From assembly GCF_013359685.1 (NCBI RefSeq), contig NZ_JABFMV010000001.1:314858-378857 (forward strand): DNA of 64,000 nt. Reading direction: 5' to 3'. The notes under the pieces are model-generated. The model ran no database searches and was not told where the DNA came from. It saw nothing but the letters and a program-made list of their open reading frames with translations. This DNA is from Leifsonia sp. C5G2. GTDB lineage: Bacteria; Actinomycetota; Actinomycetes; Actinomycetales; Microbacteriaceae. Shown piece after piece: positions 1 to 64,000 of this stretch (positions are counted from its first letter, which is position 1; each line of letters starts with the position of its first letter). The position numbers and the translations under genes are program-made.

Positions 1-39
1 CCGGTGTTCTGTAAAACCGTGGGGAGGCTCTGAATGTTC

Positions 40-972
40 CTACTGCTTGGTGACCTGGTCGAAGCTGAGCTCGACCGGCGTCTCGCGCTCGAACAGCGAC
101 ACGAGCACGGTGAGCTTGCCGCTCTCCGGCTTGATCTCGCTGATCGAACCCGGCAGGCCCGCGAACGAGCCCTCCTTGATGGTGATGGTCTCGCCGATCT
201 CGAAGTCGACCTCGGTGATGACGCTGCGCGCAGCGGCCTTCTGGCCCTTCGCGGCGCCCTTGGCCGGTGCCGCCTCGACCTGCACGAGGCTCTTCAGCAT
301 CGAGAAGGCCTCCTCGAAGCGCAGCGGCGTCGGGTTGTGGGCGTTGCCGACGAACCCGGTGACACCCGGGGTGTGGCGCACGACGGACCAGCTGTCCTCG
401 TTGAGGTCCATGCGCACGAGCACGTAGCCCGGGATGCGCACGCGGTTGACCATCTTGCGCTGGCCGTTCTTGATCTCGACCACGTCCTCCATCGGGACCT
501 GGACCTCGTAGATGTAGTCCTCCATGTTCATCGAGACCATGCGGTTCTCGATGTTGGACTTCACGCGGCGCTCGAAGCCGGCGTACGAGTGGATGACGTA
601 CCACTTGCCGATCTTGGAGCGCAGCTCGGTGCGGAACGCCTCGTAGGGGTCGGCGACCGACTCCTCCTCCTCGTCCTCGACGGCGAGCTGGGCGGCCTCC
701 GCCTCGTCCTCGCTGTCGACCTCGAGGGCCTCGTCGACGGCACGGTCGGCCTCGGGGTCGACGGCCTCCGCCATCGCGTCGAGGACGGCGTCGAGGTCGA
801 CCTCGGTGCCGTCGTCGGCGACGACGTGCAGGGCCTCGTGCTCGGCGGCGTCGGACGCCTCGTCCTCGCTGGCGAGGACGTTACCGGTCTGCGCCTCGTC
901 GTCTTCGGAGGACTGCTCCGCGGCAGGGGCCCAGTCCACGTCGTCGCGATTGGTCTCAGACACTGAATTCAT
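40..972 (-). CDS. nusG: Transcription termination/antitermination factor NusG
   Basis: NusG binds RNA polymerase and tunes elongation, termination and coupling to ribosomes. The protein is 310 residues. A very acidic, low-complexity extension of about 110 residues (runs of Glu, Asp, Ala) comes first, then the NGN domain starting near KIGKWYVIHSYAGFE, and last a KOW domain containing EGSFAGLPGSISEI. Such acidic extensions are common in actinobacterial NusG and make it longer than the 180-residue E. coli form. The ATG at 972 is preferred because the upstream stretch does not look coding; a GTG nine bases further in is an alternative. It follows secE by 43 bases, the usual secE-nusG order. The bases left of it are downstream flank only. 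Confidence 0.97.
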   Translation of the reverse strand: MNSVSETNRDDVDWAPAAEQSSEDDEAQTGNVLASEDEASDAAEHEALHVVADDGTEVDLDAVLDAMAEAVDPEADRAVDEALEVDSEDEAEAAQLAVEDEEEESVADPYEAFRTELRSKIGKWYVIHSYAGFERRVKSNIENRMVSMNMEDYIYEVQVPMEDVVEIKNGQRKMVNRVRIPGYVLVRMDLNEDSWSVVRHTPGVTGFVGNAHNPTPLRFEEAFSMLKSLVQVEAAPAKGAAKGQKAAARSVITEVDFEIGETITIKEGSFAGLPGSISEIKPESGKLTVLVSLFERETPVELSFDQVTKQ

Positions 973-1015
973 TCCATTTCTTGTCGGGGAGGCCGGTGCG
1001 GCCCTGTCGACTCGT

Positions 1016-1288
1016 CTACTTCGGGTTTCCGAACACCCACACGACACCCAGTCCGAACACCCAGTCAAGGAGGGACACGAGAGCCATCATGATGACCACG
1101 AACACCAGCACGACGCCGGTGTAGCTGAAGAGCTCCTTGCGGGTCGGTGTGACGACCTTCCTGAGCTCGCCGATGACCTGCCGGATGAACAGGGCGATCC
1201 GGGCGAAGGGGTTGCGCCGCGCAGCGCGATCCTTCTTCGCGTTGGCGACGATGTCCTCACTCGGCTCGTCGATTACCTTTCGGGCCAC
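1016..1288 (-). CDS. secE: Preprotein translocase subunit SecE
   Basis: SecE is the small clamp subunit of the SecYEG membrane channel. The 90-residue protein has a basic cytoplasmic N-terminus, the conserved amphipathic region ARIALFIRQVIGELRKVVTP (conserved Lys/Val-Pro-Thr motif) and one membrane segment (about residues 55-80). A GTG at 1288 preceded by a GAAAGG ribosome site is the best start; reading further upstream would run into the tRNA gene. It lies between tRNA-Trp and nusG and is probably cotranscribed with both. Confidence 0.95.
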   Translation of the reverse strand: MARKVIDEPSEDIVANAKKDRAARRNPFARIALFIRQVIGELRKVVTPTRKELFSYTGVVLVFVVIMMALVSLLDWVFGLGVVWVFGNPK

Positions 1289-1330
1289 CTCGTTACACCT
1301 TTCGTGGACCGGCACCTGAGTGCCGATGTG

Positions 1331-1403
<73 letters not shown>

Positions 1404-1461
1404 AAGAAGCGAATCGCCGAACCTCACGTCGCCATCCTCTGAAACAAAAAAGGGCGCAGAA

Positions 1462-1490
1462 AAGCTTGGCGGATTCAACCACCTCGTCAA
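1462..1490 (-). promoter_or_regulatory. Possible promoter of the trnW-secE-nusG unit
   Basis: On the minus strand a TTGACG box (1485-1490) is followed after 17 bases by AAGCTT (1462-1467), which keeps only the key A and final T of a -10 box. The position, about 60 bases before the tRNA, is suitable. The -35 box is good and the -10 box is weak, so this is tentative. Confidence 0.35.
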
Positions 1491-1529
1491 GTGTACGTGA
1501 CGCCGACGCCCGCCCGCAAAGCGGTCAAC

Positions 1530-2204
1530 TCAGAGCAGTCGGCGCTCCAGCGCCCAGGCCGTCAGCTCGTGCCGGGAGGAGAGCTGGAGCTTGCGCAGCA
1601 CGGCGGAGACGTGGGTCTCCACGGTCTTGATGGAGATGAACAGCTCAGCGGCCACCTCCTTGTAGGCGTAGCCGCGGGCGATGAGCCGCATGACCTCGCG
1701 CTCCCGGGCCGACAGACGGTCGAGCTCGTCCGTCGACTCCGCCTGCTCCCCCGCGGCCGCCCCGAAGGCATCGAGGACGAATCCGGCCAGTTTCGGAGAG
1801 AAGACCGCGTCGCCGCCCGCGACCGCGACCACGGCATCGCTCACCTGAGGGCCCGAGCTGCCCTTCGTCAGATAGCCGCGCGCGCCCGCCCGGATGACGC
1901 CGACGACATCCTCCGCCGCGTCGGAGACGCTCAGCGCGAGGAACCGCGTCGCAGGCGCCTGCCCGGCCGTGCGGCGCACCACCTCGGCGCCTCCCCCGCC
2001 GGCTCCGCCGGGCAGGTGCACGTCGAGCAGCACCACGTCGGGGCGTGTCTCGAGCACCGCGGCGACGGCCGCATCCACGTCCGCCGCCTCTCCGACGACC
2101 TGCAGCCGCCCGTCGAGGTCGGAGCGCAGCCCCGAGCGGAAGATGGAGTGATCGTCGACGATCACCACGGTCACGGGCCGGTCGCCGCCGGAGGTCTCGG
2201 TCAT
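1530..2204 (-). CDS. LuxR/NarL-family response regulator
   Basis: A 224-residue two-component regulator. The receiver domain (about 10-130) has the acidic pair VDDHS and phospho-acceptor Asp61 in LLDVHLPGG. The C-terminal LuxR helix-turn-helix (about 155-220) contains LSAREREVMRLIARG and ELFISIKTVETHV. Its ATG overlaps the stop of the kinase gene (TCAT at 2201-2204), so the two are translationally coupled. The kinase carries a PspC domain, which suggests an envelope-stress signal. The regulated genes may include the divergent PspC gene; that is inference. Confidence 0.93.
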   Translation of the reverse strand: MTETSGGDRPVTVVIVDDHSIFRSGLRSDLDGRLQVVGEAADVDAAVAAVLETRPDVVLLDVHLPGGAGGGGAEVVRRTAGQAPATRFLALSVSDAAEDVVGVIRAGARGYLTKGSSGPQVSDAVVAVAGGDAVFSPKLAGFVLDAFGAAAGEQAESTDELDRLSAREREVMRLIARGYAYKEVAAELFISIKTVETHVSAVLRKLQLSSRHELTAWALERRLL

Positions 2205-3436
2205 GTCGTCTCGCTCGGGATGTCGATGGTCAGCTGGATCTCGGTGCCGGTCGGGCGCGCGTTCACGGCGGCCTGGCCGCCAGCGCGCCGCATCCGGCCG
2301 ATGATCGATTCTCGGACGCCGAGGCGGCCCTCCGGAAGGGCGGTCAGGTCGAAGCCCGGTCCCCGGTCGCGGATGAAGACGTCCGCCCTGGCCGGCGTCT
2401 GCCCGCTCGCCGGCGCCGCCTCGATGTAGACGGAGACCTCGCCGCCCGCGTGCCGCGCAGCGTTCAGCATGGCCTCGCGCGCAGCCGCGCCCAGCTCGGA
2501 CGGGGCGTTGCGCACCGGCTCGCCCACCGTCACGATGTCGAAGTGGACGGGGTGGTCGACTTCGAGCGCTGCCGCCACCTCGCGCAGTTCCGCAGCGAGG
2601 TCGCGCTCCTCGCGCGCCGACCGGGCCGCGTCGGCGAACAGCCATTCGCGCAGCTCGCGCTCCTGGGCGCGGGCGATGCGGCCCACCTCGCTGGAGGCGC
2701 CCGCCCGGTTCTGGATGAGGGCGAGGGTCTGCAGCACCGAATCGTGCAGGTGCGCCGCCATCTCGGCGCGCTGCTCCTCCTTGATGCGCGCCGTGCGCTC
2801 CGAGATCAACTCACGCCAGAGTCTGACCGCCCACGGAGCGAGCAGCACGGCCGCGCCTGCGAAGGTGGCGACGAGGATGCCGAGCCACAGCATCCCGGAG
2901 CCGCCGACGTTCTGCGTGAAGGCGATCGCGAGTGCGACCACGACGAGGAACGCGCCGCACGCGATGCGGAAGACCGTGGGCGACAGCGGCGCGAAGGCCG
3001 CGGGCTCCTCGTCGGCGAGCGTCTCCCACGCGACGGCGAGGACGAGAAGGGCGACCGCGGCGGCCAGGGCGCCGAAGCCGGCGGCCGTCGCGCCGCCCGC
3101 CGCGAGGACGACGGCGGCGACACCGGATGCGGCGCCGGCTCCCGCGAGCACCCACGGCACGTTGACACGCCGCCGCACGCCGTCGGCAGGGTCGGAGCCG
3201 GACGGCGGCCGGAGCGGCGTCAGCGCCCAGAACCACAGGTAGAGGAGCAGGCCGGCGCCGCCGAGGAAGGTCGCGCCGACGAACGCCCACCGCACCGCAA
3301 CGACCGGCCAGCCGAGATGATCGGCGAGCGCGACGGAGACGCCGCTCACCCAGCAGGAGCGCGGGCGAGCCAACGGCGGCCGGCGAACACCGGCGCCCGG
3401 ACCGGCCGACGGACCGGCGGGCGCGGAGGAGGACAT
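2201..3436 (-). CDS. PspC-domain sensor histidine kinase
   Basis: A 411-residue membrane kinase. An N-terminal PspC domain (about residues 20-75, with SGVSVALADHLGWPVVAVRW) is followed by several hydrophobic segments (about 95-205). Next come a HisKA_3 dimerisation helix with AAHLHDSVLQTLALIQ (phospho-acceptor near His231) and a C-terminal ATPase domain with N-box AAREAMLNAARHA and G-box RDRGPGFDL. The ATG at 3436 was taken; a TTG four codons upstream is possible. PspC fused to a NarL-type kinase is a known actinobacterial arrangement thought to sense membrane stress. Confidence 0.93.
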   Translation of the reverse strand: MSSSAPAGPSAGPGAGVRRPPLARPRSCWVSGVSVALADHLGWPVVAVRWAFVGATFLGGAGLLLYLWFWALTPLRPPSGSDPADGVRRRVNVPWVLAGAGAASGVAAVVLAAGGATAAGFGALAAAVALLVLAVAWETLADEEPAAFAPLSPTVFRIACGAFLVVVALAIAFTQNVGGSGMLWLGILVATFAGAAVLLAPWAVRLWRELISERTARIKEEQRAEMAAHLHDSVLQTLALIQNRAGASSEVGRIARAQERELREWLFADAARSAREERDLAAELREVAAALEVDHPVHFDIVTVGEPVRNAPSELGAAAREAMLNAARHAGGEVSVYIEAAPASGQTPARADVFIRDRGPGFDLTALPEGRLGVRESIIGRMRRAGGQAAVNARPTGTEIQLTIDIPSETT

Positions 3437-3550
3437 GCTGGAATCCAAGCAGACCCCGAGGAACCCCGCATCCGTCAGCGGCGGGAATCAGGGTCCGCTC
3501 AGGGGTTCACCGGATGCCCGGCGCCGGGCGCCGCCGCCAGGATGGTGAGC

Positions 3551-4765
3551 ATGTCACAGAACGATTCGACTCCCCCGGTGGGGACGCCCGCGAACCCGTA
3601 CGGCGGGCCCCGGACCGGCTTCTCCGGCCGCGGAACGCGCTTCTTCGACTGGATGCGCGGTCTCGGCGTGGTCCGGGCCGACGGCTGGCTCGGCGGCGTC
3701 TGCGCCGGTATCGCCTACCGGCTCGGCATCGACCCGCTGATCGTGCGCGGGATCGTCGTCGTGGCCGGGATCCTCGGGGCGCCCGTCCTGCTGCTGTACG
3801 CGGCGGCGTGGGCGCTGCTGCCCGACCGGGACGGCCGCATCCACCTGCAACGCCTCTTCGAGGGCGACTTCGAGCCGCCCATGGTCGCCATCGGCGTCCT
3901 GCTGCTGCTGTCGCTGCTGCCGTGGGCGAGCGGGTTCTGGTGGGCCGGCGGACCGTTCTGGGATGTCCCCGGCTGGGGAGAGGTCGTCGGCCGCGTAATC
4001 TGGACGCTCGTGGTGATCGGTGCGGTCGTCGCGCTGATCGTGGTGGCGGTGAACCGGTCGGAGGCGCGCGGGCCCGGTGGGGCGTCGAGCACTGCTCCGT
4101 CGCAGGCGGATGCGGGGGCTGCGGGGGCTGCGGGGGCTGCGGCTGCGCCTCCCGCGCCGGATTCGGCTCCGGCCGCCGCAACGGCCACGACGGTCGCGGC
4201 GGAGAGCGTCCAGTTGGACATCGCCGCCGAGCCGACGCCGCCTCCCGCTCCACCGCAGGGCGCCTCCACGGAGGACGTGGCCGACTGGCAGCAGCGGCAG
4301 GCCCAGTGGCGCGCCGACCACGCGGCGTGGAAGCAGCGGCTCGCCGCCGACATGCGCGCGGTGAAGGCGCAGCGGTCCGCCGAACTGCGCACCCAGGTCG
4401 CCACGGCGACCGCGGAGGCGGCGGCCCGCCGCGACGCCTACCGCGCGGCGAACCCACGGGTCGGCGCGGCGGTCGGCTGGCTCACCGTCGGCCTGGCGCT
4501 CGTTGCCGGGTCGCTGGTGGCGATCGTGTGGCCGCAACTCGCGGAGGTCGCGCGGTTCACGACCGCGGCCGGGCTCGCCGCAGCGACGCTGGTCGTCGGC
4601 GTGGCCGTGCTGATCGCCGGGCTGGCGCGGCGGCGCAGCGGGTTCCTGATCTTCCTCGGGATCCTCCTGGCCGCCCTCACGGTGGCGGCGCTGGTCCTCG
4701 CCGGGAACGGGATCTCCGGCATCCACCTCACCCACGAGGGCCTCCCGGTCCTCCTGCAGCTGTGA
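3551..4765 (+). CDS. PspC-domain membrane protein
   Basis: A 404-residue protein divergent from the PspC kinase. A PspC domain comes first (about 40-105: DGWLGGVCAGIAYRLGIDPLIVRG). Two further membrane helices lie near 118-160. A long Ala/Pro-rich and charged linker (about 175-300, including GCG-type Ala runs and an amphipathic helix rich in Gln, Arg and Ala) leads to three C-terminal membrane segments. The start is an ATG with GGTGA just upstream; an ATG three codons earlier is possible. Its partner is probably the divergent kinase pair. The precise role is unknown. Confidence 0.88.
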   Translation: MSQNDSTPPVGTPANPYGGPRTGFSGRGTRFFDWMRGLGVVRADGWLGGVCAGIAYRLGIDPLIVRGIVVVAGILGAPVLLLYAAAWALLPDRDGRIHLQRLFEGDFEPPMVAIGVLLLLSLLPWASGFWWAGGPFWDVPGWGEVVGRVIWTLVVIGAVVALIVVAVNRSEARGPGGASSTAPSQADAGAAGAAGAAAAPPAPDSAPAAATATTVAAESVQLDIAAEPTPPPAPPQGASTEDVADWQQRQAQWRADHAAWKQRLAADMRAVKAQRSAELRTQVATATAEAAARRDAYRAANPRVGAAVGWLTVGLALVAGSLVAIVWPQLAEVARFTTAAGLAAATLVVGVAVLIAGLARRRSGFLIFLGILLAALTVAALVLAGNGISGIHLTHEGLPVLLQL

Positions 4766-4785
4766 CCGAGACCGACAGGGAGACG

Positions 4786-5067
4786 ATGATGACCGGACCT
4801 CAGGATATGACAGGGCCGACGGCGAGCGCGCAGATCCGCTGGGGCGGGGTCGTGTGGGGGCTGCTGCTCACGCTCTTCGCCGGCTCGACGCTCTACGTGC
4901 TCGCGTCGGCCGAGCGGGCCGCCGAGGTTGCCCTGTGGCTGCGCTCGCTCACGCCGGGATCGGCCTGGGCGCTCGCGGCGGCCGTCCTCGGCCTGATCAT
5001 CGTGGTGTCCGCCCTGCTCGGGGGCATCCGGGCGTCGCAGCGGCGCCGCGTCCGCCCGCGGGTCTGA
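4786..5067 (+). CDS. Small two-helix membrane protein
   Basis: A 93-residue protein with two hydrophobic segments (about residues 20-40 and 57-80) and a basic tail ending RRRVRPRV. The ATG at 4786 has AGGGAG five bases upstream. A GTG at 4762 overlapping the previous stop is an alternative start. It lies 20 bases after the PspC gene and is probably cotranscribed with it. Family not recognised. Confidence 0.75.
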   Translation: MMTGPQDMTGPTASAQIRWGGVVWGLLLTLFAGSTLYVLASAERAAEVALWLRSLTPGSAWALAAAVLGLIIVVSALLGGIRASQRRRVRPRV

Positions 5068-5075
5068 GCCCACCC

Positions 5076-5145
5076 GTCACCCGTCACGCGTCACCCGTCA
5101 CGCGTCACCCGTCACGCGTCACCCGTCACGCGTCACCCGTCACGC
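5076..5145. repeat. 14-bp tandem repeat, five copies
   Basis: Ten alternating heptamers, GTCACCC and GTCACGC, give five perfect copies of a 14-base unit between the small membrane protein gene and recQ. A partial unit precedes it (5071-5075) and GTCCACAG follows. The repeat ends 84 bases before the recQ start. Perfect copies indicate recent slippage, so copy number may vary between strains. Confidence 0.95.
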
Positions 5146-5229
5146 GTCCACAGCCGGACCCCGATCGCACTTCTCCACAGATGTGGGCGATCGGGGCCGG
5201 CCGTCAGGCGTCCCTGCGACGATGGCTCC

Positions 5230-7320
5230 ATGACCACAGCAACAGACGCCCTCACCAGCCTCCGCGCCCTCGTCGGGCGACCGGAGGCCGGGTTCCACGA
5301 CGGTCAGTTCGAGGCCATCCGCGCCCTCGTCGACGACCACCGGCGTGCGCTCGTGGTGCAGCGCACCGGCTGGGGCAAGTCGGCCGTCTACTTCGTCGCG
5401 ACCATGCTGCTGCGGGCGAGGGGCGCCGGCCCGACCATCCTCGTGTCGCCGCTGCTCGCGCTGATGCGCGACCAGGTGGCGGCGGCAGAGCGCGCGGGCG
5501 TGCGTGCGGTGACCATCAACTCGGCCAACCGCCACGAGTGGGACGACGTGGCGGCACGGCTCCGAGAAGACTCGGTCGATGTGCTCCTCGTCTCCCCCGA
5601 GCGGCTCAACAACCCCGAGTTCCGCGACACGCAGCTGCCCGCCCTCGTCGATCGGAGCGGGCTCCTCGTCGTCGACGAGGCGCACTGCATCTCCGACTGG
5701 GGCCACGACTTCCGGCCGGACTACCGTCGGCTCCGCGACCTGATCGCCCTCCTCCCCGCCGACATCCCGGTGCTGGCGACCACCGCCACGGCCAACGAGC
5801 GCGTCGTGGCCGACGTGGTCGAGCAGCTGGGCGCGGGCAGGGAGGGCGAGGTCCTGACCATCCGCGGCCCGCTCGCGCGACGCTCCCTCCGGCTCGGGGT
5901 GCTCCCCCTGCCGGACGCGACCACGCGGCTCGCCTGGCTCGCCGGTCACCTGGCCGACCTGCCGGGGAGCGGCATCGTGTACACGCTGACGGTGTCCGCG
6001 GCCGAGGACACCGCCCGCGTGCTGCGCCGAGCCGGCCACGAGGCCTACGCCTACACCGGTCAGACCGACACGGCCGAGCGCGAAGACCTGGAGGGGCGAC
6101 TCAAACGCAATGAGCTGAAGGTGCTCGTCGCCACGAGCGCGCTCGGCATGGGCTTCGACAAGCCCGACCTGGGCTTCGTCGTCCACCTCGGCGCGCCGTC
6201 GTCTCCGGTCGCCTACTACCAGCAGGTCGGCCGTGCGGGGCGGGCCACCGACAACGCCGATGTCCTGCTGCTGCCCGGCCCGGAGGACCGGGCGATCTGG
6301 CAGTACTTCGCGACCGCCTCGATGCCGTCGCGCGAGAAGGCGGCGGCCGTACTGGAGGCGCTGGGCGAGTCCGCCCAGTCGACCCGCGTGCTCGAGAGCC
6401 GTGTCGATCTGCGGGCGTCCACCCTCGAACTGCTCCTGAAGGTGCTCGACGTCGACGGCGCCGTCCGCCGGGTGAGCGGCGGCTGGGTCTCCACGGGTGC
6501 GCCCTGGGCATACGACGAGGAGCGCTACGCCCGCATCGCGGCCGCCCGCGAGGCGGAGCAGGCGTCGATGCTCGAGTACGAGTCGACGTCCGGCTGCCGC
6601 ATGGAGTTCCTTCAGCGGGCGCTGGACGATCCGGACGCCGGTCCCTGCGGCCGGTGCGACAACTGCGCCGGGGTGTGGTTCCCGACCGAGGTCGACGACG
6701 GCGCGGCCGGCCAGGTGGGTTCGCTGCTCGACCGCGTGGGCGTCGAGGTGGAGCCGCGCAAGCTCTGGCCGACCGGCGCCGACCGGCTCGGCATCCCGGT
6801 GCGCGGCAAGCTGGCGGCCGATCAACTGCTCGAACCCGGGCGCGCCCTCGCCCGCCTGACCGACCTCGGCTGGGGCGGTCGCCTGCGCGACCTACTGGCC
6901 GACGACGCCCCCGACCAGCCGGTGCCGCCGGCGGTCCTCGACGCGTGCGTGCGCGTACTCGCCGACTGGGACTGGGCGTCCCGGCCCGCCGCGGTGGTGG
7001 CCATCCCCTCGCGGCGCAGACCGGTGTTCATCGAGTCGCTCGCGCGAGGCATCGCCACGGTCGGCCGACTCCCGTTCGCCGGAACGCTGGGCTGGAGGGG
7101 CGCCGCCCCGGCGGGCTCACCCGCCGGGAACAGCGCCTTCCGCCTCGCGTCCGTCTGGGAGCGCTTCAGCGCCGAGGGATTGCAGCTCCCGCCGGCGGCG
7201 CCCGTGCTCCTGGTCGACGATCTGGTGGATAGCCGGTGGACGATCACGGTGGCCGGTCAGGAGCTCCTGAGGTCGGGCGCCTCGGCGGTGCTCCCCTTCG
7301 CCGCCGCCCTCCGGGCGTGA
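5230..7320 (+). CDS. recQ: RecQ-family DNA helicase with phosphoribosyltransferase-like C-terminus
   Basis: A 696-residue superfamily 2 helicase. It has motif 0 (FHDGQFEAI), Walker A RTGWGKS (45-51), DEAH (149-152) followed by CISDWGHDFRPDYRRL, motif III ATTATA, and motif VI QQVGRAGRA. A zinc-binding cluster follows (CRMEFLQ ... CGRCDNC, about 455-482). The last 40 residues contain VLLVDDLVDSRWT, the PRPP-binding loop typical of type I phosphoribosyltransferases such as ComF. Classical RecQ is about 600 residues and lacks this tail; similar long forms occur in actinobacteria. It probably unwinds DNA in repair or recombination. The role of the tail is unknown. Confidence 0.9.
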   Translation: MTTATDALTSLRALVGRPEAGFHDGQFEAIRALVDDHRRALVVQRTGWGKSAVYFVATMLLRARGAGPTILVSPLLALMRDQVAAAERAGVRAVTINSANRHEWDDVAARLREDSVDVLLVSPERLNNPEFRDTQLPALVDRSGLLVVDEAHCISDWGHDFRPDYRRLRDLIALLPADIPVLATTATANERVVADVVEQLGAGREGEVLTIRGPLARRSLRLGVLPLPDATTRLAWLAGHLADLPGSGIVYTLTVSAAEDTARVLRRAGHEAYAYTGQTDTAEREDLEGRLKRNELKVLVATSALGMGFDKPDLGFVVHLGAPSSPVAYYQQVGRAGRATDNADVLLLPGPEDRAIWQYFATASMPSREKAAAVLEALGESAQSTRVLESRVDLRASTLELLLKVLDVDGAVRRVSGGWVSTGAPWAYDEERYARIAAAREAEQASMLEYESTSGCRMEFLQRALDDPDAGPCGRCDNCAGVWFPTEVDDGAAGQVGSLLDRVGVEVEPRKLWPTGADRLGIPVRGKLAADQLLEPGRALARLTDLGWGGRLRDLLADDAPDQPVPPAVLDACVRVLADWDWASRPAAVVAIPSRRRPVFIESLARGIATVGRLPFAGTLGWRGAAPAGSPAGNSAFRLASVWERFSAEGLQLPPAAPVLLVDDLVDSRWTITVAGQELLRSGASAVLPFAAALRA

Positions 7321-7351
7321 CGTCGTGGCTCGCCGGGAGCGGGCGGTGGCC

Positions 7352-8170
7352 TCAGATGAAGTCGCCGCCCCCGAAGTCGCCGCCCCCGAAATCGCCCCCG
7401 CCGAAGCCGCCCCAGTCGCCGCCGCCCCAGCCGCCTGCGTCACCGCCGCCTGCGTCACCGCCGGTGCCGCCGTCCCAGCCACCACCGGTGTCGCCGCCGG
7501 AGCCGCCGTCCCAGCCGGCCGCTTCGGTCGAGCCGCCATCGCTTCCGCCCTGGTCACCCGAGCCGCCGTCGCCGGAGCCGTCGTTGTTCTGATCGTTCGC
7601 GTTATCGGCGTTCTGTTCGCCCGAGCCGGCATCCGCCTGATTGTCGGCCGGCGACGGCAGGAACGAGCTGACGATCGCCGAGCCGATCACGTACCCGGCG
7701 ACGCTCCCGAGCAGCGAGGTGGCGAACATGCTGCCGAGTCCCGGGCCCCCGAAACCACCGCGGCCCCCGCCCGCGCCGTAGCCTCCGAGGGAGCGCTCCA
7801 GCGTGCCCGGTTGCCGCAGCTCGGAGCGCGTCGCGGCCTGCGCGAGAGAGCGGGGGTCGTCCGCCCTGGGCTGCTCGCCCGCGGGCGCGTTCTGGCTCAG
7901 CTGCTCGAAGACCATGCGCCGCTGCTCGGGCGTCAGCTTCGCGAACGCCTCCTCGTGCACCTGCTCGATGGTCTCCGGCGGGGCGGTGCGGAGCAGGTAG
8001 CGGTAGCGCTCGACCGCGATCTCGTCCTCGCTCCGCGGCTGCGCGCCGGCCGGCGCCGGGGCGCCCGCGGCGGCTCCGGAGCCTCCGTACGGCTGGTACC
8101 CGGCGTTCTGCTGCTGAGAGCCGTTCGGGCGCGGTTCCTCGCGTCCGAGAAGGCGGTCCAGGAATCCCAT
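7352..8170 (-). CDS. Glycine-rich membrane-associated protein of unknown function
   Basis: A 272-residue protein starting MGFLDRLLGREEP. A helical region (about 50-125: VHEEAFAKLTPEQRRMVFEQL) is followed by a Gly-rich linker, one hydrophobic segment (about 148-170: MFATSLLGSVAGYVIGSAIV), and a long tail of Gly, Asp, Ser and Trp ending in repeated FGGGDFGGGD units. Proteins of this build are sometimes labelled cation-transporting ATPase in databases, but no ATPase motif is visible. It converges on recQ. Function not recognised. Confidence 0.8.
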   Translation of the reverse strand: MGFLDRLLGREEPRPNGSQQQNAGYQPYGGSGAAAGAPAPAGAQPRSEDEIAVERYRYLLRTAPPETIEQVHEEAFAKLTPEQRRMVFEQLSQNAPAGEQPRADDPRSLAQAATRSELRQPGTLERSLGGYGAGGGRGGFGGPGLGSMFATSLLGSVAGYVIGSAIVSSFLPSPADNQADAGSGEQNADNANDQNNDGSGDGGSGDQGGSDGGSTEAAGWDGGSGGDTGGGWDGGTGGDAGGGDAGGWGGGDWGGFGGGDFGGGDFGGGDFI

Positions 8171-8259
8171 GTCGTCCCTCCGGTCCGTCCCGACGCGGTG
8201 CGCGTCGTCGTGGGAACAGCCTACGGAGGCGGGCGTGAGAATCTTCTCAGAGTCCGCCG

Positions 8260-9402
8260 TCAGATCGCCAAGCCGACCAGCACCGGCTCGGGCTGCAGCA
8301 CCACCCCGAACTCGGCCTGCACGCGCGATTGGATGAAGGTCGCCAGCTGCACCACGTCATCCGCCGTCGCGCCCCCGCGATTCACGATCGCGAGCGTGTG
8401 CTTCGAAGAGATGGCGGCTCCGGAGCCGGGAAGTGCGAAACCCCGGCGGATGCCGGCCTGCTCGATCAGCCACGCGGCGCTGAGCTTGACCGTGTACTCC
8501 GTGGCGGGCAGCGACGGAACGTCGAGCGGGTGCACCCCACCCGGCGGCAGGTCGAGCACGGTGTCCGGCTCGGCCGGCTCCTGCGGCCAGCGCGGCGCGT
8601 TCGCGGGCAGTGTGCGGGCGAAGGTCTCGGAGACGATCGGATTGGTGAAGAACGAGCCCGAGCTGACCGAGTCCGGGTCGGCCGGGTCCAGCACCATCCC
8701 CTTCGACGAGCGCAGCGACAGCACCGCTCGCCTCAGCTCCGCCACCGGCACACGGGATCCGAGCGGCACGCCGAGAGCATCGGCGAGCTGCGCGTACGCG
8801 ACGGGTGCGCTGAGCGGTGCCGCGATCCCGCCGGGAACCGAGTTGTCCGAGAGCTCGAGGTCGACCGTGAGCACCACGCCGAAGCGTCCGCGCTTGAGCA
8901 CCGAGGTGCGGTATCCCAACCCGAGGTCGTCGCGGGTCAGGTATTCGACCTCCCCGGTCGCGTCGTCGAGGAACTCCACCCCGAGGAGCGCCGACTCGAT
9001 CTCCTGGCCGTACGCGCCGATGTTCTGCACGGGGGCGGCGCCGGTCGATCCGGGGATCCCCGAAAGGGCCTCGATCCCCGACCACCCGTTGTTCACGGTC
9101 ATGGCGACGAGTCCGTCCCACGGCTCGCCCGCCTGCACCCGCAACCGGATGCGGCCGTCGGGCGCGGCCAGCCGCTCCACCCCACGGGTGCGGGCGTGGA
9201 TGACCGTGCCGTCGAAGCCCTCGTCACTCGCGACCGTGTTGGAGCCTCCGCCGAGCAGGAACCAGTCCTCGCCGCTGCCGCGGGCGTCGAGCACGGCGTC
9301 GATCAGCTCCTCGCGCGTTTCCGCCGCGACGAGCAGCCGTGGAGCGCCGCCGACGCGGATGGTGGTGAGGTCGGCGAGGCGTGCCGTCGTGGAGTCCGTC
9401 AT
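8260..9402 (-). CDS. murB: UDP-N-acetylmuramate dehydrogenase MurB
   Basis: MurB reduces UDP-GlcNAc-enolpyruvate to UDP-MurNAc with FAD and NADPH in cytoplasmic peptidoglycan precursor synthesis. The 380-residue protein has TTIRVGGAPRLLVAAET at the N-terminus, the FAD-binding LGGGSNTV, the GIPGSTGAAPVQNIGAYGQE block, the YRTSVLK region and the catalytic serine in SSGSFFTNP. The ATG overlaps the stop of the upstream MaoC gene (TCAT, 9399-9402), giving a three-gene unit of two dehydratase-type proteins and murB. Confidence 0.96.
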   Translation of the reverse strand: MTDSTTARLADLTTIRVGGAPRLLVAAETREELIDAVLDARGSGEDWFLLGGGSNTVASDEGFDGTVIHARTRGVERLAAPDGRIRLRVQAGEPWDGLVAMTVNNGWSGIEALSGIPGSTGAAPVQNIGAYGQEIESALLGVEFLDDATGEVEYLTRDDLGLGYRTSVLKRGRFGVVLTVDLELSDNSVPGGIAAPLSAPVAYAQLADALGVPLGSRVPVAELRRAVLSLRSSKGMVLDPADPDSVSSGSFFTNPIVSETFARTLPANAPRWPQEPAEPDTVLDLPPGGVHPLDVPSLPATEYTVKLSAAWLIEQAGIRRGFALPGSGAAISSKHTLAIVNRGGATADDVVQLATFIQSRVQAEFGVVLQPEPVLVGLAI

Positions 9403-9836
9403 GCCAGCCGGACGCGCACCTGCGCCTTGCCCAGCACCGTCTCGCCTCCGAAGGTCGTGGTCAGGTCGATGCGGGCGACGCGCGCCTCCGCATCCAGCTG
9501 ACCGACCTTCGCCGTGACGGTGACGGTCGCACCGTCCGCCGGGTCCACGACCACGGGCCGTGTGAAGCGCACCTGGTAGTCCGCGACCAGGGCGGGGTCA
9601 CCGACCCAGTCGACGACCGGCTGCACCGAGAGGCCCATGGTGAGCATCCCGTGGGCGATCACGCCGGGCAGGCCGACCGAGGTGGCCACATCGTCGCGGT
9701 AGTGGATGGGGTTGAAGTCGCCGGAGGCGCCCGCATAGCGGACGAGGGAGTCGCGGCTGAGCTCGACCGCCCGCTCGGCGACCACGTCGCCGACGGTCAG
9801 GGCGTCGAAGTCGGGAATGCTATCGGTGCCGGCCAT
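9399..9836 (-). CDS. MaoC/hot-dog dehydratase, HadB-like
   Basis: A 145-residue hot-dog protein with the hydratase 2 motif: YAGASGDFNPIHYRDDVA (catalytic Asp and His) and IAHGMLTMGL. It is the catalytic half of a HadAB-type (R)-3-hydroxyacyl dehydratase. The start overlaps the stop of the preceding hot-dog gene (TAATG), indicating a heterodimer made from coupled genes. In mycobacteria HadAB works in FAS-II; here the acyl substrate is unknown. Confidence 0.9.
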   Translation of the reverse strand: MAGTDSIPDFDALTVGDVVAERAVELSRDSLVRYAGASGDFNPIHYRDDVATSVGLPGVIAHGMLTMGLSVQPVVDWVGDPALVADYQVRFTRPVVVDPADGATVTVTAKVGQLDAEARVARIDLTTTFGGETVLGKAQVRVRLA

Positions 9837-10282
9837 TACTCGTCTCCTCGCACGACCAGGGTGGATGTGGCGGTCACCACGTGGGCGCCGTCCGCGTCGA
9901 CGATGGTCGACTCGGCGGTCACCATCGAGTGGGCGCCCAGCGACTTGACCGAGGTGACGCGGAGCGTCGCGGTCAGCTCGTCGCCGGCGAACACCGGGCG
10001 GCTGAACGTGAAGCGCTGGTCGCCGTGGACGACCCTGCTGAAGTCGATGCCCGCGTCCGGCTCGGAGAGCAGCTGGGCGAGCGTCGCCTCCTGCACGACC
10101 ACCGGGAAGGTGGGCGGCGCGACGAGGTCCGGGTGCCCCGCGGCTCGGGCCGCCTCGACATCGAACGAGAGCGGGGTGGTGGCGAAGACGGCGCGCGCGA
10201 ACTCGCGCACCTTCTCACGGCCGACGAGGTACGGCTGGGTGGGTGGGAACTCACGCCCCTGCAGCTCTGGATTGACTGGCAC
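9836..10282 (-). CDS. MaoC N-terminal-type hot-dog protein, HadA-like
   Basis: A 148-residue protein resembling the FAS1-type/MaoC N-terminal dehydratase domain: PYLVGREKVREFARAVF, HPDLVAPPTFPVVV, IDFSRVVHGDQRFTF. It lacks the catalytic Asp-His pair of its neighbour and is probably the substrate-binding partner. Translation starts at a GTG (10282). First gene of the had-like/murB unit. Confidence 0.88.
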   Translation of the reverse strand: MPVNPELQGREFPPTQPYLVGREKVREFARAVFATTPLSFDVEAARAAGHPDLVAPPTFPVVVQEATLAQLLSEPDAGIDFSRVVHGDQRFTFSRPVFAGDELTATLRVTSVKSLGAHSMVTAESTIVDADGAHVVTATSTLVVRGDE

Positions 10283-10336
10283 CCGACGATTCTACTGACC
10301 GCTCCCTGCGCGCCTCCGGGAGCGCCCCGGACGACA

Positions 10337-10372
10337 GAAGACCCCGGCGGCCGTGCGGCCGCCGGGGTCTTC
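10337..10372 (-). terminator. Strong GC hairpin terminator after the CxxC peptide gene
   Basis: A perfect 16-bp stem (GAAGACCCCGGCGGCC and its complement) with a 4-base loop lies 18 bases beyond the stop of the small peptide gene. There is no U-run, which is usual in high-GC actinobacteria. It separates the peptide unit from the downstream hot-dog genes. Confidence 0.8.
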
Positions 10373-10390
10373 GTGCTCGGTGCTAGCGCC

Positions 10391-10474
10391 TTACTGGCAG
10401 CTGTCGCACTGCAGCAGGTCCATGGGGTCGACGGGAACCGAGTAGCCGCCAACGCTGTCGTTTTCGTAGTCCAT
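10391..10474 (-). CDS. 27-residue peptide with C-terminal CxxC
   Basis: A very short gene that reads MDYENDS at its start and ends QCDSCQ, so the only two cysteines form a CxxC pair one residue from the end. The middle is Gly, Ser, Val and Pro-rich (GGYSVPVDP). Support for translation is strong: GGGGAGG (10480-10486) sits 5 bases before the ATG. The gene has its own AT-rich promoter with a perfect operator-like palindrome upstream and a 16-bp hairpin downstream. No maturation enzymes are adjacent. It could be a metal- or redox-linked regulatory peptide, a secreted signal or a precursor peptide. I do not recognise a family. Confidence 0.7.
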   Translation of the reverse strand: MDYENDSVGGYSVPVDPMDLLQCDSCQ

Positions 10475-10479
10475 GATGG

Positions 10480-10486
10480 CCTCCCC
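10480..10486 (-). promoter_or_regulatory. Ribosome binding site of the 27-residue peptide
   Basis: GGGGAGG on the minus strand, 5 bases before the ATG. It is among the strongest Shine-Dalgarno matches in the window and supports this very short gene. Confidence 0.8.
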
Positions 10487-10525
10487 TTGAAGTCTTGGTG
10501 ATCCGCATTCCCGCGGTGTTCACCC

Positions 10526-10557
10526 ACTATATAACCCGAATGACACTATTGTCATTC
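10526..10557 (-). promoter_or_regulatory. Promoter with 20-bp palindromic operator for the peptide gene
   Basis: On the minus strand an ATGACA -35 box (10550-10555) and a TATAGT or TATATA -10 box (10526-10533) are spaced 18 or 16 bases. A perfect palindrome, GAATGACA-CTAT-TGTCATTC (10538-10557), covers the -35 box and part of the spacer, where a bound repressor would block polymerase. The region is strikingly AT-rich for this genome. The binding protein is unknown. Confidence 0.65.
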
Positions 10558-10559
10558 CA

Positions 10560-10814
10560 CTACATGTTGTGTTTTGGGGTTTTTTCTCGCTGCCCCCAGA
10601 TTAGGGGGAACCACCGACATCATCGGCGGGTCGGACGATGCCGGACGAGCTGTCGTGACATCGGCGTTTTGTCGCAGGTCAGGTAGCGATTCAGACCGTT
10701 CCCGTTCCGGTCTCGAGTGCACGCGCCCCTCGTACCGGACTGCCCGGGCCCAGGCGAGCGATCCCGGTCTCGGCGTGTCGTGGATGCCGCGCGCCCTCGG
10801 CACGGCACGGGCAG
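10560..10814. other. Intergenic stretch without a supported gene
   Basis: Between the peptide promoter and the end of the one-pass membrane protein gene. Short open frames exist on both strands, but none has a ribosome site or coding-like composition. A short hairpin CCCCC-AGATTA-GGGGG (about 10594-10609) next to a T-run is visible. No other structure was seen. Confidence 0.5.
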
Positions 10815-11297
10815 TCAGACGGACGGACGCGTCGGGACCGCCGCCACGATCCCACGGCCGTTCTCCGGCCAGCCGTCCCAGCCGCGGAGCTGGAGACGGT
10901 ACTCGCCGCCCACCACCAGGGAGCGGCCCACCTTCTGCGCGGCCGCGTCGGGGAATCGTTCGCCGTCACGCGTCACCTCGAGGCGTCCGCACTGCCGCGT
11001 TCCCACATTCCAGTCCGTACCGAGGAAGCCGCTCTTCGAGTACACCGGATGGTGAGCCAGGGTCGTCACCGTGCACTCTGCGACCGAGTGCACGTTCCAC
11101 CAGATCCCGTCGACGATCAGGCTGCCGAACGTGAACACCGAGATCCCGAGCACGACGAAGGCTGCCACGAGGGCGAACTTCCCGGCCCTGCGGCCGGAGC
11201 GACTCATCGGGAGGGCGGGTGGCATCGGGTGGTGCTGTGTCAGCGGCCGTCGGTCGAAACCGGTCTGCAACCTGTCCGCCAGTGTCCTCCGCTCCAT
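10815..11297 (-). CDS. One-pass membrane protein of unknown function
   Basis: A 160-residue protein with a short basic cytoplasmic segment, one transmembrane helix (about residues 38-60: FALVAAFVVLGISVFTFGSLIV) and an external domain with two cysteines (AECTVTT and RQCGRLEV) that may form a disulphide. The external domain contains VVGGEYRLQLRGWDGWP near its end. The ATG at 11297 has GGGAGGT just upstream. Family not recognised. Confidence 0.72.
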   Translation of the reverse strand: MERRTLADRLQTGFDRRPLTQHHPMPPALPMSRSGRRAGKFALVAAFVVLGISVFTFGSLIVDGIWWNVHSVAECTVTTLAHHPVYSKSGFLGTDWNVGTRQCGRLEVTRDGERFPDAAAQKVGRSLVVGGEYRLQLRGWDGWPENGRGIVAAVPTRPSV

Positions 11298-11370
11298 CGC
11301 ACCTCCCATCGGCGATGGTAGCGACCCTGGGCGAAAGCAGCGGACCTCGGCCTCGCGCAGACCGCGCCGA

Positions 11371-12600
11371 TCAGTACCGGATGGCGTCGATCGGCCGCAC
11401 ACGGACGGCGACGAGGGAGGGCAGCAGCCCGGCCAGCGCTCCGACCCCGACGGCGACGAGCATCCCGAACGCCGCCGCGGACAGCGGGAAGGCCGGCACA
11501 TCCTGGAGGCCCTGGCGGTGCAGGAAGCCGATGACGATCGGGTTCTCCAGCGCGAGGATCGCGACCATCACCCCGGCGACCCCGGCCACGGTGGTCGCGA
11601 CCACGCTCTCCATCATGACGCCGGCGAACACGCGGGCCGCGGTCGCTCCGAAGCTGCGGCGGATCCCGATCTCCCGGATGCGGGCCCGCACGGTGACCAT
11701 CGAGATGTTCAGCAGCCCGAGGGCGCCGAGCAGCAGAATCAGGCCCGCGGCGGCGCCGCCGACGATCTTGAGGAAGAGCAGCGGGTCTGGGCCGTCCACA
11801 GCCTGGTAGTCCTGCCTGTTCACGCTCACCGTTGCACCGCTGCCGACGGCGCGCGAGAGGTCGGAGGAGAGGCGCTCCGACAGCGACGCGGAGAGGGCGG
11901 GCGGCACCCAGGCGTAGTACTGCGTCGAGCCCGCCTCGTCCTGCGGTGTCCCGGGCGGTTGGAGCGCCCGGTAGGCGTCGTAGAGCATCCACAGCTGGGC
12001 CATGTGCTCGTCGCCGCCCGCGGCGACACCGATGACGACCGCGTCGACCGGGGCGGGGCTGATCAGGTGGAGCTTGGGGTGAGAGCGCAGGTCCGGCGAG
12101 CCGAGCAGGCGCCAGAGACCCTCGTTGACGACCACGGCCGGCACGAGCCGGTCGGCGTCGCGCGCCGAGAACCAGCTGCCGGCGACGATCCGGGTGCGGA
12201 ACATCACCGCGTAGTCGGGGTCGACCAGCTGCCCGCTCAGGTTGGCATCGGCAGGGAGCCCGCGCACGACGGGCTGTGCGTAGCCCTGTCGCGTCGAATG
12301 GCTCACCTGGTACCGCGCAAGCACGTCGGTCACCAGCCGCCCGAACTCCGCATCCGTCGTCAACGCCCGGCCGTCCTCCGAGTACGGCAGGCTGATGTTC
12401 ATCATCGCCGGCCGCCCCTGACCGCGTTCGAGCCCCTCGACCACCCCCTGCTGGGCGACCGCCGAGATGGCCGCGATGGAGGTGAGCGCCATGATCGCCA
12501 CGGCGACGCCCACGATCGCCATGAGCACCCTCGCCCGGTACACCCGGAACTCGGACCACGCCTCCACGACGACGCTGTAGACCGACGTCAGCGCCCTCAC
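11371..12600 (-). CDS. MacB/FtsX-type ABC transporter permease
   Basis: A 409-residue permease with an N-terminal membrane helix (RARVLMAIVGVAVAIMAL), a large periplasm-facing MacB-like domain (about 50-275) and three C-terminal helices (about 282-305, 335-360, 375-398). It has the FtsX signature RIREIGIRRSFGAT. The GTG start overlaps the ATPase stop (TCAC, 12597-12600). With the ATPase and adaptor upstream it forms a MacAB-like efflux system for peptides, lipids or drugs. Confidence 0.9.
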   Translation of the reverse strand: MRALTSVYSVVVEAWSEFRVYRARVLMAIVGVAVAIMALTSIAAISAVAQQGVVEGLERGQGRPAMMNISLPYSEDGRALTTDAEFGRLVTDVLARYQVSHSTRQGYAQPVVRGLPADANLSGQLVDPDYAVMFRTRIVAGSWFSARDADRLVPAVVVNEGLWRLLGSPDLRSHPKLHLISPAPVDAVVIGVAAGGDEHMAQLWMLYDAYRALQPPGTPQDEAGSTQYYAWVPPALSASLSERLSSDLSRAVGSGATVSVNRQDYQAVDGPDPLLFLKIVGGAAAGLILLLGALGLLNISMVTVRARIREIGIRRSFGATAARVFAGVMMESVVATTVAGVAGVMVAILALENPIVIGFLHRQGLQDVPAFPLSAAAFGMLVAVGVGALAGLLPSLVAVRVRPIDAIRY

Positions 12601-13295
12601 CGCACGACCTCGACCTCGTCGGGATGCAGCACGCCGCCGTCGAGCCGGTGACGGTGGTCGGCCAGCGCGGCGATGTACGGGTCGTGCGTGATGGTCACGA
12701 GGGCGGCGCTGCTGTCGCGGGCCACCCCGTCGAGCAGCCGCATGACCGCCTGGCCGGTCTCCACATCCAGGGCTCCGGTCGGCTCGTCGGCCAGGATCAC
12801 CCGCGGCTCCCGGACGAGAGCGCGGGCGATGGCGACGCGCTGCTGCTCGCCGCCGGAGAGGCGGCTCGGCAGCCAGTCGGCGCGGTCGGCGAGCCCGACC
12901 CGGTCGAGCATCTCCAGGGCGAGCCGGCGACGCCGCCAGAACCGCTGCGGCTCGGCGTACAGGAGCGGCGTGGCGACGTTCTCGGCGGCCGTCCGGCCGG
13001 GCAGCAGGTTGAACTGCTGGAAGATGAACCCCACCTCGCGGCCCCGGCGCCTGTCCCGCTCCGCCGACGACATCCGCTGCACCGGGACGTCGTCGAACAC
13101 GATGCTGCCCGCCGTCGGCTCGTCGAGCAGCCCCAGGATGTTGAGCAGTGTCGACTTGCCGGAGCCGCTGCGGCCCACGATCGACACGTGCTCACCGGCG
13201 TCGACGACGAGGTCGATCCCGCGCAGGATGTGCAGCGGCTCGGCGTCCGGGATCTCGACGACGCGCGTGACCCCGTCCAGCACCAGGATCGCCAT
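12597..13295 (-). CDS. MacB-type ABC transporter ATP-binding protein
   Basis: A 232-residue ATPase. It has Walker A GRSGSGKST, Q-loop FIFQQFNLLPGRTAAENV, signature LSGGEQQRVAIARAL, Walker B VILADEPTGALD and H-loop VTITHDP. The spacing and sequence match the LolD/MacB group. It energises the adjacent FtsX permease. The ATG overlaps the adaptor stop by one base (TGATG). Confidence 0.94.
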   Translation of the reverse strand: MAILVLDGVTRVVEIPDAEPLHILRGIDLVVDAGEHVSIVGRSGSGKSTLLNILGLLDEPTAGSIVFDDVPVQRMSSAERDRRRGREVGFIFQQFNLLPGRTAAENVATPLLYAEPQRFWRRRRLALEMLDRVGLADRADWLPSRLSGGEQQRVAIARALVREPRVILADEPTGALDVETGQAVMRLLDGVARDSSAALVTITHDPYIAALADHRHRLDGGVLHPDEVEVVR

Positions 13296-14314
13296 CAGCC
13301 GCCGAAGCCGTTCGCCGACGCCGCCTGCTCGTCGACCTTCGACGGAACGAACTCCAGGATCTCGTCGCCCTTCTTCAGCCCTGCGACGATCTGCACCTGC
13401 CGACCGTCGAAGATGCCCAGCTGCACCTTCACCGGCGTCGGGGCGCCGCCGTCCGCCGCGGGCCGGTACACCGTGCCCGCCGCGCCCGCTCCCTCGACGG
13501 CGGTCGCGGGCACGATGAGCGCGCCGTCTGCCGACCCGGCGCCGATGGTCAGCTTCGCCGCAAGGCCGGCGAAGACGGTCACCTCGGCGGGCACCGCGCA
13601 GCGCACCGTCGGTCCGCCGGACGACCCGGCGCCGGAGGACGACCCCGCGGAGGGCGCGGGACCCTGCGCCGGGCCGTCGGACCCGCCGCTCGCCCCGGCG
13701 AGCGGAGCGCTGACGGTGAGGCCGGTGCAGGTGAACGGCTCCGGTCCGCCGGCGATGGTCACCTTCGCCTCGGTCGGCTTGCTGAGCAGCCGGTACTGCT
13801 GCACGGCGGCGATCGACCCCGAGACGTTGAACGTCGGCGGGGCGACCTGGCCCAGCACGTCGCCCACGGAGACCTGCTGGCCGACGAGCACGTCGACCGC
13901 CGACAGCGTCCCGGCCGCGCCCGCGGCGATCGTCTCCGTGCTGTACCGGGGGCTGCCGTCTGCGGCGGGCGTCTCGAGTTGGTGCTTGACGACGGCCACG
14001 GGAGTCGCGGCGTCGACCGCGGCGCCCGGCGCGGCGGCGACCTTCGTCACCTCGCCCGCCGCCGTGGCGCGCACCGGCGCCGCCGCGTCCGCGAATACCG
14101 TCGCGTCCAGGGTGAGGTCGTTGCGGATCGAACCGCTCTGCACGGTCGTCGTCGGCTCGGCCACCACCCCCGTCGGACTGATCCCGTCCGCGCCGGCGGT
14201 GGCGCCGCTGAAGAACGCGAGCTTCACGAGCGCTGCCGCGATGGCGGCGAAGACGACGAGGCGGAGGACCGGGAACACCCAGCGGCGCATCACACCGGGG
14301 GACGACGAACTCAT
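13295..14314 (-). CDS. MacA-like periplasmic adaptor protein
   Basis: A 339-residue membrane-fusion type protein. A membrane anchor (about 10-33, WVFPVLRLVVFAAIAAALVKLAF) is followed by two lipoyl-like halves (AAGEVTKVAAAPGAAVD and AAGAAGTLSAVDVLVGQQVSVGD), a Gly/Ser/Pro-rich linker near 195-220, and a beta-barrel region with IVPATAVEGAG. It links transporter and envelope in the three-gene exporter. The ATG at 14314 is chosen; it lies 4 bases after the MFS stop. Confidence 0.85.
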   Translation of the reverse strand: MSSSSPGVMRRWVFPVLRLVVFAAIAAALVKLAFFSGATAGADGISPTGVVAEPTTTVQSGSIRNDLTLDATVFADAAAPVRATAAGEVTKVAAAPGAAVDAATPVAVVKHQLETPAADGSPRYSTETIAAGAAGTLSAVDVLVGQQVSVGDVLGQVAPPTFNVSGSIAAVQQYRLLSKPTEAKVTIAGGPEPFTCTGLTVSAPLAGASGGSDGPAQGPAPSAGSSSGAGSSGGPTVRCAVPAEVTVFAGLAAKLTIGAGSADGALIVPATAVEGAGAAGTVYRPAADGGAPTPVKVQLGIFDGRQVQIVAGLKKGDEILEFVPSKVDEQAASANGFGG

Positions 14315-14318
14315 CCCC

Positions 14319-15542
14319 TCAGTCTGGCCGAACCATGCGAAGACTCTCATCATCCTCCGGGATGACCGCACCACCCCGCCGGACCCCCAGCACGGACAGC
14401 ACGGCGCAGCCGGCGAGCAGGAGGGACACGACGAGGAGGACCGCCGCCGGGGCAGCCCCGACCGTGGCCGCGACCACGAACGAGATCGCAGAGCCGCCGG
14501 CCGCGCCGACGGCGACTAGAGCGCTCGAGATCCGCGCCGCGCCGCCGGGAGGGGTGACCGCGAGCGCGCAACCCATGAGGAGGGCGTAGCCGGGCGCGAC
14601 GCAGACGACGACCGCGGCGACCAGCAGCGCGGCACCGACGCCCCGTCCGACCGCCGCGCCGGCCGACCCCAGGACCGCGGCGACGAGGGCGGCGACCGGG
14701 AGATACACGGCCGGCCGTACGCCGCGGGCGAGGAGGGCCGTGCAGGCGAAGCGGCCGACGGCCATCAGCGTCCAGAACACGGTCGTCCCTGCCGCGGCCG
14801 CGGCCGGCGCGATATCGAGCAGCTGGGCGGGGAGGGTGCTCGACCATCCGGCGAGGATGGTCTCCGCGCCGACGAAGAGGAAGAGCGCGACGGCCAGGAG
14901 CGTCACGCGGCCGCGCACGCCCGGACCCGAGCCCGCACCCGCGCCCGAGCCGGCGCCGCGAGCGCGAGAGGGCGCTCCGTCGGGAGAGCCCGGCCAGCCC
15001 GTCCTGACGACGGTCCCCGTCACGGCGGCCCCCGCGGGTACCAGGGCGATCGCGAGGAGCGGCGCCCAGGGGGCACCCTGTCCCGCCACGATCAGGAGCG
15101 GCGCGCCGGCGGCCGCCACGGCCGAGGCGCCGTTGAGGGCGCTCAGCCGCGCGGGGGTGCCGTGCGCCGACCGCGCCCGGGTCAGCGCGGTCGCACTCGC
15201 CTCCACCAGCCCGAAGCCGATCCCCGTGGCGAGCGCGGCACCGAGGAAGACCGGGACCGACGGCGCACAGGCGACCGCGATCAGCCCTGCCGCTTCGAGA
15301 CCGCTCCCGACCGGCAGCATCGTCCGCGCGCTCCCCCGCCGCGCGACCGCGACCACGACGACCCCGGCGAACAGGCCGAGGAACAGCAGGGACACGCTCG
15401 GCAGCAGGTCGGCCGCGGCGACGCCCAACCGCGTGGCGGCGGCGGGGAGGGAGGCCGGGATCGCCGCGCTGACCGCGCCGAGGGAGACGAAGGCCAGCGT
15501 CAGCGCAGCATCCTGTCGCCGTTCAGGGCCGGGTCGCGTCAT
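14319..15542 (-). CDS. MFS transporter
   Basis: A 407-residue permease with about 12 hydrophobic segments. The central loop is a low-complexity Gly/Ala/Ser repeat (RGAGSGAGAGSGPG) between the two six-helix halves. Substrate unknown. Its start overlaps the end of the FAD oxidoreductase gene by 20 bases, so it is probably read from the same transcript. It may export or import a product of the muropeptide operon or belong functionally with the exporter downstream. Confidence 0.85.
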   Translation of the reverse strand: MTRPGPERRQDAALTLAFVSLGAVSAAIPASLPAAATRLGVAAADLLPSVSLLFLGLFAGVVVVAVARRGSARTMLPVGSGLEAAGLIAVACAPSVPVFLGAALATGIGFGLVEASATALTRARSAHGTPARLSALNGASAVAAAGAPLLIVAGQGAPWAPLLAIALVPAGAAVTGTVVRTGWPGSPDGAPSRARGAGSGAGAGSGPGVRGRVTLLAVALFLFVGAETILAGWSSTLPAQLLDIAPAAAAAGTTVFWTLMAVGRFACTALLARGVRPAVYLPVAALVAAVLGSAGAAVGRGVGAALLVAAVVVCVAPGYALLMGCALAVTPPGGAARISSALVAVGAAGGSAISFVVAATVGAAPAAVLLVVSLLLAGCAVLSVLGVRRGGAVIPEDDESLRMVRPD

Positions 15543-18312
15543 CGAGCAGCTCGAGGATGTGCCGGTACGGCCTGCCGGTCGCCCGCGTCATGCCGAGTTC
15601 GCAGGTCCGGTTGGCGGAGGCGTACGCCGCGAACTCCCGGCCGGCCAGCTCGGCCGCCTCCGCGCGCGTCGCCGACGCGGTGAGCTCGGGATGCAGCATG
15701 CCGCGGTCGCCGGCGAAGCCGCAGCATCCCCAGTCGACCGGGACCACCACGTCGTCGCTGATCGCCCGGGCGACGCGCACCATCGGGTCGGTGACGCCGA
15801 GGTGGGTCGACGAGCAGGTGGGATGCACGGCCACCGACTCGAGCGGCCGCCTCACGGTGAGCAGGGGCAGCACCTCACGCTCTACGAATTCGACCGCGTC
15901 GACGACGGTGAACCCGGCGCCGTCGGTCAGGTGGAGGAAGCCTTCGGTGCACGAGACGCCGTCCGAGATCACGGGCAGCTCTCCGGCGCGCGTGGCCTCC
16001 CGGAGCACGGGCAGCGCCGTGTCGGCCATCGTCCGGTGCCCCCGCGGGTTGCCCTTCGACGTCCACGGGGTTCCGCAGCACAAGGACTCCACCCCCTCCG
16101 GGATGGCGACCGCGACTCGCGCGCGCTCGCACAGGGCGAGGAACGCCTCCCGCACGCCCTGCGACGACTCGGCGGGCCCGAACAGGGAGCCGATGCACGA
16201 CGGCACGTACACAGCGACCGCGTCGGCCGCCTCCCGGGGCCGTCTCCGGACGCCGCCGCGCGGGAGTCCGCGGTCGTAGCGCGGGACGTCGTCCGAGCCG
16301 ATCACGATGCGCCCGAGGTCGGTGACGGCGGTCACCAGCGGCGCGGGCAGCAGCTTCGCGGTCGTCATCGCGACAGCGCCGACCCGCGTGACCGCGTCCC
16401 AGCGGCCGGCGGCGACGTTCCAGCCCGCGGCGACGAGCGAGTCGTCGTGCTCCGCCCGCAGCCGCTTCACGAGCTTCCCGGTGTCGATGCGCACCGGGCA
16501 GGCGGTCTGGCACATGCCGTCGGCGGCGCAGGTGTCCAGGCCGTCGTAGCGGTAGTCGCGGTCGAGTTCCTCGACCAGCGCGAGGTCGCCCGCCAGCCGG
16601 GCGCGCTCCCGTTCGCGGCGGAGCACGATCCGCTGACGCGGCGTGACCGTGAGGTCCTTGCTCGGGCAGACGGGCTCGCAGTAGCCGCACTCGACGCAGC
16701 GGTCGACCTCCGCCTCGACGGTCGGAGTGAGCTTGAGGTGCTGCAGGGGACCGTCCGGGTCCTCGTTCAGGAGCACGCCCGGGTTGAGCAGGCCGCCCGG
16801 ATCGGCGAGCTGCTTCACGCGCAGCATCACGCCGTAGAGAGCGTCGCCGAACTGGCGGCGCACATACGGCGCCATGATCCGGCCGGTCCCGTGCTCGGCC
16901 TTGAGCGTGCCGCCGTTGCGGAGCACCAGCTCCACCATCTCCTCGGTGAACTCGGCGTAGCGCCGCGTCGAGCCGGGGTCGTCGAAGTGCTCGGTGAGCA
17001 TGAAGTGGATGTTGCCGTCCTTTGCGTGCCCGAAGATCACGCTGTCCTCGTAGCCGTGGCGGTCGAACAGCTCGATCAGCCCCTCGCAGGTCGCCCGGAG
17101 GGTCGCGACCGGCACGGCGATGTCCTCGAGCATGGCTGTCGTCCCGGACGGGCGGTTGCCCGCGACGGTCGCGTAGAGGTCCTTCCGGATGTGCCAGAGC
17201 GCGTTCCTCCTGGCCGGGTCCCGGGTGAGGGCCGCCGGCTGGGCGAGCGGGAGGGTGGGGGCCAGCTCGCTCCAGGCGGCGAGGCGGGCCGCGAGCGCGT
17301 CCGCGTCGGGCTCCTGGTACTCGACGAGCAGTGCGGCGTGCCGGTCGACATCCAGGCCGAGGAGCTCGTCGTCGGCGCCGGGGTCGCGCTGCGCGACCCG
17401 CAGCGAGGTGGCGTCGAGCAGTTCGACGGTGGCGAGGCCGGAGGCGACGAGCGCGGGCAGAGCGCCCGTCGCGTCCGCGAGCGTGCGGAAGTACAGCATC
17501 CCGGTGGCCGTGTGGGTCCGCACCGGCAGGGTGGCGAAGGTCGCCTCGGCGACGAAGGCCAGCGTCCCCTCGCTGCCGACGACCAGGTGCACCAGGATGT
17601 CGACCGGCGCGTCGTGGTCGAGGAAGGCGTTGAGGCCGTAGCCCATCGTGTTCTTGATGGCGTACTGGCGGCGGATCGTCGCGACCATTCCGGCATCCGC
17701 ACGGAGGTGCTCGCGCAGCTCGGCGAGTCCCGTCCACAGTTCCGGGGAGGCGGTGCGCAGGCGCAGGTCGGCGTCGGGCGCGGCGGTGTCGAGCACGGTC
17801 CCGTCCGCGAGCACGAGCACCGCCGACACGATCGTGTTGTAGGTGTTGTGCTCGGTGCCGCACGCCATCCCGCTGGAGTTGTTCGCGACGACCCCGCCGA
17901 TCGTGCACGCCGCCTCGCTCGCGGGGTCCGGGCCGAGCTTGCGGCCGTGGCGGGCGAGTCGCGCGTTCACCTGGCGGACGGTCGCGCCAGGCTGCACGCG
18001 CACGCGCTCCCCGCCGTCGAGCACCTCGATGGCGCGGAAGTTCGCGCGCGTGTCCAGCAGGAGGCCGGTGGTCGACGCCTGCCCGGACAGGCTGGTGCCG
18101 CCGGAACGGAATGCGACCCGCGCCCCCGACCCGGAGGCGACGCCGAGCAGCTGCGCGAGGTGAGCGGTGTCGCGCACCGTCACCACGCTCAGCGGTGTCA
18201 TCAGGTAGTGGGACGCGTCGTGCGCCATCGCCAGCCGGTCGATCGCGCGGTCGCGCACCGAGCCGGGCGCGAGGCTCTCGAGCCGTTCGGCCAGTTCCGC
18301 GGGGGCTGCCAT
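15523..18312 (-). CDS. FAD/Fe-S oxidoreductase, D-lactate dehydrogenase type
   Basis: A 929-residue fusion. An N-terminal FAD-binding domain of the GlcD/vanillyl-oxidase type (about 35-265: RSGGTSLSGQ, CTIGGVVANNSSGM, GYGLNAFLD) is followed by a C-terminal FAD-oxidase domain with AEHGTGRIM. Next is a 4Fe-4S ferredoxin pair (CVECGYCEPVCP and CAADGMCQTACP) and a CCG-rich region (SLCCGTPWTSKG, CSSTHLG, GCCGFAGDRG). This build matches the Fe-S D-lactate dehydrogenases feeding electrons to the respiratory chain. It lies 13 bases after the muropeptide transporter ATPase. MurQ releases D-lactate, so D-lactate is the likely substrate; glycolate or another 2-hydroxy acid cannot be excluded. Confidence 0.9.
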   Translation of the reverse strand: MAAPAELAERLESLAPGSVRDRAIDRLAMAHDASHYLMTPLSVVTVRDTAHLAQLLGVASGSGARVAFRSGGTSLSGQASTTGLLLDTRANFRAIEVLDGGERVRVQPGATVRQVNARLARHGRKLGPDPASEAACTIGGVVANNSSGMACGTEHNTYNTIVSAVLVLADGTVLDTAAPDADLRLRTASPELWTGLAELREHLRADAGMVATIRRQYAIKNTMGYGLNAFLDHDAPVDILVHLVVGSEGTLAFVAEATFATLPVRTHTATGMLYFRTLADATGALPALVASGLATVELLDATSLRVAQRDPGADDELLGLDVDRHAALLVEYQEPDADALAARLAAWSELAPTLPLAQPAALTRDPARRNALWHIRKDLYATVAGNRPSGTTAMLEDIAVPVATLRATCEGLIELFDRHGYEDSVIFGHAKDGNIHFMLTEHFDDPGSTRRYAEFTEEMVELVLRNGGTLKAEHGTGRIMAPYVRRQFGDALYGVMLRVKQLADPGGLLNPGVLLNEDPDGPLQHLKLTPTVEAEVDRCVECGYCEPVCPSKDLTVTPRQRIVLRRERERARLAGDLALVEELDRDYRYDGLDTCAADGMCQTACPVRIDTGKLVKRLRAEHDDSLVAAGWNVAAGRWDAVTRVGAVAMTTAKLLPAPLVTAVTDLGRIVIGSDDVPRYDRGLPRGGVRRRPREAADAVAVYVPSCIGSLFGPAESSQGVREAFLALCERARVAVAIPEGVESLCCGTPWTSKGNPRGHRTMADTALPVLREATRAGELPVISDGVSCTEGFLHLTDGAGFTVVDAVEFVEREVLPLLTVRRPLESVAVHPTCSSTHLGVTDPMVRVARAISDDVVVPVDWGCCGFAGDRGMLHPELTASATRAEAAELAGREFAAYASANRTCELGMTRATGRPYRHILELLDDATRP

Positions 18313-18325
18313 CGCCGGCGTCCGC

Positions 18326-19972
18326 TCAGGCCACCGCGAGCGAGGAGCCCGGGATGGCGGCGATCAGCTGACGGGTGTACTCCTGCTGCGGCGACTCGAA
18401 GATGGCGTCGGGCTCCCCGCTCTCCACGATCTCGCCCGCGCGCATCACGTACACCTGGTGCGCGACCAGGCGCACCACGGCGAGGTCGTGACTGATGAAG
18501 AGGTACGACAGCCCCAGTTCGCGCTGGAGGGAGACCATCAGGTCGAGGATCTGCTCCTGCACCAGCACATCCAGGGCGCTCACCGCCTCGTCCATGACGA
18601 CCAGCTCGGGGTTCAGCGCGAGCGCCCGGGCGATCGCGACGCGCTGCCGCTGGCCGCCGGAGAGCTCGTGGGGGTAGCGGTCGGCGAACGAGCCGGGCAG
18701 CGCGACCTTGTCGAGCAGGTCGGCGACCGCGGTCCTGCGGCCCGCGGCGTCGCCGATGCGGTGAACGCGCAGCGGTTCCGCGATCACCTGCCCGATCGTG
18801 TAGCGCGGATCGAGGGAGGCGTAGGGGTTCTGGAACACGGGCTGCACGGCCCGGCGGAATTCCAGGAGACGGCGGCCGGTCAGCCGCGAGACGTCCTCGC
18901 CGCGGAAGGAGACGCTGCCGCCGTCCGGCTCCTCCAGCTTGAGCGCGAGACGTGCGGTGGTCGACTTGCCGGAGCCGGACTCGCCCACGATGGCGACGGT
19001 CTGGCCGCGCGGCACCCGGAGGCTCACGCCGTCGATGGCGAGGAACGGCTCCGACCGGCCCCGGATGCGGTACTTCTTCACCGCGCCGGTCACCTCCAGC
19101 AGGGTCTCCGGCGCCTCGCCGCCGGGCCCGGAGACGACGGCCGGGGCGACCTTCGCGCTCGCCATTCCGGGTGCCGCGGCGAGCAGCCGCCGGGTGTACT
19201 CGTGCTGCGGGTTCGCCACGAGCTCCGCCGCGGGCCCGGTCTCGACGATCTCCCCGCGGAACATCACGGCGACGCGGTCGGCGCGCTCGGCGGCGAGCGC
19301 CAGGTCGTGCGTGATCAGGAGCACCGCGGCCCCCAGTTCCGAGGCGAGCTCGCCCATCTGGTCGAGCACCAGGCGCTGCACGGTCACGTCGAGCGCCGAG
19401 GTCGGCTCGTCGGCGAGGAGGACCTCGGGGCGGCACGCCAGCGCCATCGCGATCAGGACGCGCTGCCGCATGCCGCCGGAGAACTCGTGCGGGTACTGGT
19501 TGAACCGGGCGGGCGCGTCCGCGATGCCGGCGCGCTCCAGCAGGCGGATGGCCTCCTGCTTCGCCGCGTCGCCCTTCGCCCGGCCGTGCACCTGCAGCGC
19601 CTCGACGATCTGCGCCCCGATCTTCATGACCGGGTTCAGGTTCGTCATCGGGTCCTGCGGCACGAGCCCGATGCGGTTGCCGCGGATGGCCGTCATTGCG
19701 CGTTCCGGCGCCGCCGTGATGTCGAGCTCCTTGAGCCGGATGGTGCCGGACGAGATCCGGCCGTTGTCGGCGAGCAGCCGGTTGACGCAGGCGGCGAGGG
19801 TCGACTTGCCGGACCCGGACTCGCCGACGATCGCCACGGTCTCCCCCGCGGCCACGTCGAGGCTGACGTTGCGGACCGCCTCGACCTCTCCGCGGGAGGT
19901 CGTGAACGTGACGGACAGGTCGCGGATGCTCAGCACGGGCTCGCGGACGGATTCCTGATGGTTGCTGTTCAT
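18326..19972 (-). CDS. Peptide ABC transporter, fused DppD-DppF ATPases
   Basis: A 548-residue protein with two complete oligopeptide-transporter ATPase domains. Each has Walker A GESGSGKST, a signature (FSGGMRQRVLIAMAL and LSGGQRQRVAIARAL) and Walker B (VLLADEPTSALD and LVVMDEAVSALD). The AGEIVE-type tails of the Dpp/Opp family are present. It pairs with the DppB and DppC permeases and binding protein of the same operon. Its ATG overlaps the serine hydrolase stop (TCAT, 19969-19972). Confidence 0.95.
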   Translation of the reverse strand: MNSNHQESVREPVLSIRDLSVTFTTSRGEVEAVRNVSLDVAAGETVAIVGESGSGKSTLAACVNRLLADNGRISSGTIRLKELDITAAPERAMTAIRGNRIGLVPQDPMTNLNPVMKIGAQIVEALQVHGRAKGDAAKQEAIRLLERAGIADAPARFNQYPHEFSGGMRQRVLIAMALACRPEVLLADEPTSALDVTVQRLVLDQMGELASELGAAVLLITHDLALAAERADRVAVMFRGEIVETGPAAELVANPQHEYTRRLLAAAPGMASAKVAPAVVSGPGGEAPETLLEVTGAVKKYRIRGRSEPFLAIDGVSLRVPRGQTVAIVGESGSGKSTTARLALKLEEPDGGSVSFRGEDVSRLTGRRLLEFRRAVQPVFQNPYASLDPRYTIGQVIAEPLRVHRIGDAAGRRTAVADLLDKVALPGSFADRYPHELSGGQRQRVAIARALALNPELVVMDEAVSALDVLVQEQILDLMVSLQRELGLSYLFISHDLAVVRLVAHQVYVMRAGEIVESGEPDAIFESPQQEYTRQLIAAIPGSSLAVA

Positions 19973-21147
19973 CGTTCCTCGGCGTTCGTCGGGAGGGGAG
20001 AGGCGGCGGCCGCGAGCGTGTCGGCGGCCGCGTCGAGCAGGACGGACTGGATGGCGTCGCCGGTGACGAGCACCGGGATGCGCGGACGTTCGGTGGCCGC
20101 CGGGAGCGGTCCGACGACGCCGGCGAGGCGCATCGCGGCGCCCGCGACGACCACGTCGGCATCCAGGCCGAAGCCGAACCAGGTCCCGGTGAACCCGCTG
20201 TGCCCGAGCACGGTGACCGTGGCGTCGCCCGAGCCCAGGCTGCTGCGGCGGAAGCCGACCGCTTGTCCCGGGTTCACCGAGGAGGGCCGCGCGAAGCGGC
20301 GCAGCGTCGGCTCGGAGACGAAGCCGCCCCCACGCAGAGCGGCTCCGAGTTCGAGCAGGTCGTCGACGGTGGAGAAGAGACCCGCGTGGCCGGAGACGCC
20401 GCCGAGGGCGTGCGCGGCGTTGCCGTCGTTCACCTCGCCGCGCAGCGGGCGACCGCGCCAGCCGGCGAACCCGTCGACGCGGAACGGCACCGGGTAGGGC
20501 TCGCCGGTGGCGACCATCCCGAACTCGTACGCGTCGCTGTCCGCACTCGTGACGGCGGAGTTTGCGGGCACCGGACCGTACACGCTGGCGAGGCCGAGCG
20601 GCTCGGCGACGAGAGTGCGGTACGCCTCGCGCAGGCCGAGGCCGGTGACCCGCTCGACGATCGCGCCGGCGAGGATGAGGCCGAGGTCGGAGTAACTCCA
20701 GACGGTCCCCGGCGCGGCGGCGAGCGGGAGCTGCTGGGCGCGCAGGAGGGCGCCGTCCCGGTCGGGGGCCTCCAGGTACAGCGGCCACCACGGCTGCAGC
20801 CCCGCGGTGTGCGTCAGCAGCTGTTCGAGGGTGACCTCGGCCTTGCCGTCGCCGGTGAAGGCGGGAAGCAGACGGTGGACCTTCTCGTCGAGCGCGACGC
20901 GGCCGTCATCCACGAGACGCATGACGAGCACGGTGGTCGCGGCGACCTTGGTGACGGAGGCGAGGTCGAGGAGGAGGTCGCGGCGCATCGGGACGGCCGG
21001 GGCCGTCTCCGAGGCCGCAGCGGCCCAGCCGCCGACCGCGACGTCGGAACCGTCGGAGGTGCGGACGCCGACGACCGCCGACGCGGGGTGCGCGTCGGCG
21101 CCGCCGAGCCGGAGCATGCGGTCGACGTACGGGTCGAGCGGGCTCAT
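19969..21147 (-). CDS. Beta-lactamase-family serine hydrolase, probable AmiE-like muropeptide amidase
   Basis: A 392-residue penicillin-binding-protein-like hydrolase with catalytic SVTK ([12 protein letters not shown]), YSD (TVWSYSDLG) and HSG ([12 protein letters not shown]) motifs. No signal peptide is evident, so it acts in the cytoplasm. In Bacillus subtilis AmiE (YbbE), also of this family and encoded with murQ, removes peptide from MurNAc. The position here between anmK and the transporter ATPase suggests the same job on imported muropeptides. Other esterase or amidase roles are possible. The ATG overlaps the anmK stop. Confidence 0.85.
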
Positions 21148-22352
21148 CGGGCGCCCCTCTCGCTCGGGCGGAACGTCACACGCGGCCAGGCGTCGCGGAC
21201 AGCCGCGGGCGGCAGCGGAGCGCCCGGCGCCGGGCTGAGCCGCCCCAGCACCCGTCCGCCCGAGGCGCCGGTGCAGCTGGGGACGTTGCCGGGCAGGCCG
21301 TTCGCGCTCGCCCAGCCGATCAGGGCGAAGGCGACGGCCTCCTTGTCGTCGGACGGGACGCCGACGGCGTCGCTCGGGCGCACCTCCGCCTCCGGCAGCA
21401 GCTCGGCGATGCGCCGGAGCAGGACGGGGTTGCGGACGCCGCCGCCGGAGGCCAGCAGCCAGTCGACGCCGGCGGCACGGATGGCATCCGCCACCGTCCG
21501 CGCGGTCAGCTCGGTCAGCGTGGCGACGACGTCGGCGAGCGCGAGGTCGGCGCCGCGGCGGGCCAGGTGGTCGCGGACGTAGTCGAGGTGGAACAGCTCC
21601 TTGCCCGTGCTCTTCGGCGTCGGCAGCGCGTAGTACGGCTCCGCGAGGAGCTGCTCCAGGAGCACGTCGTCGACGGTGCCCGCCGCGGCCAGCCGGCCGT
21701 CCCGGTCGAACCCGTCCGCGGTCCCGGCATCGGCCGTGACCACCGCATCGATGAGCGCGTTGGCGGGGCCGATGTCCCATGCCACCGGCTCCTCGCCGGA
21801 GGAGACCACGGTGACGTTGGCGATCCCGCCGAGGTTGAGGGCGCCCGCGCGGCGGCTCTCCTCCGCGGCGCCGGTGAGGAGGATCGTGTCGAGGATGGGC
21901 ACGAGCGGCGCGCCCTGCCCGCCCGCGGCGATGTCCGCCGCACGCAGATCCGACAGCACCGGGAGGCCCGTGGCCTCCGCGATCCAGGCGGGCTGCCCGA
22001 GCTGCAGCGTCCCGAGCGCGCGGCCGTCGGCGATCCAGTGGAACACGGTCTGCCCATGCGAGCAGATCAGGTCCACCGGTCCGAAGCCGGCCTCGCCGTG
22101 CGCGCGCAGGGCAGCGGCCGCGGCAGCACCGAACTCCTGGCCGATCAGCGTGTCGAGCTCGCACGCGACGTCGAAGCCGACCGGCGCGGGCGGGAGCGCC
22201 GCCCGCAGCCGCTCGCGCAGTCCGGGCGAGTACGGAGTGGAGGTCGTGTACTCGATCGCGACGGTCACGCCGTCCGCGTCGTCGGCGAAGTCGACGACGG
22301 CGATGTCGATGCCGTCGTGCGACGTGCCGGAGATCATGCCGAGGACGCGCAT
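21144..22352 (-). CDS. anmK: Anhydro-N-acetylmuramic acid kinase
   Basis: AnmK opens and phosphorylates 1,6-anhydroMurNAc to MurNAc-6-phosphate. The 402-residue protein has [17 protein letters not shown] at the start, [43 protein letters not shown] and a C-terminal [10 protein letters not shown] block, all typical. Its length is slightly above the E. coli enzyme (369). The start overlaps the murQ stop by one base. The substrate may arise from lytic transglycosylase products brought in by the peptide transporter of this operon. Confidence 0.95.
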
Positions 22353-23287
22353 CAGGAGGCCGCCTTCGGAGCCGAGGCGACCACCGTGCGCAGGACGCCG
22401 GCCGCATCGTCCAGCGCACGCCGGGCGTCCTCGACGCTCATGCCGGTGACGATCGTCGCGATCGCCAGCTTCGCGTTCCAGTCCGCCGCATCGAGGGCGA
22501 CGCGCGCGGTCTCGTCGTCCGTGCCGGTGGCGAGGGTGACGATGCGGACGGCGCGGCGGACCAGCTTCGCGTTGGTCGCCTTCACGTCGACCATGAGCGT
22601 CTTGTACGTCTTGCCGAGCCTGATCATGCTGATCGTGGAGATCATGTTGAGCACCAGCTTCGTCGCGGTCCCTGCGCCCAGCCTCGTCGAACCGGTGACC
22701 ACCTCCGGGCCGACCGCGATCTCGATGCCGTACCGGGAGATGGCCGAGATCGGGGTGTCCAGGTTGCAGGACAGGCCGACGGTGAGGGCGCCGCTCTCGT
22801 TGGCGAGAGCAAGCGCACCGAGCACGTACGGGGTCCGGCCGCTGGAGGCGATGCCGACGACGGTGTCGAGCGGCCCGGGCGCGACGACCTCCAGGTCGCG
22901 TCGTCCGGTCTCCTCGCTGTCCTCCGCCGCCTCGATCGAGCTGACCAGGGCGGTCGGTCCGCCCGCGATCAGGCCGAGCACGATGTTGCCGTCCGTGCCG
23001 AACGTCGGCGGGATCTCGGAGGCGTCGAGCACGCCGAGCCGCCCGCTGGTGCCGGCGCCGACGTAGATGATCCGGCCGCCGGCGCGCACCCGGTCGGAGG
23101 TCTCCTCGATCGCCGCGATGATCGTCGGCAGCGCATCCCGCACCGCACCCGGGATGAGGGCGTCGCGGTCGTTCATCAGGGTGACCAGCTCCGCGACGCT
23201 CAGCTCGTCGAGCATCAGGTCGTCGTCGGCCACCGCCTCGGTCATCAGCTCGTCGAGTTCGGCGTCGGGCGAGTTCGCAGCCATCAT
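22352..23287 (-). CDS. murQ: N-acetylmuramic acid 6-phosphate etherase
   Basis: MurQ cleaves the D-lactyl ether of MurNAc-6-phosphate to GlcNAc-6-phosphate and D-lactate. The 311-residue SIS-domain protein has [23 protein letters not shown] (catalytic Glu near 91), [13 protein letters not shown] and [18 protein letters not shown]. The start is an ATG overlapping the dppC stop (TCAT, 23284-23287). Placement between permease and kinase genes ties it to the muropeptide operon. Confidence 0.96.
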
Positions 23288-24177
23288 CGGCCTCCGGTCT
23301 TGGGGTCGAGGGCGGCGCGCAGGCCGTCGCCGAGCAGGTTCAGCCCGATGACGGCGCAGATCAGCGCGGCGCCGGGGAAGAGCAGCATCCACGGGGCGAC
23401 GCTGGTCAGCGCCTGCGCCTCGTAGACCATGCCGCCGAGGGAGGCGGCCGGGGGCGGCGTCCCGAACCCGAGGAAGCTCAGCGCGGCCTCGGTGAGGATC
23501 GCCCACGACAGCGACAGCGTGACCTGCACCACGAGGATGCCGCGCATGTTCGGGATGACGTGGGCGAACAGCGTCGAGAAGCGCCGTCGGCCGATGGCGG
23601 TGGACGCCTGGACGTAGTCGGCGGTGCGCAGCGTCAGCACCGGGCCCCGCGCGACCCGCGCGAAGATCGGCATGTAGACGACCGCGATGGCGATCGCGAC
23701 GGTCAGCCAGCTGCGCTGCAGGGTGGCGGCGAGCGCCAGCGCGAGCAGCAGCGACGGGAAGGCGAACAGCACGTTCGTGACGATGCCCACCACGCGGTCC
23801 GTCACCCCGAGGAAGAACCCGGCGAGCACCCCGATCAGAGTGCCGACCACGGCGGCCGCCGCCACGGACACCACGGCGATCAGCAGCGAGTTGGCGAGCC
23901 CGGCGGCGACGCGGGAGAACGTGTCACGGCCGAACTGGTCCGTGCCGAACCAGTGCTTCGCGCTCGGCGCGCTCAGCGCCTCGGAGACGTTCTGGTGGGC
24001 CGGGTTGTACGGCGTGAGGCCGAACGCCGCGAGCAGGGCGAGCACGACGACCACCGCCATCAGCACCAGCCCGGTGATCCCCGGCACGGTGCGGAAGGCC
24101 GCGATCCACGTGTGCGAGCGGCGGCTCGAATCGATGGCGACGTCGGGGACGTTGCTCATGCCGGTCGCGGCGCTCAC
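23284..24177 (-). CDS. Peptide ABC transporter permease, DppC-type
   Basis: A 297-residue permease with the DppC N-terminal helix and [16 protein letters not shown] motif, five further helices, and the EAA-type loop [23 protein letters not shown]. It forms the membrane channel with DppB. A GTG at 24177 overlapping the dppB stop (TCAC) is preferred; an ATG six codons later is an alternative. Substrate inferred from operon context: muropeptides. Confidence 0.93.
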
Positions 24178-25151
24178 CGGACACGCACCTTCGGGTCGAC
24201 GACCCGGTAGACGAGGTCGGTGAGGAGGTTCACCAGCACGAACATCGTGGCGATGATCAGCACCGTGCTCTGCACCACGGCGTACTCCTTCTGGTTCAGC
24301 CCGAGCAGGACCTGGCGTCCGATGCCCGGGATCGCGAAGATCTGCTCGGCGACGAGGGCTCCGCCGAGGAGGAAGCCGAACTGCAGGCCCGTCATCGTGA
24401 CGACGGGGATGAGCGCGTTGCGCAGCACGTGCCTCACCCGCAGGCGCCGCTCGGGGACGCCCTTGGCGCGGGCCGTGCGGATGTAGTCCTCGGCGCGGAT
24501 GGAGAGGATGGCGGTCCGGGTCGTCTGCAGCACCGGCGGTGCGATGCTGATGCCGAGCACGAGCGCGGGCAGGATCATCTGCTGCAGGTTGAGCGCCGGA
24601 TCCTGGAGCAGCGTCTTGTACCCCTCGCCGTTCGGGTACCAGCCGAACGAGTTGGCCAGCCACGTCGCCAGCACGGTCGCGAGCAGGAACGACGGGATGG
24701 ACAGCGCGAGCAGGCTCCCGAACTGGGTGACGTTGTCGCCGAAGCGGCCGGGCCGGTTGGCGGCGAACACCCCGCCGGGGATGCCGAGCAGCAGCCCGAT
24801 GACGATCGAGAACAGCGCCAGCTCGATGGTGTTCGGCAGCGCCTGCGCGGTCATCTGCACGACGCTCTGGTGCGAGGTGGTGTTGACCCCGAGGTTGCCG
24901 GTCAGCACGCCGCCGAGCCAGTCGAAGTACTGCACGATCGGGGGCTTGTCGATGCCGTAGTACGACTCCAGCTGCCGGATCTGCTCCTGGGTCAGGTCGC
25001 CCGCGGCGGTGCCGTAGGCGGCGGTGATCTGGTTGCCGGGGACCACCCGGAGGATCACGAAGGTGAGGATGGACACCCCGATGAGGGTGAGGATCGCCTC
25101 GCCGACCCGTCGGGTGACGGGATGGCGGAGGAGGTGCAGGAGTCGAGTCAT
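24174..25151 (-). CDS. Peptide ABC transporter permease, DppB-type
   Basis: A 325-residue permease. Six membrane segments are visible, with the DppB hallmarks LGVSILTFVILRVVPG-like N-terminal helix, YGIDKPPIVQYFDWLGGVLTGNLG, and EAA loop YIRTARAKGVPERRLRVRHVLRNALIP. It starts at an ATG 56 bases after the binding-protein gene, the gap holding a hairpin. It pairs with DppC. Confidence 0.94.
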   Translation of the reverse strand: MTRLLHLLRHPVTRRVGEAILTLIGVSILTFVILRVVPGNQITAAYGTAAGDLTQEQIRQLESYYGIDKPPIVQYFDWLGGVLTGNLGVNTTSHQSVVQMTAQALPNTIELALFSIVIGLLLGIPGGVFAANRPGRFGDNVTQFGSLLALSIPSFLLATVLATWLANSFGWYPNGEGYKTLLQDPALNLQQMILPALVLGISIAPPVLQTTRTAILSIRAEDYIRTARAKGVPERRLRVRHVLRNALIPVVTMTGLQFGFLLGGALVAEQIFAIPGIGRQVLLGLNQKEYAVVQSTVLIIATMFVLVNLLTDLVYRVVDPKVRVR

Positions 25152-25171
25152 GGCAGCCGTGGGGTTCGGGT

Positions 25172-25200
25172 GCCGGGGCGGGCGCTGGGCCCGCCCCGGC
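25172..25200 (-). terminator. Intra-operon hairpin between binding-protein and permease genes
   Basis: A perfect 12-bp GC stem (GCCGGGGCGGGC and its complement) with a 5-base loop lies 7 bases beyond the binding-protein stop and 21 bases before dppB. Such hairpins usually stabilise the upstream message or end part of the transcripts, giving more binding protein than permease. Confidence 0.7.
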
Positions 25201-25206
25201 GCGCGG

Positions 25207-26754
25207 TCAGGAGAGGGTCGCCTTCCACAGGGTGGACACGTCGGCGTCGTAGCGGGCCTCGAAGCCGTTCACGCTGGAGTTGAGCACGATGTACTCCTTC
25301 GGCGTGAAGAGCCAGATCCAGGCGGCGTTGTCGACGAGCTCGTTCGACAGCTTCTCGTAGACCGCCTTGCGCTTGGCGGTGTCGGTGGTCGCGATGCCCT
25401 CGGCGAAGAGGCTGTCCAGCTCGGGAGAGCTGTAGCCGGCCACCTTGTTGTAGGTGCCGCCCGCGGTGAAGTAGCGCGCGTACATGGTGTTCGGGTCGGC
25501 GCTGCCCGCGTTCTGGGCGATCGCCGCGTCGAAGTCGCCGGCGAGCCACTTCTGCACGTAGGCGTTGGAGTCGAGCGCCTGCACGTTGACCTTGATGCCG
25601 ACCTTGCCGAGCTGGGCCTGCACGTTCTGGGCCTCGTCGACGGCCGTGGAGTAGAGGCCCTGCGAGGTCATGACGTTGAGCGTGAAGCCGTCGGGCGTGC
25701 CCGCCTTCTGCAGGTACTCCTTCGCCTTCTTGAGGTCCTGCTTCGCGCAGGGCTGGGCGTTCGGGTCGGAGCGGTACTCCGGGGAGGTGATCGGGCCCGT
25801 CACGGTGCCGGAGCCGAGCGCGGCGGTGTCGATCACATCCTGACGCGAGATGGCGCACTGGATCGCGAGCCGCGAGTTCACGTTGGCGAGGACCGGCGAG
25901 GCGGCGCGCAGCTGGAGCACGTGGTACTGCAGCGAGCTGGCCTCCATCGACTTGGTCTTGTTGGAGACGGCCGTCTTGGCGGTCACCGGGTTGTCGAAGA
26001 TCGCGACGTCGACCGATCCGGTCTTCAGCGCCGAGACCATCGACTGGTCGTCGGGGATGATCCGGAACTCGACCTTGGCGGCTCCGGGCTTCCCGCCGAA
26101 GAAGTCGGGGTTGCGCTCGAGCGAGATCGACTCGTTCGCGACGCGCCCGGCCCACTTGTACGGGCCGGAGCCGACCGGGTCGGTCTGGAGGCTGTCGACC
26201 GACACGTCGGAGGGCACGATGCCGGTGTTCACCGCGGTGAGCCCGGACGGGAAGGACGCGTCCGGCTTCTTCAGGTGCACCACGACCGAGGTCGGCGACG
26301 GCGCGTCGATCGACGCGACCGAGGCGAAGTACGACCGCGAGCTGGCCTTGGACACCGGGTCCATGATCTTCTCGTACGTGTACTTCACGTCGGCGGAGTC
26401 GAGAGCGGACCCGTTGCTGAACTTCAGGCCGTCCTTGAGGGTGAACGTGTAGGTCAGGCCGTCCTCGGAGACCTTCGGGAGGGCGGCGAGGTTGGCGACC
26501 GGCTTGTCGTTCTTGTCGGTCGTCAGCAGCGGGCTGTAGATCTGCGAGAGGACCTGCACGGACTGCTCGGAGGTCGTCGTCCACGGGATCGTCTGGGTCG
26601 GGTCGGCCGTGATGCCGAAGACGAGGGTGGCGTTCGGGTTCGCGGACGCGGTGGGGGAACTGCCGGTACCGGTGCATCCAGCGAGCAGCATGGATGCGGC
26701 GGCAACCGCGGCACCGGCGGCGATCGCGTGCCGTCCGTAGCGGTTGACCTTCAT
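25207..26754 (-). CDS. Peptide ABC transporter substrate-binding lipoprotein, DppA-type
   Basis: A 515-residue lipoprotein. The signal peptide ends in the lipobox LLAGC (Cys about 27), followed by a Gly/Ser/Thr linker. The family 5 solute-binding fold is shown by VLSQIYSPLLT, YTFTLKDGLKFSNGSALDSADVKYT and DPVGSGPYKW. It is anchored outside the membrane and should capture peptides or muropeptides. The start has AAGGAGG 7 bases upstream. First gene of the long minus-strand operon, divergent from the RpiR regulator. Confidence 0.94.
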   Translation of the reverse strand: MKVNRYGRHAIAAGAAVAAASMLLAGCTGTGSSPTASANPNATLVFGITADPTQTIPWTTTSEQSVQVLSQIYSPLLTTDKNDKPVANLAALPKVSEDGLTYTFTLKDGLKFSNGSALDSADVKYTYEKIMDPVSKASSRSYFASVASIDAPSPTSVVVHLKKPDASFPSGLTAVNTGIVPSDVSVDSLQTDPVGSGPYKWAGRVANESISLERNPDFFGGKPGAAKVEFRIIPDDQSMVSALKTGSVDVAIFDNPVTAKTAVSNKTKSMEASSLQYHVLQLRAASPVLANVNSRLAIQCAISRQDVIDTAALGSGTVTGPITSPEYRSDPNAQPCAKQDLKKAKEYLQKAGTPDGFTLNVMTSQGLYSTAVDEAQNVQAQLGKVGIKVNVQALDSNAYVQKWLAGDFDAAIAQNAGSADPNTMYARYFTAGGTYNKVAGYSSPELDSLFAEGIATTDTAKRKAVYEKLSNELVDNAAWIWLFTPKEYIVLNSSVNGFEARYDADVSTLWKATLS

Positions 26755-26794
26755 TTCGGGCCTCCTTGGTAGGTGTTGCGCCTGCTGTGAGCAA

Positions 26795-26811
26795 CAACGT
26801 CGGCGACGTTG
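26795..26811. promoter_or_regulatory. Palindromic operator candidate in the murR/binding-protein gap
   Basis: CAACGTC-GGC-GACGTTG is a perfect 7-base inverted repeat with a 3-base centre, 41 bases upstream of the binding-protein start. It could be the site of the adjacent RpiR/MurR regulator or of a global regulator. Confidence 0.5.
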
Positions 26812-26827
26812 CCGGGATCAACGCTAT

Positions 26828-26843
26828 GAGAAAAATATTCCTC
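26828..26843. promoter_or_regulatory. AT-rich imperfect palindrome, possible RpiR/MurR operator
   Basis: GAGAAAAATATTCCTC pairs at 6 of 8 positions per arm. It lies in an AT-rich block shared by both divergent promoters. RpiR-family operators are often AT-rich palindromes of this size. Tentative. Confidence 0.4.
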
Positions 26844-26938
26844 TTGCGTTTCCAAGTTGTAAATTATTTAGCACGATGGACGCGGTAAGTCCAATGGGTG
26901 CCGCTACGGTGAATCTGGACGACGACGAGGAGGCAGTG

Positions 26939-27820
26939 TTGACGGAGGACATCCTGGTGCGCTTGCGTCAGGCGCTGCCCATGCTGCGCCGGAGTGAGCA
27001 GCTGCTCGCGCAGGCCGCCCTGGCCTCCCCCGCCGAGGTGGCGAACCTGAGCATCACCGAGCTCGCGGCCCGCTGCGGGACGTCGACGGCCACGGTCGCG
27101 CGGTTCTGCCGCAGCGTCGGCTTCGACGGGTACAAAGGGTTCTGCCTCGCGCTGGCCCGTGCGGCGGTCGACGAGACCGGGCGGCGCTACCAGTTCGGCG
27201 TCTCCGAGGGCGACATCGACCCGACGGATTCGACGCGGGATGTCGTCCGCAAGCTGGCCTTTCAGGAGGCGCGAGCGGTCGAGGAGACGGCCGAGCTGCT
27301 CGACCTGGACGAGGTCGACCGCGTCGTCACGGCGATCATCGACGCCCCCATCACGGACGTGTACGGCTCGGCCTCCAGCGGCCTGGCCGCGCAGGACCTG
27401 GGCCAGAAGCTGCGCCGCATCGGCTACATCGCGAACGCGTGGACGGACGCCCACCTGGCTCTCACCAGCGCGGCAGTCCTCCGGCCCGGGTCGGTGGCGA
27501 TCGCGTTCTCGCACTCCGGCGAGACCGAGGAGGCCCTCTCCGCGATCGAGACCGCGCACCGGGCCGGGGCCTTCACCGTCGCGGTCACCAACTTCCCGAA
27601 CTCCCCCCTCGCCCAGATGGCGGACGCCGTACTGACCACGGCATCGCGGGAGACACGGTTCCGCTACGGCGCGATGTCGAGCCGCATGGCGCAGCTGATG
27701 ATCGTCGACGTCATCTTCATGGGCGTGGCCCAGCGGAACCCCGACCAGGTGGCGGACGCGCTCGCCGCATCCCTCGCCGCAGTGGAGGGCCGCAGACGCC
27801 CGCGCCGGGGCGGCAGCTGA
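26939..27820 (+). CDS. murR: RpiR/MurR-family regulator of muropeptide catabolism
   Basis: A 293-residue regulator with an RpiR helix-turn-helix (about 8-85: SITELAARCGTSTATVARFCRSVGFDGYKGF) and a C-terminal SIS sugar-phosphate domain (about 130-270: DVYGSASSGLAAQDLGQKLRRIGY, AIAFSHSGETEEAL). It probably senses MurNAc-6-phosphate and controls the divergent operon. The TTG at 26939 has GAGGAGG 5 bases upstream. An ATG at 26876 in frame would add 21 residues, but those codons are unlike the rest of the gene (for example GTA AGT CCA) and lie close to the promoter. The 3' end is inside the first 34-bp repeat. Confidence 0.88.
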   Translation: MTEDILVRLRQALPMLRRSEQLLAQAALASPAEVANLSITELAARCGTSTATVARFCRSVGFDGYKGFCLALARAAVDETGRRYQFGVSEGDIDPTDSTRDVVRKLAFQEARAVEETAELLDLDEVDRVVTAIIDAPITDVYGSASSGLAAQDLGQKLRRIGYIANAWTDAHLALTSAAVLRPGSVAIAFSHSGETEEALSAIETAHRAGAFTVAVTNFPNSPLAQMADAVLTTASRETRFRYGAMSSRMAQLMIVDVIFMGVAQRNPDQVADALAASLAAVEGRRRPRRGGS

Positions 27821-27830
27821 CTCAGAGCCG
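27797..27830. repeat. 34-bp direct repeat, left copy (3' end of murR)
   Basis: Perfect 34-base match to 28729-28762. It begins CGCCCGCGCC and ends CTCAGAGCCG. It includes the last codons and stop of murR and runs to the base before the toxin ATG. The two copies enclose the toxin-antitoxin genes. Confidence 0.95.
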
Positions 27831-28343
27831 ATGAATGAGCAAGCGATAAGGTTCGTCCCATTCTCGTCGCGATTCGATCGGTCGACTTTCGACTGCGGCG
27901 AGGCCCCCGTCAACTCCTGGTTCCGTACGCAAGCTGGGCAGGCCGACCGCGCCGGGGCACCGCGAACCGTCTTAGCCGTTCGCGGGCAGGAGATCGTCGG
28001 GTTCTACTCGTCAGTTGTCGGCGTGATGACGCGCGACGAAGCAGCGCAAGCATTCGGCATAGGACGCGCGAAGTATCCGCTGTCCGCCATCCTCCTCGCA
28101 CAAATGGGGGTCGACACACGCGAACAGGGGAAAGGTCTGGGCAAGCTGCTCCTTGTTCACGCTCTGACTGCGTTCGTCGAGGTCTCGAAGCTCACCGGGT
28201 TTGAGGTGGTGCTTGTCGACGCGCTCACGAACGAGCTCTGCGCGTTCTACCGAAAGATGGGATTCACGTCTTTGGAGGATCACCCGCTGCGGCTGTTCAT
28301 GACAACCAAGAATCTGCGAGCGACCTTCGCATCGGCATCCTGA
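27831..28343 (+). CDS. TacT-like GNAT acetyltransferase toxin
   Basis: A 170-residue GNAT protein like TacT/AtaT toxins, which acetylate aminoacyl-tRNA and stop translation. Visible features are FDCGEAPVNSWFRTQA near the N-terminus, the acetyl-CoA loop REQGKGLGKLLLVHAL (about 97-112) and FYRKMGF with Tyr140, the position of the TacT catalytic tyrosine. The ATG follows the murR stop by 10 bases without a clear ribosome site. Lower GC and mixed codon use mark it as acquired. The antitoxin gene follows rather than precedes it, unlike the usual order. Confidence 0.88.
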   Translation: MNEQAIRFVPFSSRFDRSTFDCGEAPVNSWFRTQAGQADRAGAPRTVLAVRGQEIVGFYSSVVGVMTRDEAAQAFGIGRAKYPLSAILLAQMGVDTREQGKGLGKLLLVHALTAFVEVSKLTGFEVVLVDALTNELCAFYRKMGFTSLEDHPLRLFMTTKNLRATFASAS

Positions 28344-28370
28344 CTCCACCACACCTTGCTGCGTGAGTAC

Positions 28371-28384
28371 AGCGTATGTACGCT
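28371..28384. promoter_or_regulatory. Palindrome upstream of the antitoxin gene
   Basis: AGCGTA-TG-TACGCT, a perfect 6-base inverted repeat, lies between toxin and antitoxin genes, 31 bases before the antitoxin GTG. Ribbon-helix-helix antitoxins bind such sites to repress themselves. An ATG inside the palindrome would extend the antitoxin by 13 residues but lacks a ribosome site. Confidence 0.55.
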
Positions 28385-28414
28385 AGACACGTCAGCCACC
28401 GCAAGGGATCAACC

Positions 28415-28690
28415 GTGAAGTCCGAGAGAATCAACATCCGCCTGTCCGAAGAAGCGCGGGACATGCTGCGCCATGCCGCCGATCTGCAACAGCAGGACCT
28501 CACGTCTTTCATTCTCGGGCCAGCCCTGGACAACGCTCGGGCCATCCTCCTGCAAGACGCTCTTCTCAAGCTCAGTCCTGTTGAGGTGAACCAGATCGAG
28601 CGCGCGCTGGAAGCCCCTGCCGTTGCGTCCAAGCCACTCGCCGATCTCATTCGTCAGGTGCGCGAGAGCCAAGCCCTCGAGTCCGTCTAG
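28415..28690 (+). CDS. DUF1778/TacA-like ribbon-helix-helix antitoxin
   Basis: A 91-residue protein. The N-terminal ribbon-helix-helix is seen in KSERINIRLSEEARDMLRHAADLQQQDLTSFIL, and the C-terminal part is the helical toxin-neutralising tail ending VRESQALESV. This matches DUF1778 antitoxins paired with GNAT toxins. The GTG at 28415 has AAGGGA six bases upstream. It should neutralise the adjacent TacT-like toxin and repress transcription. Confidence 0.88.
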   Translation: MKSERINIRLSEEARDMLRHAADLQQQDLTSFILGPALDNARAILLQDALLKLSPVEVNQIERALEAPAVASKPLADLIRQVRESQALESV

Positions 28691-28728
28691 AACGTCGTGG
28701 GCCAGTAGGACGCCGCCGCGTGGCATCG

Positions 28729-28762
28729 CGCCCGCGCCGGGGCGGCAGCTGACTCAGAGCCG
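28729..28762. repeat. 34-bp direct repeat, right copy
   Basis: Perfect copy of 27797-27830. It contains the stop codon of the convergent GNAT gene on the minus strand. Removing one copy plus the 898 bases between would restore murR and this GNAT gene as close convergent neighbours, with stops one base apart. Confidence 0.95.
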
Positions 28763-29278
28763 CTTCGCCATGCCGATCTGCGGCACGCCCCACTCGGGGA
28801 GGGTCTCGCGCGTGCCATCCGGCTCCCAGCCGGAGCGCTCGTAGAAACGCCGGGAGGGCTCGTTCTGCTCGAAGACCCACAGGCGGGCGGTGGTGGCGCC
28901 GAGCTCCGCCAGTCCGCGCTCGGCAGCCGTCAGCAGGTGGCGTCCGAACCCGCCGCCCTGCGTGTGCGGCGAGACGTAGAGGGAGCTGACGTAGCCGACG
29001 CCCGGATCGGCGATCCGGAACCCGACGATGCCGGCGAGCCGCCCGTCCGGCCCCTCGGCGCCGAGGAACTCCATGCCGGGATCGGCGAGGCTCCGCGCCC
29101 ACAGCTCCTCGGCGGCCTCGGGGCTCATCCGCGCGACCAGCTCGGCCGGCATCACTTCGCGGTAGCTGAGCCTCCAGCAGTCCAGGAAGATCGCGACGAC
29201 GTCCGCGAGGTCCGGAAGCCCGACCTGCCGCACTGGGACGAGCTTCCGATGGATGTCGACGCGATCGATCCGGACCAT
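28754..29278 (-). CDS. GNAT-family N-acetyltransferase
   Basis: A 174-residue acetyltransferase. The acetyl-CoA motif is SSLYVSPHTQGGGFGRHLL, and the C-terminal part contains LWVFEQNEPSRRFYERSGWEPDGT, where the tyrosine sits at the usual acid position. Acceptor unknown (small molecule or protein). It begins with an ATG only 6 bases from a -10 box, so the message is probably leaderless. Its stop lies in the right 34-bp repeat. Confidence 0.88.
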   Translation of the reverse strand: MVRIDRVDIHRKLVPVRQVGLPDLADVVAIFLDCWRLSYREVMPAELVARMSPEAAEELWARSLADPGMEFLGAEGPDGRLAGIVGFRIADPGVGYVSSLYVSPHTQGGGFGRHLLTAAERGLAELGATTARLWVFEQNEPSRRFYERSGWEPDGTRETLPEWGVPQIGMAKRL

Positions 29279-29284
29279 GTAAGG

Positions 29285-29314
29285 ATTTTACGCAACTGTC
29301 GCCGGATGTGTAAA
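29285..29314 (-). promoter_or_regulatory. Leaderless promoter of the GNAT gene
   Basis: On the minus strand TTTACA (29309-29314) and TAAAAT (29285-29290) are 18 bases apart. The start codon follows the -10 box after 6 bases, so transcription should begin at or beside the ATG. The -35 box overlaps a short inverted repeat GTGTA-AAAAG-TACAC. Confidence 0.65.
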
Positions 29315-29356
29315 AAGTACACGGTGGATGAGCGGCTCGGCCGATGGGAAGGGGCC

Positions 29357-30592
29357 TCAGGCGACCGGCCCCTCCGTCAGCGTGAGGTCCGCGGTGTGCG
29401 AAACGCCGTCCCCGTCGGTCCACGTGACCGTGACCGTCTGGCCCGGCCGGTGCGCGGCGAGTGCGGAGGTGAGGTCTTCCGCGGAGGAGACCGCGGTCCC
29501 GCCGAGGGCGGTGATCGTGTCGCCCGCGGACAAGCCGGCGGCGGCGGCGGGGCCGCCGTCGACGACTCCCGTGATGGCCGCGCCAGTGCCGGTCGCGCCG
29601 GCGAGGTCGGACGCCACCTCCACCCCGAGGAACGCCGGGTAGCCGATGGTCACGGTGGACGAGGCCTGACCCGCCTCGATCCGCGCGGCGATCGCGAGAG
29701 CATCCTCGATGGGGATGGCGTAGCCGGCCACCGTCGACCCGCCCTCCTGAGCGGCGGTGTCGATCCCGATCACGCGGTCGGACGCGTCGAACAGCGGGCC
29801 GCCCGAGTCGCCCGCCTGGATGTCCGCGTCGGTCTCGATGAGGCCCGAGAGCGTCTCCGAGGCCGCCGTCTGCTCCGCCTGCGTCGTGATGGTCTGGTCG
29901 AGCGCGGTCACGGTGCCGGGCGAGGCCGACGGCGTCCCGCCCGTGCCGCCCGCGTTGCCGACGCCGGTCACCGCCTCGCCGACCACCGTGTCGCCGGAGG
30001 TGTCGAGAGCGGCCGTGGCGAGGCCGGACGCGCCGTTCAACTGGAGGACCGCGACGTCGTCGGTCGCGTCGGTCCCGACGACCGCGGCCGTGTAGACGGC
30101 GCCGGTCGCGACGACCGTCACGCTGATGCTGGTGGCGCCCTCGACGACGTGGTTGTTGGTGAGGATCTCGCCGTCCGACGACAACACGATGCCCGTCCCG
30201 GCGCTCTCGGCCTGAGCGTAGGTGAGCTGCGAGGTGATGTCGACCACTCCCACCTCCTGCGCCGCGGTCGCGCTCGCCAGCGCGGTCGCGCCGGACGAAT
30301 CGGACGCCGAACCCCCGTGACCCGAGCCCCCGCCGTAGCCGTAGGGACCGCGCGCGAGCGCAGTCCTGACGTCCGGCGCGGAGGCGGTGTGGGCAGCGGC
30401 CGACGAGCCGGTCCCGGTCGCCGCCGCGATCCCGAAGGCCGACCCGGCCACGAGGGCGAGGGCGAGGGCCGACGACACGGCGACCATCCGCCCCTGCCGC
30501 CGACGCGCGGGGACGCGGTGCCCGTCGCCCCCTCCCGGCGTCACGGCGTCCCGGTCGTCCGGGCTGGCGGGGGCTCCGTCGTTCGTGTTCAT
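29357..30592 (-). CDS. Trypsin-like serine protease with PDZ domain, DegP/HtrA type
   Basis: A 411-residue envelope protease. The order is a cytoplasmic charged head, one membrane anchor (about 37-58: VAVSSALALALVAGSAFGIA), a Gly/Ser-rich linker, and a protease domain with His148 (TNNHVVEGA), Asp179 (TDDVAVLQL) and Ser263 (AGDSGGPLFD). A C-terminal PDZ domain (about 315-400, GVVDGGPAAAAGLSAGDTI) follows. It should degrade or process misfolded or specific external proteins. Start ATG at 30592. Confidence 0.92.
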   Translation of the reverse strand: MNTNDGAPASPDDRDAVTPGGGDGHRVPARRRQGRMVAVSSALALALVAGSAFGIAAATGTGSSAAAHTASAPDVRTALARGPYGYGGGSGHGGSASDSSGATALASATAAQEVGVVDITSQLTYAQAESAGTGIVLSSDGEILTNNHVVEGATSISVTVVATGAVYTAAVVGTDATDDVAVLQLNGASGLATAALDTSGDTVVGEAVTGVGNAGGTGGTPSASPGTVTALDQTITTQAEQTAASETLSGLIETDADIQAGDSGGPLFDASDRVIGIDTAAQEGGSTVAGYAIPIEDALAIAARIEAGQASSTVTIGYPAFLGVEVASDLAGATGTGAAITGVVDGGPAAAAGLSAGDTITALGGTAVSSAEDLTSALAAHRPGQTVTVTWTDGDGVSHTADLTLTEGPVA

Positions 30593-30855
30593 GGTCTGGT
30601 CCTCTCGGGATGTGCTGGCCTGCTCAGCACACCGCACCCGCGTGAGGGAACGCGATGGCCCGGATGTGGGTCCGCCGGGAGAAAGCCAGAGCTTCCTATG
30701 AGAAGGAAGGGAGATCGCTCGACACGCGGTACCGAACCGGTTCACACGTTCGTAACCGGACCGTTCCAGCCCGGGCCTGGTGCACCCCGTCCGGGGGACG
30801 TTAGCGTTGCCCTGCACCCTGACCCACAGCACCGCACTGCTCACCGGAGGGAAAC

Positions 30856-31680
30856 ATGGGAACTGTCACCACGTCGGACGGCGTCGAGATCTACTACAAG
30901 GACTGGGGTTCGGGTCAGCCGATCGTGTTCAGTCACGGCTGGCCGCTGTCGGCCGACGACTGGGACACGCAGCTGCTGTTCTTCCTCCAGCACGGCTACC
31001 GCGTCGTCGCGCACGACCGGCGCGGGCACGGGCGCTCCAGCCAGGTGAGCGACGGCCACGACATGGACCACTACGCCGCCGACCTGCGGGCGGTGGTCGA
31101 AGCGCTCGACCTGCGGGACGCCATCCACGTCGGGCACTCGACCGGCGGCGGCGAGGTCGCGCACTACATCGCCACCTACGGCGAGGACCGCGTCGCCCGC
31201 GGTGTGCTGATCAGCGCCGTCCCCCCGATCATGGTGCAGACCGAGAACAACCCGGGCGGACTGCCGAAGAGCGTGTTCGACGACCTGCAGGCGCAGCTCG
31301 CGGCGAACCGGTCGGAGTTCTACCGCGCGCTGCCGTCCGGTCCGTTCTACGGGTTCAACCGTCCGGGCGTCGAGTCGTCCGAGGCGATCATCGAGAACTG
31401 GTGGCGCCAGGGGATGATGGGCGGTGCGAAGGCGCACTACGACGGCATCGTCGCCTTCTCGCAGACCGACTTCACCGAGGACCTCAAGAAGATCACGGTC
31501 CCGGTGCTGGTGATGCACGGCGAGGACGACCAGATCGTCCCCTACGCCGACGCCGGCCCGCTCTCGGCGAAGCTGCTTCCGAACGGCACGCTGAAGTCGT
31601 ACCCGGGCTTCCCGCACGGGATGCCGACCACCCAGGCCGACACGATCAACGCCGACCTGCTGGAGTGGCTGCAGTCGTAG
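30856..31680 (+). CDS. Alpha/beta hydrolase, non-haem chloroperoxidase type
   Basis: A 274-residue hydrolase of the cofactor-free haloperoxidase/aryl esterase group. The oxyanion region is FSHGWPLSADDW, the nucleophile Ser95 is in GHSTGGGEV, the acid is about Asp225 (HGEDDQIVP) and the base His254 (GFPHGMP). These enzymes hydrolyse esters and, in vitro, form peracids. Start ATG follows GGAGGGAAAC. The 263-base gap to the divergent protease contains a GAACCGGTTC palindrome (30734-30743). Confidence 0.9.
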   Translation: MGTVTTSDGVEIYYKDWGSGQPIVFSHGWPLSADDWDTQLLFFLQHGYRVVAHDRRGHGRSSQVSDGHDMDHYAADLRAVVEALDLRDAIHVGHSTGGGEVAHYIATYGEDRVARGVLISAVPPIMVQTENNPGGLPKSVFDDLQAQLAANRSEFYRALPSGPFYGFNRPGVESSEAIIENWWRQGMMGGAKAHYDGIVAFSQTDFTEDLKKITVPVLVMHGEDDQIVPYADAGPLSAKLLPNGTLKSYPGFPHGMPTTQADTINADLLEWLQS

Positions 31681-31699
31681 CCGTCGAGGCGGGGAGCGG

Positions 31700-32449
31700 C
31701 TACAGGGCGTGCCGCCCGCGTCGCCGCTCCTCGCCGCCGAGCCGGCCGTCGTGCAGCCCGAGCACCCGGTCGGCGCGGGCCATGAGCAGCGGGTCGTGCG
31801 TGGTGACGACCGCCGCGACGCCGTCGCGGTGCACCAGCTCGACCAGCAGGTCCATGATCGCGCGACCGGTCACGCTGTCGAGCTGGCCGGTGGGCTCGTC
31901 GGCGAACAGGATGCGCGGCCGCGCGGCGAGCGCCCGCGCGATGCCGACGCGCTGCTGCTGGCCGCCGGACAGCTCGGTCGGACGCTGCCGCGCGTGTGCG
32001 CCGAGGCCGACGGCCTCGAGCAGCTCGGCGACCCGCTCCTCCCGCTCCGCCGGGGCGACTCCGAGAAGGCGCAGCGGCAGTTCGACGTTCTCGGCCGCCG
32101 ACAGCACGGGAACCAGCCCGAACGATTGGAACACGAACCCGGTGCTGCGCCGCCGCAGGTCGACGAGCTGCGACTCGAAAGCGGTCCCGAGGTCCACACC
32201 GTCCAGGACGATCCGCCCGGCGGTGGCGCGGTCGAGCCCGCTGAGCACGTTCAGCAAGGTGGTCTTGCCGGAGCCGGACGGACCCTTCACCACGACCAGC
32301 TCACCCGGGTGCACCGAGACGTCGGCGGCGGAGAGCGCCGCGATCGGGCCGGCCGGCGTGTCGAAGCTCCGGGCGACCCCCTCGGCCACGAGCAGCGGGC
32401 CGTCCCCGTCCACCGGCTCGCGCTCGGTCAGTGCGTCAACGGTCGTCAC
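31700..32449 (-). CDS. ABC transporter ATP-binding protein, LolD/MacB type
   Basis: A 249-residue ATPase. It has Walker A GPSGSGKTT, Q-loop VFQSFGLVPVLSAAENV, signature LSGGQQQRVGIARAL and Walker B ILFADEPTGQLD. The GTG start overlaps the end of the preceding ATPase gene by 14 bases. It is the last gene of a four-gene cassette with another ATPase and two large FtsX permeases. Confidence 0.93.
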   Translation of the reverse strand: MTTVDALTEREPVDGDGPLLVAEGVARSFDTPAGPIAALSAADVSVHPGELVVVKGPSGSGKTTLLNVLSGLDRATAGRIVLDGVDLGTAFESQLVDLRRRSTGFVFQSFGLVPVLSAAENVELPLRLLGVAPAEREERVAELLEAVGLGAHARQRPTELSGGQQQRVGIARALAARPRILFADEPTGQLDSVTGRAIMDLLVELVHRDGVAAVVTTHDPLLMARADRVLGLHDGRLGGEERRRGRHAL

Positions 32450-33347
32450 CGTCGGACTCCCTCCGGTCGTCGTGCGGCCAGACGCCGACGTGGTCCTGCT
32501 CCAGTGCCAGGCGCACGCGGTCGCGCATCCCGAGCGTGGTGAGGTACTCCTGCGGCAGCTGGAGCCGGCCGACCCGGTCGAGCACGGCGAACTCCTCCGC
32601 CACCGTGTGCTCGTCGCCGTGCTCGTTCACGCCGGTGCGGCGCAGCACCTCGGTGGCGGTGCGTCCGTCGCGGATCTGCACGGTCCGGGCGACGTGCTCC
32701 GAGACGGTCGGGTCGTGCGTCACGATCAGGGTCGTGACGCCGAGCTCGCGGTTGACGCCGCGCATGGCCTCCAGCACCTCCACGCTCGTCGCCTCGTCGA
32801 GTTCGCCGGTGGGCTCGTCGGCGAGCAGGACGCGCGGCTCATTCGCCAGTGCGACCGCGATCGCGACGCGCTGCTGCTCGCCGCCGGACATCTCGGTCGG
32901 GCGGCGGTCGGCGCAGTGGGCCACCTCCAGCAGCTCGAGCAGTTCGGCGGCGCGGCGGTCGCGGACGCCGGTGCGGGCGACGGACATCGCCAGCGCCAGG
33001 TTCTCGCGCGCGGTCAGGTAGCCGAGGAGGTTGCGTGAGGTCTGCTGCCAGACGAAGCCCACGGTGTGCCGGCGGTAGTCCACTCGCTCCCGGTTTCCCA
33101 GGGTCAGGAGGTCGCGCCCGGCGACCGAGACGGAGCCGGCCGTCGGCGTGTCGAGCCCGGAGAGGATGCCGAGCAGCGTCGACTTTCCCGAGCCGGAGGC
33201 GCCGACGATGGCGACCAGCTCGCCCGCGTCGACCCGGAGGGTCAGGCCCTGCAGCGCCTGGACCTCCACACCGTCCGCGGTGAAGATGCGCACCAGGTCG
33301 GCGCAGCGGATGGCGGCGTCGGGGGCTGGCGATGTCACGTCGGTCAT
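32436..33347 (-). CDS. ABC transporter ATP-binding protein with extended C-terminus
   Basis: A 303-residue ATPase. It has Walker A GASGSGKST, Q-loop FVWQQTSRNLLGYLTARENL, signature MSGGEQQRVAIAVAL and Walker B VLLADEPTGELD. About 75 extra residues follow the core (EEFAVLDRVGRLQLPQEYL, then an acidic tail), resembling an AbrB-like stretch, a feature seen in some actinobacterial LolD-type ATPases. The ATG overlaps the permease stop (TCAT). Confidence 0.92.
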   Translation of the reverse strand: MTDVTSPAPDAAIRCADLVRIFTADGVEVQALQGLTLRVDAGELVAIVGASGSGKSTLLGILSGLDTPTAGSVSVAGRDLLTLGNRERVDYRRHTVGFVWQQTSRNLLGYLTARENLALAMSVARTGVRDRRAAELLELLEVAHCADRRPTEMSGGEQQRVAIAVALANEPRVLLADEPTGELDEATSVEVLEAMRGVNRELGVTTLIVTHDPTVSEHVARTVQIRDGRTATEVLRRTGVNEHGDEHTVAEEFAVLDRVGRLQLPQEYLTTLGMRDRVRLALEQDHVGVWPHDDRRESDGDDR

Positions 33348-36037
33348 TCTCCTCCGATCCTCAGCACGGCCGCGGCCGACCGGCGGCGGGCGCCCGCGAG
33401 CGCAACAGCGGTCGCGACAGCGGCCACCAGGGCGAAGCCGGCGAGCACGGCTCCGACGAGCGCGGGATCCTGCACGATCGCGGGCTGCACCGGGCTCCCG
33501 GTGAACCCGCGCAGGTCGAGCGGGGTCAGCACGATGGCAGGCAGGGCCAGCCCGACCACGGCGCCCGCGGCGAGGCCGAACACCAGGACCGGGCCGAGCT
33601 CCCAGGCCAGCACGCCCGCGGTCTGCCGGGAGCTGTACCCGATGGTGCGCAGCGTGGCCACGAGCCGGATGCGCGCGGCGGTGTTCAGGACCAGCGTCAG
33701 CAGCAGCGCGGCGATGCACAGCAGCAGCGTCAGCGCGATCGACAGCGCGGCGATCGCCTCGGAGCCCGCGACGAGCGGCGACGCGCCCAGGGCGGCGCGC
33801 TCGGCGACCGCGTCCCCCACGACCGCGCCGCGACCGCCGATGCGCTGCAGCTCGGCGTGCACCGTCGCGGCGTCCGCCCCGGGGGCGAGCTTCACCAGGA
33901 CGGTCTGCGGTCGGCCGCCGATGCCGCTCGACGCCGGGAGGGACGTCTTGTCGATGAACACCCACTCCGCGTCGCGGACATACACGCCGGGGACGAAGTC
34001 GATCTCCTTCACGCCCAGGTGCACGTTCGTGCCGCTGGTCTCGACGAGGGCGCTGGTGATCGGGATGCGGCTCGTCGAGCCGCCGAGAGCGGCGCCGGTG
34101 CGGCCGGGGAGCACGCCGGTGAGCGCGGTGGAGAGGCGGGCGGCGCGCGGCAGATCGGCTTGCACGGCGTCGAGGGCCCGAGGATCGACGAGGTAGCCGG
34201 AGACGGACGAGGAGTCGCCGGCCGCACTGAGCCGCAGGCCTCCCGCCCAGTCGACGGTCGCGGTGTGCTGGACTCCGGGGATGCGGGCCACCGCATCCAC
34301 TTGGGCCCCCGACAGGGTGGACGCAGCGGTGAGCGACAGGTCGGAGCCCACCCGGATCCGGGCGCCCTCTGCGAGCCCCGCACTCGTCGTCGCCAGCATG
34401 CTCACCGAGAACAGCGCGATGCCCACGCCGGCGACCAGCGTGAAGACGGGCCAGAGCAGCCCCGACCGGGCGTGCCGCGCCGACGACGCACCGAGGAACG
34501 CGACCGCGCCCCGGCCCCGGCGCAGCGCGCCCGCGACCCACCCGACCGGGTACCCCGCCAGCCGGACCACCAGGATGCACGCCGCGAGCGCCACCAGCAC
34601 GGGGGTGAGCGCGGTCAGCGGGTCGACCTGCATGCCGGCGCCGGAGGCGTCCAGCCCGCGACGGGCGACGAGGGCGACCCCGGCGACCGCCAGCGCCAGC
34701 ACGACCACCTCGGCGACCCAGGCGAAACGGTTCCTGCGCCGGGTCGAGGGCGCAGGCTCCAGGGAACCCGCGGCCAGCAGGAGCACGACCGGCGGGAGCA
34801 GGACGCACAGCACGGCGAGCCCGACCGGCAGCGCGAGCGGTACCGCCCCCGGTGTGAGCAGGAGCGCGGCCGCCAGGCCGGCCGCCGCCGCAGGGAGCGA
34901 CGCCAGCAGGCCGTGCGCGGCGAGCTCCGTGCGCAGCCGTGCCGGGGAGGCGCCGCGCGCCGCCATCAGTGCGAGGGCGGGCCTCCGGCGATCGACGACG
35001 AGGCGCCCGGCCTGAGCGAGCACCGCGAGGGCGACGACCAGCGGCCCGCTGAGGAGGATGGCGAACAGGGTCTGCGCGGGCTGGGCCCGGGCCGTGAAGT
35101 CGTCCAGCGGCTGCTGCAGCGCGGTGGCGAAGGACAGCGGCACGGACGCGCCTCCCACGGACGCGGTGCGCGGGGACGCGAGGAACGCTCCGAGCGCGCT
35201 GCGGACCTGCGGCAGCTCCTCCGCGGTGAACCGGCCGGGGACGACGGGGAACCACACCGAAGCGATGGTCGCGTCGAAGCGCGGGGCGAGGGCGGGCCAT
35301 GCCTGCGGAGCCACCCAGGCGACGCCGCCGTAGTCCTTGCCGGAGTCGCCGCCGTCGACGAAGTGACCGAGGGCCCGCGTGACGTCGAGGTCCCAGAAGT
35401 CGGCCGAGCGGTCGAGCGGACGGATCGTCCCGACCAGCTTCAGGGGCACCGTCGCCGCCGGCATCGGGGCCGCGGTGCGCACGTCGCCGACCCGCCAGCC
35501 GAGCAGCGACGCCGCCGTCGCGGTGAGCACCACCGGGATGGGGCCCGCGTCGTCGGCCGTCGGCGCCGTCGGCCACTCGCCCGACACCAGCCGCGCGTTC
35601 CGTCGCAGGTCCGGGTAGACCTCCACCGTGACGGAGTACCTGCTGTTAGGAGCCGCCCCCGCGGGCGAGTCGGTCGGCTCGGCGAGGCTGCGGGCGGCGA
35701 TGTCGCCCGGTGACGTGACGGCCCGGAGCGGCGGCCGCATGGCGTCGCGCACGGCCGTGGCCGTGGCGGGCAGATCGTGCCACAGCTGCGCCGGGTCGAC
35801 CTCGGGGCCGCTCGTGAAGGTGCCGGTGCGGATGCCGGCGACGATGTCGCGGCCGCCGCCCCCCGCCTCCACGAGGCCGTGGCGCAGCTCGCCGCCCAGG
35901 ACGATGCTCGTCACCCGGGGCCACGAGGCGAGCGCCAGCGTCGTGACCAGTGCGACGACGGCGAGGAGGGCGAGCCCTCCCCCGTACGCCCGCACGGACC
36001 GGAGGAAGAGCCCGGCGTCGGTCGTTCGCCCGCTCAC
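33344..36037 (-). CDS. Large FtsX-family ABC permease
   Basis: An 897-residue permease. It has an N-terminal helix (LALLAVVALVTTLALASWP), a large external domain (about 45-285), a four-helix cluster (about 305-445), a second external domain (about 520-735) and three C-terminal helices with the FtsX motif RIRLVATLRTIGYSSRQT. The GTG start overlaps the stop of the other permease (TCAC, 36034-36037). Together they likely form a heterodimeric exporter or lipoprotein/envelope-stress complex. Substrate unknown. Confidence 0.88.
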   Translation of the reverse strand: MSGRTTDAGLFLRSVRAYGGGLALLAVVALVTTLALASWPRVTSIVLGGELRHGLVEAGGGGRDIVAGIRTGTFTSGPEVDPAQLWHDLPATATAVRDAMRPPLRAVTSPGDIAARSLAEPTDSPAGAAPNSRYSVTVEVYPDLRRNARLVSGEWPTAPTADDAGPIPVVLTATAASLLGWRVGDVRTAAPMPAATVPLKLVGTIRPLDRSADFWDLDVTRALGHFVDGGDSGKDYGGVAWVAPQAWPALAPRFDATIASVWFPVVPGRFTAEELPQVRSALGAFLASPRTASVGGASVPLSFATALQQPLDDFTARAQPAQTLFAILLSGPLVVALAVLAQAGRLVVDRRRPALALMAARGASPARLRTELAAHGLLASLPAAAAGLAAALLLTPGAVPLALPVGLAVLCVLLPPVVLLLAAGSLEPAPSTRRRNRFAWVAEVVVLALAVAGVALVARRGLDASGAGMQVDPLTALTPVLVALAACILVVRLAGYPVGWVAGALRRGRGAVAFLGASSARHARSGLLWPVFTLVAGVGIALFSVSMLATTSAGLAEGARIRVGSDLSLTAASTLSGAQVDAVARIPGVQHTATVDWAGGLRLSAAGDSSSVSGYLVDPRALDAVQADLPRAARLSTALTGVLPGRTGAALGGSTSRIPITSALVETSGTNVHLGVKEIDFVPGVYVRDAEWVFIDKTSLPASSGIGGRPQTVLVKLAPGADAATVHAELQRIGGRGAVVGDAVAERAALGASPLVAGSEAIAALSIALTLLLCIAALLLTLVLNTAARIRLVATLRTIGYSSRQTAGVLAWELGPVLVFGLAAGAVVGLALPAIVLTPLDLRGFTGSPVQPAIVQDPALVGAVLAGFALVAAVATAVALAGARRRSAAAVLRIGGE

Positions 36038-39000
36038 CTCGTCTCCTCCCGGTAGGCGGTGTCCGCGGCCTGGCGGCGGACGGCCCTCCCGTAGCCCCAC
36101 ACCGCGAGCGCGAGCGCGGCGGCCAGGGCACCGAGGCCGACAGCCAGCCCGGGCACGTCGACCCGGCCCTGCACGGAGAGAGTGGAGGGCGCGGTCACCA
36201 CCGAGAGCCGGGCGAGGGTGTTGGCCACCAGCAGCACGACGGCGACTCCCCCGGCCAGGCCGAAGACGGCGGAGGCGACGGCCACGCCGATCACCTCGAG
36301 CCGCCGCGACCACGCCTGCTGCGCGCCGGAGAGGCCGACGGCGCGGAGCACCACGACCTCGCCGCGGCGGCGGCGGAGCGAGGAGGAGATCGCGGCGGCG
36401 ACGGCCGCGACGGCGAGCAGCGCGCATCCCGCGGCACCGAGCCAGGTGCTGAGCACGGCGCCCGAGAGGAAGCGCGAGACGAACGTCCCGTCGGCGGTGG
36501 TGACGACCGCGTCGGGTCCGACCATCGCTGCGACGCGGGAGCGCAGGGCGTCCGCGTCGGCGGCGGTCGCCCACACCGACGACGCCCGGGTCGCCGCGGG
36601 CGCGGTGCGCAGCAGCTGCGCGGTCACGGCGGAGTAGTCGGCGAGCACGGCCCGCTCGGAGGAGGTGCCGGGCACGGCCGCGACGATCCGCGCCACCGTT
36701 CCGGTGAGAGTGCCGATCGGACCCCGCACGTCGATCCGCTGGCCGACCTCCAGCGCATCGTCGTCGGCCAGGGCCTGCGTGACGACAAGACGGAGAGGAA
36801 CGGGCTCGGGCCCGGGCACGAACCGCGCCGACGCGGTCCGGTCCAGGGTGGCCGTGGCGGCGCGACCATCGGACGACGCCACGAAGTCGGAGCTCGACGC
36901 GAACGCGCCGGGGGCGAGCGACCACGCGTCCGCCGCCCGTGGCAGCCCCGAGAGCGCGACCTCCACGTTCGCGGCGCCCGCCTCCGACTGCGGCTCTGCG
37001 GTGACGTCGACGGCCACCAGCCGTCGCGGTCCTCCCGTGGCGAGCGGGATGCGGACGACTCCCCCGGCGTCCGGGCGCGCCGCGACGGGCACGGCTTCGC
37101 CCTGGGCGGTGGCCAGCCACGCCGTCACAGCGGTCGGCGTCGCCGTGCCGCTGCCCGCGGACGCGGCCACGCGGAAGGTCAGCGCACTGTCGGCCTCCGG
37201 GAGTTCGGCCCCCGGGATGCCGCCGCGCGGAGGGAGGGCCGCGGCGACGGCCGGCGCGTCGAACAGGTAGGAGCCGACCGGCACGAGAGCCGGCAGCCGC
37301 GCGGCGTCGGCGACGACCACGGCGACGTCCGTCTCGCCGACCGTTCCGTCGTCCACGATCGCCGGAGACGCCGTCGCGCCTCCGTGCGAGAGCTCCGGGG
37401 CGGGCGAGAGCGCGGCGGCGGACCGGGCCGCCCCGCCCGTTCCGAGGTCCGCCCGCACGGCGGCCCCGGTGGTGAGGAGACCGGAGTCGTGGAGGAAGCC
37501 CGAGAAGGTGCCCGCGTACCCCGCGGCGAAGCCGAAGGAGCCCACCGCGAGCACGATCAGGGCGACCGGTCCGGAGAAGAGGCTTATCCCGCGGCCCACC
37601 TGCCGGGCGGGGAGGACACCCTCCACGCCCCGGCCGCGGCCCGCGAGCCGCTCCACCGCCGCTGCCGCGGGACCGAACAGCGACAGCCCGAGCAGCGCGA
37701 TCGCGCACAGCACGGCAGCGGGGGCCAGCACCCCCACCGGGTCGACTCCGCCGACGCCGGCGGAGGAGCTGAACACGAGGAAACGCCATAAGGTGAGCGC
37801 CGCCGCGACGAGGGCCAGCACCGCGAGCCCGGCCGAGACGGCACTCCGGGCGCGCCCGGCCTCCACTGCACCCGGCGCGTCCGTGAGGGAGCGCGCCGAC
37901 AGCACCGCGGTGAGGGTGGCGGTGGCGACGGCCGCCGCGAGGGCCGCGAGCGGAGGGAGCACGACATCCATCACACCGGAAGCGCCGGCCGCGGGTCCCC
38001 CGGTCAGCGGGACGAGAACCGCCTGCGCGGCGAGGGCGCCGAGCGCGACGGCGAACACTGCCGCCGCCGCGGACTCCGCAGCCGCCGCACCCGCCAGCGC
38101 GGGCAGCGTCACCCCGCGCGATCGCAGCAGCCGGGTCTCCGGCCGGCGCGCGTCCGACAGGAGACGGCCGAGCAGTGCCAGCGCGATCACGGCGCACACG
38201 GCCAGCACCGCGAGCGGGATCGGGATGACCGCCTGCAGCGCCACCACCGAGCGCTGCATCGCCACGACGGTCGCGAGCCCCTGACCGGCCGACGAGAACG
38301 GGCTGTCCGCGGCCGTCGAGTCCGCGCTGAGCGCGACACGGATCCCGTCGAAGCCCTCGCGCAGGCTGGGCAGCCGATCCGCGGTGACGCGACCGGCATC
38401 CGGTGTCACCACCCACTGCACGGCGGTGCCGTCGCTCGCGGCGTCCGCGACGCCGGCCGAGGCGATGACGCGGCCGTCGGTGCCGCCCGCTCCGTCGCGG
38501 AGGCCCAGCCACGCGGGAGCGGCAGGGTCGGCGGGCCGCCACACCGCCGTCACGGTCACGGGGACCGCCCGATCGGAACCGGCGAAGGCGAGGCGCCCGC
38601 CGACGGCCAGGTGGTGGGCCCGCGCGAACGACTCGTCCACGGCCGCTTCGGTCGCCGCCGAGGGCCACCGGCCGGAGACCAGCCGGATGCGGTCGCGGAC
38701 GTCGCGGGAGGCCACGATCACCGCCGCGGTCCCCCCTCCCTCCACCGGGGCGGACGGGACGAACGCCGTCTCCGCCGTCCGAAGCGGCACTCCGCGGAAC
38801 TCCGACCGCAGGACGGACCGCACCGCGTCCTCCTGCGCCGCCGCATCCGTCGACCGCGACGTCTGCAGGGCGACGGACGTCGCCGCGGCGGGCTCGTGCG
38901 TCAGGGTCGCGCGCACAGCCGCGTCGGGCGACCGCAGCGCCAGGCCGGTCATCACCGAGGCGAGGAAGGCGACCACGGCCACCACGAGGGCCGTCGAGAT

Positions 39001-39078
39001 CAGCGTGCCCAGCTGGGCGCGGCTCCGGAGCAGCCAGAAGGGACGCATCCGCCCGGACCGCCCCTCCTCTGCACGCAT
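36034..39078 (-). CDS. Large FtsX-family ABC permease, first of the pair
   Basis: A 1014-residue permease. An N-terminal helix (TLISTALVVAVVAFLASVMTG), external domain (about 45-265), a central helix cluster (about 270-480), a second large external domain (about 490-850) and three C-terminal helices with RRGEVVVLRAVGLSGAQ follow in order. Pairing with the 897-residue permease and two ATPases gives a complete transporter. The ATG at 39078 was chosen; MRPFWLL ten codons later is possible. It diverges from manA. Confidence 0.87.
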   Translation of the reverse strand: MRAEEGRSGRMRPFWLLRSRAQLGTLISTALVVAVVAFLASVMTGLALRSPDAAVRATLTHEPAAATSVALQTSRSTDAAAQEDAVRSVLRSEFRGVPLRTAETAFVPSAPVEGGGTAAVIVASRDVRDRIRLVSGRWPSAATEAAVDESFARAHHLAVGGRLAFAGSDRAVPVTVTAVWRPADPAAPAWLGLRDGAGGTDGRVIASAGVADAASDGTAVQWVVTPDAGRVTADRLPSLREGFDGIRVALSADSTAADSPFSSAGQGLATVVAMQRSVVALQAVIPIPLAVLAVCAVIALALLGRLLSDARRPETRLLRSRGVTLPALAGAAAAESAAAAVFAVALGALAAQAVLVPLTGGPAAGASGVMDVVLPPLAALAAAVATATLTAVLSARSLTDAPGAVEAGRARSAVSAGLAVLALVAAALTLWRFLVFSSSAGVGGVDPVGVLAPAAVLCAIALLGLSLFGPAAAAVERLAGRGRGVEGVLPARQVGRGISLFSGPVALIVLAVGSFGFAAGYAGTFSGFLHDSGLLTTGAAVRADLGTGGAARSAAALSPAPELSHGGATASPAIVDDGTVGETDVAVVVADAARLPALVPVGSYLFDAPAVAAALPPRGGIPGAELPEADSALTFRVAASAGSGTATPTAVTAWLATAQGEAVPVAARPDAGGVVRIPLATGGPRRLVAVDVTAEPQSEAGAANVEVALSGLPRAADAWSLAPGAFASSSDFVASSDGRAATATLDRTASARFVPGPEPVPLRLVVTQALADDDALEVGQRIDVRGPIGTLTGTVARIVAAVPGTSSERAVLADYSAVTAQLLRTAPAATRASSVWATAADADALRSRVAAMVGPDAVVTTADGTFVSRFLSGAVLSTWLGAAGCALLAVAAVAAAISSSLRRRRGEVVVLRAVGLSGAQQAWSRRLEVIGVAVASAVFGLAGGVAVVLLVANTLARLSVVTAPSTLSVQGRVDVPGLAVGLGALAAALALAVWGYGRAVRRQAADTAYREETR

Positions 39079-39108
39079 CGTCTCACCGTAGCGCGTAGAT
39101 TTCTGACG

Positions 39109-40101
39109 GTGAGCCTTCCCACACCCCTGCTTCTCGGACCCAACCAGCCGCTGGACCGGCCCTATCGGGGCGGCGCGGGGATCGCACGATTCCGCGGGAC
39201 ACCGCAGCCGAGCGAGTTCATGCCGGAGGACTTCGTCGGGTCGACCACGCAGATCTTCGCGGGCGGCGGGATCGGGCTCACGGTCCTGCCCGACGGCCGG
39301 ACGCTGCGGGATGCGGTCGACGCCGACCCCGTCGCCTACCTCGGCGAGGAGCACGTCGGCCGGTTCGGCGCGCGAACGATGTTGCTGGTCAAGCTGCTCG
39401 ACACCGCGGAGCGCCTGTTCGTGCACTACCACCCGGACGACGCGTTCGCGGCGCGCCACCTGCGCAGCCCGCTGGGCAAGACGGAGGCGTGGGCGGTCAT
39501 CGAGACCGAGGGCGACGCCTACGCGGCCCTCGGCTTCCGGCGCCCTGTCCCCCGAAGCGAGGTGCGTGCCTGGTGGGACGGCCAGGACACGGAGGCCATG
39601 CTCGACGCCATGAACCGCGTGCCGCTCTCCGCGGGCGACACGCTGCTCGTGCCGGCTGGACTGGCGCACGCGATCGGGCCGGGCGTCACCCTGGTGGAGC
39701 TGCAGCAGCCGACCGACCTCTCCCTCCTGCTGGAGCGGCGCTCGCTGACCGAGGCGGAGGCCCTGCTCGGCCTCGACCTCGACACCGCGCTCGACGGGCT
39801 CGTCGTCGACGCGACGCCCGCGGAGCGGATCGAGACGCTGCGCCGGGGGCGCGGCGCGGAGACGCTGTTCCCGGCCGACGCCGACGCTTTCTTCTCCGCC
39901 GAGCGGCTGCAGGTCTCAGGATCGCGCGAGCTCGAGCCGTCCTTCTCCGTGCTCGTCGTGCTCGACGGCACCGGGACGCTGGAGTCTGCGGCGGGCAGCC
40001 TCCCGCTCCGGCGCGGCAGCACGGTGCTCACGGCGTTCGGGGACGGACCGGTCGGCCTCACCGGCGAGCTCCAGCTCATCCGCTGCCGGCCGCCGCGCTG
40101 A
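39109..40101 (+). CDS. manA: Mannose-6-phosphate isomerase, class I
   Basis: Interconverts mannose-6-P and fructose-6-P, linking glycolysis to GDP-mannose and mannosylated envelope compounds. The 330-residue cupin-type protein has VKLLDTAERLFVHYHPDD (zinc His), GKTEAWAVIE (zinc Glu), PAGLAHAIGPGVTLVELQQPTD (zinc His) and a C-terminal cupin-like barrel. It is shorter than E. coli ManA (391). Start is a GTG at 39109, only 7 bases after a possible -10 box TAGATT, so a leaderless message is possible. Confidence 0.88.
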   Translation: MSLPTPLLLGPNQPLDRPYRGGAGIARFRGTPQPSEFMPEDFVGSTTQIFAGGGIGLTVLPDGRTLRDAVDADPVAYLGEEHVGRFGARTMLLVKLLDTAERLFVHYHPDDAFAARHLRSPLGKTEAWAVIETEGDAYAALGFRRPVPRSEVRAWWDGQDTEAMLDAMNRVPLSAGDTLLVPAGLAHAIGPGVTLVELQQPTDLSLLLERRSLTEAEALLGLDLDTALDGLVVDATPAERIETLRRGRGAETLFPADADAFFSAERLQVSGSRELEPSFSVLVVLDGTGTLESAAGSLPLRRGSTVLTAFGDGPVGLTGELQLIRCRPPR

Positions 40102-40157
40102 GCCCGGCCGGTCGTCGCCGTCCGTCCGCTGTCGGACGCCGCGGCTACGCTCGCGCC

Positions 40158-40697
40158 ATGGACAGCCGATGCGCGCTCTGCGGCGGGCCGCCGCATCCCG
40201 GTGCCCCGCTGGCGCTGTGCCTCACTCACCTGCTGGAGGCGCACGACTGGGTGGCGGGCGAGTTCGGGATGACCGACCTGCTGCCCTCGCCGTGCGTGTT
40301 CTGCGGTTCCCGCCTGGGCGTGCGGTATCCGTCGGGCTGGCTGTGCGCGGTGTGCGAGTGGCGCGTCGGCGAGGTGCCGCCGGACGATCCGGCGGCCTCG
40401 CGCGTGGACGTGGTCTACTACCTGCGCTTCCGCGACCGGATCAAGATCGGCACGACCGCGAACCCGGCGCAGCGCTTCGCGGCCCTCCCGCACGACGAAG
40501 TCCTCGCCTTCGAGCGCGGCGACCGGACGCTGGAGCAGCGCCGCCACGCGGAATTCGCGCACTTGCGCATCCCCGGCACCGAGTGGTTCGAGACCGACCA
40601 GTCCCTCCTCTCCCACATCGCCTCCCTCCGCGCTCCGACCCCCGACCCCTGGTCCCTCCTCGCCCGCTGGCGCAGCGAATCCGCCGCCCGCGCCTGA
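40158..40697 (+). CDS. Zinc-finger protein with GIY-YIG-like (T5orf172/MUG113) domain
   Basis: A 179-residue protein. Two Cys-rich modules come first (CALCGG ... LCLTH, then CVFCGS ... CAVCEW), probably zinc knuckles. The C-terminal half (about 95-155) reads VVYYLRFRDRIKIGTTANPAQRF and ends AHLRIPGTEWFE, the GIY-YIG superfamily variant in T5orf172/MUG113 proteins. Catalytic Tyr, Arg and Glu positions appear kept. It may cut or bind DNA. No mobile element or phage gene is next to it. The start is an ATG without a clear ribosome site. Confidence 0.78.
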   Translation: MDSRCALCGGPPHPGAPLALCLTHLLEAHDWVAGEFGMTDLLPSPCVFCGSRLGVRYPSGWLCAVCEWRVGEVPPDDPAASRVDVVYYLRFRDRIKIGTTANPAQRFAALPHDEVLAFERGDRTLEQRRHAEFAHLRIPGTEWFETDQSLLSHIASLRAPTPDPWSLLARWRSESAARA

Positions 40698-40702
40698 CCC
40701 CC

Positions 40703-40774
40703 CCACCGTCGAGTACACGAAGACTGCACGCGACACCGGCGTGTCGCGTGCAGTCTTCGTGTACTCGACGGTGG
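40703..40774. repeat. 72-nt palindromic repeat, copy 1 (also terminator-like)
   Basis: A perfect inverted repeat with 34-base arms and a CGGC loop. Arms start CCACCGTCGAGT and continue CGAAGACTGCACGC. It fills the gap between two convergent genes and would stop transcription from both sides. The outer arms are shared with copy 2 at 55234-55305, so this is a repeated element and not only a local terminator. Confidence 0.9.
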
Positions 40775-42307
40775 TCAGGCCACTTCGAGGGTGGGTTGCG
40801 GGGTGGGGGTGGGGTCGAGCTTGGCGGCCAGGCGGGCCATGTCGGCGGCCTCCTCGGCTGCGGGGTCGATCAGGGGGATGGCTGCGGCCATGGCGGCGGG
40901 CGGGGCCGCCGCCTCGGGTGCGGGGTCGGCGCGGCGCGCCCGCATGAGGACCGCGGCCACCACGGTGACGGCGCCCGCGGCGATCGCGAGCACTCCGGCG
41001 GTGGCGAAGCCCTCGGTGTAGCCGGACTCGGCGGGGAGGCCGTCGGGGGCGATGGCGCCGGTCACCAGGGCGGTCATCACGGCCGCCCCGACCGCGGAGC
41101 CGACCGTGCGCAGGTTCGCGTTCATCCCGCTCGCGATCCCGGTCTGGGTGGCGGGAACGCTCTGAACGACCACGCTCGTGATCGCCGCGTAGATGAGGCC
41201 GAGGCCGATGCCGAACACCCCGGAGGCCGCGGCCACCGCGAACAGCGAGCCGTGCAGGAACGCGAGCGACAGGCTCGCGGCGCCCATGAGCACGGCGGAG
41301 ACCACGATCTGCGCCCGGAAGCCGACCCAGCGGGCGAGCGGCCCGCTGAGGAACCCGGTGACGGCCATGGTCACCAGCATCGGGAGCATCAGCATCCCCG
41401 ACTCCGCCACCGAGGCGCCGAGGCCGTAGCCGGTGGAGGCCGGCGTCTGCACGAACCGCGGGAAGTAGGCGAACACGGCGAACATCGAGGCGCCGATGAA
41501 CACGGCTGCGGCGTTCATGGACCAGACGCCCGGCTCCCGCATGAGCCGCATGTCCACCAGCGGGTGACGCGAGCGCAGCTCGACGAGCACCCACGCGGCG
41601 AGCAGCACGGCCGCCACGACGAACAGGCCGACGACCTGCGGGGAGCCCCAGCCCCACTGCGCGCCCGTGCTGAGCGGCAGCAGGAGGGCGATCAGCCAGC
41701 CCGAGAGCAGGACGGCCGCCCACGGGTTGACCCCGCCGGTCGCCCGGGTGGGCGACTCGGGAATGGCGATCAGGGCGAGGACGGCAGCGGTCACCGTCAG
41801 GGCGACCGGCAGCAGGAACAGGCCGCGCCAGCTGAGCGCGTCCGCCAGCGGTCCGGCGAGCACGGTGCCGAGCCCGCTGCCGATGGCGATGATCGACGCG
41901 ATCGCGCCGATGGCGGAGGGCAGGCGGTGGGCCGGGAACTCGTCCCGGATGATGCCGAAGGCGAGCGGGAACATGGCGCCGCCGAGGCCCTGGATGACGC
42001 GGCCGGCGATCACGACGCCGATGGTCGGCGCGACGGCGGCGACCACGCTTCCGAGCGCGACGGCCAGGAGGGCGAGGACGAGGATGCGCCGCTTGCCGAC
42101 CAGGTCGCCGACGCGGCCGAGCAGGGGGGTGGCGACCGCGGCGGCGATGAGCCAGGCGGTCATGGTCCAGGTCACGCCGGCGGTGGTGGTGTGCAGGTCC
42201 GCCTGGATGACGGGGAGGACGGGGACGACGAGCGACTGGAGGGTCGCGAAGGAGCCGACGCTCAGCGCCAGGATGGCGAAGGTCAGGCCGGGACGGGATC
42301 GAGACAT
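40775..42307 (-). CDS. MFS drug/metabolite exporter, DHA2 type (14 helices)
   Basis: A 510-residue permease with about 14 hydrophobic segments. Motif A is LLGRVGDLVGKRR and motif C-like GSGLGTVLAGPLADALSWR. It ends in an Ala/Pro/Asp-rich cytoplasmic tail. It is divergent from a TetR regulator with twin operators between them, the standard inducible exporter arrangement. The substrate is unknown. Confidence 0.9.
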   Translation of the reverse strand: MSRSRPGLTFAILALSVGSFATLQSLVVPVLPVIQADLHTTTAGVTWTMTAWLIAAAVATPLLGRVGDLVGKRRILVLALLAVALGSVVAAVAPTIGVVIAGRVIQGLGGAMFPLAFGIIRDEFPAHRLPSAIGAIASIIAIGSGLGTVLAGPLADALSWRGLFLLPVALTVTAAVLALIAIPESPTRATGGVNPWAAVLLSGWLIALLLPLSTGAQWGWGSPQVVGLFVVAAVLLAAWVLVELRSRHPLVDMRLMREPGVWSMNAAAVFIGASMFAVFAYFPRFVQTPASTGYGLGASVAESGMLMLPMLVTMAVTGFLSGPLARWVGFRAQIVVSAVLMGAASLSLAFLHGSLFAVAAASGVFGIGLGLIYAAITSVVVQSVPATQTGIASGMNANLRTVGSAVGAAVMTALVTGAIAPDGLPAESGYTEGFATAGVLAIAAGAVTVVAAVLMRARRADPAPEAAAPPAAMAAAIPLIDPAAEEAADMARLAAKLDPTPTPQPTLEVA

Positions 42308-42372
42308 CGTCGGTTGTTTCCGTTTCTCGAGATGAGTGCCGAAAAGGGCTAGAATTGGAGGCAGGCTCCGTT

Positions 42373-42419
42373 CGGAGGGTTCCTCCGGTTAGTGGATACA
42401 TTACCGGAGGGCGCCTCCG
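42373..42419. promoter_or_regulatory. Twin TetR operators between exporter and regulator
   Basis: Two nearly identical 15-base palindromes, CGGAGG-GTT-CCTCCG (42373-42387) and CGGAGG-GCG-CCTCCG (42405-42419), are 32 bases apart centre to centre, about three helical turns. The AT-rich segment between them holds TACATT. The spacing suggests cooperative binding by the adjacent TetR protein controlling both divergent promoters. Confidence 0.8.
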
Positions 42420-42460
42420 TTTTGCAACCCCGATCTCCCGACCCCGGAAGGACCGACCCC

Positions 42461-43027
42461 GTGACCGGCACCGAGACCCCCACCGTCGGAGTGGTGCGCC
42501 CGCAGCGCGCGGACGCGCGCCGCAACTTCGACGCGCTGCTCGCCGCAGCGCGCGAGGCGTTCGCCGCACAGGGTTCGAATGCGCCGCTCGAGGACATCGC
42601 CCGCCGCGCCGGCGTCGGCATCGGCACGCTGTACCGCAACTTCCCGACGCGGGACGCGCTGGTCGAGGCGGTCTACATCGACGAGGTCGCCGCCGTGGTC
42701 CGCGCAGCCGACGACGCCGCCGCCCTCGAGCCGTGGGAGGCCGTCGAGGCGTGGCTGCGCCGCTTCGTCGCGTACGTCGGGACGAAGCGGGCGCTGGTCG
42801 ACGGGCTCAATAAGGAGTCGCCCGTGCTGCTCAGCTGCCGAACCTCGCTCTACACCGCGGGCGAGCCGCTCATCGAGCGCGCCCAGGCGGCCGGCGAGCT
42901 GCGCGCCGACGCCACCATCGGCGACGTGATCCGGATGGTCTCCGGGATCGCCGGTGTCGCGTTCGATGACGACGAGCAGCGCGACCGCGTGATGGCGATG
43001 GCCGTCGACGGTCTCCGCGCCCGCTGA
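42461..43027 (+). CDS. TetR-family transcriptional regulator
   Basis: A 188-residue repressor. The helix-turn-helix (about 20-65) reads RRNFDALLAAAREAF and LEDIARRAGVGIGTLYRNFPTRDALVEAVY. The C-terminal ligand domain is all-helical. The GTG at 42461 with GGAAGGA upstream is preferred because an earlier in-frame ATG (42392) falls between the two operators. It should repress the divergent exporter and itself. Confidence 0.9.
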   Translation: MTGTETPTVGVVRPQRADARRNFDALLAAAREAFAAQGSNAPLEDIARRAGVGIGTLYRNFPTRDALVEAVYIDEVAAVVRAADDAAALEPWEAVEAWLRRFVAYVGTKRALVDGLNKESPVLLSCRTSLYTAGEPLIERAQAAGELRADATIGDVIRMVSGIAGVAFDDDEQRDRVMAMAVDGLRAR

Positions 43028-43065
43028 GCCGCATCCCGCGCGCGACCGCTGACTACTCTTAGAGG

Positions 43066-44790
43066 ATGGAGCTCGGCGTCTACGCGGTGATCGCCGTCGC
43101 GGTCATCGTCGGCGTCGCCGCCTTCGCGCGCAAGCTCGGCGTCGCGGCTCCGATCATCCTCGTGATCGTCGGCGTTCTGCTGTCGTTCCTGCCCGGCGTC
43201 CCGGAGATCAAGGTGCCGCCGGAGGTGATCCTCGACGGACTCCTGCCGCCCATCCTCTATGCCGCGGCCATCAGCGTCCCGCTGACGGACTTCCGCCGTA
43301 ATCTCGCCCCGATCGCCGGCCTGTCGGTCGTGCTCGTGATCATCACCGCCTTCGCCTCCGGGTTCGTGCTGTTCACGATGCTGCCAGAGCTGAGCCTGGC
43401 CGCGGCGGTGGCCCTCGGCGCGATCATCAGCCCGCCGGACGCGGTGGCCGCGACCTCCATCGGCCGCAAGCTCGGCCTCCCGCCGCGCCTGCTGACCGTG
43501 CTCGAAGGCGAGGGGCTGGTCAACGACGCCACGGCGCTCGTGCTGCTGAGGACCGCGCTGGCGGCCGCGCTCGGCACGCTGGCGACGCCCTGGGCCGGCG
43601 TGCTCGACTTCCTCTCCGCCGTGCTGATCGCGCTCGTGGTCGGGCTCGTCGTCGGGTTCGTCTCGGTCTGGGTGCGGTCGAAGCTGAGCGACCCGGTGCT
43701 CGACACCGCGCTCTCGGTCGTCGTCCCGTTCGCGGCCTTCGCCCCCACGGAGGCCCTGCACGGTTCCGGCGTGCTCGCCGTGGTCATCGCCGGCCTGTAC
43801 ACCGGGCACGCGGCACCGCGGCAGTTCAGCGCGCAGGCGCGGATCAGCGACCAGATCAACTGGCGCACCATCCAGTTCCTGCTGGAGAACGGCGTGTTCC
43901 TGCTCATCGGGCTCGAGCTGCGCACGCTCATCGGCGACGTGCAGCAGTCCGAGGTGATCAGCGTCGGGAGCGCGATCGGGATCGGGCTGGTCGCGATGCT
44001 CTCGCTCGTCATCATCCGGTTCGTGCTGATCGTGCCGCTCATCCTCGGCCTTCGAAGACGCGCGGAGCGCGCTGAGCGCTCCGTGCTCCGCGAATGGCTG
44101 ATGATCAGCTACTTCCGCGACCATCCGGTCCGCTACCGCTGGCAGGCGTTGCGGAAGCAGCGCGCCGAGCAGCGCTACCTGAGGCACCGCAGCGACCTGG
44201 AGGAGTTCCGCCAGGAGGCGATCGACTGGAAGGGCGGCGTCGTGCTCGGCTGGGCCGGGATGCGCGGCGTCGTGACCCTGGCGGCCGCCCAGTCGCTGCC
44301 GACCAGCATCCCGTACCGTCCGCAGCTCATCCTGATCGCGTTCACGGTCGCCTTCGTCAGCCTCGTGGTGCAGGGCGGCACCCTCCCGTGGCTGATCCGC
44401 ACCCTCGGCCTGCAGGGCGCGGACGCCGGCGAGGACCGGCGCCTGCTGGCGCAGCTGCTCGACGACCTCAGCGAGGCCGGGCTCGCCGTGCTCGACGATC
44501 CGGAGTCGGCGGCGGGCACGTCCGCGCCCGTCGACCCGGAGGTCGTGGAGCGGGTGCGCCAGTCGTCCTACCTGCGGGCCGAGTCGGCGTGGGAGCGCAC
44601 GCTCACCCACGCGCCGCCGGACCAGCGCCCGCATCACATCTATCGCACGCTGCGGCTCGCCGTCGTCGACGCCGAGCGCACGCGCCTGCTCCTGGAGCGC
44701 GCCCGCGGCTCCTATCCGTCGCGCGTGCTCGCGGAGGCGCAGTCCCTCCTCGACCTCGAGGAGACCCGCCTGCGCACGCGGTCACGCTGA
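43066..44790 (+). CDS. CPA1-family sodium/proton antiporter
   Basis: A 574-residue antiporter. About 12 membrane segments fill residues 1-430, with the ion site SPPDAVAATSIGRKL and LEGEGLVNDATALVLL. A cytoplasmic tail of about 145 residues has charged helices. It exports Na+ (or K+) for H+ and serves pH and salt balance. It starts 38 bases after tetR; cotranscription is possible but not needed. Confidence 0.9.
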   Translation: MELGVYAVIAVAVIVGVAAFARKLGVAAPIILVIVGVLLSFLPGVPEIKVPPEVILDGLLPPILYAAAISVPLTDFRRNLAPIAGLSVVLVIITAFASGFVLFTMLPELSLAAAVALGAIISPPDAVAATSIGRKLGLPPRLLTVLEGEGLVNDATALVLLRTALAAALGTLATPWAGVLDFLSAVLIALVVGLVVGFVSVWVRSKLSDPVLDTALSVVVPFAAFAPTEALHGSGVLAVVIAGLYTGHAAPRQFSAQARISDQINWRTIQFLLENGVFLLIGLELRTLIGDVQQSEVISVGSAIGIGLVAMLSLVIIRFVLIVPLILGLRRRAERAERSVLREWLMISYFRDHPVRYRWQALRKQRAEQRYLRHRSDLEEFRQEAIDWKGGVVLGWAGMRGVVTLAAAQSLPTSIPYRPQLILIAFTVAFVSLVVQGGTLPWLIRTLGLQGADAGEDRRLLAQLLDDLSEAGLAVLDDPESAAGTSAPVDPEVVERVRQSSYLRAESAWERTLTHAPPDQRPHHIYRTLRLAVVDAERTRLLLERARGSYPSRVLAEAQSLLDLEETRLRTRSR

Positions 44791-44885
44791 GCGGACCGGG
44801 CGGATCCTCCGCATCGCGTCATATCGCCGCGCCCGCCGGGTCTGTATAGGTGAGCCCTTTCCGTTGAGGGCATGAGGAGGAACCC

Positions 44886-45065
44886 ATGGAACTCACCGTG
44901 ATCCGGGAATCCGACGGCCGCCGCATGGTCGTCGCGGTGACGGCCGCCGACGAGAACGAGGCGCTGCGCGCGATCCAGAACGCGATCGGGAGCGTCACCG
45001 TCGCCCGCGAGGCGCCGGTCGTCCGCACGCGCAGGCAGGCGTTCCGCATGGCCGCTGCTTTTTAG
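44886..45065 (+). CDS. 59-residue protein of unknown function
   Basis: A short gene with GAGGAGGAA five bases before its ATG. The product begins MELTVIRESDGRRMVVAVTA, has an amphipathic helix around NEALRAIQNAI, and ends RRQAFRMAAAF. Codon use is typical of the genome (GC at third positions). It lies 29 bases before fur. Predicted beta-beta-alpha-beta content; family not recognised. Confidence 0.68.
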   Translation: MELTVIRESDGRRMVVAVTAADENEALRAIQNAIGSVTVAREAPVVRTRRQAFRMAAAF

Positions 45066-45094
45066 TCATTCAAAACACCGTGTAGGGTCGGACC

Positions 45095-45508
45095 ATGGAC
45101 ACGGCACGGCTCGAAGGCGTCCTCCACGACGCCGGCCTCAGGGCGACGCGAGGGCGGGTGGCGGTGCTGAACGCGCTGACCGTCCACCCGCACGTCGACG
45201 CCGAGACGGTGTTCCGGGCGATCCTCCCGGAGCTGCCCGGCACCTCCGTCCAGAACGTGCACAACGTGCTCGGCGACCTGACGGCTGCCAGGCTGATCCG
45301 CCGCATCGAGCCGGCGGGCTCCGCGGCGCTGTACGAGCGCCGGATCGGCGACAACCACCACCACGTGGTCTGCACCGCGTGCGGTGCCGTCGCCGACGTC
45401 GACTGCGTCGTCGGTCGCGCGCCGTGCCTGCATCCCTCGGACGCGGGCGGCTTCGCGATCGACACGGCTGAGGTCACGTTCTGGGGACTGTGCCCGTCCT
45501 GCCAGTGA
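45095..45508 (+). CDS. Fur-family metal/peroxide regulator (FurA/CatR type)
   Basis: A 137-residue Fur-family repressor with a winged-helix N-terminal domain ([37 protein letters not shown]) and a metal-binding C-terminal domain ([23 protein letters not shown] zinc pair at the end). It is 22 bases upstream of a catalase gene, the FurA-KatG/CatR-CatA arrangement, so it most likely senses peroxide and represses katA and itself. A -10-like TAGGGT sits 6 bases before the ATG, suggesting a leaderless message. Confidence 0.92.
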
Positions 45509-45530
45509 AGAGATCGATACGAGGAGAAGA

Positions 45531-47024
45531 ATGACGGACGACTACACCACCACCCAGACCGGTACCCCGGTCGCCAGCGACGCGCACTCGCTGACGGCGG
45601 GACGCGACGGGGTCACCGCCCTGCACGACCGCTACCTCGTCGAGAAGCTGGCCCAGTTCAACCGGGAGCGCATCCCGGAGCGGATCGTCCACGCGAAGGG
45701 CGGCGGCGCCTTCGGCGAGTTCGTCGTCACCGGCGACGTGACCGCCTACACGAAGGCCGCGGTCTTCCAGCCCGGCACCGCCACCCGGACGCTGCAGCGC
45801 TTCTCGTCGGTCGCGGGCGAGCAGGGATCGCCGGACACCTGGCGCGACGTCCGCGGCTTCTCGGTGAAGTTCTACACGACCGAGGGCAACTACGACATCG
45901 TGGGCAACAACACCCCGGTGTTCTTCATCCGCGACGGCATCAAGTTCCCCGACTTCATCCACTCGCAGAAGCGCCTGCCGGGCTCGGGCCTGCGCGACGC
46001 CGACATGCAGTGGGACTTCTGGACGCTCTCCCCCGAGTCGGCGCACCAGGTCACCTACCTCATGGGCGACCGCGGGCTCCCGCGCTCGTGGCGCACCATG
46101 CCCGGCTACGGCTCGCACACCTACCAGTGGATCAACGCGGCCGGCGAGCGCTTCTGGGTCAAGTACCACTTCCACTCGCTGCAGGGCAACGAGGAGATCA
46201 CGGGTGTGGAGGCCGAGCAGCTCGCGGGCGCCGACGCCGACTACTACCGCCGCGACCTGTACGAGGCGATCCAGCGCGGCGACTTCCCGGCCTGGCGCGT
46301 GTCGGTGCAGGTCATGCCGTACGAGGACGCCAAGACCTACCGCTTCAACCCGTTCGACCTCACCAAGGTGTGGCCGCACGGCGACTACCCGCTGATCGAG
46401 GTGGGCATCCACACGCTCAACCAGAACCCGGAGAACTTCTTCGCGGAGATCGAGCAGGCGGCGTTCTCGCCGGCCAACACCGTCCCGGGCATCGACATCA
46501 GCCCGGACAAGATGCTCATGGCGCGCGTGTTCTCCTATCCTGACGCCCAGCGCTACCGGGTCGGCACCAACTACAACGAGCTGCCGGTGAACCGCCCGGT
46601 CGCGCCGGTGCACAACTACTCGCAGGACGGCTCGCTGCGCCACGGCTTCAAGCCGGCCGACTCGCCGGTCTACGCCCCGAACTCGTTCGGCGGCCCGGCC
46701 GCGCAGCCGGAGCGCGCGGGCGAGGGCTCGTGGGAGTCCGACGGCGCCCTGGTGCGCTCGGCGGCGACCCTGCACGCCGAGGACGACGACTTCGGCCAGG
46801 CCGGGACGCTGTACCGCGAGGTGTACGACGACGCGGCCAAGGCGCGCTTCCTCGACACGATCGCGGGAGCGGTCGGCGGCGTGAAGCGCGAGGACATCCG
46901 GGAGCGGGCGATCCAGTACTGGACGAACGTCGACGGCCAGCTCGGCCGCGCCCTCCGGGACCGCCTCGACTCGCCCGCGGAGACCCCGGACGAGGCCGCC
47001 GAGTACGTCGGCGTCGCCGAGTAA
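45531..47024 (+). CDS. katA: Monofunctional haem catalase
   Basis: Breaks down hydrogen peroxide in the cytoplasm. The 497-residue small-subunit catalase has distal His54 in [20 protein letters not shown], a catalytic Asn in [14 protein letters not shown] and the haem tyrosine in [15 protein letters not shown]. Start ATG follows GAGGAGAAGA. It is cotranscribed with fur and ends before a strong hairpin. Confidence 0.96.
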
Positions 47025-47036
47025 TCAGGCCGGAAT

Positions 47037-47075
47037 GGGAGGTGCCCGCGGCCGGATCGGCCGCGGGCACCTCCC
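47037..47075 (+). terminator. Hairpin terminator after katA
   Basis: A perfect 17-bp stem starting GGGAGGTGCCCGCGGCC with a 5-base loop begins 13 bases after the catalase stop. No U-run follows, normal for high-GC genomes. Confidence 0.85.
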
Positions 47076-47159
47076 TGTGAACATTGCGGTCGGCACGGAG
47101 TCGCGCCGGCGCGCAGATCGGTAGTCTGAGCCGGACACACACACGATTGGGGGTCGTGA

Positions 47160-48296
47160 TTGCCTGCCGCCGCATACCTGACGGGCTTCGGCCGTTATCT
47201 TCCCGGGCCGCCCGTCGAGAACGACGACATCGCAGGGATCCTCGGGGGCGACGATCCGGTCACGGACCGCATCCGCCGTCGCGTCCTCAGCGCCAACGGG
47301 ATCCGGCAGCGCCACTACGCCCTCGACGCCGACGGGCGCCCGACGGAGCTCAACGAGGAGCTGGCGGCGAAAGCCGTCACGGCGGCGCTGGAGGATCGCG
47401 GTCTCCAGGCGCACGATCTGCGGATGCTTGCCTGCGCGACGACGATGGGCGACGTCCTGGTCCCCGGCTTCGCCTCCATGGTCCACGGCCGGCTCGGCGG
47501 CGGGCCGATGCAGACCCTGTCGGTCTCCGGCGTCTGCACCTCGAGCCTCGCCGCCCTCGACGCCGCAGCGGCGAAGATCCGGCTGGGGGACCACCCTCGC
47601 GCGGCGGTCGTCGGATCGGAGCTGGCGAGCCGGAGCCTGCATGATAGCCGTTTCGACGGCAGGCGGGAGGGCCTCGACTCCCATTTCCTCCGCTGGATGC
47701 TGTCGGATGGTGCCGGCGCGGTGGTGCTCGAGTTCCAGCCGCATCCGACCAAGCCGTCGCTCCGGCTCGACTGGGTGCGCCAGGTGTCCCTCGCCGACCG
47801 GCATCCCGTCTGCATGACCGCGGGGATGAGGGGCGACGAGGCCCGGCCGGGCGACACCTGGCAGGACCTCAGCGTCGCGGATGCCGAGGCGGCGGGGATG
47901 TTCGTACTCCGGCAAGACATCGGGATGCTGGGCGACCTGGCCGAGGAAGGCATCCGGCAGTTCGAGCAGCTGGTCGACACCGGCCTGGTCGACATCGGGC
48001 GCCTCGACCACGTGCTCTGCCACTACAGCACCAACGCGTTCCGCGACATCGCCCTCGACGCGATCCGCCGGCGTGCGCCGAGCCTCGTCGAGGACCGGTG
48101 GTTCTCGAACCTCGAGACCTGCGGAAACACCGGCTCCGCCAGCATCTTCATCGCGCTCGAGGAGGCGTGGCGCACAGGGAGGTTCGCCGTCGGCGACACG
48201 ATCCTCCTCGCCGTTCCGGAATCGGGACGCTTCTCGTTCGCCTTCGCCCACCTCACCGTGGTGGGGCCCGACACACGTAAGGACACCTCAACATGA
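47160..48296 (+). CDS. Ketoacyl-ACP synthase III-like enzyme
   Basis: A 378-residue thiolase-fold condensing enzyme. The catalytic triad is complete: Cys126 in SVSGVCTSSLAAL, His288 in LCHYSTNAFRD and Asn323 in ETCGNTGSAS. The family normally joins an acyl-CoA to malonyl-ACP. It differs from housekeeping FabH and lies outside any fab cluster. Its start is a TTG at 47160 after a GGGGGT ribosome site. The ATGA overlap with the diiron enzyme gene shows tight coupling, so the two probably work on the same acyl product in a specialised pathway. Confidence 0.88.
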   Translation: MPAAAYLTGFGRYLPGPPVENDDIAGILGGDDPVTDRIRRRVLSANGIRQRHYALDADGRPTELNEELAAKAVTAALEDRGLQAHDLRMLACATTMGDVLVPGFASMVHGRLGGGPMQTLSVSGVCTSSLAALDAAAAKIRLGDHPRAAVVGSELASRSLHDSRFDGRREGLDSHFLRWMLSDGAGAVVLEFQPHPTKPSLRLDWVRQVSLADRHPVCMTAGMRGDEARPGDTWQDLSVADAEAAGMFVLRQDIGMLGDLAEEGIRQFEQLVDTGLVDIGRLDHVLCHYSTNAFRDIALDAIRRRAPSLVEDRWFSNLETCGNTGSASIFIALEEAWRTGRFAVGDTILLAVPESGRFSFAFAHLTVVGPDTRKDTST

Positions 48297-48967
48297 CCAT
48301 CGAAGCCGTCGAAGAGACGACGCTGAACACCCGCCTCGCTCGCGTCTGGGAGGAGCTGGAGGAACGCCTGGAGCGCGTGCCCATCCTGAAGCGCCTGGCC
48401 GAGGGCGACGTGACCCTCGAGGACTACACCCGGCTGCTCTTCAACCTCCGCCAGCAGGTCGTCGACGGGACGCCGTGGATCTCGCGCGCCGCATCCAACT
48501 TCGACGCGGAGCACTTCGCCCTCCGCTCGGCCGCCATCCGTCACGCCGAGGAGGAGCACCGCGATCACCTCATGCTCGAGCGCGACTATGTCGCGGTGGG
48601 CGGATCGCTGGACGACCTGCGTCGCGGTCGCAAGAACATCGGCTCGGAGGCGCTGTCGGGCTACATGTTCCACTACGCGAGCCGCCCGAACCCGATCGGC
48701 CTGCTCGGCGCGATGTTCGTCATCGAGGGCCTGGGTGCGAAGCGCGCTGCCGGCTGGGCCGGACGCTTCCAGGAGGTATTGGGGCTGGCCGACAACCAAG
48801 TGCACTTCATGCGATACCACCAGGAGGCCGACGCGCAGCACACGGGCGCTCTCGACGCGATCCTGGCTTCCGATCTCATCGACGACGATGCTGCCGACGA
48901 GATCGTCCGCTGCGCACAGGTGGTCGCGCGCCTCTACGCCCTGCAGCTCGAAGAACTGGATCGCTGA
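48293..48967 (+). CDS. Haem-oxygenase-like diiron oxidase (HDO family)
   Basis: A 224-residue all-helical protein of the iron-containing redox enzyme group that includes UndA and related HDOs. Metal-ligand candidates are the Glu/His run AEEEHRDHLMLE (about 85-96), Glu145 in FVIEGLGAKRAA, and HQEADAQH (176-183). These enzymes use O2 to decarboxylate, hydroxylate or cleave small substrates. It is translationally coupled to the synthase and one base from the next gene. The substrate is unknown; an acyl or beta-keto product of the synthase is the natural guess. Confidence 0.85.
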   Translation: MTIEAVEETTLNTRLARVWEELEERLERVPILKRLAEGDVTLEDYTRLLFNLRQQVVDGTPWISRAASNFDAEHFALRSAAIRHAEEEHRDHLMLERDYVAVGGSLDDLRRGRKNIGSEALSGYMFHYASRPNPIGLLGAMFVIEGLGAKRAAGWAGRFQEVLGLADNQVHFMRYHQEADAQHTGALDAILASDLIDDDAADEIVRCAQVVARLYALQLEELDR

Positions 48968-48968
48968 C

Positions 48969-49838
48969 ATGACCGCCCCGGCGTCGCACGACCCGAGCAT
49001 CTGGGAGGCGATCGCGGCCGATCCGTCGATCCCGCTCGACCGGCGGCTGACCCGGCTGATCCTGGAGGACCAGCAGCGGCCGTCGCGGCAGTGGCTCTAC
49101 CCGCTCGCGCGCATCCTGAGCCGGGTCGCCGTCACGGTGGTGTCGATCGTCAAACGATTCGTGCCACGGCGCTGGATGTCGCTGGAGACCATGGATGCGC
49201 TCTGCCTCTGGTTCCTCCGGCGGTTCGTCTCCCCCGACGCCGTCGAGCTGCTGATCCGCCATTTCGTCGTCGAGACGAATCTCCTCAACTTCCTGATCCG
49301 CAACTCCCCGGCAGCGATCGAGCCCGTCGCGCTCCGACCGGTGTCCCTCGCGGGTCTCGGCGATCACGCCGTCGTCGAGCACGACCTCAACGTCTACGAC
49401 GTCTTCATCGCCCTCGACGGCGCACCGGTCTCGCGCAGCGAGCCGCTCGACTTCCAGCAGCTCGATGTGCCGCCGCTGGATCCCGAGCGGCGGCGACGCC
49501 GGATCCTGCGGCTCGACATCCAGACGGCACTGTGCCTCATGAACATCCCGTTCTGCATCGCCCTCACCCGCGACGAGTACCGACGTGCCATCCACTCGAT
49601 GAGGTTCGACGATTCGCTCCTCGACATGCTCGCCGTGGTGTGCGGCGACGAGGGTTTCCGCCGCTGGACCTCCGGCACCATGAGCATCCGGATCGACTCG
49701 AACGTGGATGTGCCGCGTGCCGTCTACGTGCACGCGCTGATCTGCGAGTACGCGCACGCCCGCTTGGTGCACCTCGCGGAGTCGGCGTCCGGATCCCTCC
49801 GGGGAGCGAAGGACGCCTCCCCGTCGCAGAGAGGCTAG
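48969..49838 (+). CDS. Protein of unknown function in the synthase-diiron operon (DUF6999-like, tentative)
   Basis: A 289-residue protein without recognisable catalytic motif. It has an Arg/Leu-rich N-terminal half with two amphipathic or membrane-near helices (YPLARILSRVAVTVVSIVKRFVP and ALCLWFLRRFVSP), then HFVVETNLLNFLIRN, HDLNVYDVFIAL and repeated acidic/basic pairs. No signal peptide. It starts one base after the diiron enzyme stop, so it is part of the same unit. Its TAG stop overlaps the stop of the convergent phzF gene (CTAG, 49835-49838). The DUF assignment is from memory and unsure. Confidence 0.75.
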   Translation: MTAPASHDPSIWEAIAADPSIPLDRRLTRLILEDQQRPSRQWLYPLARILSRVAVTVVSIVKRFVPRRWMSLETMDALCLWFLRRFVSPDAVELLIRHFVVETNLLNFLIRNSPAAIEPVALRPVSLAGLGDHAVVEHDLNVYDVFIALDGAPVSRSEPLDFQQLDVPPLDPERRRRRILRLDIQTALCLMNIPFCIALTRDEYRRAIHSMRFDDSLLDMLAVVCGDEGFRRWTSGTMSIRIDSNVDVPRAVYVHALICEYAHARLVHLAESASGSLRGAKDASPSQRG

Positions 49839-50527
49839 AGGGTCGCCTCGATGGTGCGGTCGTAGACCGTGGTGCCGCCGACCCGCACGCGGCCGTCGCC
49901 GACCGGCTCCGTGGCGATGTCGGAGCCCTCGCCCTGCAGGATGCTGAGCGGACGGCCGAGGCGTGCCGTCAGCGCGACCGCGGCGGCCCCGGTCGCCTCG
50001 TCCTCGACGATCCCCATCGCCGGGGCGAACATGCGGGCGCGGATGGCCCCGGCGGACTCGTCGATCCAGGCGTAGGCGTAGGTCTGGCCGGTGGTGAAGG
50101 CGAACGGGTCGAGCGCCTCGACGTCTTCGGGCGACTCCAGCGCCAGCCACTCGAACTCGGGCGTCCACTCCGGCCGCGCGGTGATCCACGCCGTGTCGTC
50201 GTCGACCGCGACCTCGACGTCGCCCGCCGGCTCGCGCAGCACGTCCACCGGGGTGCGGCGGTCGGCCAGCCACCACGCCGTGCCGACGCTGGGGTGCCCG
50301 GCGAAGGGCAGCTCCTTCGCCGGGGTGAAGATGCGGATGGACGCGGCCCGGCCGGGCTCGTCGACCGCGTCGACGAACACGGTCTCGCTGAACCCGAGCG
50401 CGGTGGCGATCTCCTGCTCGCGGGCGGCGGTGGCCTCCGAGCTCTGCACGATGCCGAGTTCGTTGCCGTTCCGGCCGCTCTCGTTCGTGAACACGCGTAC
50501 TACGACGACGTCGATGGTCTCATCCAT
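49835..50527 (-). CDS. PhzF-family isomerase-like protein
   Basis: A 230-residue protein of the PhzF/diaminopimelate-epimerase fold. It has FTNESGRNGNELGIV at the start, FTPAKELPFAGHPSVGTAWWL in the middle (family hallmark GHP) and DEATGAAAVALTARLG near the end. The usual length is 260-300, so it is short. The reaction cannot be assigned. It shares its last bases with the convergent synthase operon. Confidence 0.88.
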   Translation of the reverse strand: MDETIDVVVVRVFTNESGRNGNELGIVQSSEATAAREQEIATALGFSETVFVDAVDEPGRAASIRIFTPAKELPFAGHPSVGTAWWLADRRTPVDVLREPAGDVEVAVDDDTAWITARPEWTPEFEWLALESPEDVEALDPFAFTTGQTYAYAWIDESAGAIRARMFAPAMGIVEDEATGAAAVALTARLGRPLSILQGEGSDIATEPVGDGRVRVGGTTVYDRTIEATL

Positions 50528-50586
50528 GGGCCCAGCCTGCCAGACGCATATGCCCGCCGTTAAGACCGCTGGTGCATAATCGCGGC

Positions 50587-50808
50587 ATGAGCGACGACCG
50601 CCAGAACGCCAACGAAGAGGACCTCGCCGTCGAGCACGCCGCCGAGCGGCTCGCCGAGCGCTTCCCCGACGTCCCGCGGGACCACATCGACGCCCTGGTC
50701 GAGAAGCACCACGAGGGGTTCGACGGTGCGCCCGTGCGCGACTTCGTCCCCGTGCTGATCGAGCACGACGTGAAGCGGGAGCTGAACGCGCGAGAGCGCA
50801 CCGACTGA
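50587..50808 (+). CDS. Small three-helix-bundle protein
   Basis: A 73-residue charged helical protein: AVEHAAERLAERFPDVPRDHIDALVEKHH, then VRDFVPVLIEHDVKREL. This pattern is typical of small actinobacterial three-helix-bundle dimerisation proteins of unknown role. A CATAAT box (50575-50580) ends 6 bases before the ATG, indicating a leaderless message. Confidence 0.82.
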   Translation: MSDDRQNANEEDLAVEHAAERLAERFPDVPRDHIDALVEKHHEGFDGAPVRDFVPVLIEHDVKRELNARERTD

Positions 50809-50841
50809 CCCAGCCGGCGCGCCCGCGCGAACCCTTCCCGG

Positions 50842-52326
50842 TCAGGCCGGGATCAGCGTGTACTTCGTGCTGAGGTACTCGTGGATGCCCTCGAGGCCGC
50901 CCTCGCGGCCGAGGCCCGACTGCTTCACGCCGCCGAACGGTGCGGCCGCGTTGGAGACGAGCCCGGTGTTGAGGCCCATCATGCCGGTGTCGACGCGGTC
51001 GATCAGCCGCTGGCCCCGCGCGAGGTCCTGCGTGAAGACGTAGCCGACGAGGCCGTATTCGGTGGAGTTGGCGGCAGCGACGGCCTCGTCCTCCGTGGAG
51101 AAGGTGGAGATCGCGAGGATCGGGCCGAAGATCTCCTCGCGGAGGATCTCGCTTCCGGGCTGCACGTCGACGACCACCGTCGGCTCGAAGAAGTAGCCGT
51201 CGCCCTCCGGCGCGGTCCCGCCGGTGAGGACGCGCGCGCCGCGGGCGACCGCATCCTCCACGAGCGCCGTCATGGACGCGACCGCGCGGTCGTCGATGAG
51301 CGGGCCGATCGTGACGCCGTCGCCGGTGCCGCGACCGAGCCGCAGCGCCTGCACCTTCTCGGTGACACGGCGCGCGAACTCGTCGGCGACCGACTCGTGC
51401 ACGATGAAGCGGTTGGCCGCGGTGCACGCCTGTCCGATGTTGCGGAACTTGGCGAGCATCGCGCCCTCGACGGCCTTGTCCAGGTCGGCGTCCTCGAACA
51501 CGACGAACGGGGCGTTGCCGCCGAGCTCCATCGACGTGCGCAGCACGTTCTGGCCGGCCTGGGCGAGCAGGGTGCGGCCGACCGGCGTGGAGCCGGTGAA
51601 GGACAGCTTCCGCAGCCGCGGGTCGGCGATGATCGGCTCCGACACCGCTCGGGCGGTGCTGGTCGGGATGACGTTGACCACGCCCGCGGGCACGCCTGCG
51701 TCCTCCAGCAGCTGGGCGAAGAAGAGGGTGGTCAGCGGGGTCAGCTCGGCGGGCTTCACCACGACGGTGCAGCCCGCGGCGAGCGCCGGGGCGATCTTCC
51801 GCGTCGCCATCGCGAGCGGGAAGTTCCACGGCGTGATCAGGTAGCACGGGCCCACGGGACGCTGCGAGACGACCATCGTGCCGGTGCCCTCGGGGTTCTG
51901 CCCGTAGCGGCCGGAGATGCGCACCGCCTCCTCGGAGAACCAGCGCAGGAACTCGCCGCCGTAGGTGACCTCGCCGTTCGCCTCCGCGAGCGGCTTGCCC
52001 ATCTCGAGCGTCATCAGCAGGGCGAAGTCGTCGCGCCGCTCCTGCAGCAGGTCGAACGCGCGGCGCAGGATCTCGGCGCGGACGCGCGGCGCGGTGGCCG
52101 CCCAGTCGTCCGCTGCGGCGGCGGCCGCATCCAGCGCCCGGATCCCGTCCTCGGGCGTCGCGTTCGCGATGCGCTTGACGACGCGGCCGGTCGCGGGATC
52201 CTGCACGCCGATCTGCTCGCGGCTACCGGCCTCCCACACCCCTCCGATGTAGAGGCCGTCGGGGACGCGGGCGAGAAGCTCGCTCTCGCGGGCGGTCAGC
52301 TCCGCAGTGGTGTCGACGATGGTCAT
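50842..52326 (-). CDS. gabD: Succinate-semialdehyde dehydrogenase
   Basis: Oxidises succinic semialdehyde to succinate with NAD(P)+ in GABA breakdown. The 494-residue aldehyde dehydrogenase has ITPWNFPLAMATRKIAPALA, FTGSTPVGRTL, catalytic Glu in MELGGNAPF and catalytic Cys in NIGQACTAANRF. The ATG overlaps the gabT stop (TCAT, 52323-52326), so the two are coupled. Confidence 0.93.
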   Translation of the reverse strand: MTIVDTTAELTARESELLARVPDGLYIGGVWEAGSREQIGVQDPATGRVVKRIANATPEDGIRALDAAAAAADDWAATAPRVRAEILRRAFDLLQERRDDFALLMTLEMGKPLAEANGEVTYGGEFLRWFSEEAVRISGRYGQNPEGTGTMVVSQRPVGPCYLITPWNFPLAMATRKIAPALAAGCTVVVKPAELTPLTTLFFAQLLEDAGVPAGVVNVIPTSTARAVSEPIIADPRLRKLSFTGSTPVGRTLLAQAGQNVLRTSMELGGNAPFVVFEDADLDKAVEGAMLAKFRNIGQACTAANRFIVHESVADEFARRVTEKVQALRLGRGTGDGVTIGPLIDDRAVASMTALVEDAVARGARVLTGGTAPEGDGYFFEPTVVVDVQPGSEILREEIFGPILAISTFSTEDEAVAAANSTEYGLVGYVFTQDLARGQRLIDRVDTGMMGLNTGLVSNAAAPFGGVKQSGLGREGGLEGIHEYLSTKYTLIPA

Positions 52327-53684
52327 GCGCCCGCCACCGCCTCCGCGACGACGTCGAGACCCTCGATGAGCAGGTGGTCCGGGATGCTGAGCGGCGGGAG
52401 GAAGCGGATCACGTTCCCGTAGGTGCCGCAGGTGAGAAGCACGACGCCCGCGGCGTGGGCGGCGGAGGCGACCTTGGCGGTGAGGGCCGCGTCCGGCTCC
52501 CCGGTGGTCGGGTCGACGAGCTCGATCGCGACCATGGCGCCACGGCCGCGCACCTCGGCGACGCGCGGGTCGGCGTCGCGGAGCGCTCCGAGCTTCTCGA
52601 ACAGGATGTCGCCGATCTGGCGGGCGCGCGCGGCGAGGTCCTCGGTCTCGTAGGTCTCGATCGCGGCGAGGGCGGCGACGCACGCGAGCGGGTTGCCGCC
52701 GTAGGTGCCGCCGAGGCCGCCGACCTGCGGCGCGTCCATGATCTCGGCGCGGCCGGTGACCGCCGACAGCGGCAGGCCGCCGGCGATGCCCTTCGCGGTG
52801 ACGATGAGGTCGGGCACGATGCCGAACTGCTCGGAGGCGAACATGGTGCCGGTGCGCGCGAAGCCGGTCTGCACCTCGTCGGCGATGAAGACGACCCCGT
52901 TCGCGTTCGCCCAGGCCTGGAGTGCCGGGAGGAAGCCGTCGGCCGGGACGATGAAGCCGCCCTCGCCCTGGATCGGCTCGATGATGAGGGCCGCGAGGTT
53001 GGCCGCTCCGACCTGCTTCTCGATCATGCTGATCGCGCGCTTGGCCGCCTCCGCGCCGGTCAGGCCGCCGTCGCGCAGCGGGTAGCTGAGCGGTGCGCGG
53101 TAGATCTCGGGGGCGAAGGGACCGAAGCCGTTCTTGTACGGCTGGTTCTTGGCGGTGAGGCCCATCGTGAGGTTGGTGCGGCCGTGGTAGGCGTGGTCGA
53201 AGGCGACCACGGCCTGCTTGCCGGTGTAGTGGCGGGCGATCTTGACGGCGTTCTCGACGGCCTCGGCGCCGGAGTTGAACAGGGCGCTGCGCTTGGCGAA
53301 GTCGCCGGGGGTCAGGCGGTTGAGGGCCTCGGCGACGTCGACGTAGGAGTCGTACGGCGCGACCGTGAAGCAGGTGTGGGTGAACGCGGCGACCTGCGCG
53401 GTGACGGCGTCCACCACGCGCGGGGCCGAGTTGCCGACGCCGGTGACGGCGATGCCGGAGCCGAAGTCGATGAGGGAGTTGCCGTCCACGTCCACCAGCA
53501 CGCCACCGCCGGCGGCGACCGTGTAGACGGGGATGGTGGCGCCGACGCCGGCCGCGACGGCCTGCGCCTTCCGCTCGGCGCGCTTGCGCGACTCGGGGCC
53601 GGGGATCGGGGTGACGAGCCGGCGCTCCTGCGGGAGCGAGGGTCCGCCGACGGGGGTGTCGATGGCGGTGTCGAGGATGCTCAT
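52323..53684 (-). CDS. gabT: 4-aminobutyrate aminotransferase
   Basis: Transfers the amino group of GABA to 2-oxoglutarate. The 453-residue class III aminotransferase has FNSGAEAVENAVKIARHYT, the AFDHAYHGRTNLTMGLT block, FIADEVQTGFARTG (Asp for the pyridine nitrogen) and the PLP lysine in VTAKGIAGGLPLSAV. First gene of gabTD, divergent from a PucR-type regulator. Confidence 0.94.
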   Translation of the reverse strand: MSILDTAIDTPVGGPSLPQERRLVTPIPGPESRKRAERKAQAVAAGVGATIPVYTVAAGGGVLVDVDGNSLIDFGSGIAVTGVGNSAPRVVDAVTAQVAAFTHTCFTVAPYDSYVDVAEALNRLTPGDFAKRSALFNSGAEAVENAVKIARHYTGKQAVVAFDHAYHGRTNLTMGLTAKNQPYKNGFGPFAPEIYRAPLSYPLRDGGLTGAEAAKRAISMIEKQVGAANLAALIIEPIQGEGGFIVPADGFLPALQAWANANGVVFIADEVQTGFARTGTMFASEQFGIVPDLIVTAKGIAGGLPLSAVTGRAEIMDAPQVGGLGGTYGGNPLACVAALAAIETYETEDLAARARQIGDILFEKLGALRDADPRVAEVRGRGAMVAIELVDPTTGEPDAALTAKVASAAHAAGVVLLTCGTYGNVIRFLPPLSIPDHLLIEGLDVVAEAVAGA

Positions 53685-53776
53685 GTGGGGAATCGTAGGA
53701 AGGACGGGCCCGGGCGACGGTGGACGCGACGTACAATCGCTTCGCCGACGATCGACACCCTGGCGGATGGAGCCCG

Positions 53777-55228
53777 ATGCCCGCGACCCTCACCCAGCTG
53801 CTCGCGCGTGCCGAGCTGGGGCTGCGACTGCTCACGCCGCACAGCGCGGGCGACCCGGACGCGCCTCTCGCCTGGGCGCACAGCTCCGACCTCCCGGACC
53901 CGACCCCGTTCCTCTCCCCCGGCCAGGTGCTGCTGATCACCGAGCCGCCGGAGGACGCCGAGGCCTACGTCGCGCGGCTCTCCGCGCACGGCATCGCCGC
54001 GCTCGGCTTCGGCACGGAGGTGGTGCGGGCCGGGACGCCGGAGTCGCTGGTCGACGCGTGCACGCGGCACGGTCTCCCGCTGTTCGAGGTGCCGTACCGC
54101 ACGCCGTTCATCGCCGTGGTGCGCTTCGTGGCCGACCGCGTGGCTGCCGACGCGTACGCGAGGAACACCTGGGCGCTGCGCGCCTCCCGGGCGATCTCGC
54201 TCGCCGCGCTGCGGCCGGACGCCCTCGGCGCGGTCCTCTCCGAGCTGTCGCGTCAGATCGAGCGGCCGGTGGCACTGGTCGGCGCGGACGGTGCGGTCGC
54301 GCGGTCGTACCCGGCCGGCGCGGTGGACGCGCGCGCCCGCCGCGCCCTGGCGGAGGCCGCCGACCCGCTGCTGCGGAGCGGTCGCCGTGCCGCGGGGACC
54401 GTCGGCACCGACGCCGGTCCGTTCGCGCTCCAGACGCTCGGAGCCGCCGGGCGCCTCCGCGGCGTGCTGGCCGTGGGCTCGGAGGGGCTGGATGCGGCGG
54501 CCCAGCAGGTCGTCACCGGGGTCGTCGCGCTTGCGGGCCTCGCCCTGGAGCAGTCGCGCGCCGCCGACGCCGCCCGCTCGCGCCTGCGGACCGCCGTGTG
54601 GCGCGCGCTCGTGGCCGGCGACACCGCGGTCGCGGCGTCGATCGCGGAGCCGGTGCTCGGGGCGCTGCCGCAGCCGCCGTTCCGCGTGGCTGTGCTCGGC
54701 GGGAGCGGGGTGGCGGCCGCGGCCGACTGGCTGGAGTCGAACACCGACGTGTTCTTCGCCCGCGACGGCCAGGACCTCGTGGTGCTCGGCGACGACACCG
54801 TCCCTGCGACGCTCGCCGGCCGGTTCGACCTCCGCGGAGGGGTCTCCTCCCCCGCCGGTCTCGGCGGTCTCCCCTCCGCGCTGGAGCAGGCGGCCGCCGC
54901 TCGCAACCGCGCCACCGCCGACGATCCGGTCGCGTCCTTCGACGACGTCGCCGCGGCCGGGATGCTGGAGCTGCTCCGCACCCCCGACGCCCGCGCCGTC
55001 GCTGCGACGGCCCTGCAGCCGCTGTTCGCCGCCGATCCGACCCTGCCCGGCATCCTGCGCACCTGGCTGGACGCGGACGGCGTCTACGACGTCGCCGCCC
55101 GGCAGCTCGGCATCCACCGCCACACGCTGCGCGCCCGCGTGGCCGAGGCGGAGCGCCTGCTCGGCCGCGACCTCTCCTCGTTCGCCGCCCGCGCCGACCT
55201 CTACGCCGCCCTCCGCGCCACCGTCTGA
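53777..55228 (+). CDS. PucR-family transcriptional regulator, probable gabTD regulator
   Basis: A 483-residue regulator. An N-terminal PucR-like domain (about 1-120: LLARAELGLRLLTPHSAG) is followed by a GGDEF-like/CdaR middle and a C-terminal PucR helix-turn-helix (about 420-480: DVAARQLGIHRHTLRARVAEAERLLGRDL). The ATG at 53777 is preferred; a TACAAT box at 53732-53737 lies upstream of it, and an earlier GTG (53720) would put the box inside the gene. Divergent orientation suggests control of gabTD by GABA or a related amine. Confidence 0.85.
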   Translation: MPATLTQLLARAELGLRLLTPHSAGDPDAPLAWAHSSDLPDPTPFLSPGQVLLITEPPEDAEAYVARLSAHGIAALGFGTEVVRAGTPESLVDACTRHGLPLFEVPYRTPFIAVVRFVADRVAADAYARNTWALRASRAISLAALRPDALGAVLSELSRQIERPVALVGADGAVARSYPAGAVDARARRALAEAADPLLRSGRRAAGTVGTDAGPFALQTLGAAGRLRGVLAVGSEGLDAAAQQVVTGVVALAGLALEQSRAADAARSRLRTAVWRALVAGDTAVAASIAEPVLGALPQPPFRVAVLGGSGVAAAADWLESNTDVFFARDGQDLVVLGDDTVPATLAGRFDLRGGVSSPAGLGGLPSALEQAAAARNRATADDPVASFDDVAAAGMLELLRTPDARAVAATALQPLFAADPTLPGILRTWLDADGVYDVAARQLGIHRHTLRARVAEAERLLGRDLSSFAARADLYAALRATV

Positions 55229-55233
55229 TCCCA

Positions 55234-55305
55234 CCACCGTCGAGTCCGCGAAGACTGCACGCTTCCGGCGGTTCGAGCGTGCACTCTTTGCGGACTCGAC
55301 GGTGG
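55234..55305. repeat. 72-nt palindromic repeat, copy 2 (also terminator-like)
   Basis: Arms start CCACCGTCGAGT, then CGCGAAGACTGCACGC, and pair over 29 positions with one mismatch and one G-T pair around a 14-base centre. It starts 5 bases after the PucR stop. Total length is identical to copy 1 and the first 29 bases of the arm differ by only three. Confidence 0.9.
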
Positions 55306-55329
55306 GCGCACATCCGCCACAATGGGGGG

Positions 55330-56253
55330 ATGAGTATTCCGGTATCGGGGACACACTTCGGCCTGACCGCCGGCGACTACCACGCGACGATCGCGTCGGT
55401 GGGTGCGACGCTGCGGACCCTGCAGTTCGACGGCCGCGACCTCGTGGTTCCGTTCGACGCCGACGAGGTGCGGCCCGCCTTCCGCGGCGCGACCCTCGCC
55501 CCGTGGCCGAACCGCGTGGTCGACGGACGCTACACGTTCGACGGCGTCGAGCAGCAGCTTCCGCTCACCGAGCCGAACCGCGGGCACGCCCTGCACGGCC
55601 TCGCCGCCTGGCTGGACTTCGCCGCCGTCGACCGCGCGGCCGATAGCGTGACCTTCGTCGCCACCATCGAGGCGCAGGCGGGCTACCCGCACCGGGTCGA
55701 GGTGAGCGTCACGTTCTCGCTCGACGAGACCGGCCTCCACACGACTGTGACCGGCACGAACACCGGGCCGACGCCTGCGCCGTGGGGCACCGGTCCGCAC
55801 CCCTACCTCGTGGCCGGCCCCGGGCGCGTCGACGACTGGACGCTGGAGCTGCTGGCAGGGCAGGTGCTCGAGGTGACAGAGGACCGGCTCATCCCGACCG
55901 GCCTCGCCGACGTCGAGACCGCGGAGGGCGGGATCTGGGACTTCCGCACCCCGCGCCCGATCGGCGACACCTTCATCGACCACGCGTTCACCGACCTGGC
56001 CCGCTCGGCCGACGGCGAGACGATCGTCCGCGTCACGGCTCCCGGCGGCACGGGCGTCGAGATGGTCTGGGGCGAGGACTGCCCGTGGGTCCAGGTCCAC
56101 ACCGCCGACCAGCCGCTCCCCGAGCTCGACCGCCTCGGCCTCGCCGTCGAGCCGATGACCTGCCCGCCGGATGCCTACAACTCGGGAACGGACCTGATCG
56201 TCCTGGAGCCCGGCGCGTCCGCCTCGGCCTCCTGGACCATCCGGGCGATCTGA
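55330..56253 (+). CDS. Aldose 1-epimerase family protein
   Basis: A 307-residue galactose-mutarotase-type protein. It has APWPNRVVDGRYTFDG, catalytic-type His in RGHALHGLA, GPHPYLVAGPG, and a C-terminal Glu in LAVEPMTCPPDAYNSG. It interconverts alpha and beta anomers of sugars or sugar phosphates. The ATG at 55330 is preceded directly by a G-run; a leaderless start is possible. Confidence 0.9.
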   Translation: MSIPVSGTHFGLTAGDYHATIASVGATLRTLQFDGRDLVVPFDADEVRPAFRGATLAPWPNRVVDGRYTFDGVEQQLPLTEPNRGHALHGLAAWLDFAAVDRAADSVTFVATIEAQAGYPHRVEVSVTFSLDETGLHTTVTGTNTGPTPAPWGTGPHPYLVAGPGRVDDWTLELLAGQVLEVTEDRLIPTGLADVETAEGGIWDFRTPRPIGDTFIDHAFTDLARSADGETIVRVTAPGGTGVEMVWGEDCPWVQVHTADQPLPELDRLGLAVEPMTCPPDAYNSGTDLIVLEPGASASASWTIRAI

Positions 56254-56277
56254 GCCGCCTCCGGCACACAAAGAAGA

Positions 56278-56309
56278 TGCGCGCGGCCTTCCACGACCGG
56301 CCGCGCGCA
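56278..56309. terminator. Bidirectional hairpin between aldose epimerase and FUSC genes
   Basis: Perfect 11-bp stem TGCGCGCGGCC with its complement around a 10-base loop, placed 24 bases after the epimerase stop and 89 bases beyond the end of the convergent FUSC gene. Confidence 0.7.
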
Positions 56310-56397
56310 CTGCGATGGTAGGCCGCACCAGCCGACGCTCGCGCTGTACGCGGTGTCGAAGCGCGTTGCGCTGTCTCGACAGCAGGGCGGATGCGCG

Positions 56398-58680
56398 TCA
56401 GGACGAGCCCCGGGCGCCGCGCGACACGTCGTCCCGCAAAAGCATCGCCGGGCGGACGATCGCGCGCTCCAGCCGGCGGACCACCTGCAGGTAGTCGGCC
56501 GTCCAGATGATGCGCACCGCCGTCGCCATCGCGTCCGCGGGGCCGTCGAGGTCGTCGCGGACCGCCGCGGCGAGCTCGTCGCTCGCGGCAGGGTCCGCCG
56601 GGTCCGGTTCGGGCAGCGGGCCGAGCGCGACCAGCTGGGCGGCGAGCTCGGCGTACCAGCGCTGCAGCCGGTCCATCGGGTCGAGGAGCGCCTGACGGGT
56701 GGAGGCATGGTCGCTTCTGGCCGGCGTCTGCCCGCGCCACAGCTCCAGGATGGCGTCGGCCGCCAGCCGCACCCCCGCGACGCCGGTCACGGTCGCGGAG
56801 ACCTCGGAGAGCGGGCGCGTCTTCGACCCGCGCTCGGTCAGGAACGTTCGGAACGCGTCGTCCAGCCGCCGGGAGGCCGCGGCCGCGCGCAGCGACTGCT
56901 GGTGCGGTTCGGGATGCGCCGGTGCCGACGGATCGCACCGCCCCACCCCGAAGGCGACCGCCGCGCGGAGGTAGTCGACCCCGGCGAGGTACGCGTCGGC
57001 GACCGCCGAGCGGAGCGACGCGGCGGCCCCGCGCGGCCAGAACAGCGCGCCGACGACCAGGCTGACCGCGCAGCCGAGTGCCACATCCTCGATCCGGACC
57101 AGGCCGACCGTCCACCCGGCCGGTGCGATGATGTTGAACAGCAGCACGAGTACGACAGTGAACGCGGCCTGCCCGGCCGCGAACGAGATCGCCGAGGGCG
57201 CCACCCCGGCGATCAGGATGGCGACCGGCAGCACCAGCCAGAGCACGACGGGATTGGAGCCGATCGCCAGCAGCGCCAGCGCACCGACGACGACGCCGAT
57301 CACCGTCCCGAGAACGCCGCGCAGCGCCGTCTGCCCCGTGCTCAGGGCGCTCGAGCGCAGCACGGAGAGGGTGCCGAGCACCACCCAGAAGGCGTGGTCG
57401 ACGCCGGTCAGCTTGGCGATCAGCACGGCGAGGCCGAGGCCGATCGCGCCGCGGATGCTGTTGCGCAGCCAGACGGAGTTCCAGCCGACGTAGCCGCTGG
57501 CGCGCTCGGCCGCGGCGGCGACCGGGCCCGCCAGGTCGCCGGGCTGGCGGCCGAGGGCCCGCTGCCACCAGGAGCGGCGCTCCGCCTGGGCGGTCAGGAC
57601 GATGTTGCGGCCGACGGTCATCACCGCGTAGGCGAGCTCCTGGGCGCGGAAGCCGGGTCCGAGTGCGGCGATCACGGCGTCGGCCGACATCCCGGAGCCG
57701 CCGTCCCGCGCCCCGGACTCGGCGAACGCAGGAGAGAGCGTGGCCGCCTCCACCGCGCTGCGCGCGAAGGACAGTCGTTCGAGCGCCGCGTCGAGCTCGG
57801 TCGTGTCGCCGCCATGTCCGGCAAGGACCACCGCGCCTCGGTCGAGCACGTCGGCGGCCGCCTCCCGGACCGTGCGGGCGGCCTCGTGTGCCGGCGCGGG
57901 CGTGTCGTGCGGCATCCGGATGTGCCGGTCGAGCTGATCGACGACGCTGTTCAGCCACAGCAGCTCGTCGACCAGGCGCACCACCGTCCGGGCGGGAGCG
58001 CTCAGCCCCGTCGGCCGGTACGGAGTGGCGAGGAAGCCGGTGTGCAGGGCGGTCACCGCGACCTGCGCCTCGGCGGCCGTCGCATCGGCGTCCGCAGCCG
58101 CGGCGGGTGACAGCTCCCCCGGCGCCAGGGAGCGCGCACGGGCTGCCAGCGCCCGGCAGGCGTCGGCCGCCCGGCCGCGCAGCGGTTCCCGGGTGGGCGC
58201 AGGCCAGAGCAGCGTGATCGCGGCGACGCTGACCAGCGCCGCGATGCCCCAGCCGAGCAGCCTCGGGCCGACGGACGCCGGGGTGCCGGGCAGCATCACC
58301 GGCAGGATGAACGTGAGCAGCAGCGATGTCCCCGCCGACGCGATGACGGAGCTGACCGACCCGGCGAACAGCACGACGAGCGCGACGACGGCCATCGCCG
58401 ACGCGGAGAGCCAGACCGGGGAGGACGCGAGCGTCCCCAGCGCGACGAGCACCCCGCCCGCGACGGCGAGCGCGACCTGCGCCTGCACGCGTTCCCGCAA
58501 AGGTCCGCCGAAGTCGACGAACAGCAGCAGCGCGAACGAGCCGAACGCCGAGAACAGCGCGACCTCCGGGCTGCCGATCACCCGGCTCCCGAGCAGGAAC
58601 AGGAGCGGAACGGCGATCGCCGCCCGCCCGGCCCGGCGCAGCGCCATCAGGCCGGGGTCGTGCCCGCTCAGCCAGGACAT
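56398..58680 (-). CDS. FUSC-family membrane protein
   Basis: A 760-residue membrane protein with two six-helix blocks (about 20-165 and 375-515) separated and followed by cytoplasmic helical regions. The FUSC (aromatic acid exporter/fusaric-acid-resistance-like) signature appears in GYVGWNSVWLRNSIRGAIGLGLAVLIAKLTGVDHAFWVVLGTLSVL. Such proteins are proposed to export organic acids. The ATG at 58680 (MSWLSGHDPGLMALRR) is chosen over upstream codons that lack membrane character. Confidence 0.87.
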   Translation of the reverse strand: MSWLSGHDPGLMALRRAGRAAIAVPLLFLLGSRVIGSPEVALFSAFGSFALLLFVDFGGPLRERVQAQVALAVAGGVLVALGTLASSPVWLSASAMAVVALVVLFAGSVSSVIASAGTSLLLTFILPVMLPGTPASVGPRLLGWGIAALVSVAAITLLWPAPTREPLRGRAADACRALAARARSLAPGELSPAAAADADATAAEAQVAVTALHTGFLATPYRPTGLSAPARTVVRLVDELLWLNSVVDQLDRHIRMPHDTPAPAHEAARTVREAAADVLDRGAVVLAGHGGDTTELDAALERLSFARSAVEAATLSPAFAESGARDGGSGMSADAVIAALGPGFRAQELAYAVMTVGRNIVLTAQAERRSWWQRALGRQPGDLAGPVAAAAERASGYVGWNSVWLRNSIRGAIGLGLAVLIAKLTGVDHAFWVVLGTLSVLRSSALSTGQTALRGVLGTVIGVVVGALALLAIGSNPVVLWLVLPVAILIAGVAPSAISFAAGQAAFTVVLVLLFNIIAPAGWTVGLVRIEDVALGCAVSLVVGALFWPRGAAASLRSAVADAYLAGVDYLRAAVAFGVGRCDPSAPAHPEPHQQSLRAAAASRRLDDAFRTFLTERGSKTRPLSEVSATVTGVAGVRLAADAILELWRGQTPARSDHASTRQALLDPMDRLQRWYAELAAQLVALGPLPEPDPADPAASDELAAAVRDDLDGPADAMATAVRIIWTADYLQVVRRLERAIVRPAMLLRDDVSRGARGSS

Positions 58681-58784
58681 GACGCGCACGCGGACCTCCT
58701 CCCGCCGGGCGGCGCCGTCCGGCGCGCGCGCCGCGCCCCACACACTAGCGCGGGCGGGCCTCCGCCGGGGTACCGTGGCGAGAG

Positions 58785-60743
58785 ATGAAGGTCACAGCCA
58801 AAGCCGGCGGGTCGCGCCCACCGTCGACGGGCGTCCCCCGGAACCCGGCGGGCGTCGGCCGCACCGCGCTCTACGCGACCGCGCTGGCGGCACTCGGCGT
58901 CGTCTTCGGCGACATCGGCACCAGCCCGCTCTACGCGCTCAAGACCGTGTTCCTGCTCGACGGCGGCGCCGTGCGACCCAACCAGGACGACGTGTACGGG
59001 GTGGTGTCGCTGATGTTCTGGAGCATCACGATCATCGTCTCGATCAAGTATCTGGGCATCCTGATGCGCGCCGACAACGACGGCGAGGGCGGCGTCATGG
59101 CGCTGGCGGCGCTCGCCCAGCGTCTGTACGCCCACAAGGCGGGCAAGGCCGGGGTGCTGCTCGTGATCGGCATCGTCGGCGTCTCGCTGTTCTACGGCGA
59201 CTCGATCATCACGCCCGCGATCAGCGTGCTCTCCGCCGTCGAGGGACTCCACGTCACGACCCCGGCGATCTCGCACCTGGTGCTCCCGATCGCGGCCGTC
59301 ATCCTGATCGCGCTGTTCGCGCTGCAGCGGTTCGGGACGGGCCGGGTCGGCGTCCTGTTCGGTCCGGTCATGGTGCTGTGGTTCGTCGTGCTGGCCGTGG
59401 CCGGACTCGGGATGGTGATCCAGTACCCGTCGGTGCTGGTCGGGCTCTCGCCCACGTTCGCCGTGACGTTCATCGTCGCGCATCCCGCCATCTCGTTCAT
59501 CGCGCTCGGCGCGGTGGTACTCGTCATCACCGGTGCGGAGGCGCTCTACGCCGACATGGGGCACTTCGGCCGCTCGCCGATCCGCCGGGCGTGGTTCCTC
59601 CTGGTCTTCCCGGCCCTGACCCTCAACTACCTCGGCCAGGCCGCGCTGGTGCTGAACCATCCGGCGGCGAAGGCGAACCCGTTCTTCCTGCTGTTCCCCG
59701 ACTGGTCGCGCCTGCCGGTCGTGTTCCTGGCGACGGCGGCGACCGTGATCGCCAGCCAGGCCGTGATCTCGGGGGCGTTCTCCCTGTCGCGGCAGGCCGT
59801 GCAGCTCGGGCTGCTCCCGCCGCTGACGGTGCGGCAGACCTCGGAGCGCGAGGGCGGCCAGATCTACATGCCGGCCATCAACATGCTGCTCTTCCTCGGA
59901 GTGATGGCGGTCACGCTCACCTTCGGCTCGTCCGACCGGCTCTCCACGGCGTACGGCATCTCCGTCACCGGGGCTCTGGTCGTCGACACCGTCCTGCTGT
60001 TGCTCGTGTCCCGGCGGCTGTGGAACTGGGCGCCGTGGAAGATCGTGCTCGCGGGCCTGGTCTTCGGCGGGCTCGAGCTGGCCTTCCTGGCCGGCAACCT
60101 GTCCAAGATCATCAACGGCGGATGGGTGCCGCTGCTGATCGCGGGGGTCGTCATCCTCATCATGACCACCTGGCGCCGCGGCCGCCGCCTGGTGCAGGAG
60201 GACAGGAAGCGCAAGGAGGGCTCGCTGACGGAGTTCATCGAGCACGTCCAGGAGGAGCGGCTCCCGCGCGTGCCGGGCGTCGCCGTCTTCCCCCACCCGA
60301 ACAAGGACAGCACCCCGCTCGCGCTGCGGGCGAACGTCAAACACAACCACGTGCTGCACGAGCACGTCATCATCGTGTCGGTCGGGTTCGCGCAGGTGCC
60401 GCACGTGCCGCCGGCGGAGGCGTTCGAGTACGACGACCTGGGGTACGCGGATGACGGCATCGAGTACCTCGGCATCCGGTTCGGGTTCTCCGACGACCCC
60501 GACATCCCGAAGGCGCTGCGGGCGGCCTGCCGCATCGGGGCACTCCCGATCCGGACGGAGGACCTCACGCACGCGTCGTACTTCATCTCGCGCGGCGCCA
60601 TCCGCACGACGCGCACCAAGAGCATGGTGCGGTGGCGGAGGTCGCTGTTCGTCGCGCTCGCGCACAACGCCGCGGACCCGGCCGCGCGCTTCGACCTGCC
60701 GCCGCTCCGCACGGTCACGATGGGCAGCGACGTCGAGATCTGA
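58785..60743 (+). CDS. kup: Low-affinity potassium transporter Kup
   Basis: A 652-residue KUP/HAK/KT transporter moving K+ with H+. The start GVVFGDIGTSPLYALKTVF is the family signature, followed by 12 membrane segments to about residue 465 and a C-terminal cytoplasmic domain. Conserved GEGGVMALAALAQR and GADMGHF-like GAEALYADMGHFG are present. Divergent from the FUSC gene. Confidence 0.95.
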   Translation: MKVTAKAGGSRPPSTGVPRNPAGVGRTALYATALAALGVVFGDIGTSPLYALKTVFLLDGGAVRPNQDDVYGVVSLMFWSITIIVSIKYLGILMRADNDGEGGVMALAALAQRLYAHKAGKAGVLLVIGIVGVSLFYGDSIITPAISVLSAVEGLHVTTPAISHLVLPIAAVILIALFALQRFGTGRVGVLFGPVMVLWFVVLAVAGLGMVIQYPSVLVGLSPTFAVTFIVAHPAISFIALGAVVLVITGAEALYADMGHFGRSPIRRAWFLLVFPALTLNYLGQAALVLNHPAAKANPFFLLFPDWSRLPVVFLATAATVIASQAVISGAFSLSRQAVQLGLLPPLTVRQTSEREGGQIYMPAINMLLFLGVMAVTLTFGSSDRLSTAYGISVTGALVVDTVLLLLVSRRLWNWAPWKIVLAGLVFGGLELAFLAGNLSKIINGGWVPLLIAGVVILIMTTWRRGRRLVQEDRKRKEGSLTEFIEHVQEERLPRVPGVAVFPHPNKDSTPLALRANVKHNHVLHEHVIIVSVGFAQVPHVPPAEAFEYDDLGYADDGIEYLGIRFGFSDDPDIPKALRAACRIGALPIRTEDLTHASYFISRGAIRTTRTKSMVRWRRSLFVALAHNAADPAARFDLPPLRTVTMGSDVEI

Positions 60744-60778
60744 CGCTCAGGCGCCGGACGGCGCGAGCAGCTGGTCCG

Positions 60779-61255
60779 TCAGCATGCGCCTCGTCTTCTT
60801 CGTGGACGGCCGACGTCGTTCGTCCGGCGGGGCTTCTCTGCTCCAGGAGGCCGAAGCAGCAGTGTTGCGAAGGGCAGGACGAGTCCGAGTGCTAGGTCGG
60901 CCCACACCAGCCATGTTCCCCAGAAGACGGACCACGACTGGAGGTGCGTCCATCCGACCCAGAAGAGCCCAGCGCAAAGGCCCGCCACGAGCCAATTAAC
61001 CGTGATTCCGTGGAGACCGAGCAGACGGTTGAGAAGGTACGCGATGCCGCCGAGCGCAAAGCCGCCAATCGCTCCACTGAGGAAGAACATGACGACGAAG
61101 ACCGGGAAGTAGCCCCAGTGTTGCGAGGATATGGTGCGCGCCCACAGATCGAATTGAACGAAGACCACGACGACAACCGCCACCAACCACGGTCCGTGGC
61201 GCCTTGGCTTCGCCAATTTGCTTCCGCTGCCTGTCTGGTGGAGGTCGCGATTCAC
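60779..61255 (-). CDS. Four-helix membrane protein, candidate immunity protein of the LXG toxin
   Basis: A 158-residue protein with four membrane segments (about 23-40, 48-75, 84-106, 112-133) and a basic C-terminus (RRPRRRRG). Its ATG overlaps the toxin stop (TCAT, 61252-61255), the normal place for an immunity gene. A membrane immunity protein implies that the toxin acts at or outside the membrane. No known domain recognised. The DNA has lower GC than its surroundings. Confidence 0.78.
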   Translation of the reverse strand: MNRDLHQTGSGSKLAKPRRHGPWLVAVVVVVFVQFDLWARTISSQHWGYFPVFVVMFFLSGAIGGFALGGIAYLLNRLLGLHGITVNWLVAGLCAGLFWVGWTHLQSWSVFWGTWLVWADLALGLVLPFATLLLRPPGAEKPRRTNDVGRPRRRRGAC

Positions 61256-62487
61256 TTTTGCGGGGGCTGTGCGGGAAGCGGCGGGTGTCCCATCGCTGCT
61301 TGAAGGTTAGCCGCGTAACCCGTCCAGAGCAGTCCTGTGAAGAGTGAATACGCGTCGTCCCAGCCTTCTGGTGTCGATTTCTCGAAGCCCGCTTTGACGT
61401 CGAGAAAGTTGTGGCCATTGGCTCCTGCTCGCACGGTGAACTCAACGGTGCCCGGGTACTCCGGGTGGCCGGGGAGAGCCTCGATGGTGTAGCTGGTCTC
61501 CGTGAGCTTGGTGACTTTGATGTCCCCGGAGGTCAGACCTTCGTTTTCCAGGTCCGCCAATCTGGTGTGGATCACTTGGCCGACGCGAGTCAACGTGACA
61601 TCTTGAGCGGAGCCGTCACGCCTCCACGCTGGCGGAAAGACCTGGCCGAAATGAGCCTTGATATAGGCGAAGATTTCTTCCGGAGTCTTGTCGTTCATGT
61701 ATGGCCCGAGGTCGTACTGATGTAAGTAGCCAAGCGGGTATCCGAAGTTGCCTTCTTGAATCGCTCCTGATTGAGCTGAAACGTCGACGCCAGCGTACTC
61801 GTGGGTGGAAATCTTCGCGGCGAATAGCCCCCGAATGACAGCGAGGTCCACGCCGTTCGCGTAATAACTGCCGTCGGCCTCTACCGCGACCTTGTCCAAC
61901 TCGACGGCCGCCTGCGTGGCGAGGCGCATCACGTTCAGGCTGTCGGAGAAGTACTTCGCCACGTCGGCGACGAACCACTCCAACTTGTCGATCTTCTCCT
62001 TGAGGTCTTCAACCTCGTTCTCGACCTGATCTCTGAGCCGCTGGAGTGCCTGGTTCTGGTGGGCGAGCTTCTCCACGTCGCCGGTGAACACCGCTTGGAG
62101 TTGTGTGAAGAAGTCGTCGTTTCGTTCGATCTGCTCCTCGATCAGGCGAAGCCGCTCCTTGGCCTCCTGCAACGCCTTCGTGAGGTCGTCGTGGTCGAGG
62201 TTCCCGTATTTGGCGAGCACGGAGTGCGCGTGCTCGTAGGAGGCGAGCTCGGCCTGGACATCGCCCATGGCTTCGCGGAGCTTCGCGATGCCCGGCAGGA
62301 TCAGCTCCGCGAACAGGCCGCGCCCAGCAGCGAACGCCGCCCCCTGAAGGACGCCCGCGTCGAGTTGGGCGACCAGATGCTTGGACCCAGAATCCAGGCG
62401 GCTGACGATCACGTCCGCGGTCGTGATGTTGCTGCGCATCGCGCTGATGAGGTTGCTCGAATCAGCGGCGCTGAACCTTACGCCCAT
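61252..62487 (-). CDS. LXG-type T7SS polymorphic toxin
   Basis: A 411-residue protein. Residues 1 to about 190 are helical and coiled-coil, starting MGVRFSAADSSNLISAM, then LDAGVLQGAAFAAGRGLFAELILPGIAKL, the L-x-G-type region of LXG domains, and QNQALQRLRDQVENEVEDLKEKID. A distinct C-terminal domain (about 200-411) has HEYAGVDVSAQSGAIQEG, TPEEIFAYIKAHFGQVF, EYPGTVEFTVRAG and a hydrophobic end LLWTGYAANLQAAMG; I do not recognise its activity. LXG proteins are exported by type VIIb-like systems to poison rivals. It overlaps both neighbours in the operon. Confidence 0.82.
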   Translation of the reverse strand: MGVRFSAADSSNLISAMRSNITTADVIVSRLDSGSKHLVAQLDAGVLQGAAFAAGRGLFAELILPGIAKLREAMGDVQAELASYEHAHSVLAKYGNLDHDDLTKALQEAKERLRLIEEQIERNDDFFTQLQAVFTGDVEKLAHQNQALQRLRDQVENEVEDLKEKIDKLEWFVADVAKYFSDSLNVMRLATQAAVELDKVAVEADGSYYANGVDLAVIRGLFAAKISTHEYAGVDVSAQSGAIQEGNFGYPLGYLHQYDLGPYMNDKTPEEIFAYIKAHFGQVFPPAWRRDGSAQDVTLTRVGQVIHTRLADLENEGLTSGDIKVTKLTETSYTIEALPGHPEYPGTVEFTVRAGANGHNFLDVKAGFEKSTPEGWDDAYSLFTGLLWTGYAANLQAAMGHPPLPAQPPQK

Positions 62488-62840
62488 GGCAGCGCGTTCC
62501 TCTCTTTCGCGAGCTTCTCCAGTTCATCGTCGAACGACTGCCGGACCCGCGAACGCGTCTGCTCGAGCTCCTCCGACGTTTCTTCCACGTACCGGTCGAT
62601 CCTCAGCAGTAGGTCGTTACGCACCTCCAGTTCGTGCTGCACGCCCCTGTCACCGGCCTCTATCCGTTCTCTGAGGGAGGACTCTCGGTCCCGGCCCACC
62701 GCATGGAACTGTTCACGGAACTGCTCCAACGAACCCTCGTAACGCTGCCGAGCCTCGGAGAACTCGTCCTCCTGCCGTTCCACCCGCTGGATCTGCCCGT
62801 TCAGTTCGGCACGTTCCGTCGCGCTCCGATCCGCACTCAC
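62478..62840 (-). CDS. Small coiled-coil LXG-associated protein (Lap-like)
   Basis: A 120-residue charged helical protein (ATERAELNGQIQRVERQEDEF, YVEETSEELEQTRSRVRQSF), almost entirely coiled-coil, in the position of DUF3958-type LXG partners. In Streptococcus and Enterococcus such partners bind the LXG helices and carry the export signal. It overlaps the toxin gene by 10 bases and its ATG overlaps the preceding stop. Confidence 0.75.
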   Translation of the reverse strand: MSADRSATERAELNGQIQRVERQEDEFSEARQRYEGSLEQFREQFHAVGRDRESSLRERIEAGDRGVQHELEVRNDLLLRIDRYVEETSEELEQTRSRVRQSFDDELEKLAKERNALPWA

Positions 62841-63121
62841 TGAGCATTCACCCAGCGTTCCGCATCCGCGACATCACGCTTTTCGATGCTGCTCGCAAGC
62901 TCCGGGAACTTGTTAGCCTGGCCCAAGACCGCAGCGCAGAACTGGCTGATCGTCTGGAACATCTCGTTCGTGACATCCCGGCCCGCATCCATCCCAGGAA
63001 TGCCGGCGGCGAAACCGAATGTCACTTGCTGGTCCGAATACTCAGAGGTTTCGATACCGACCAGCTCATTCACCGCGGCATCGGCGCCGACCGTGCTCGA
63101 AACGATCCTTCCAGCTGACAT
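62837..63121 (-). CDS. Small LXG-associated protein (TIGR04197/DUF3130-like)
   Basis: A 94-residue helical protein with TNEMFQTISQFCAAVLGQANKFPELASSIEKRD, similar in size and layout to TIGR04197-type T7SS partners that precede LXG toxins. One cysteine, no signal peptide. The ATG has AAGGGG upstream and is the first gene of the four-gene operon; a GAAC-N4-GTTC palindrome lies 72 bases before it. Confidence 0.75.
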   Translation of the reverse strand: MSAGRIVSSTVGADAAVNELVGIETSEYSDQQVTFGFAAGIPGMDAGRDVTNEMFQTISQFCAAVLGQANKFPELASSIEKRDVADAERWVNAQ

Positions 63122-63193
63122 CAGTTCCCCTTCATCGCTACATCCGACACGAGCAACATGCGCGTGCCCTTGGGCTGAAACATATCAACTTTA

Positions 63194-63207
63194 AGAACAC
63201 GTGTTCT
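63194..63207 (-). promoter_or_regulatory. LexA-box-like palindrome upstream of the LXG operon
   Basis: AGAACACGTGTTCT is a perfect 14-base palindrome whose core GAAC-ACGT-GTTC fits the actinobacterial SOS box core (GAAC-N4-GTTC). Outer bases do not match the full TCGAAC...GTTCGA form. It is in the right place to repress the toxin operon. Confidence 0.5.
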
Positions 63208-63269
63208 CGATACGGAATGATTGCGGCCATTACGACGACGGACGCAACGTTGAGCGCATTGGTGCGGCG

Positions 63270-63548
63270 ATGCCGATGGGATGCCGTGCAGCCCAGCCCG
63301 ACATGGTTATACGAGCGGTCGGGCTGACGCGCACCATCTGGGTCAGGGCGAAGGGCATGGCGACCAACACCGGTCCGTTCCTCGGGCCGCCGAGCGGGCT
63401 TCCCGTGCGGTTCACCGTGCTCGACATCGCGCGCATCGTGGACGGGCGGATCGTGGAGCACTGGGGCGTACCAGACCGGTTCGAGATCCTGGTGCGGACG
63501 GGGAGGCTGCCCGTCGCGGCCGCGTCGGCCGGGGCCAGTCAGCCGTAG
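63270..63548 (+). pseudogene. C-terminal remnant of a SnoaL-like/ester-cyclase gene
   Basis: The frame reads TNTGPFLGPPSGLPVRFTV, LDIARIVDGRIVEHWGVPDRFEIL, which is the last two thirds of a SnoaL-like polyketide-cyclase fold. The first strands and helices (about 60 residues) are missing. The preceding sequence is the non-homologous, lower-GC edge of the LXG island, so the 5' part was probably lost when the island arrived. An intact short protein is less likely. Confidence 0.65.
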
Positions 63549-63615
63549 CTCCGACCGGGAGGCGACGCGCCGGGCCGCGCTGGACGCGCCGGGCCACCCG
63601 CGGCACGATGGACGA

Positions 63616-64000
63616 ATGACGAGCGCACGCGTGGTCGGGGTCAGCCGGGATGGGAGGCACCGCTTCTCGAAGGAGCCGGAGGACTCCATCCGGCTGGTGA
63701 CGGGTCTTGGGGTGGAAGGCGACGCGCACTTCGGCGCGACCGTGCAGCACCTCTCGCGGGTGCGGCGCGATGCTACGCAGCCGAACCTGCGTCAGGTCCA
63801 CCTCATCCATCGCGAGCTGTTCGACGAGGTCACCGCGGAGGTCGGCCCGGGTCAGCTCGGCGAGAACATCACGACGGAGGGCGTCGACCTGCTGGGGCTG
63901 CCGCGCGGCACGCGGCTCAGCGTCGGCGACGCGGCCGTCGTCGAGCTGACCGGGCTGCGCAACCCGTGCGTGCAGATCGACCGCTTCCGGCCGGGACTGC
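63616..64000 (+). CDS. MOSC-domain protein (partial, runs off the window)
   Basis: The first 128 residues are visible: GVSRDGRHRFSKEPEDSIRLV, GLGVEGDAHFGATVQHLSRVRRD, QVHLIHRELFDEV, GQLGENITTEGVDLLGLPRGTRLSVGDAAVVELTGLRNPC. MOSC domains bind molybdenum cofactor sulphur through a conserved cysteine, here in GLRNPCVQID. The gene continues past base 64000. Substrate unknown; YiiM-like proteins of this type reduce N-hydroxylated compounds. Confidence 0.9.
   Translation, partial: MTSARVVGVSRDGRHRFSKEPEDSIRLVTGLGVEGDAHFGATVQHLSRVRRDATQPNLRQVHLIHRELFDEVTAEVGPGQLGENITTEGVDLLGLPRGTRLSVGDAAVVELTGLRNPCVQIDRFRPGL

Follow-up and report, generated by a model that had tools for sequence, protein, structure and literature searches.

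Four overlapping genes in a 64,000-nucleotide stretch of Leifsonia sp. C5G2 DNA, here called the window, can be assigned with high confidence to an effector cassette of the LXG/type VIIb secretion system (T7SSb) kind. We consider the overall explanation probable, namely that of an orphan T7SSb effector locus with a helix-grip warhead that acts in the envelope, an immunity gene and an origin on the streptococcal side. The original prediction of an LXG cassette in an actinobacterium was right, and the case is larger than it stated, as it now includes a likely secretion machine, probable transfer between phyla and a warhead with a predicted helix-grip fold.

Layout of the cassette and its LXG domain

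The window sits within a 579-kb contig of a 4.09-Mb genome. The cassette proper covers positions 60779-63121 on the minus strand. Its four frames are all intact and, as had been claimed, are transcribed in the order 94, 120, 411 and 158 aa, with successive overlaps of 4, 10 and 4 bases. The span first proposed, 60743..63548, does cover the cassette but also includes the last base of the kup stop codon and a SnoaL-like fragment. The region contains the following features:

62837..63121, minus strand: 94-aa Lap1-like partner whose motif near the C-terminus reads [I/L/V]xxxD ('IEKRD'), with positional relatives in Streptococcus
62478..62840, minus strand: Lap2-like partner, 120 aa, with positional relatives in Streptococcus
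61252..62487, minus strand: LXG effector, 411 aa, homologous to Streptococcus and Leifsonia loci
61780..62487, minus strand: LXG domain, residues 1-236 of the effector, with the LxG motif at L47-Q48-G49
61255..61779, minus strand: C-terminal (warhead) domain, residues 237-411, with a predicted helix-grip START/Bet v 1 fold
60779..61255, minus strand: putative immunity protein, 158 aa, with predicted transmembrane helices; recurs beside the same C-terminal domain in locus L001
63122..63229, minus strand: region upstream of the operon, common to the L146 cassette by nucleotide identity; presumed operon promoter
58785-60743, flank of the cassette: kup-type potassium transporter gene (PF02705, PF22776)
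63201-63548, flank of the cassette: SnoaL-like fragment

The SnoaL-like gene is partial, its Pfam match covering only positions 71-123 of a profile of length 126; possibly the cassette inserted inside this gene or next to it. GC content is 59-63% in the four cassette genes versus 68-71% in three measured neighbours, and third-position GC (GC3) is 0.71-0.78 versus 0.84-0.97.

Of the 12 loci returned by a search with the 411-aa protein, nine belong to Streptococcus sanguinis, S. cristatus and S. gordonii and the other three to two Leifsonia genomes. Relatives of the first three genes stand in identical order in all nine Streptococcus loci, so the layout of the cassette is not due to chance. The claimed likeness to type VIIb effector loci is supported by this order and by a Firmicutes-type EssC, which occurs in the window's own genome and in all 12 genus members with an LXG match. 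The Lap1-like protein is 52-55% identical (blastp) and the Lap2-like protein 31-37% identical to the Streptococcus proteins at matching positions, and the LXG part shows 43-48% identity in eight rows and 41% in L012. The C-terminal part and the 158-aa protein recur, among the 12 loci, only in L001 of Leifsonia sp. Leaf336 (the same place as L162), at 91% and 83% identity respectively. The cassette of Leifsonia sp. CL147 (L146), a member, like Leaf336, of the same genus as the window genome, is 83.8% identical to the window at the nucleotide level over 61785-63229, the shared upstream DNA reaching as far as the latter position. The match breaks off near effector residue 234, and the two cassettes do not share the kup and MOSC flanks, which points to an exchangeable warhead and to cassettes at differing sites. 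The combination of a conserved N-terminus with exchangeable C-terminal domains that marks LXG effectors was found across the compared loci. Phages gave no match, and viral contigs contained neither a relative of the C-terminal domain nor an LXG profile match; among plasmids, three Enterococcus records matched, with 29% identity over residues 5-214.

Leaf336 also contains broken copies of the same cassette type (L003/L160, L161 and L001/L162). These copies, and the distance of the orphan locus from the machinery, would fit a decayed or non-toxic remnant, in which the LXG part carries a harmless domain that binds a ligand and has persisted by chance or serves some other purpose. We find this improbable, given that none of the four window frames is broken and that the C-terminal domain and the membrane gene stand together again in L001, at the high identities given above.

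Assignment of the effector N-terminus as an LXG domain, as originally predicted, draws on homology to a Streptococcus protein. The window effector itself scored 15.4 bits against the Pfam LXG profile (PF04740), below the cut-off of 26.5, but its 44% identical streptococcal relative L006 passed that cut-off with 28.6. PF04740 searched alone against the window's own genome gave nothing at E ≤ 0.001, and none of 15 other Leifsonia LXG proteins scanned with Pfam exceeded the LXG cut-off. Residues L47 and G49 of the LxG motif are invariant in all ten aligned rows (L003 and L012, whose LXG is spread over more than one frame, were excluded from alignments A1 and A4, and L011 entered A4 with its readable part only). 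The motif lies in a helical domain of about 200 residues, with predicted helices at 7-43, 50-92, 99-130 and 138-176. In structure comparison, the match to the LXG domain of TelA was level with those to unrelated helical bundles. Foldseek with the full-length effector model returned nothing at E ≤ 0.001, and TelA-LXG ranked sixth, with F-BAR domains higher. None of the four cassette proteins reached a threshold in Pfam, NCBIfam or PHROGs, and many of the weaker matches were to coiled coils. When the PDB was searched by sequence with the effector and with alignments A4 and A3, the hits were weak and fell on other helical or coiled-coil proteins. Judged by sequence homology, the N-terminus is an LXG domain and the cassette belongs by ancestry to the LXG-T7SSb kind.

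The two small proteins had been predicted to be Lap-like partners, and their position and Streptococcus homology agree with this, but neither reaches DUF3130, TIGR04197 or DUF3958. The window Lap1-like protein gave no match to DUF3130 or TIGR04197, and its relatives scored under the cut-offs of these profiles (15.4 of 25; 19.5, 17.9 and 15.6 of 26). DUF3958 was absent from the nine Pfam families listed at E ≤ 10 for the cassette proteins. The FxxxD export motif is missing from the Lap1-like protein; [I/L/V]xxxD, present in 11 of 11 rows of one alignment and 18 of 18 of another, is the likely equivalent site. For this reason the protein is named Lap1-like and not filed as DUF3130. The Lap2-like protein is recognised by its place, its helical make-up and its Streptococcus relatives, under the curated cut-offs. 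By place and homology both partners are thus Lap-like, short of the formal cut-offs.

The C-terminal domain and the putative immunity protein

The C-terminal domain had been described as unrecognised, and its sequence indeed matched no family above threshold. The sole sequence match was to DUF1990 (PF09348), at 12.7 bits against a cut-off of 23 (E 0.13). Structure prediction of the C-terminal domain, as had been suggested, gave, with moderate confidence, a START/Bet v 1 helix-grip fold (mean pLDDT 62, from an input of three sequences). The model matches solved START/Bet v 1 members over most of the domain, as expected for a predicted member of the superfamily. A 35% identical C-terminal domain is found on a WXG/PPE-like carrier (L164) in a relative of the same family, where the next gene has a lipoprotein-like start. 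A further hit, L165 (E 0.0056), falls in what looks by eye like a glycerol kinase frame and was discarded as a chance match. The window domain resembles the START/Bet v 1/SRPBCC superfamily in its predicted fold and differs in being fused behind LXG, as the L164 domain is behind its WXG/PPE-like carrier.

We think it likely that the effector acts on the envelope, and more tentatively suggest lipid binding as the toxic act, a proposal that we would put at somewhat less than even. The domain could instead be a helix-grip enzyme with an envelope or cytoplasmic substrate. The superfamily includes enzymes, norcoclaurine synthase (8ho2) is among the structure matches of the warhead model, and the three known sequences have H28, Q29, D31 and a GHPEYPG block in common (alignment numbering). 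No catalytic family was matched, however, and two of the three sequences are 91% identical, so that residue conservation is inseparable from close kinship. An enzymatic function is on balance unlikely, though by no means far-fetched.

The 158-aa protein, whose gene overlaps that of the effector, has three predicted transmembrane helices at the stricter hydropathy threshold and four at the looser one (24-42, 50-68, 83-101 and 116-134), and we regard it as a putative immunity protein. Of 23 other Leifsonia LXG proteins, 15 were scanned with Pfam, and in 11 of these a C-terminal domain exceeded its cut-off (Abhydrolase_8 in seven, Ntox44 in three and a calpain-like domain in one). Glycine-rich C-termini were seen by eye in 8 of the 23, the glycine-zipper label being likewise assigned by eye, with the addition of one sub-threshold profile match. 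Seven of the eight glycine-rich effector loci have a downstream gene with six to seven predicted helices, and the eighth reaches the contig end. At hydrolase effector loci a gene with one hydrophobic segment was present in 5/5 examined (of 7). The topology of the immunity candidates is mixed at the three Ntox44 loci, and the pattern between effector type and topology is accordingly not clean.

A T7SSb in the same genome and its origin

The original prediction held that no secretion genes are in the window, and none was seen near the cassette. A search of the genome for an EssC-type ATPase, which it had proposed, located a Firmicutes-type EssC within a T7SSb locus on contig C7. This locus encodes EsxA, a 188-aa EssA-like protein, EsaB/YukD, an EsaA-like protein (on the opposite strand), EssB, EssC and DUF4176. 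EssC scored 1369.2 bits against TIGR03928 (cut-off 778.4), EssB 253.5 against TIGR03926 (229.75), EsxA 69.1 against TIGR03930 (44.85), EsaB/YukD 36.4 against PF08817 (27; the narrower NF052661 gave 15.9 against 100) and DUF4176 26.3 (25). EsaA scored 117.3 in the window's own genome against a cut-off of 122, and 123.0 (L130) and 121.6 (L137) in relatives of the genus. The EssA-like protein matched no family; it has the matching place and topology and a weak hhalign match (E 0.013, probability 3.3).

As in the T7SSb of Bacillota, EssC, EssB, EsaB and EsxA pass their cut-offs and the order EsxA, EssA-like, EsaB, EssB, EssC is kept, whereas the Leifsonia EsaA-like gene, present in 9 of 14 stretches read, lies on the opposite strand or farther away and scores at or just under the cut-off, the EssA-like protein is weakly similar and the host is Leifsonia. 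The locus shares with the T7SSd of Actinomycetota an EssC-type ATPase in that phylum. In the part of the T7SSd report considered here (PMC11217815), however, T7SSd has a kinase component and lacks EsaB. Both EsaB/YukD and EssB are present at the Leifsonia locus, so its classification as T7SSd was ruled out.

Because the machinery lies on a separate contig from the cassette, we infer the pairing of effector and machine; the C7 locus itself has DUF4176 and no LXG gene. Within the genus, 14 of 28 genomes have an EssC above the cut-off (in one, G178, the gene is split over two frames). The corresponding numbers are 5 of 249 for the family (four of the genus and one other), 1 of 394 for the class, where the single hit is the window genome itself, and 44 of 200 for the class of S. 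cristatus, counting S. cristatus. Matches under 778 bits were not counted as T7SSb (20 host-class genomes at 602-631 bits and four of the class of S. cristatus at 643-668), and among 14 control genomes only Bacillus subtilis passed. LXG profile matches were found in 12/28 genomes of the genus, 1/394 of the class (again the window's own) and 5/348 of the class of S. cristatus, species included. All 12 LXG genomes of the genus are among the 14 with EssC (one-sided Fisher 3.0e-6, with kinship ignored), leaving two EssC genomes that gave no LXG match. EssC, DUF4176, Lap1, Lap2 and LXG follow directly in series at 9 of 15 Microbacteriaceae EssC loci; of the other six, which include the C7 locus, two reach a contig end soon after.

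Export by another ATPase, for example the EccC/FtsK-like protein on contig C34, would fit the two further EssC-profile matches in the genome, which are both under the cut-off (504.8 and 112.1 bits). The C34 protein, however, shares 27% identity with EssC and sits on a long branch among T7SSa-like rows. This, the T7SSb EssC of every LXG genome of the genus and the nine loci with an LXG gene behind EssC make the other route very improbable.

The EssC of the window genome is 50% identical to that of S. gordonii and 42% to that of S. cristatus (L086), compared with 28-31% to T7SSa-like proteins of the host class. In a tree of 53 rows, the Firmicutes rows enclose one clade made up of 14 Leifsonia rows and one row of another genus, whose sister group is S. 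gordonii plus one further genome (support 100). This tree omits L088 and L089, which come from the genomes of L022 and L030, the partial L091 and L092, and 15 of 20 T7SSa-like rows; rows from the class of S. cristatus were assigned to Firmicutes by class alone. The same placement came out of a second tree, with 24 rows and a mixture model, and there a single Firmicutes clade was rejected (AU p 0.0001). Each of the two trees comes from a quick search, and both carry flags for long branches and uneven composition. An LXG tree of 33 rows joins the window type to Streptococcus (100/100) and keeps 18 other Leifsonia LXGs separate; the tree has no outgroup and shows this grouping, not its direction.

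Transfer from Firmicutes to Leifsonia is the simplest reading and has a strong likelihood. Both the machinery and the LXG lineage would have their source on the streptococcal side of that system's tree. The depth of the Leifsonia clade and the GC3 of the C7 genes, 0.82-0.91 and close to that of the host, would also suit a T7SSb that is ancient in Actinobacteria and was lost in most lines, with no need for cross-phylum transfer. The rarity of EssC in the class and family, its nested place within Firmicutes and the rejection of a single Firmicutes clade make such a history quite improbable.

Proposed function, known systems and meaning

From computed gene order, homology, co-occurrence, trees and predicted folds we infer the following course of complex formation, secretion, toxicity and immunity. 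The cassette would be an orphan effector locus of the T7SSb encoded elsewhere in the same Leifsonia genome. By homology to Lap systems, the Lap1-like and Lap2-like proteins would bind the LXG domain and present the export motif to EssC, which would export the effector. The helix-grip domain would act in the envelope of a competitor, where it would most likely bind or extract a lipid of the membrane or a lipid-linked precursor, and the 158-aa membrane protein encoded by the overlapping last gene would shield the producer. A fuller version, in which a complete T7SSb came with its LXG-Lap families from streptococcus-like Firmicutes and diversified in Leifsonia, with one START-like warhead capturing a membrane lipid or cell-wall precursor, is a speculative proposal that we hold to be unlikely in all its parts at once.

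The Lap1-Lap2-LXG cassettes of Streptococcus include, according to sections of PMC9600955, those of TelC and TelD of S. intermedius. The window cassette resembles the streptococcal ones in gene order, LxG motif, C-terminal domain exchange and a hydrophobic-xxx-D motif near the end of Lap1. It differs in its Leifsonia host, in proteins that fall below the LXG, DUF3130, DUF3958 and TIGR04197 cut-offs, in the Ile for Phe of the window Lap1 motif and in its predicted helix-grip C-terminal domain. DUF4176 is tied to TelA export in part of PMC10765036. Passages of Whitney et al. 2017 (PMC5555719) describe an LXG survey in Firmicutes genomes, and Garrett et al. 2024 assign, in a portion of their report, T7SSb to Bacillota and T7SSd to Actinomycetota (PMC11217815); words that start with Leifsonia or Microbacteri are absent from its main text. 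Parts of PMC9600955, PMC10765036 and PMC11217815 treat the split between T7SSa in Actinobacteria and T7SSb in Bacillota as a rule at phylum level.

A literature search, with many subscription papers and preprints outside its scope, gave no paper on LXG with Leifsonia. By title, no paper on type VII secretion with Microbacteriaceae or Leifsonia concerned T7SSb, and none on SRPBCC with polymorphic toxins a helix-grip warhead. START, SRPBCC and DUF1990 are absent from the first 300,000 of the 357,715 characters of a 2012 toxin catalogue (PMC3482391), and in the available part of PMC12419801 START occurs only within a reference title. A lipid-capturing START-like warhead was thus not found described for polymorphic toxins in the literature searched.

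If half of the sampled genomes of one actinobacterial genus carry a T7SSb and linked LXG effectors, the phylum rule would be broken. The Leifsonia system would offer a model of T7SSb in an actinobacterial envelope and a way to test which of its components can move between phyla. The warhead, with its predicted helix-grip fold and its occurrence behind both LXG and a WXG/PPE-like carrier, would be a toxin domain of a new kind whose lipid target can be tested.

DNA flanking the cassette

A partial gene lies beside the cassette in the window:

63201-63548, SnoaL-like fragment, with roughly 70 positions missing from the beginning of the profile

The start of the fragment falls within the DNA held in common with the cassette of Leifsonia sp. 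CL147, which extends to 63229; this suggests an insertion scar. Elsewhere in the window, strong AT skew (0.23-0.30) was seen at 14001-16000 and 34001-38000, where the DNA is very GC-rich.

EssC and related ATPases

The window's own genome (G000) encodes a second ATPase of this type:

contig C34:15603-18740, FtsK/EccC-like ATPase (loci L015, L019)

It shares 27% identity with EssC and lies in a region containing genes that by eye have a ribosomal look. In Leifsonia sp. Leaf336, several window-type cassette copies are broken or cut off (L003/L160, L161 and L001/L162); the same genome carries a T7SSb EssC above the cut-off. A streptococcal EssC subtype, sister to the Leifsonia EssC, was found in Streptococcus gordonii (L087) and in genome G721 (L116), and differs from the EssC of S. 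cristatus (L086).

Effector C-termini and their carriers

The LXG proteins of L131, L132, L137-L141 and L154 have glycine-rich C-termini and by eye are reminiscent of TelE; at seven of these eight loci the gene that follows encodes a protein predicted to have 6-7 helices. Loci L164 and L166 (G453, of the same family as the window genome) encode the C-terminal domain of the window effector on a different carrier, next to proteins that by eye were labelled small helical, lipoprotein-like and WXG100-like. One warhead is thus common to two kinds of carrier, LXG and that of L164/L166.
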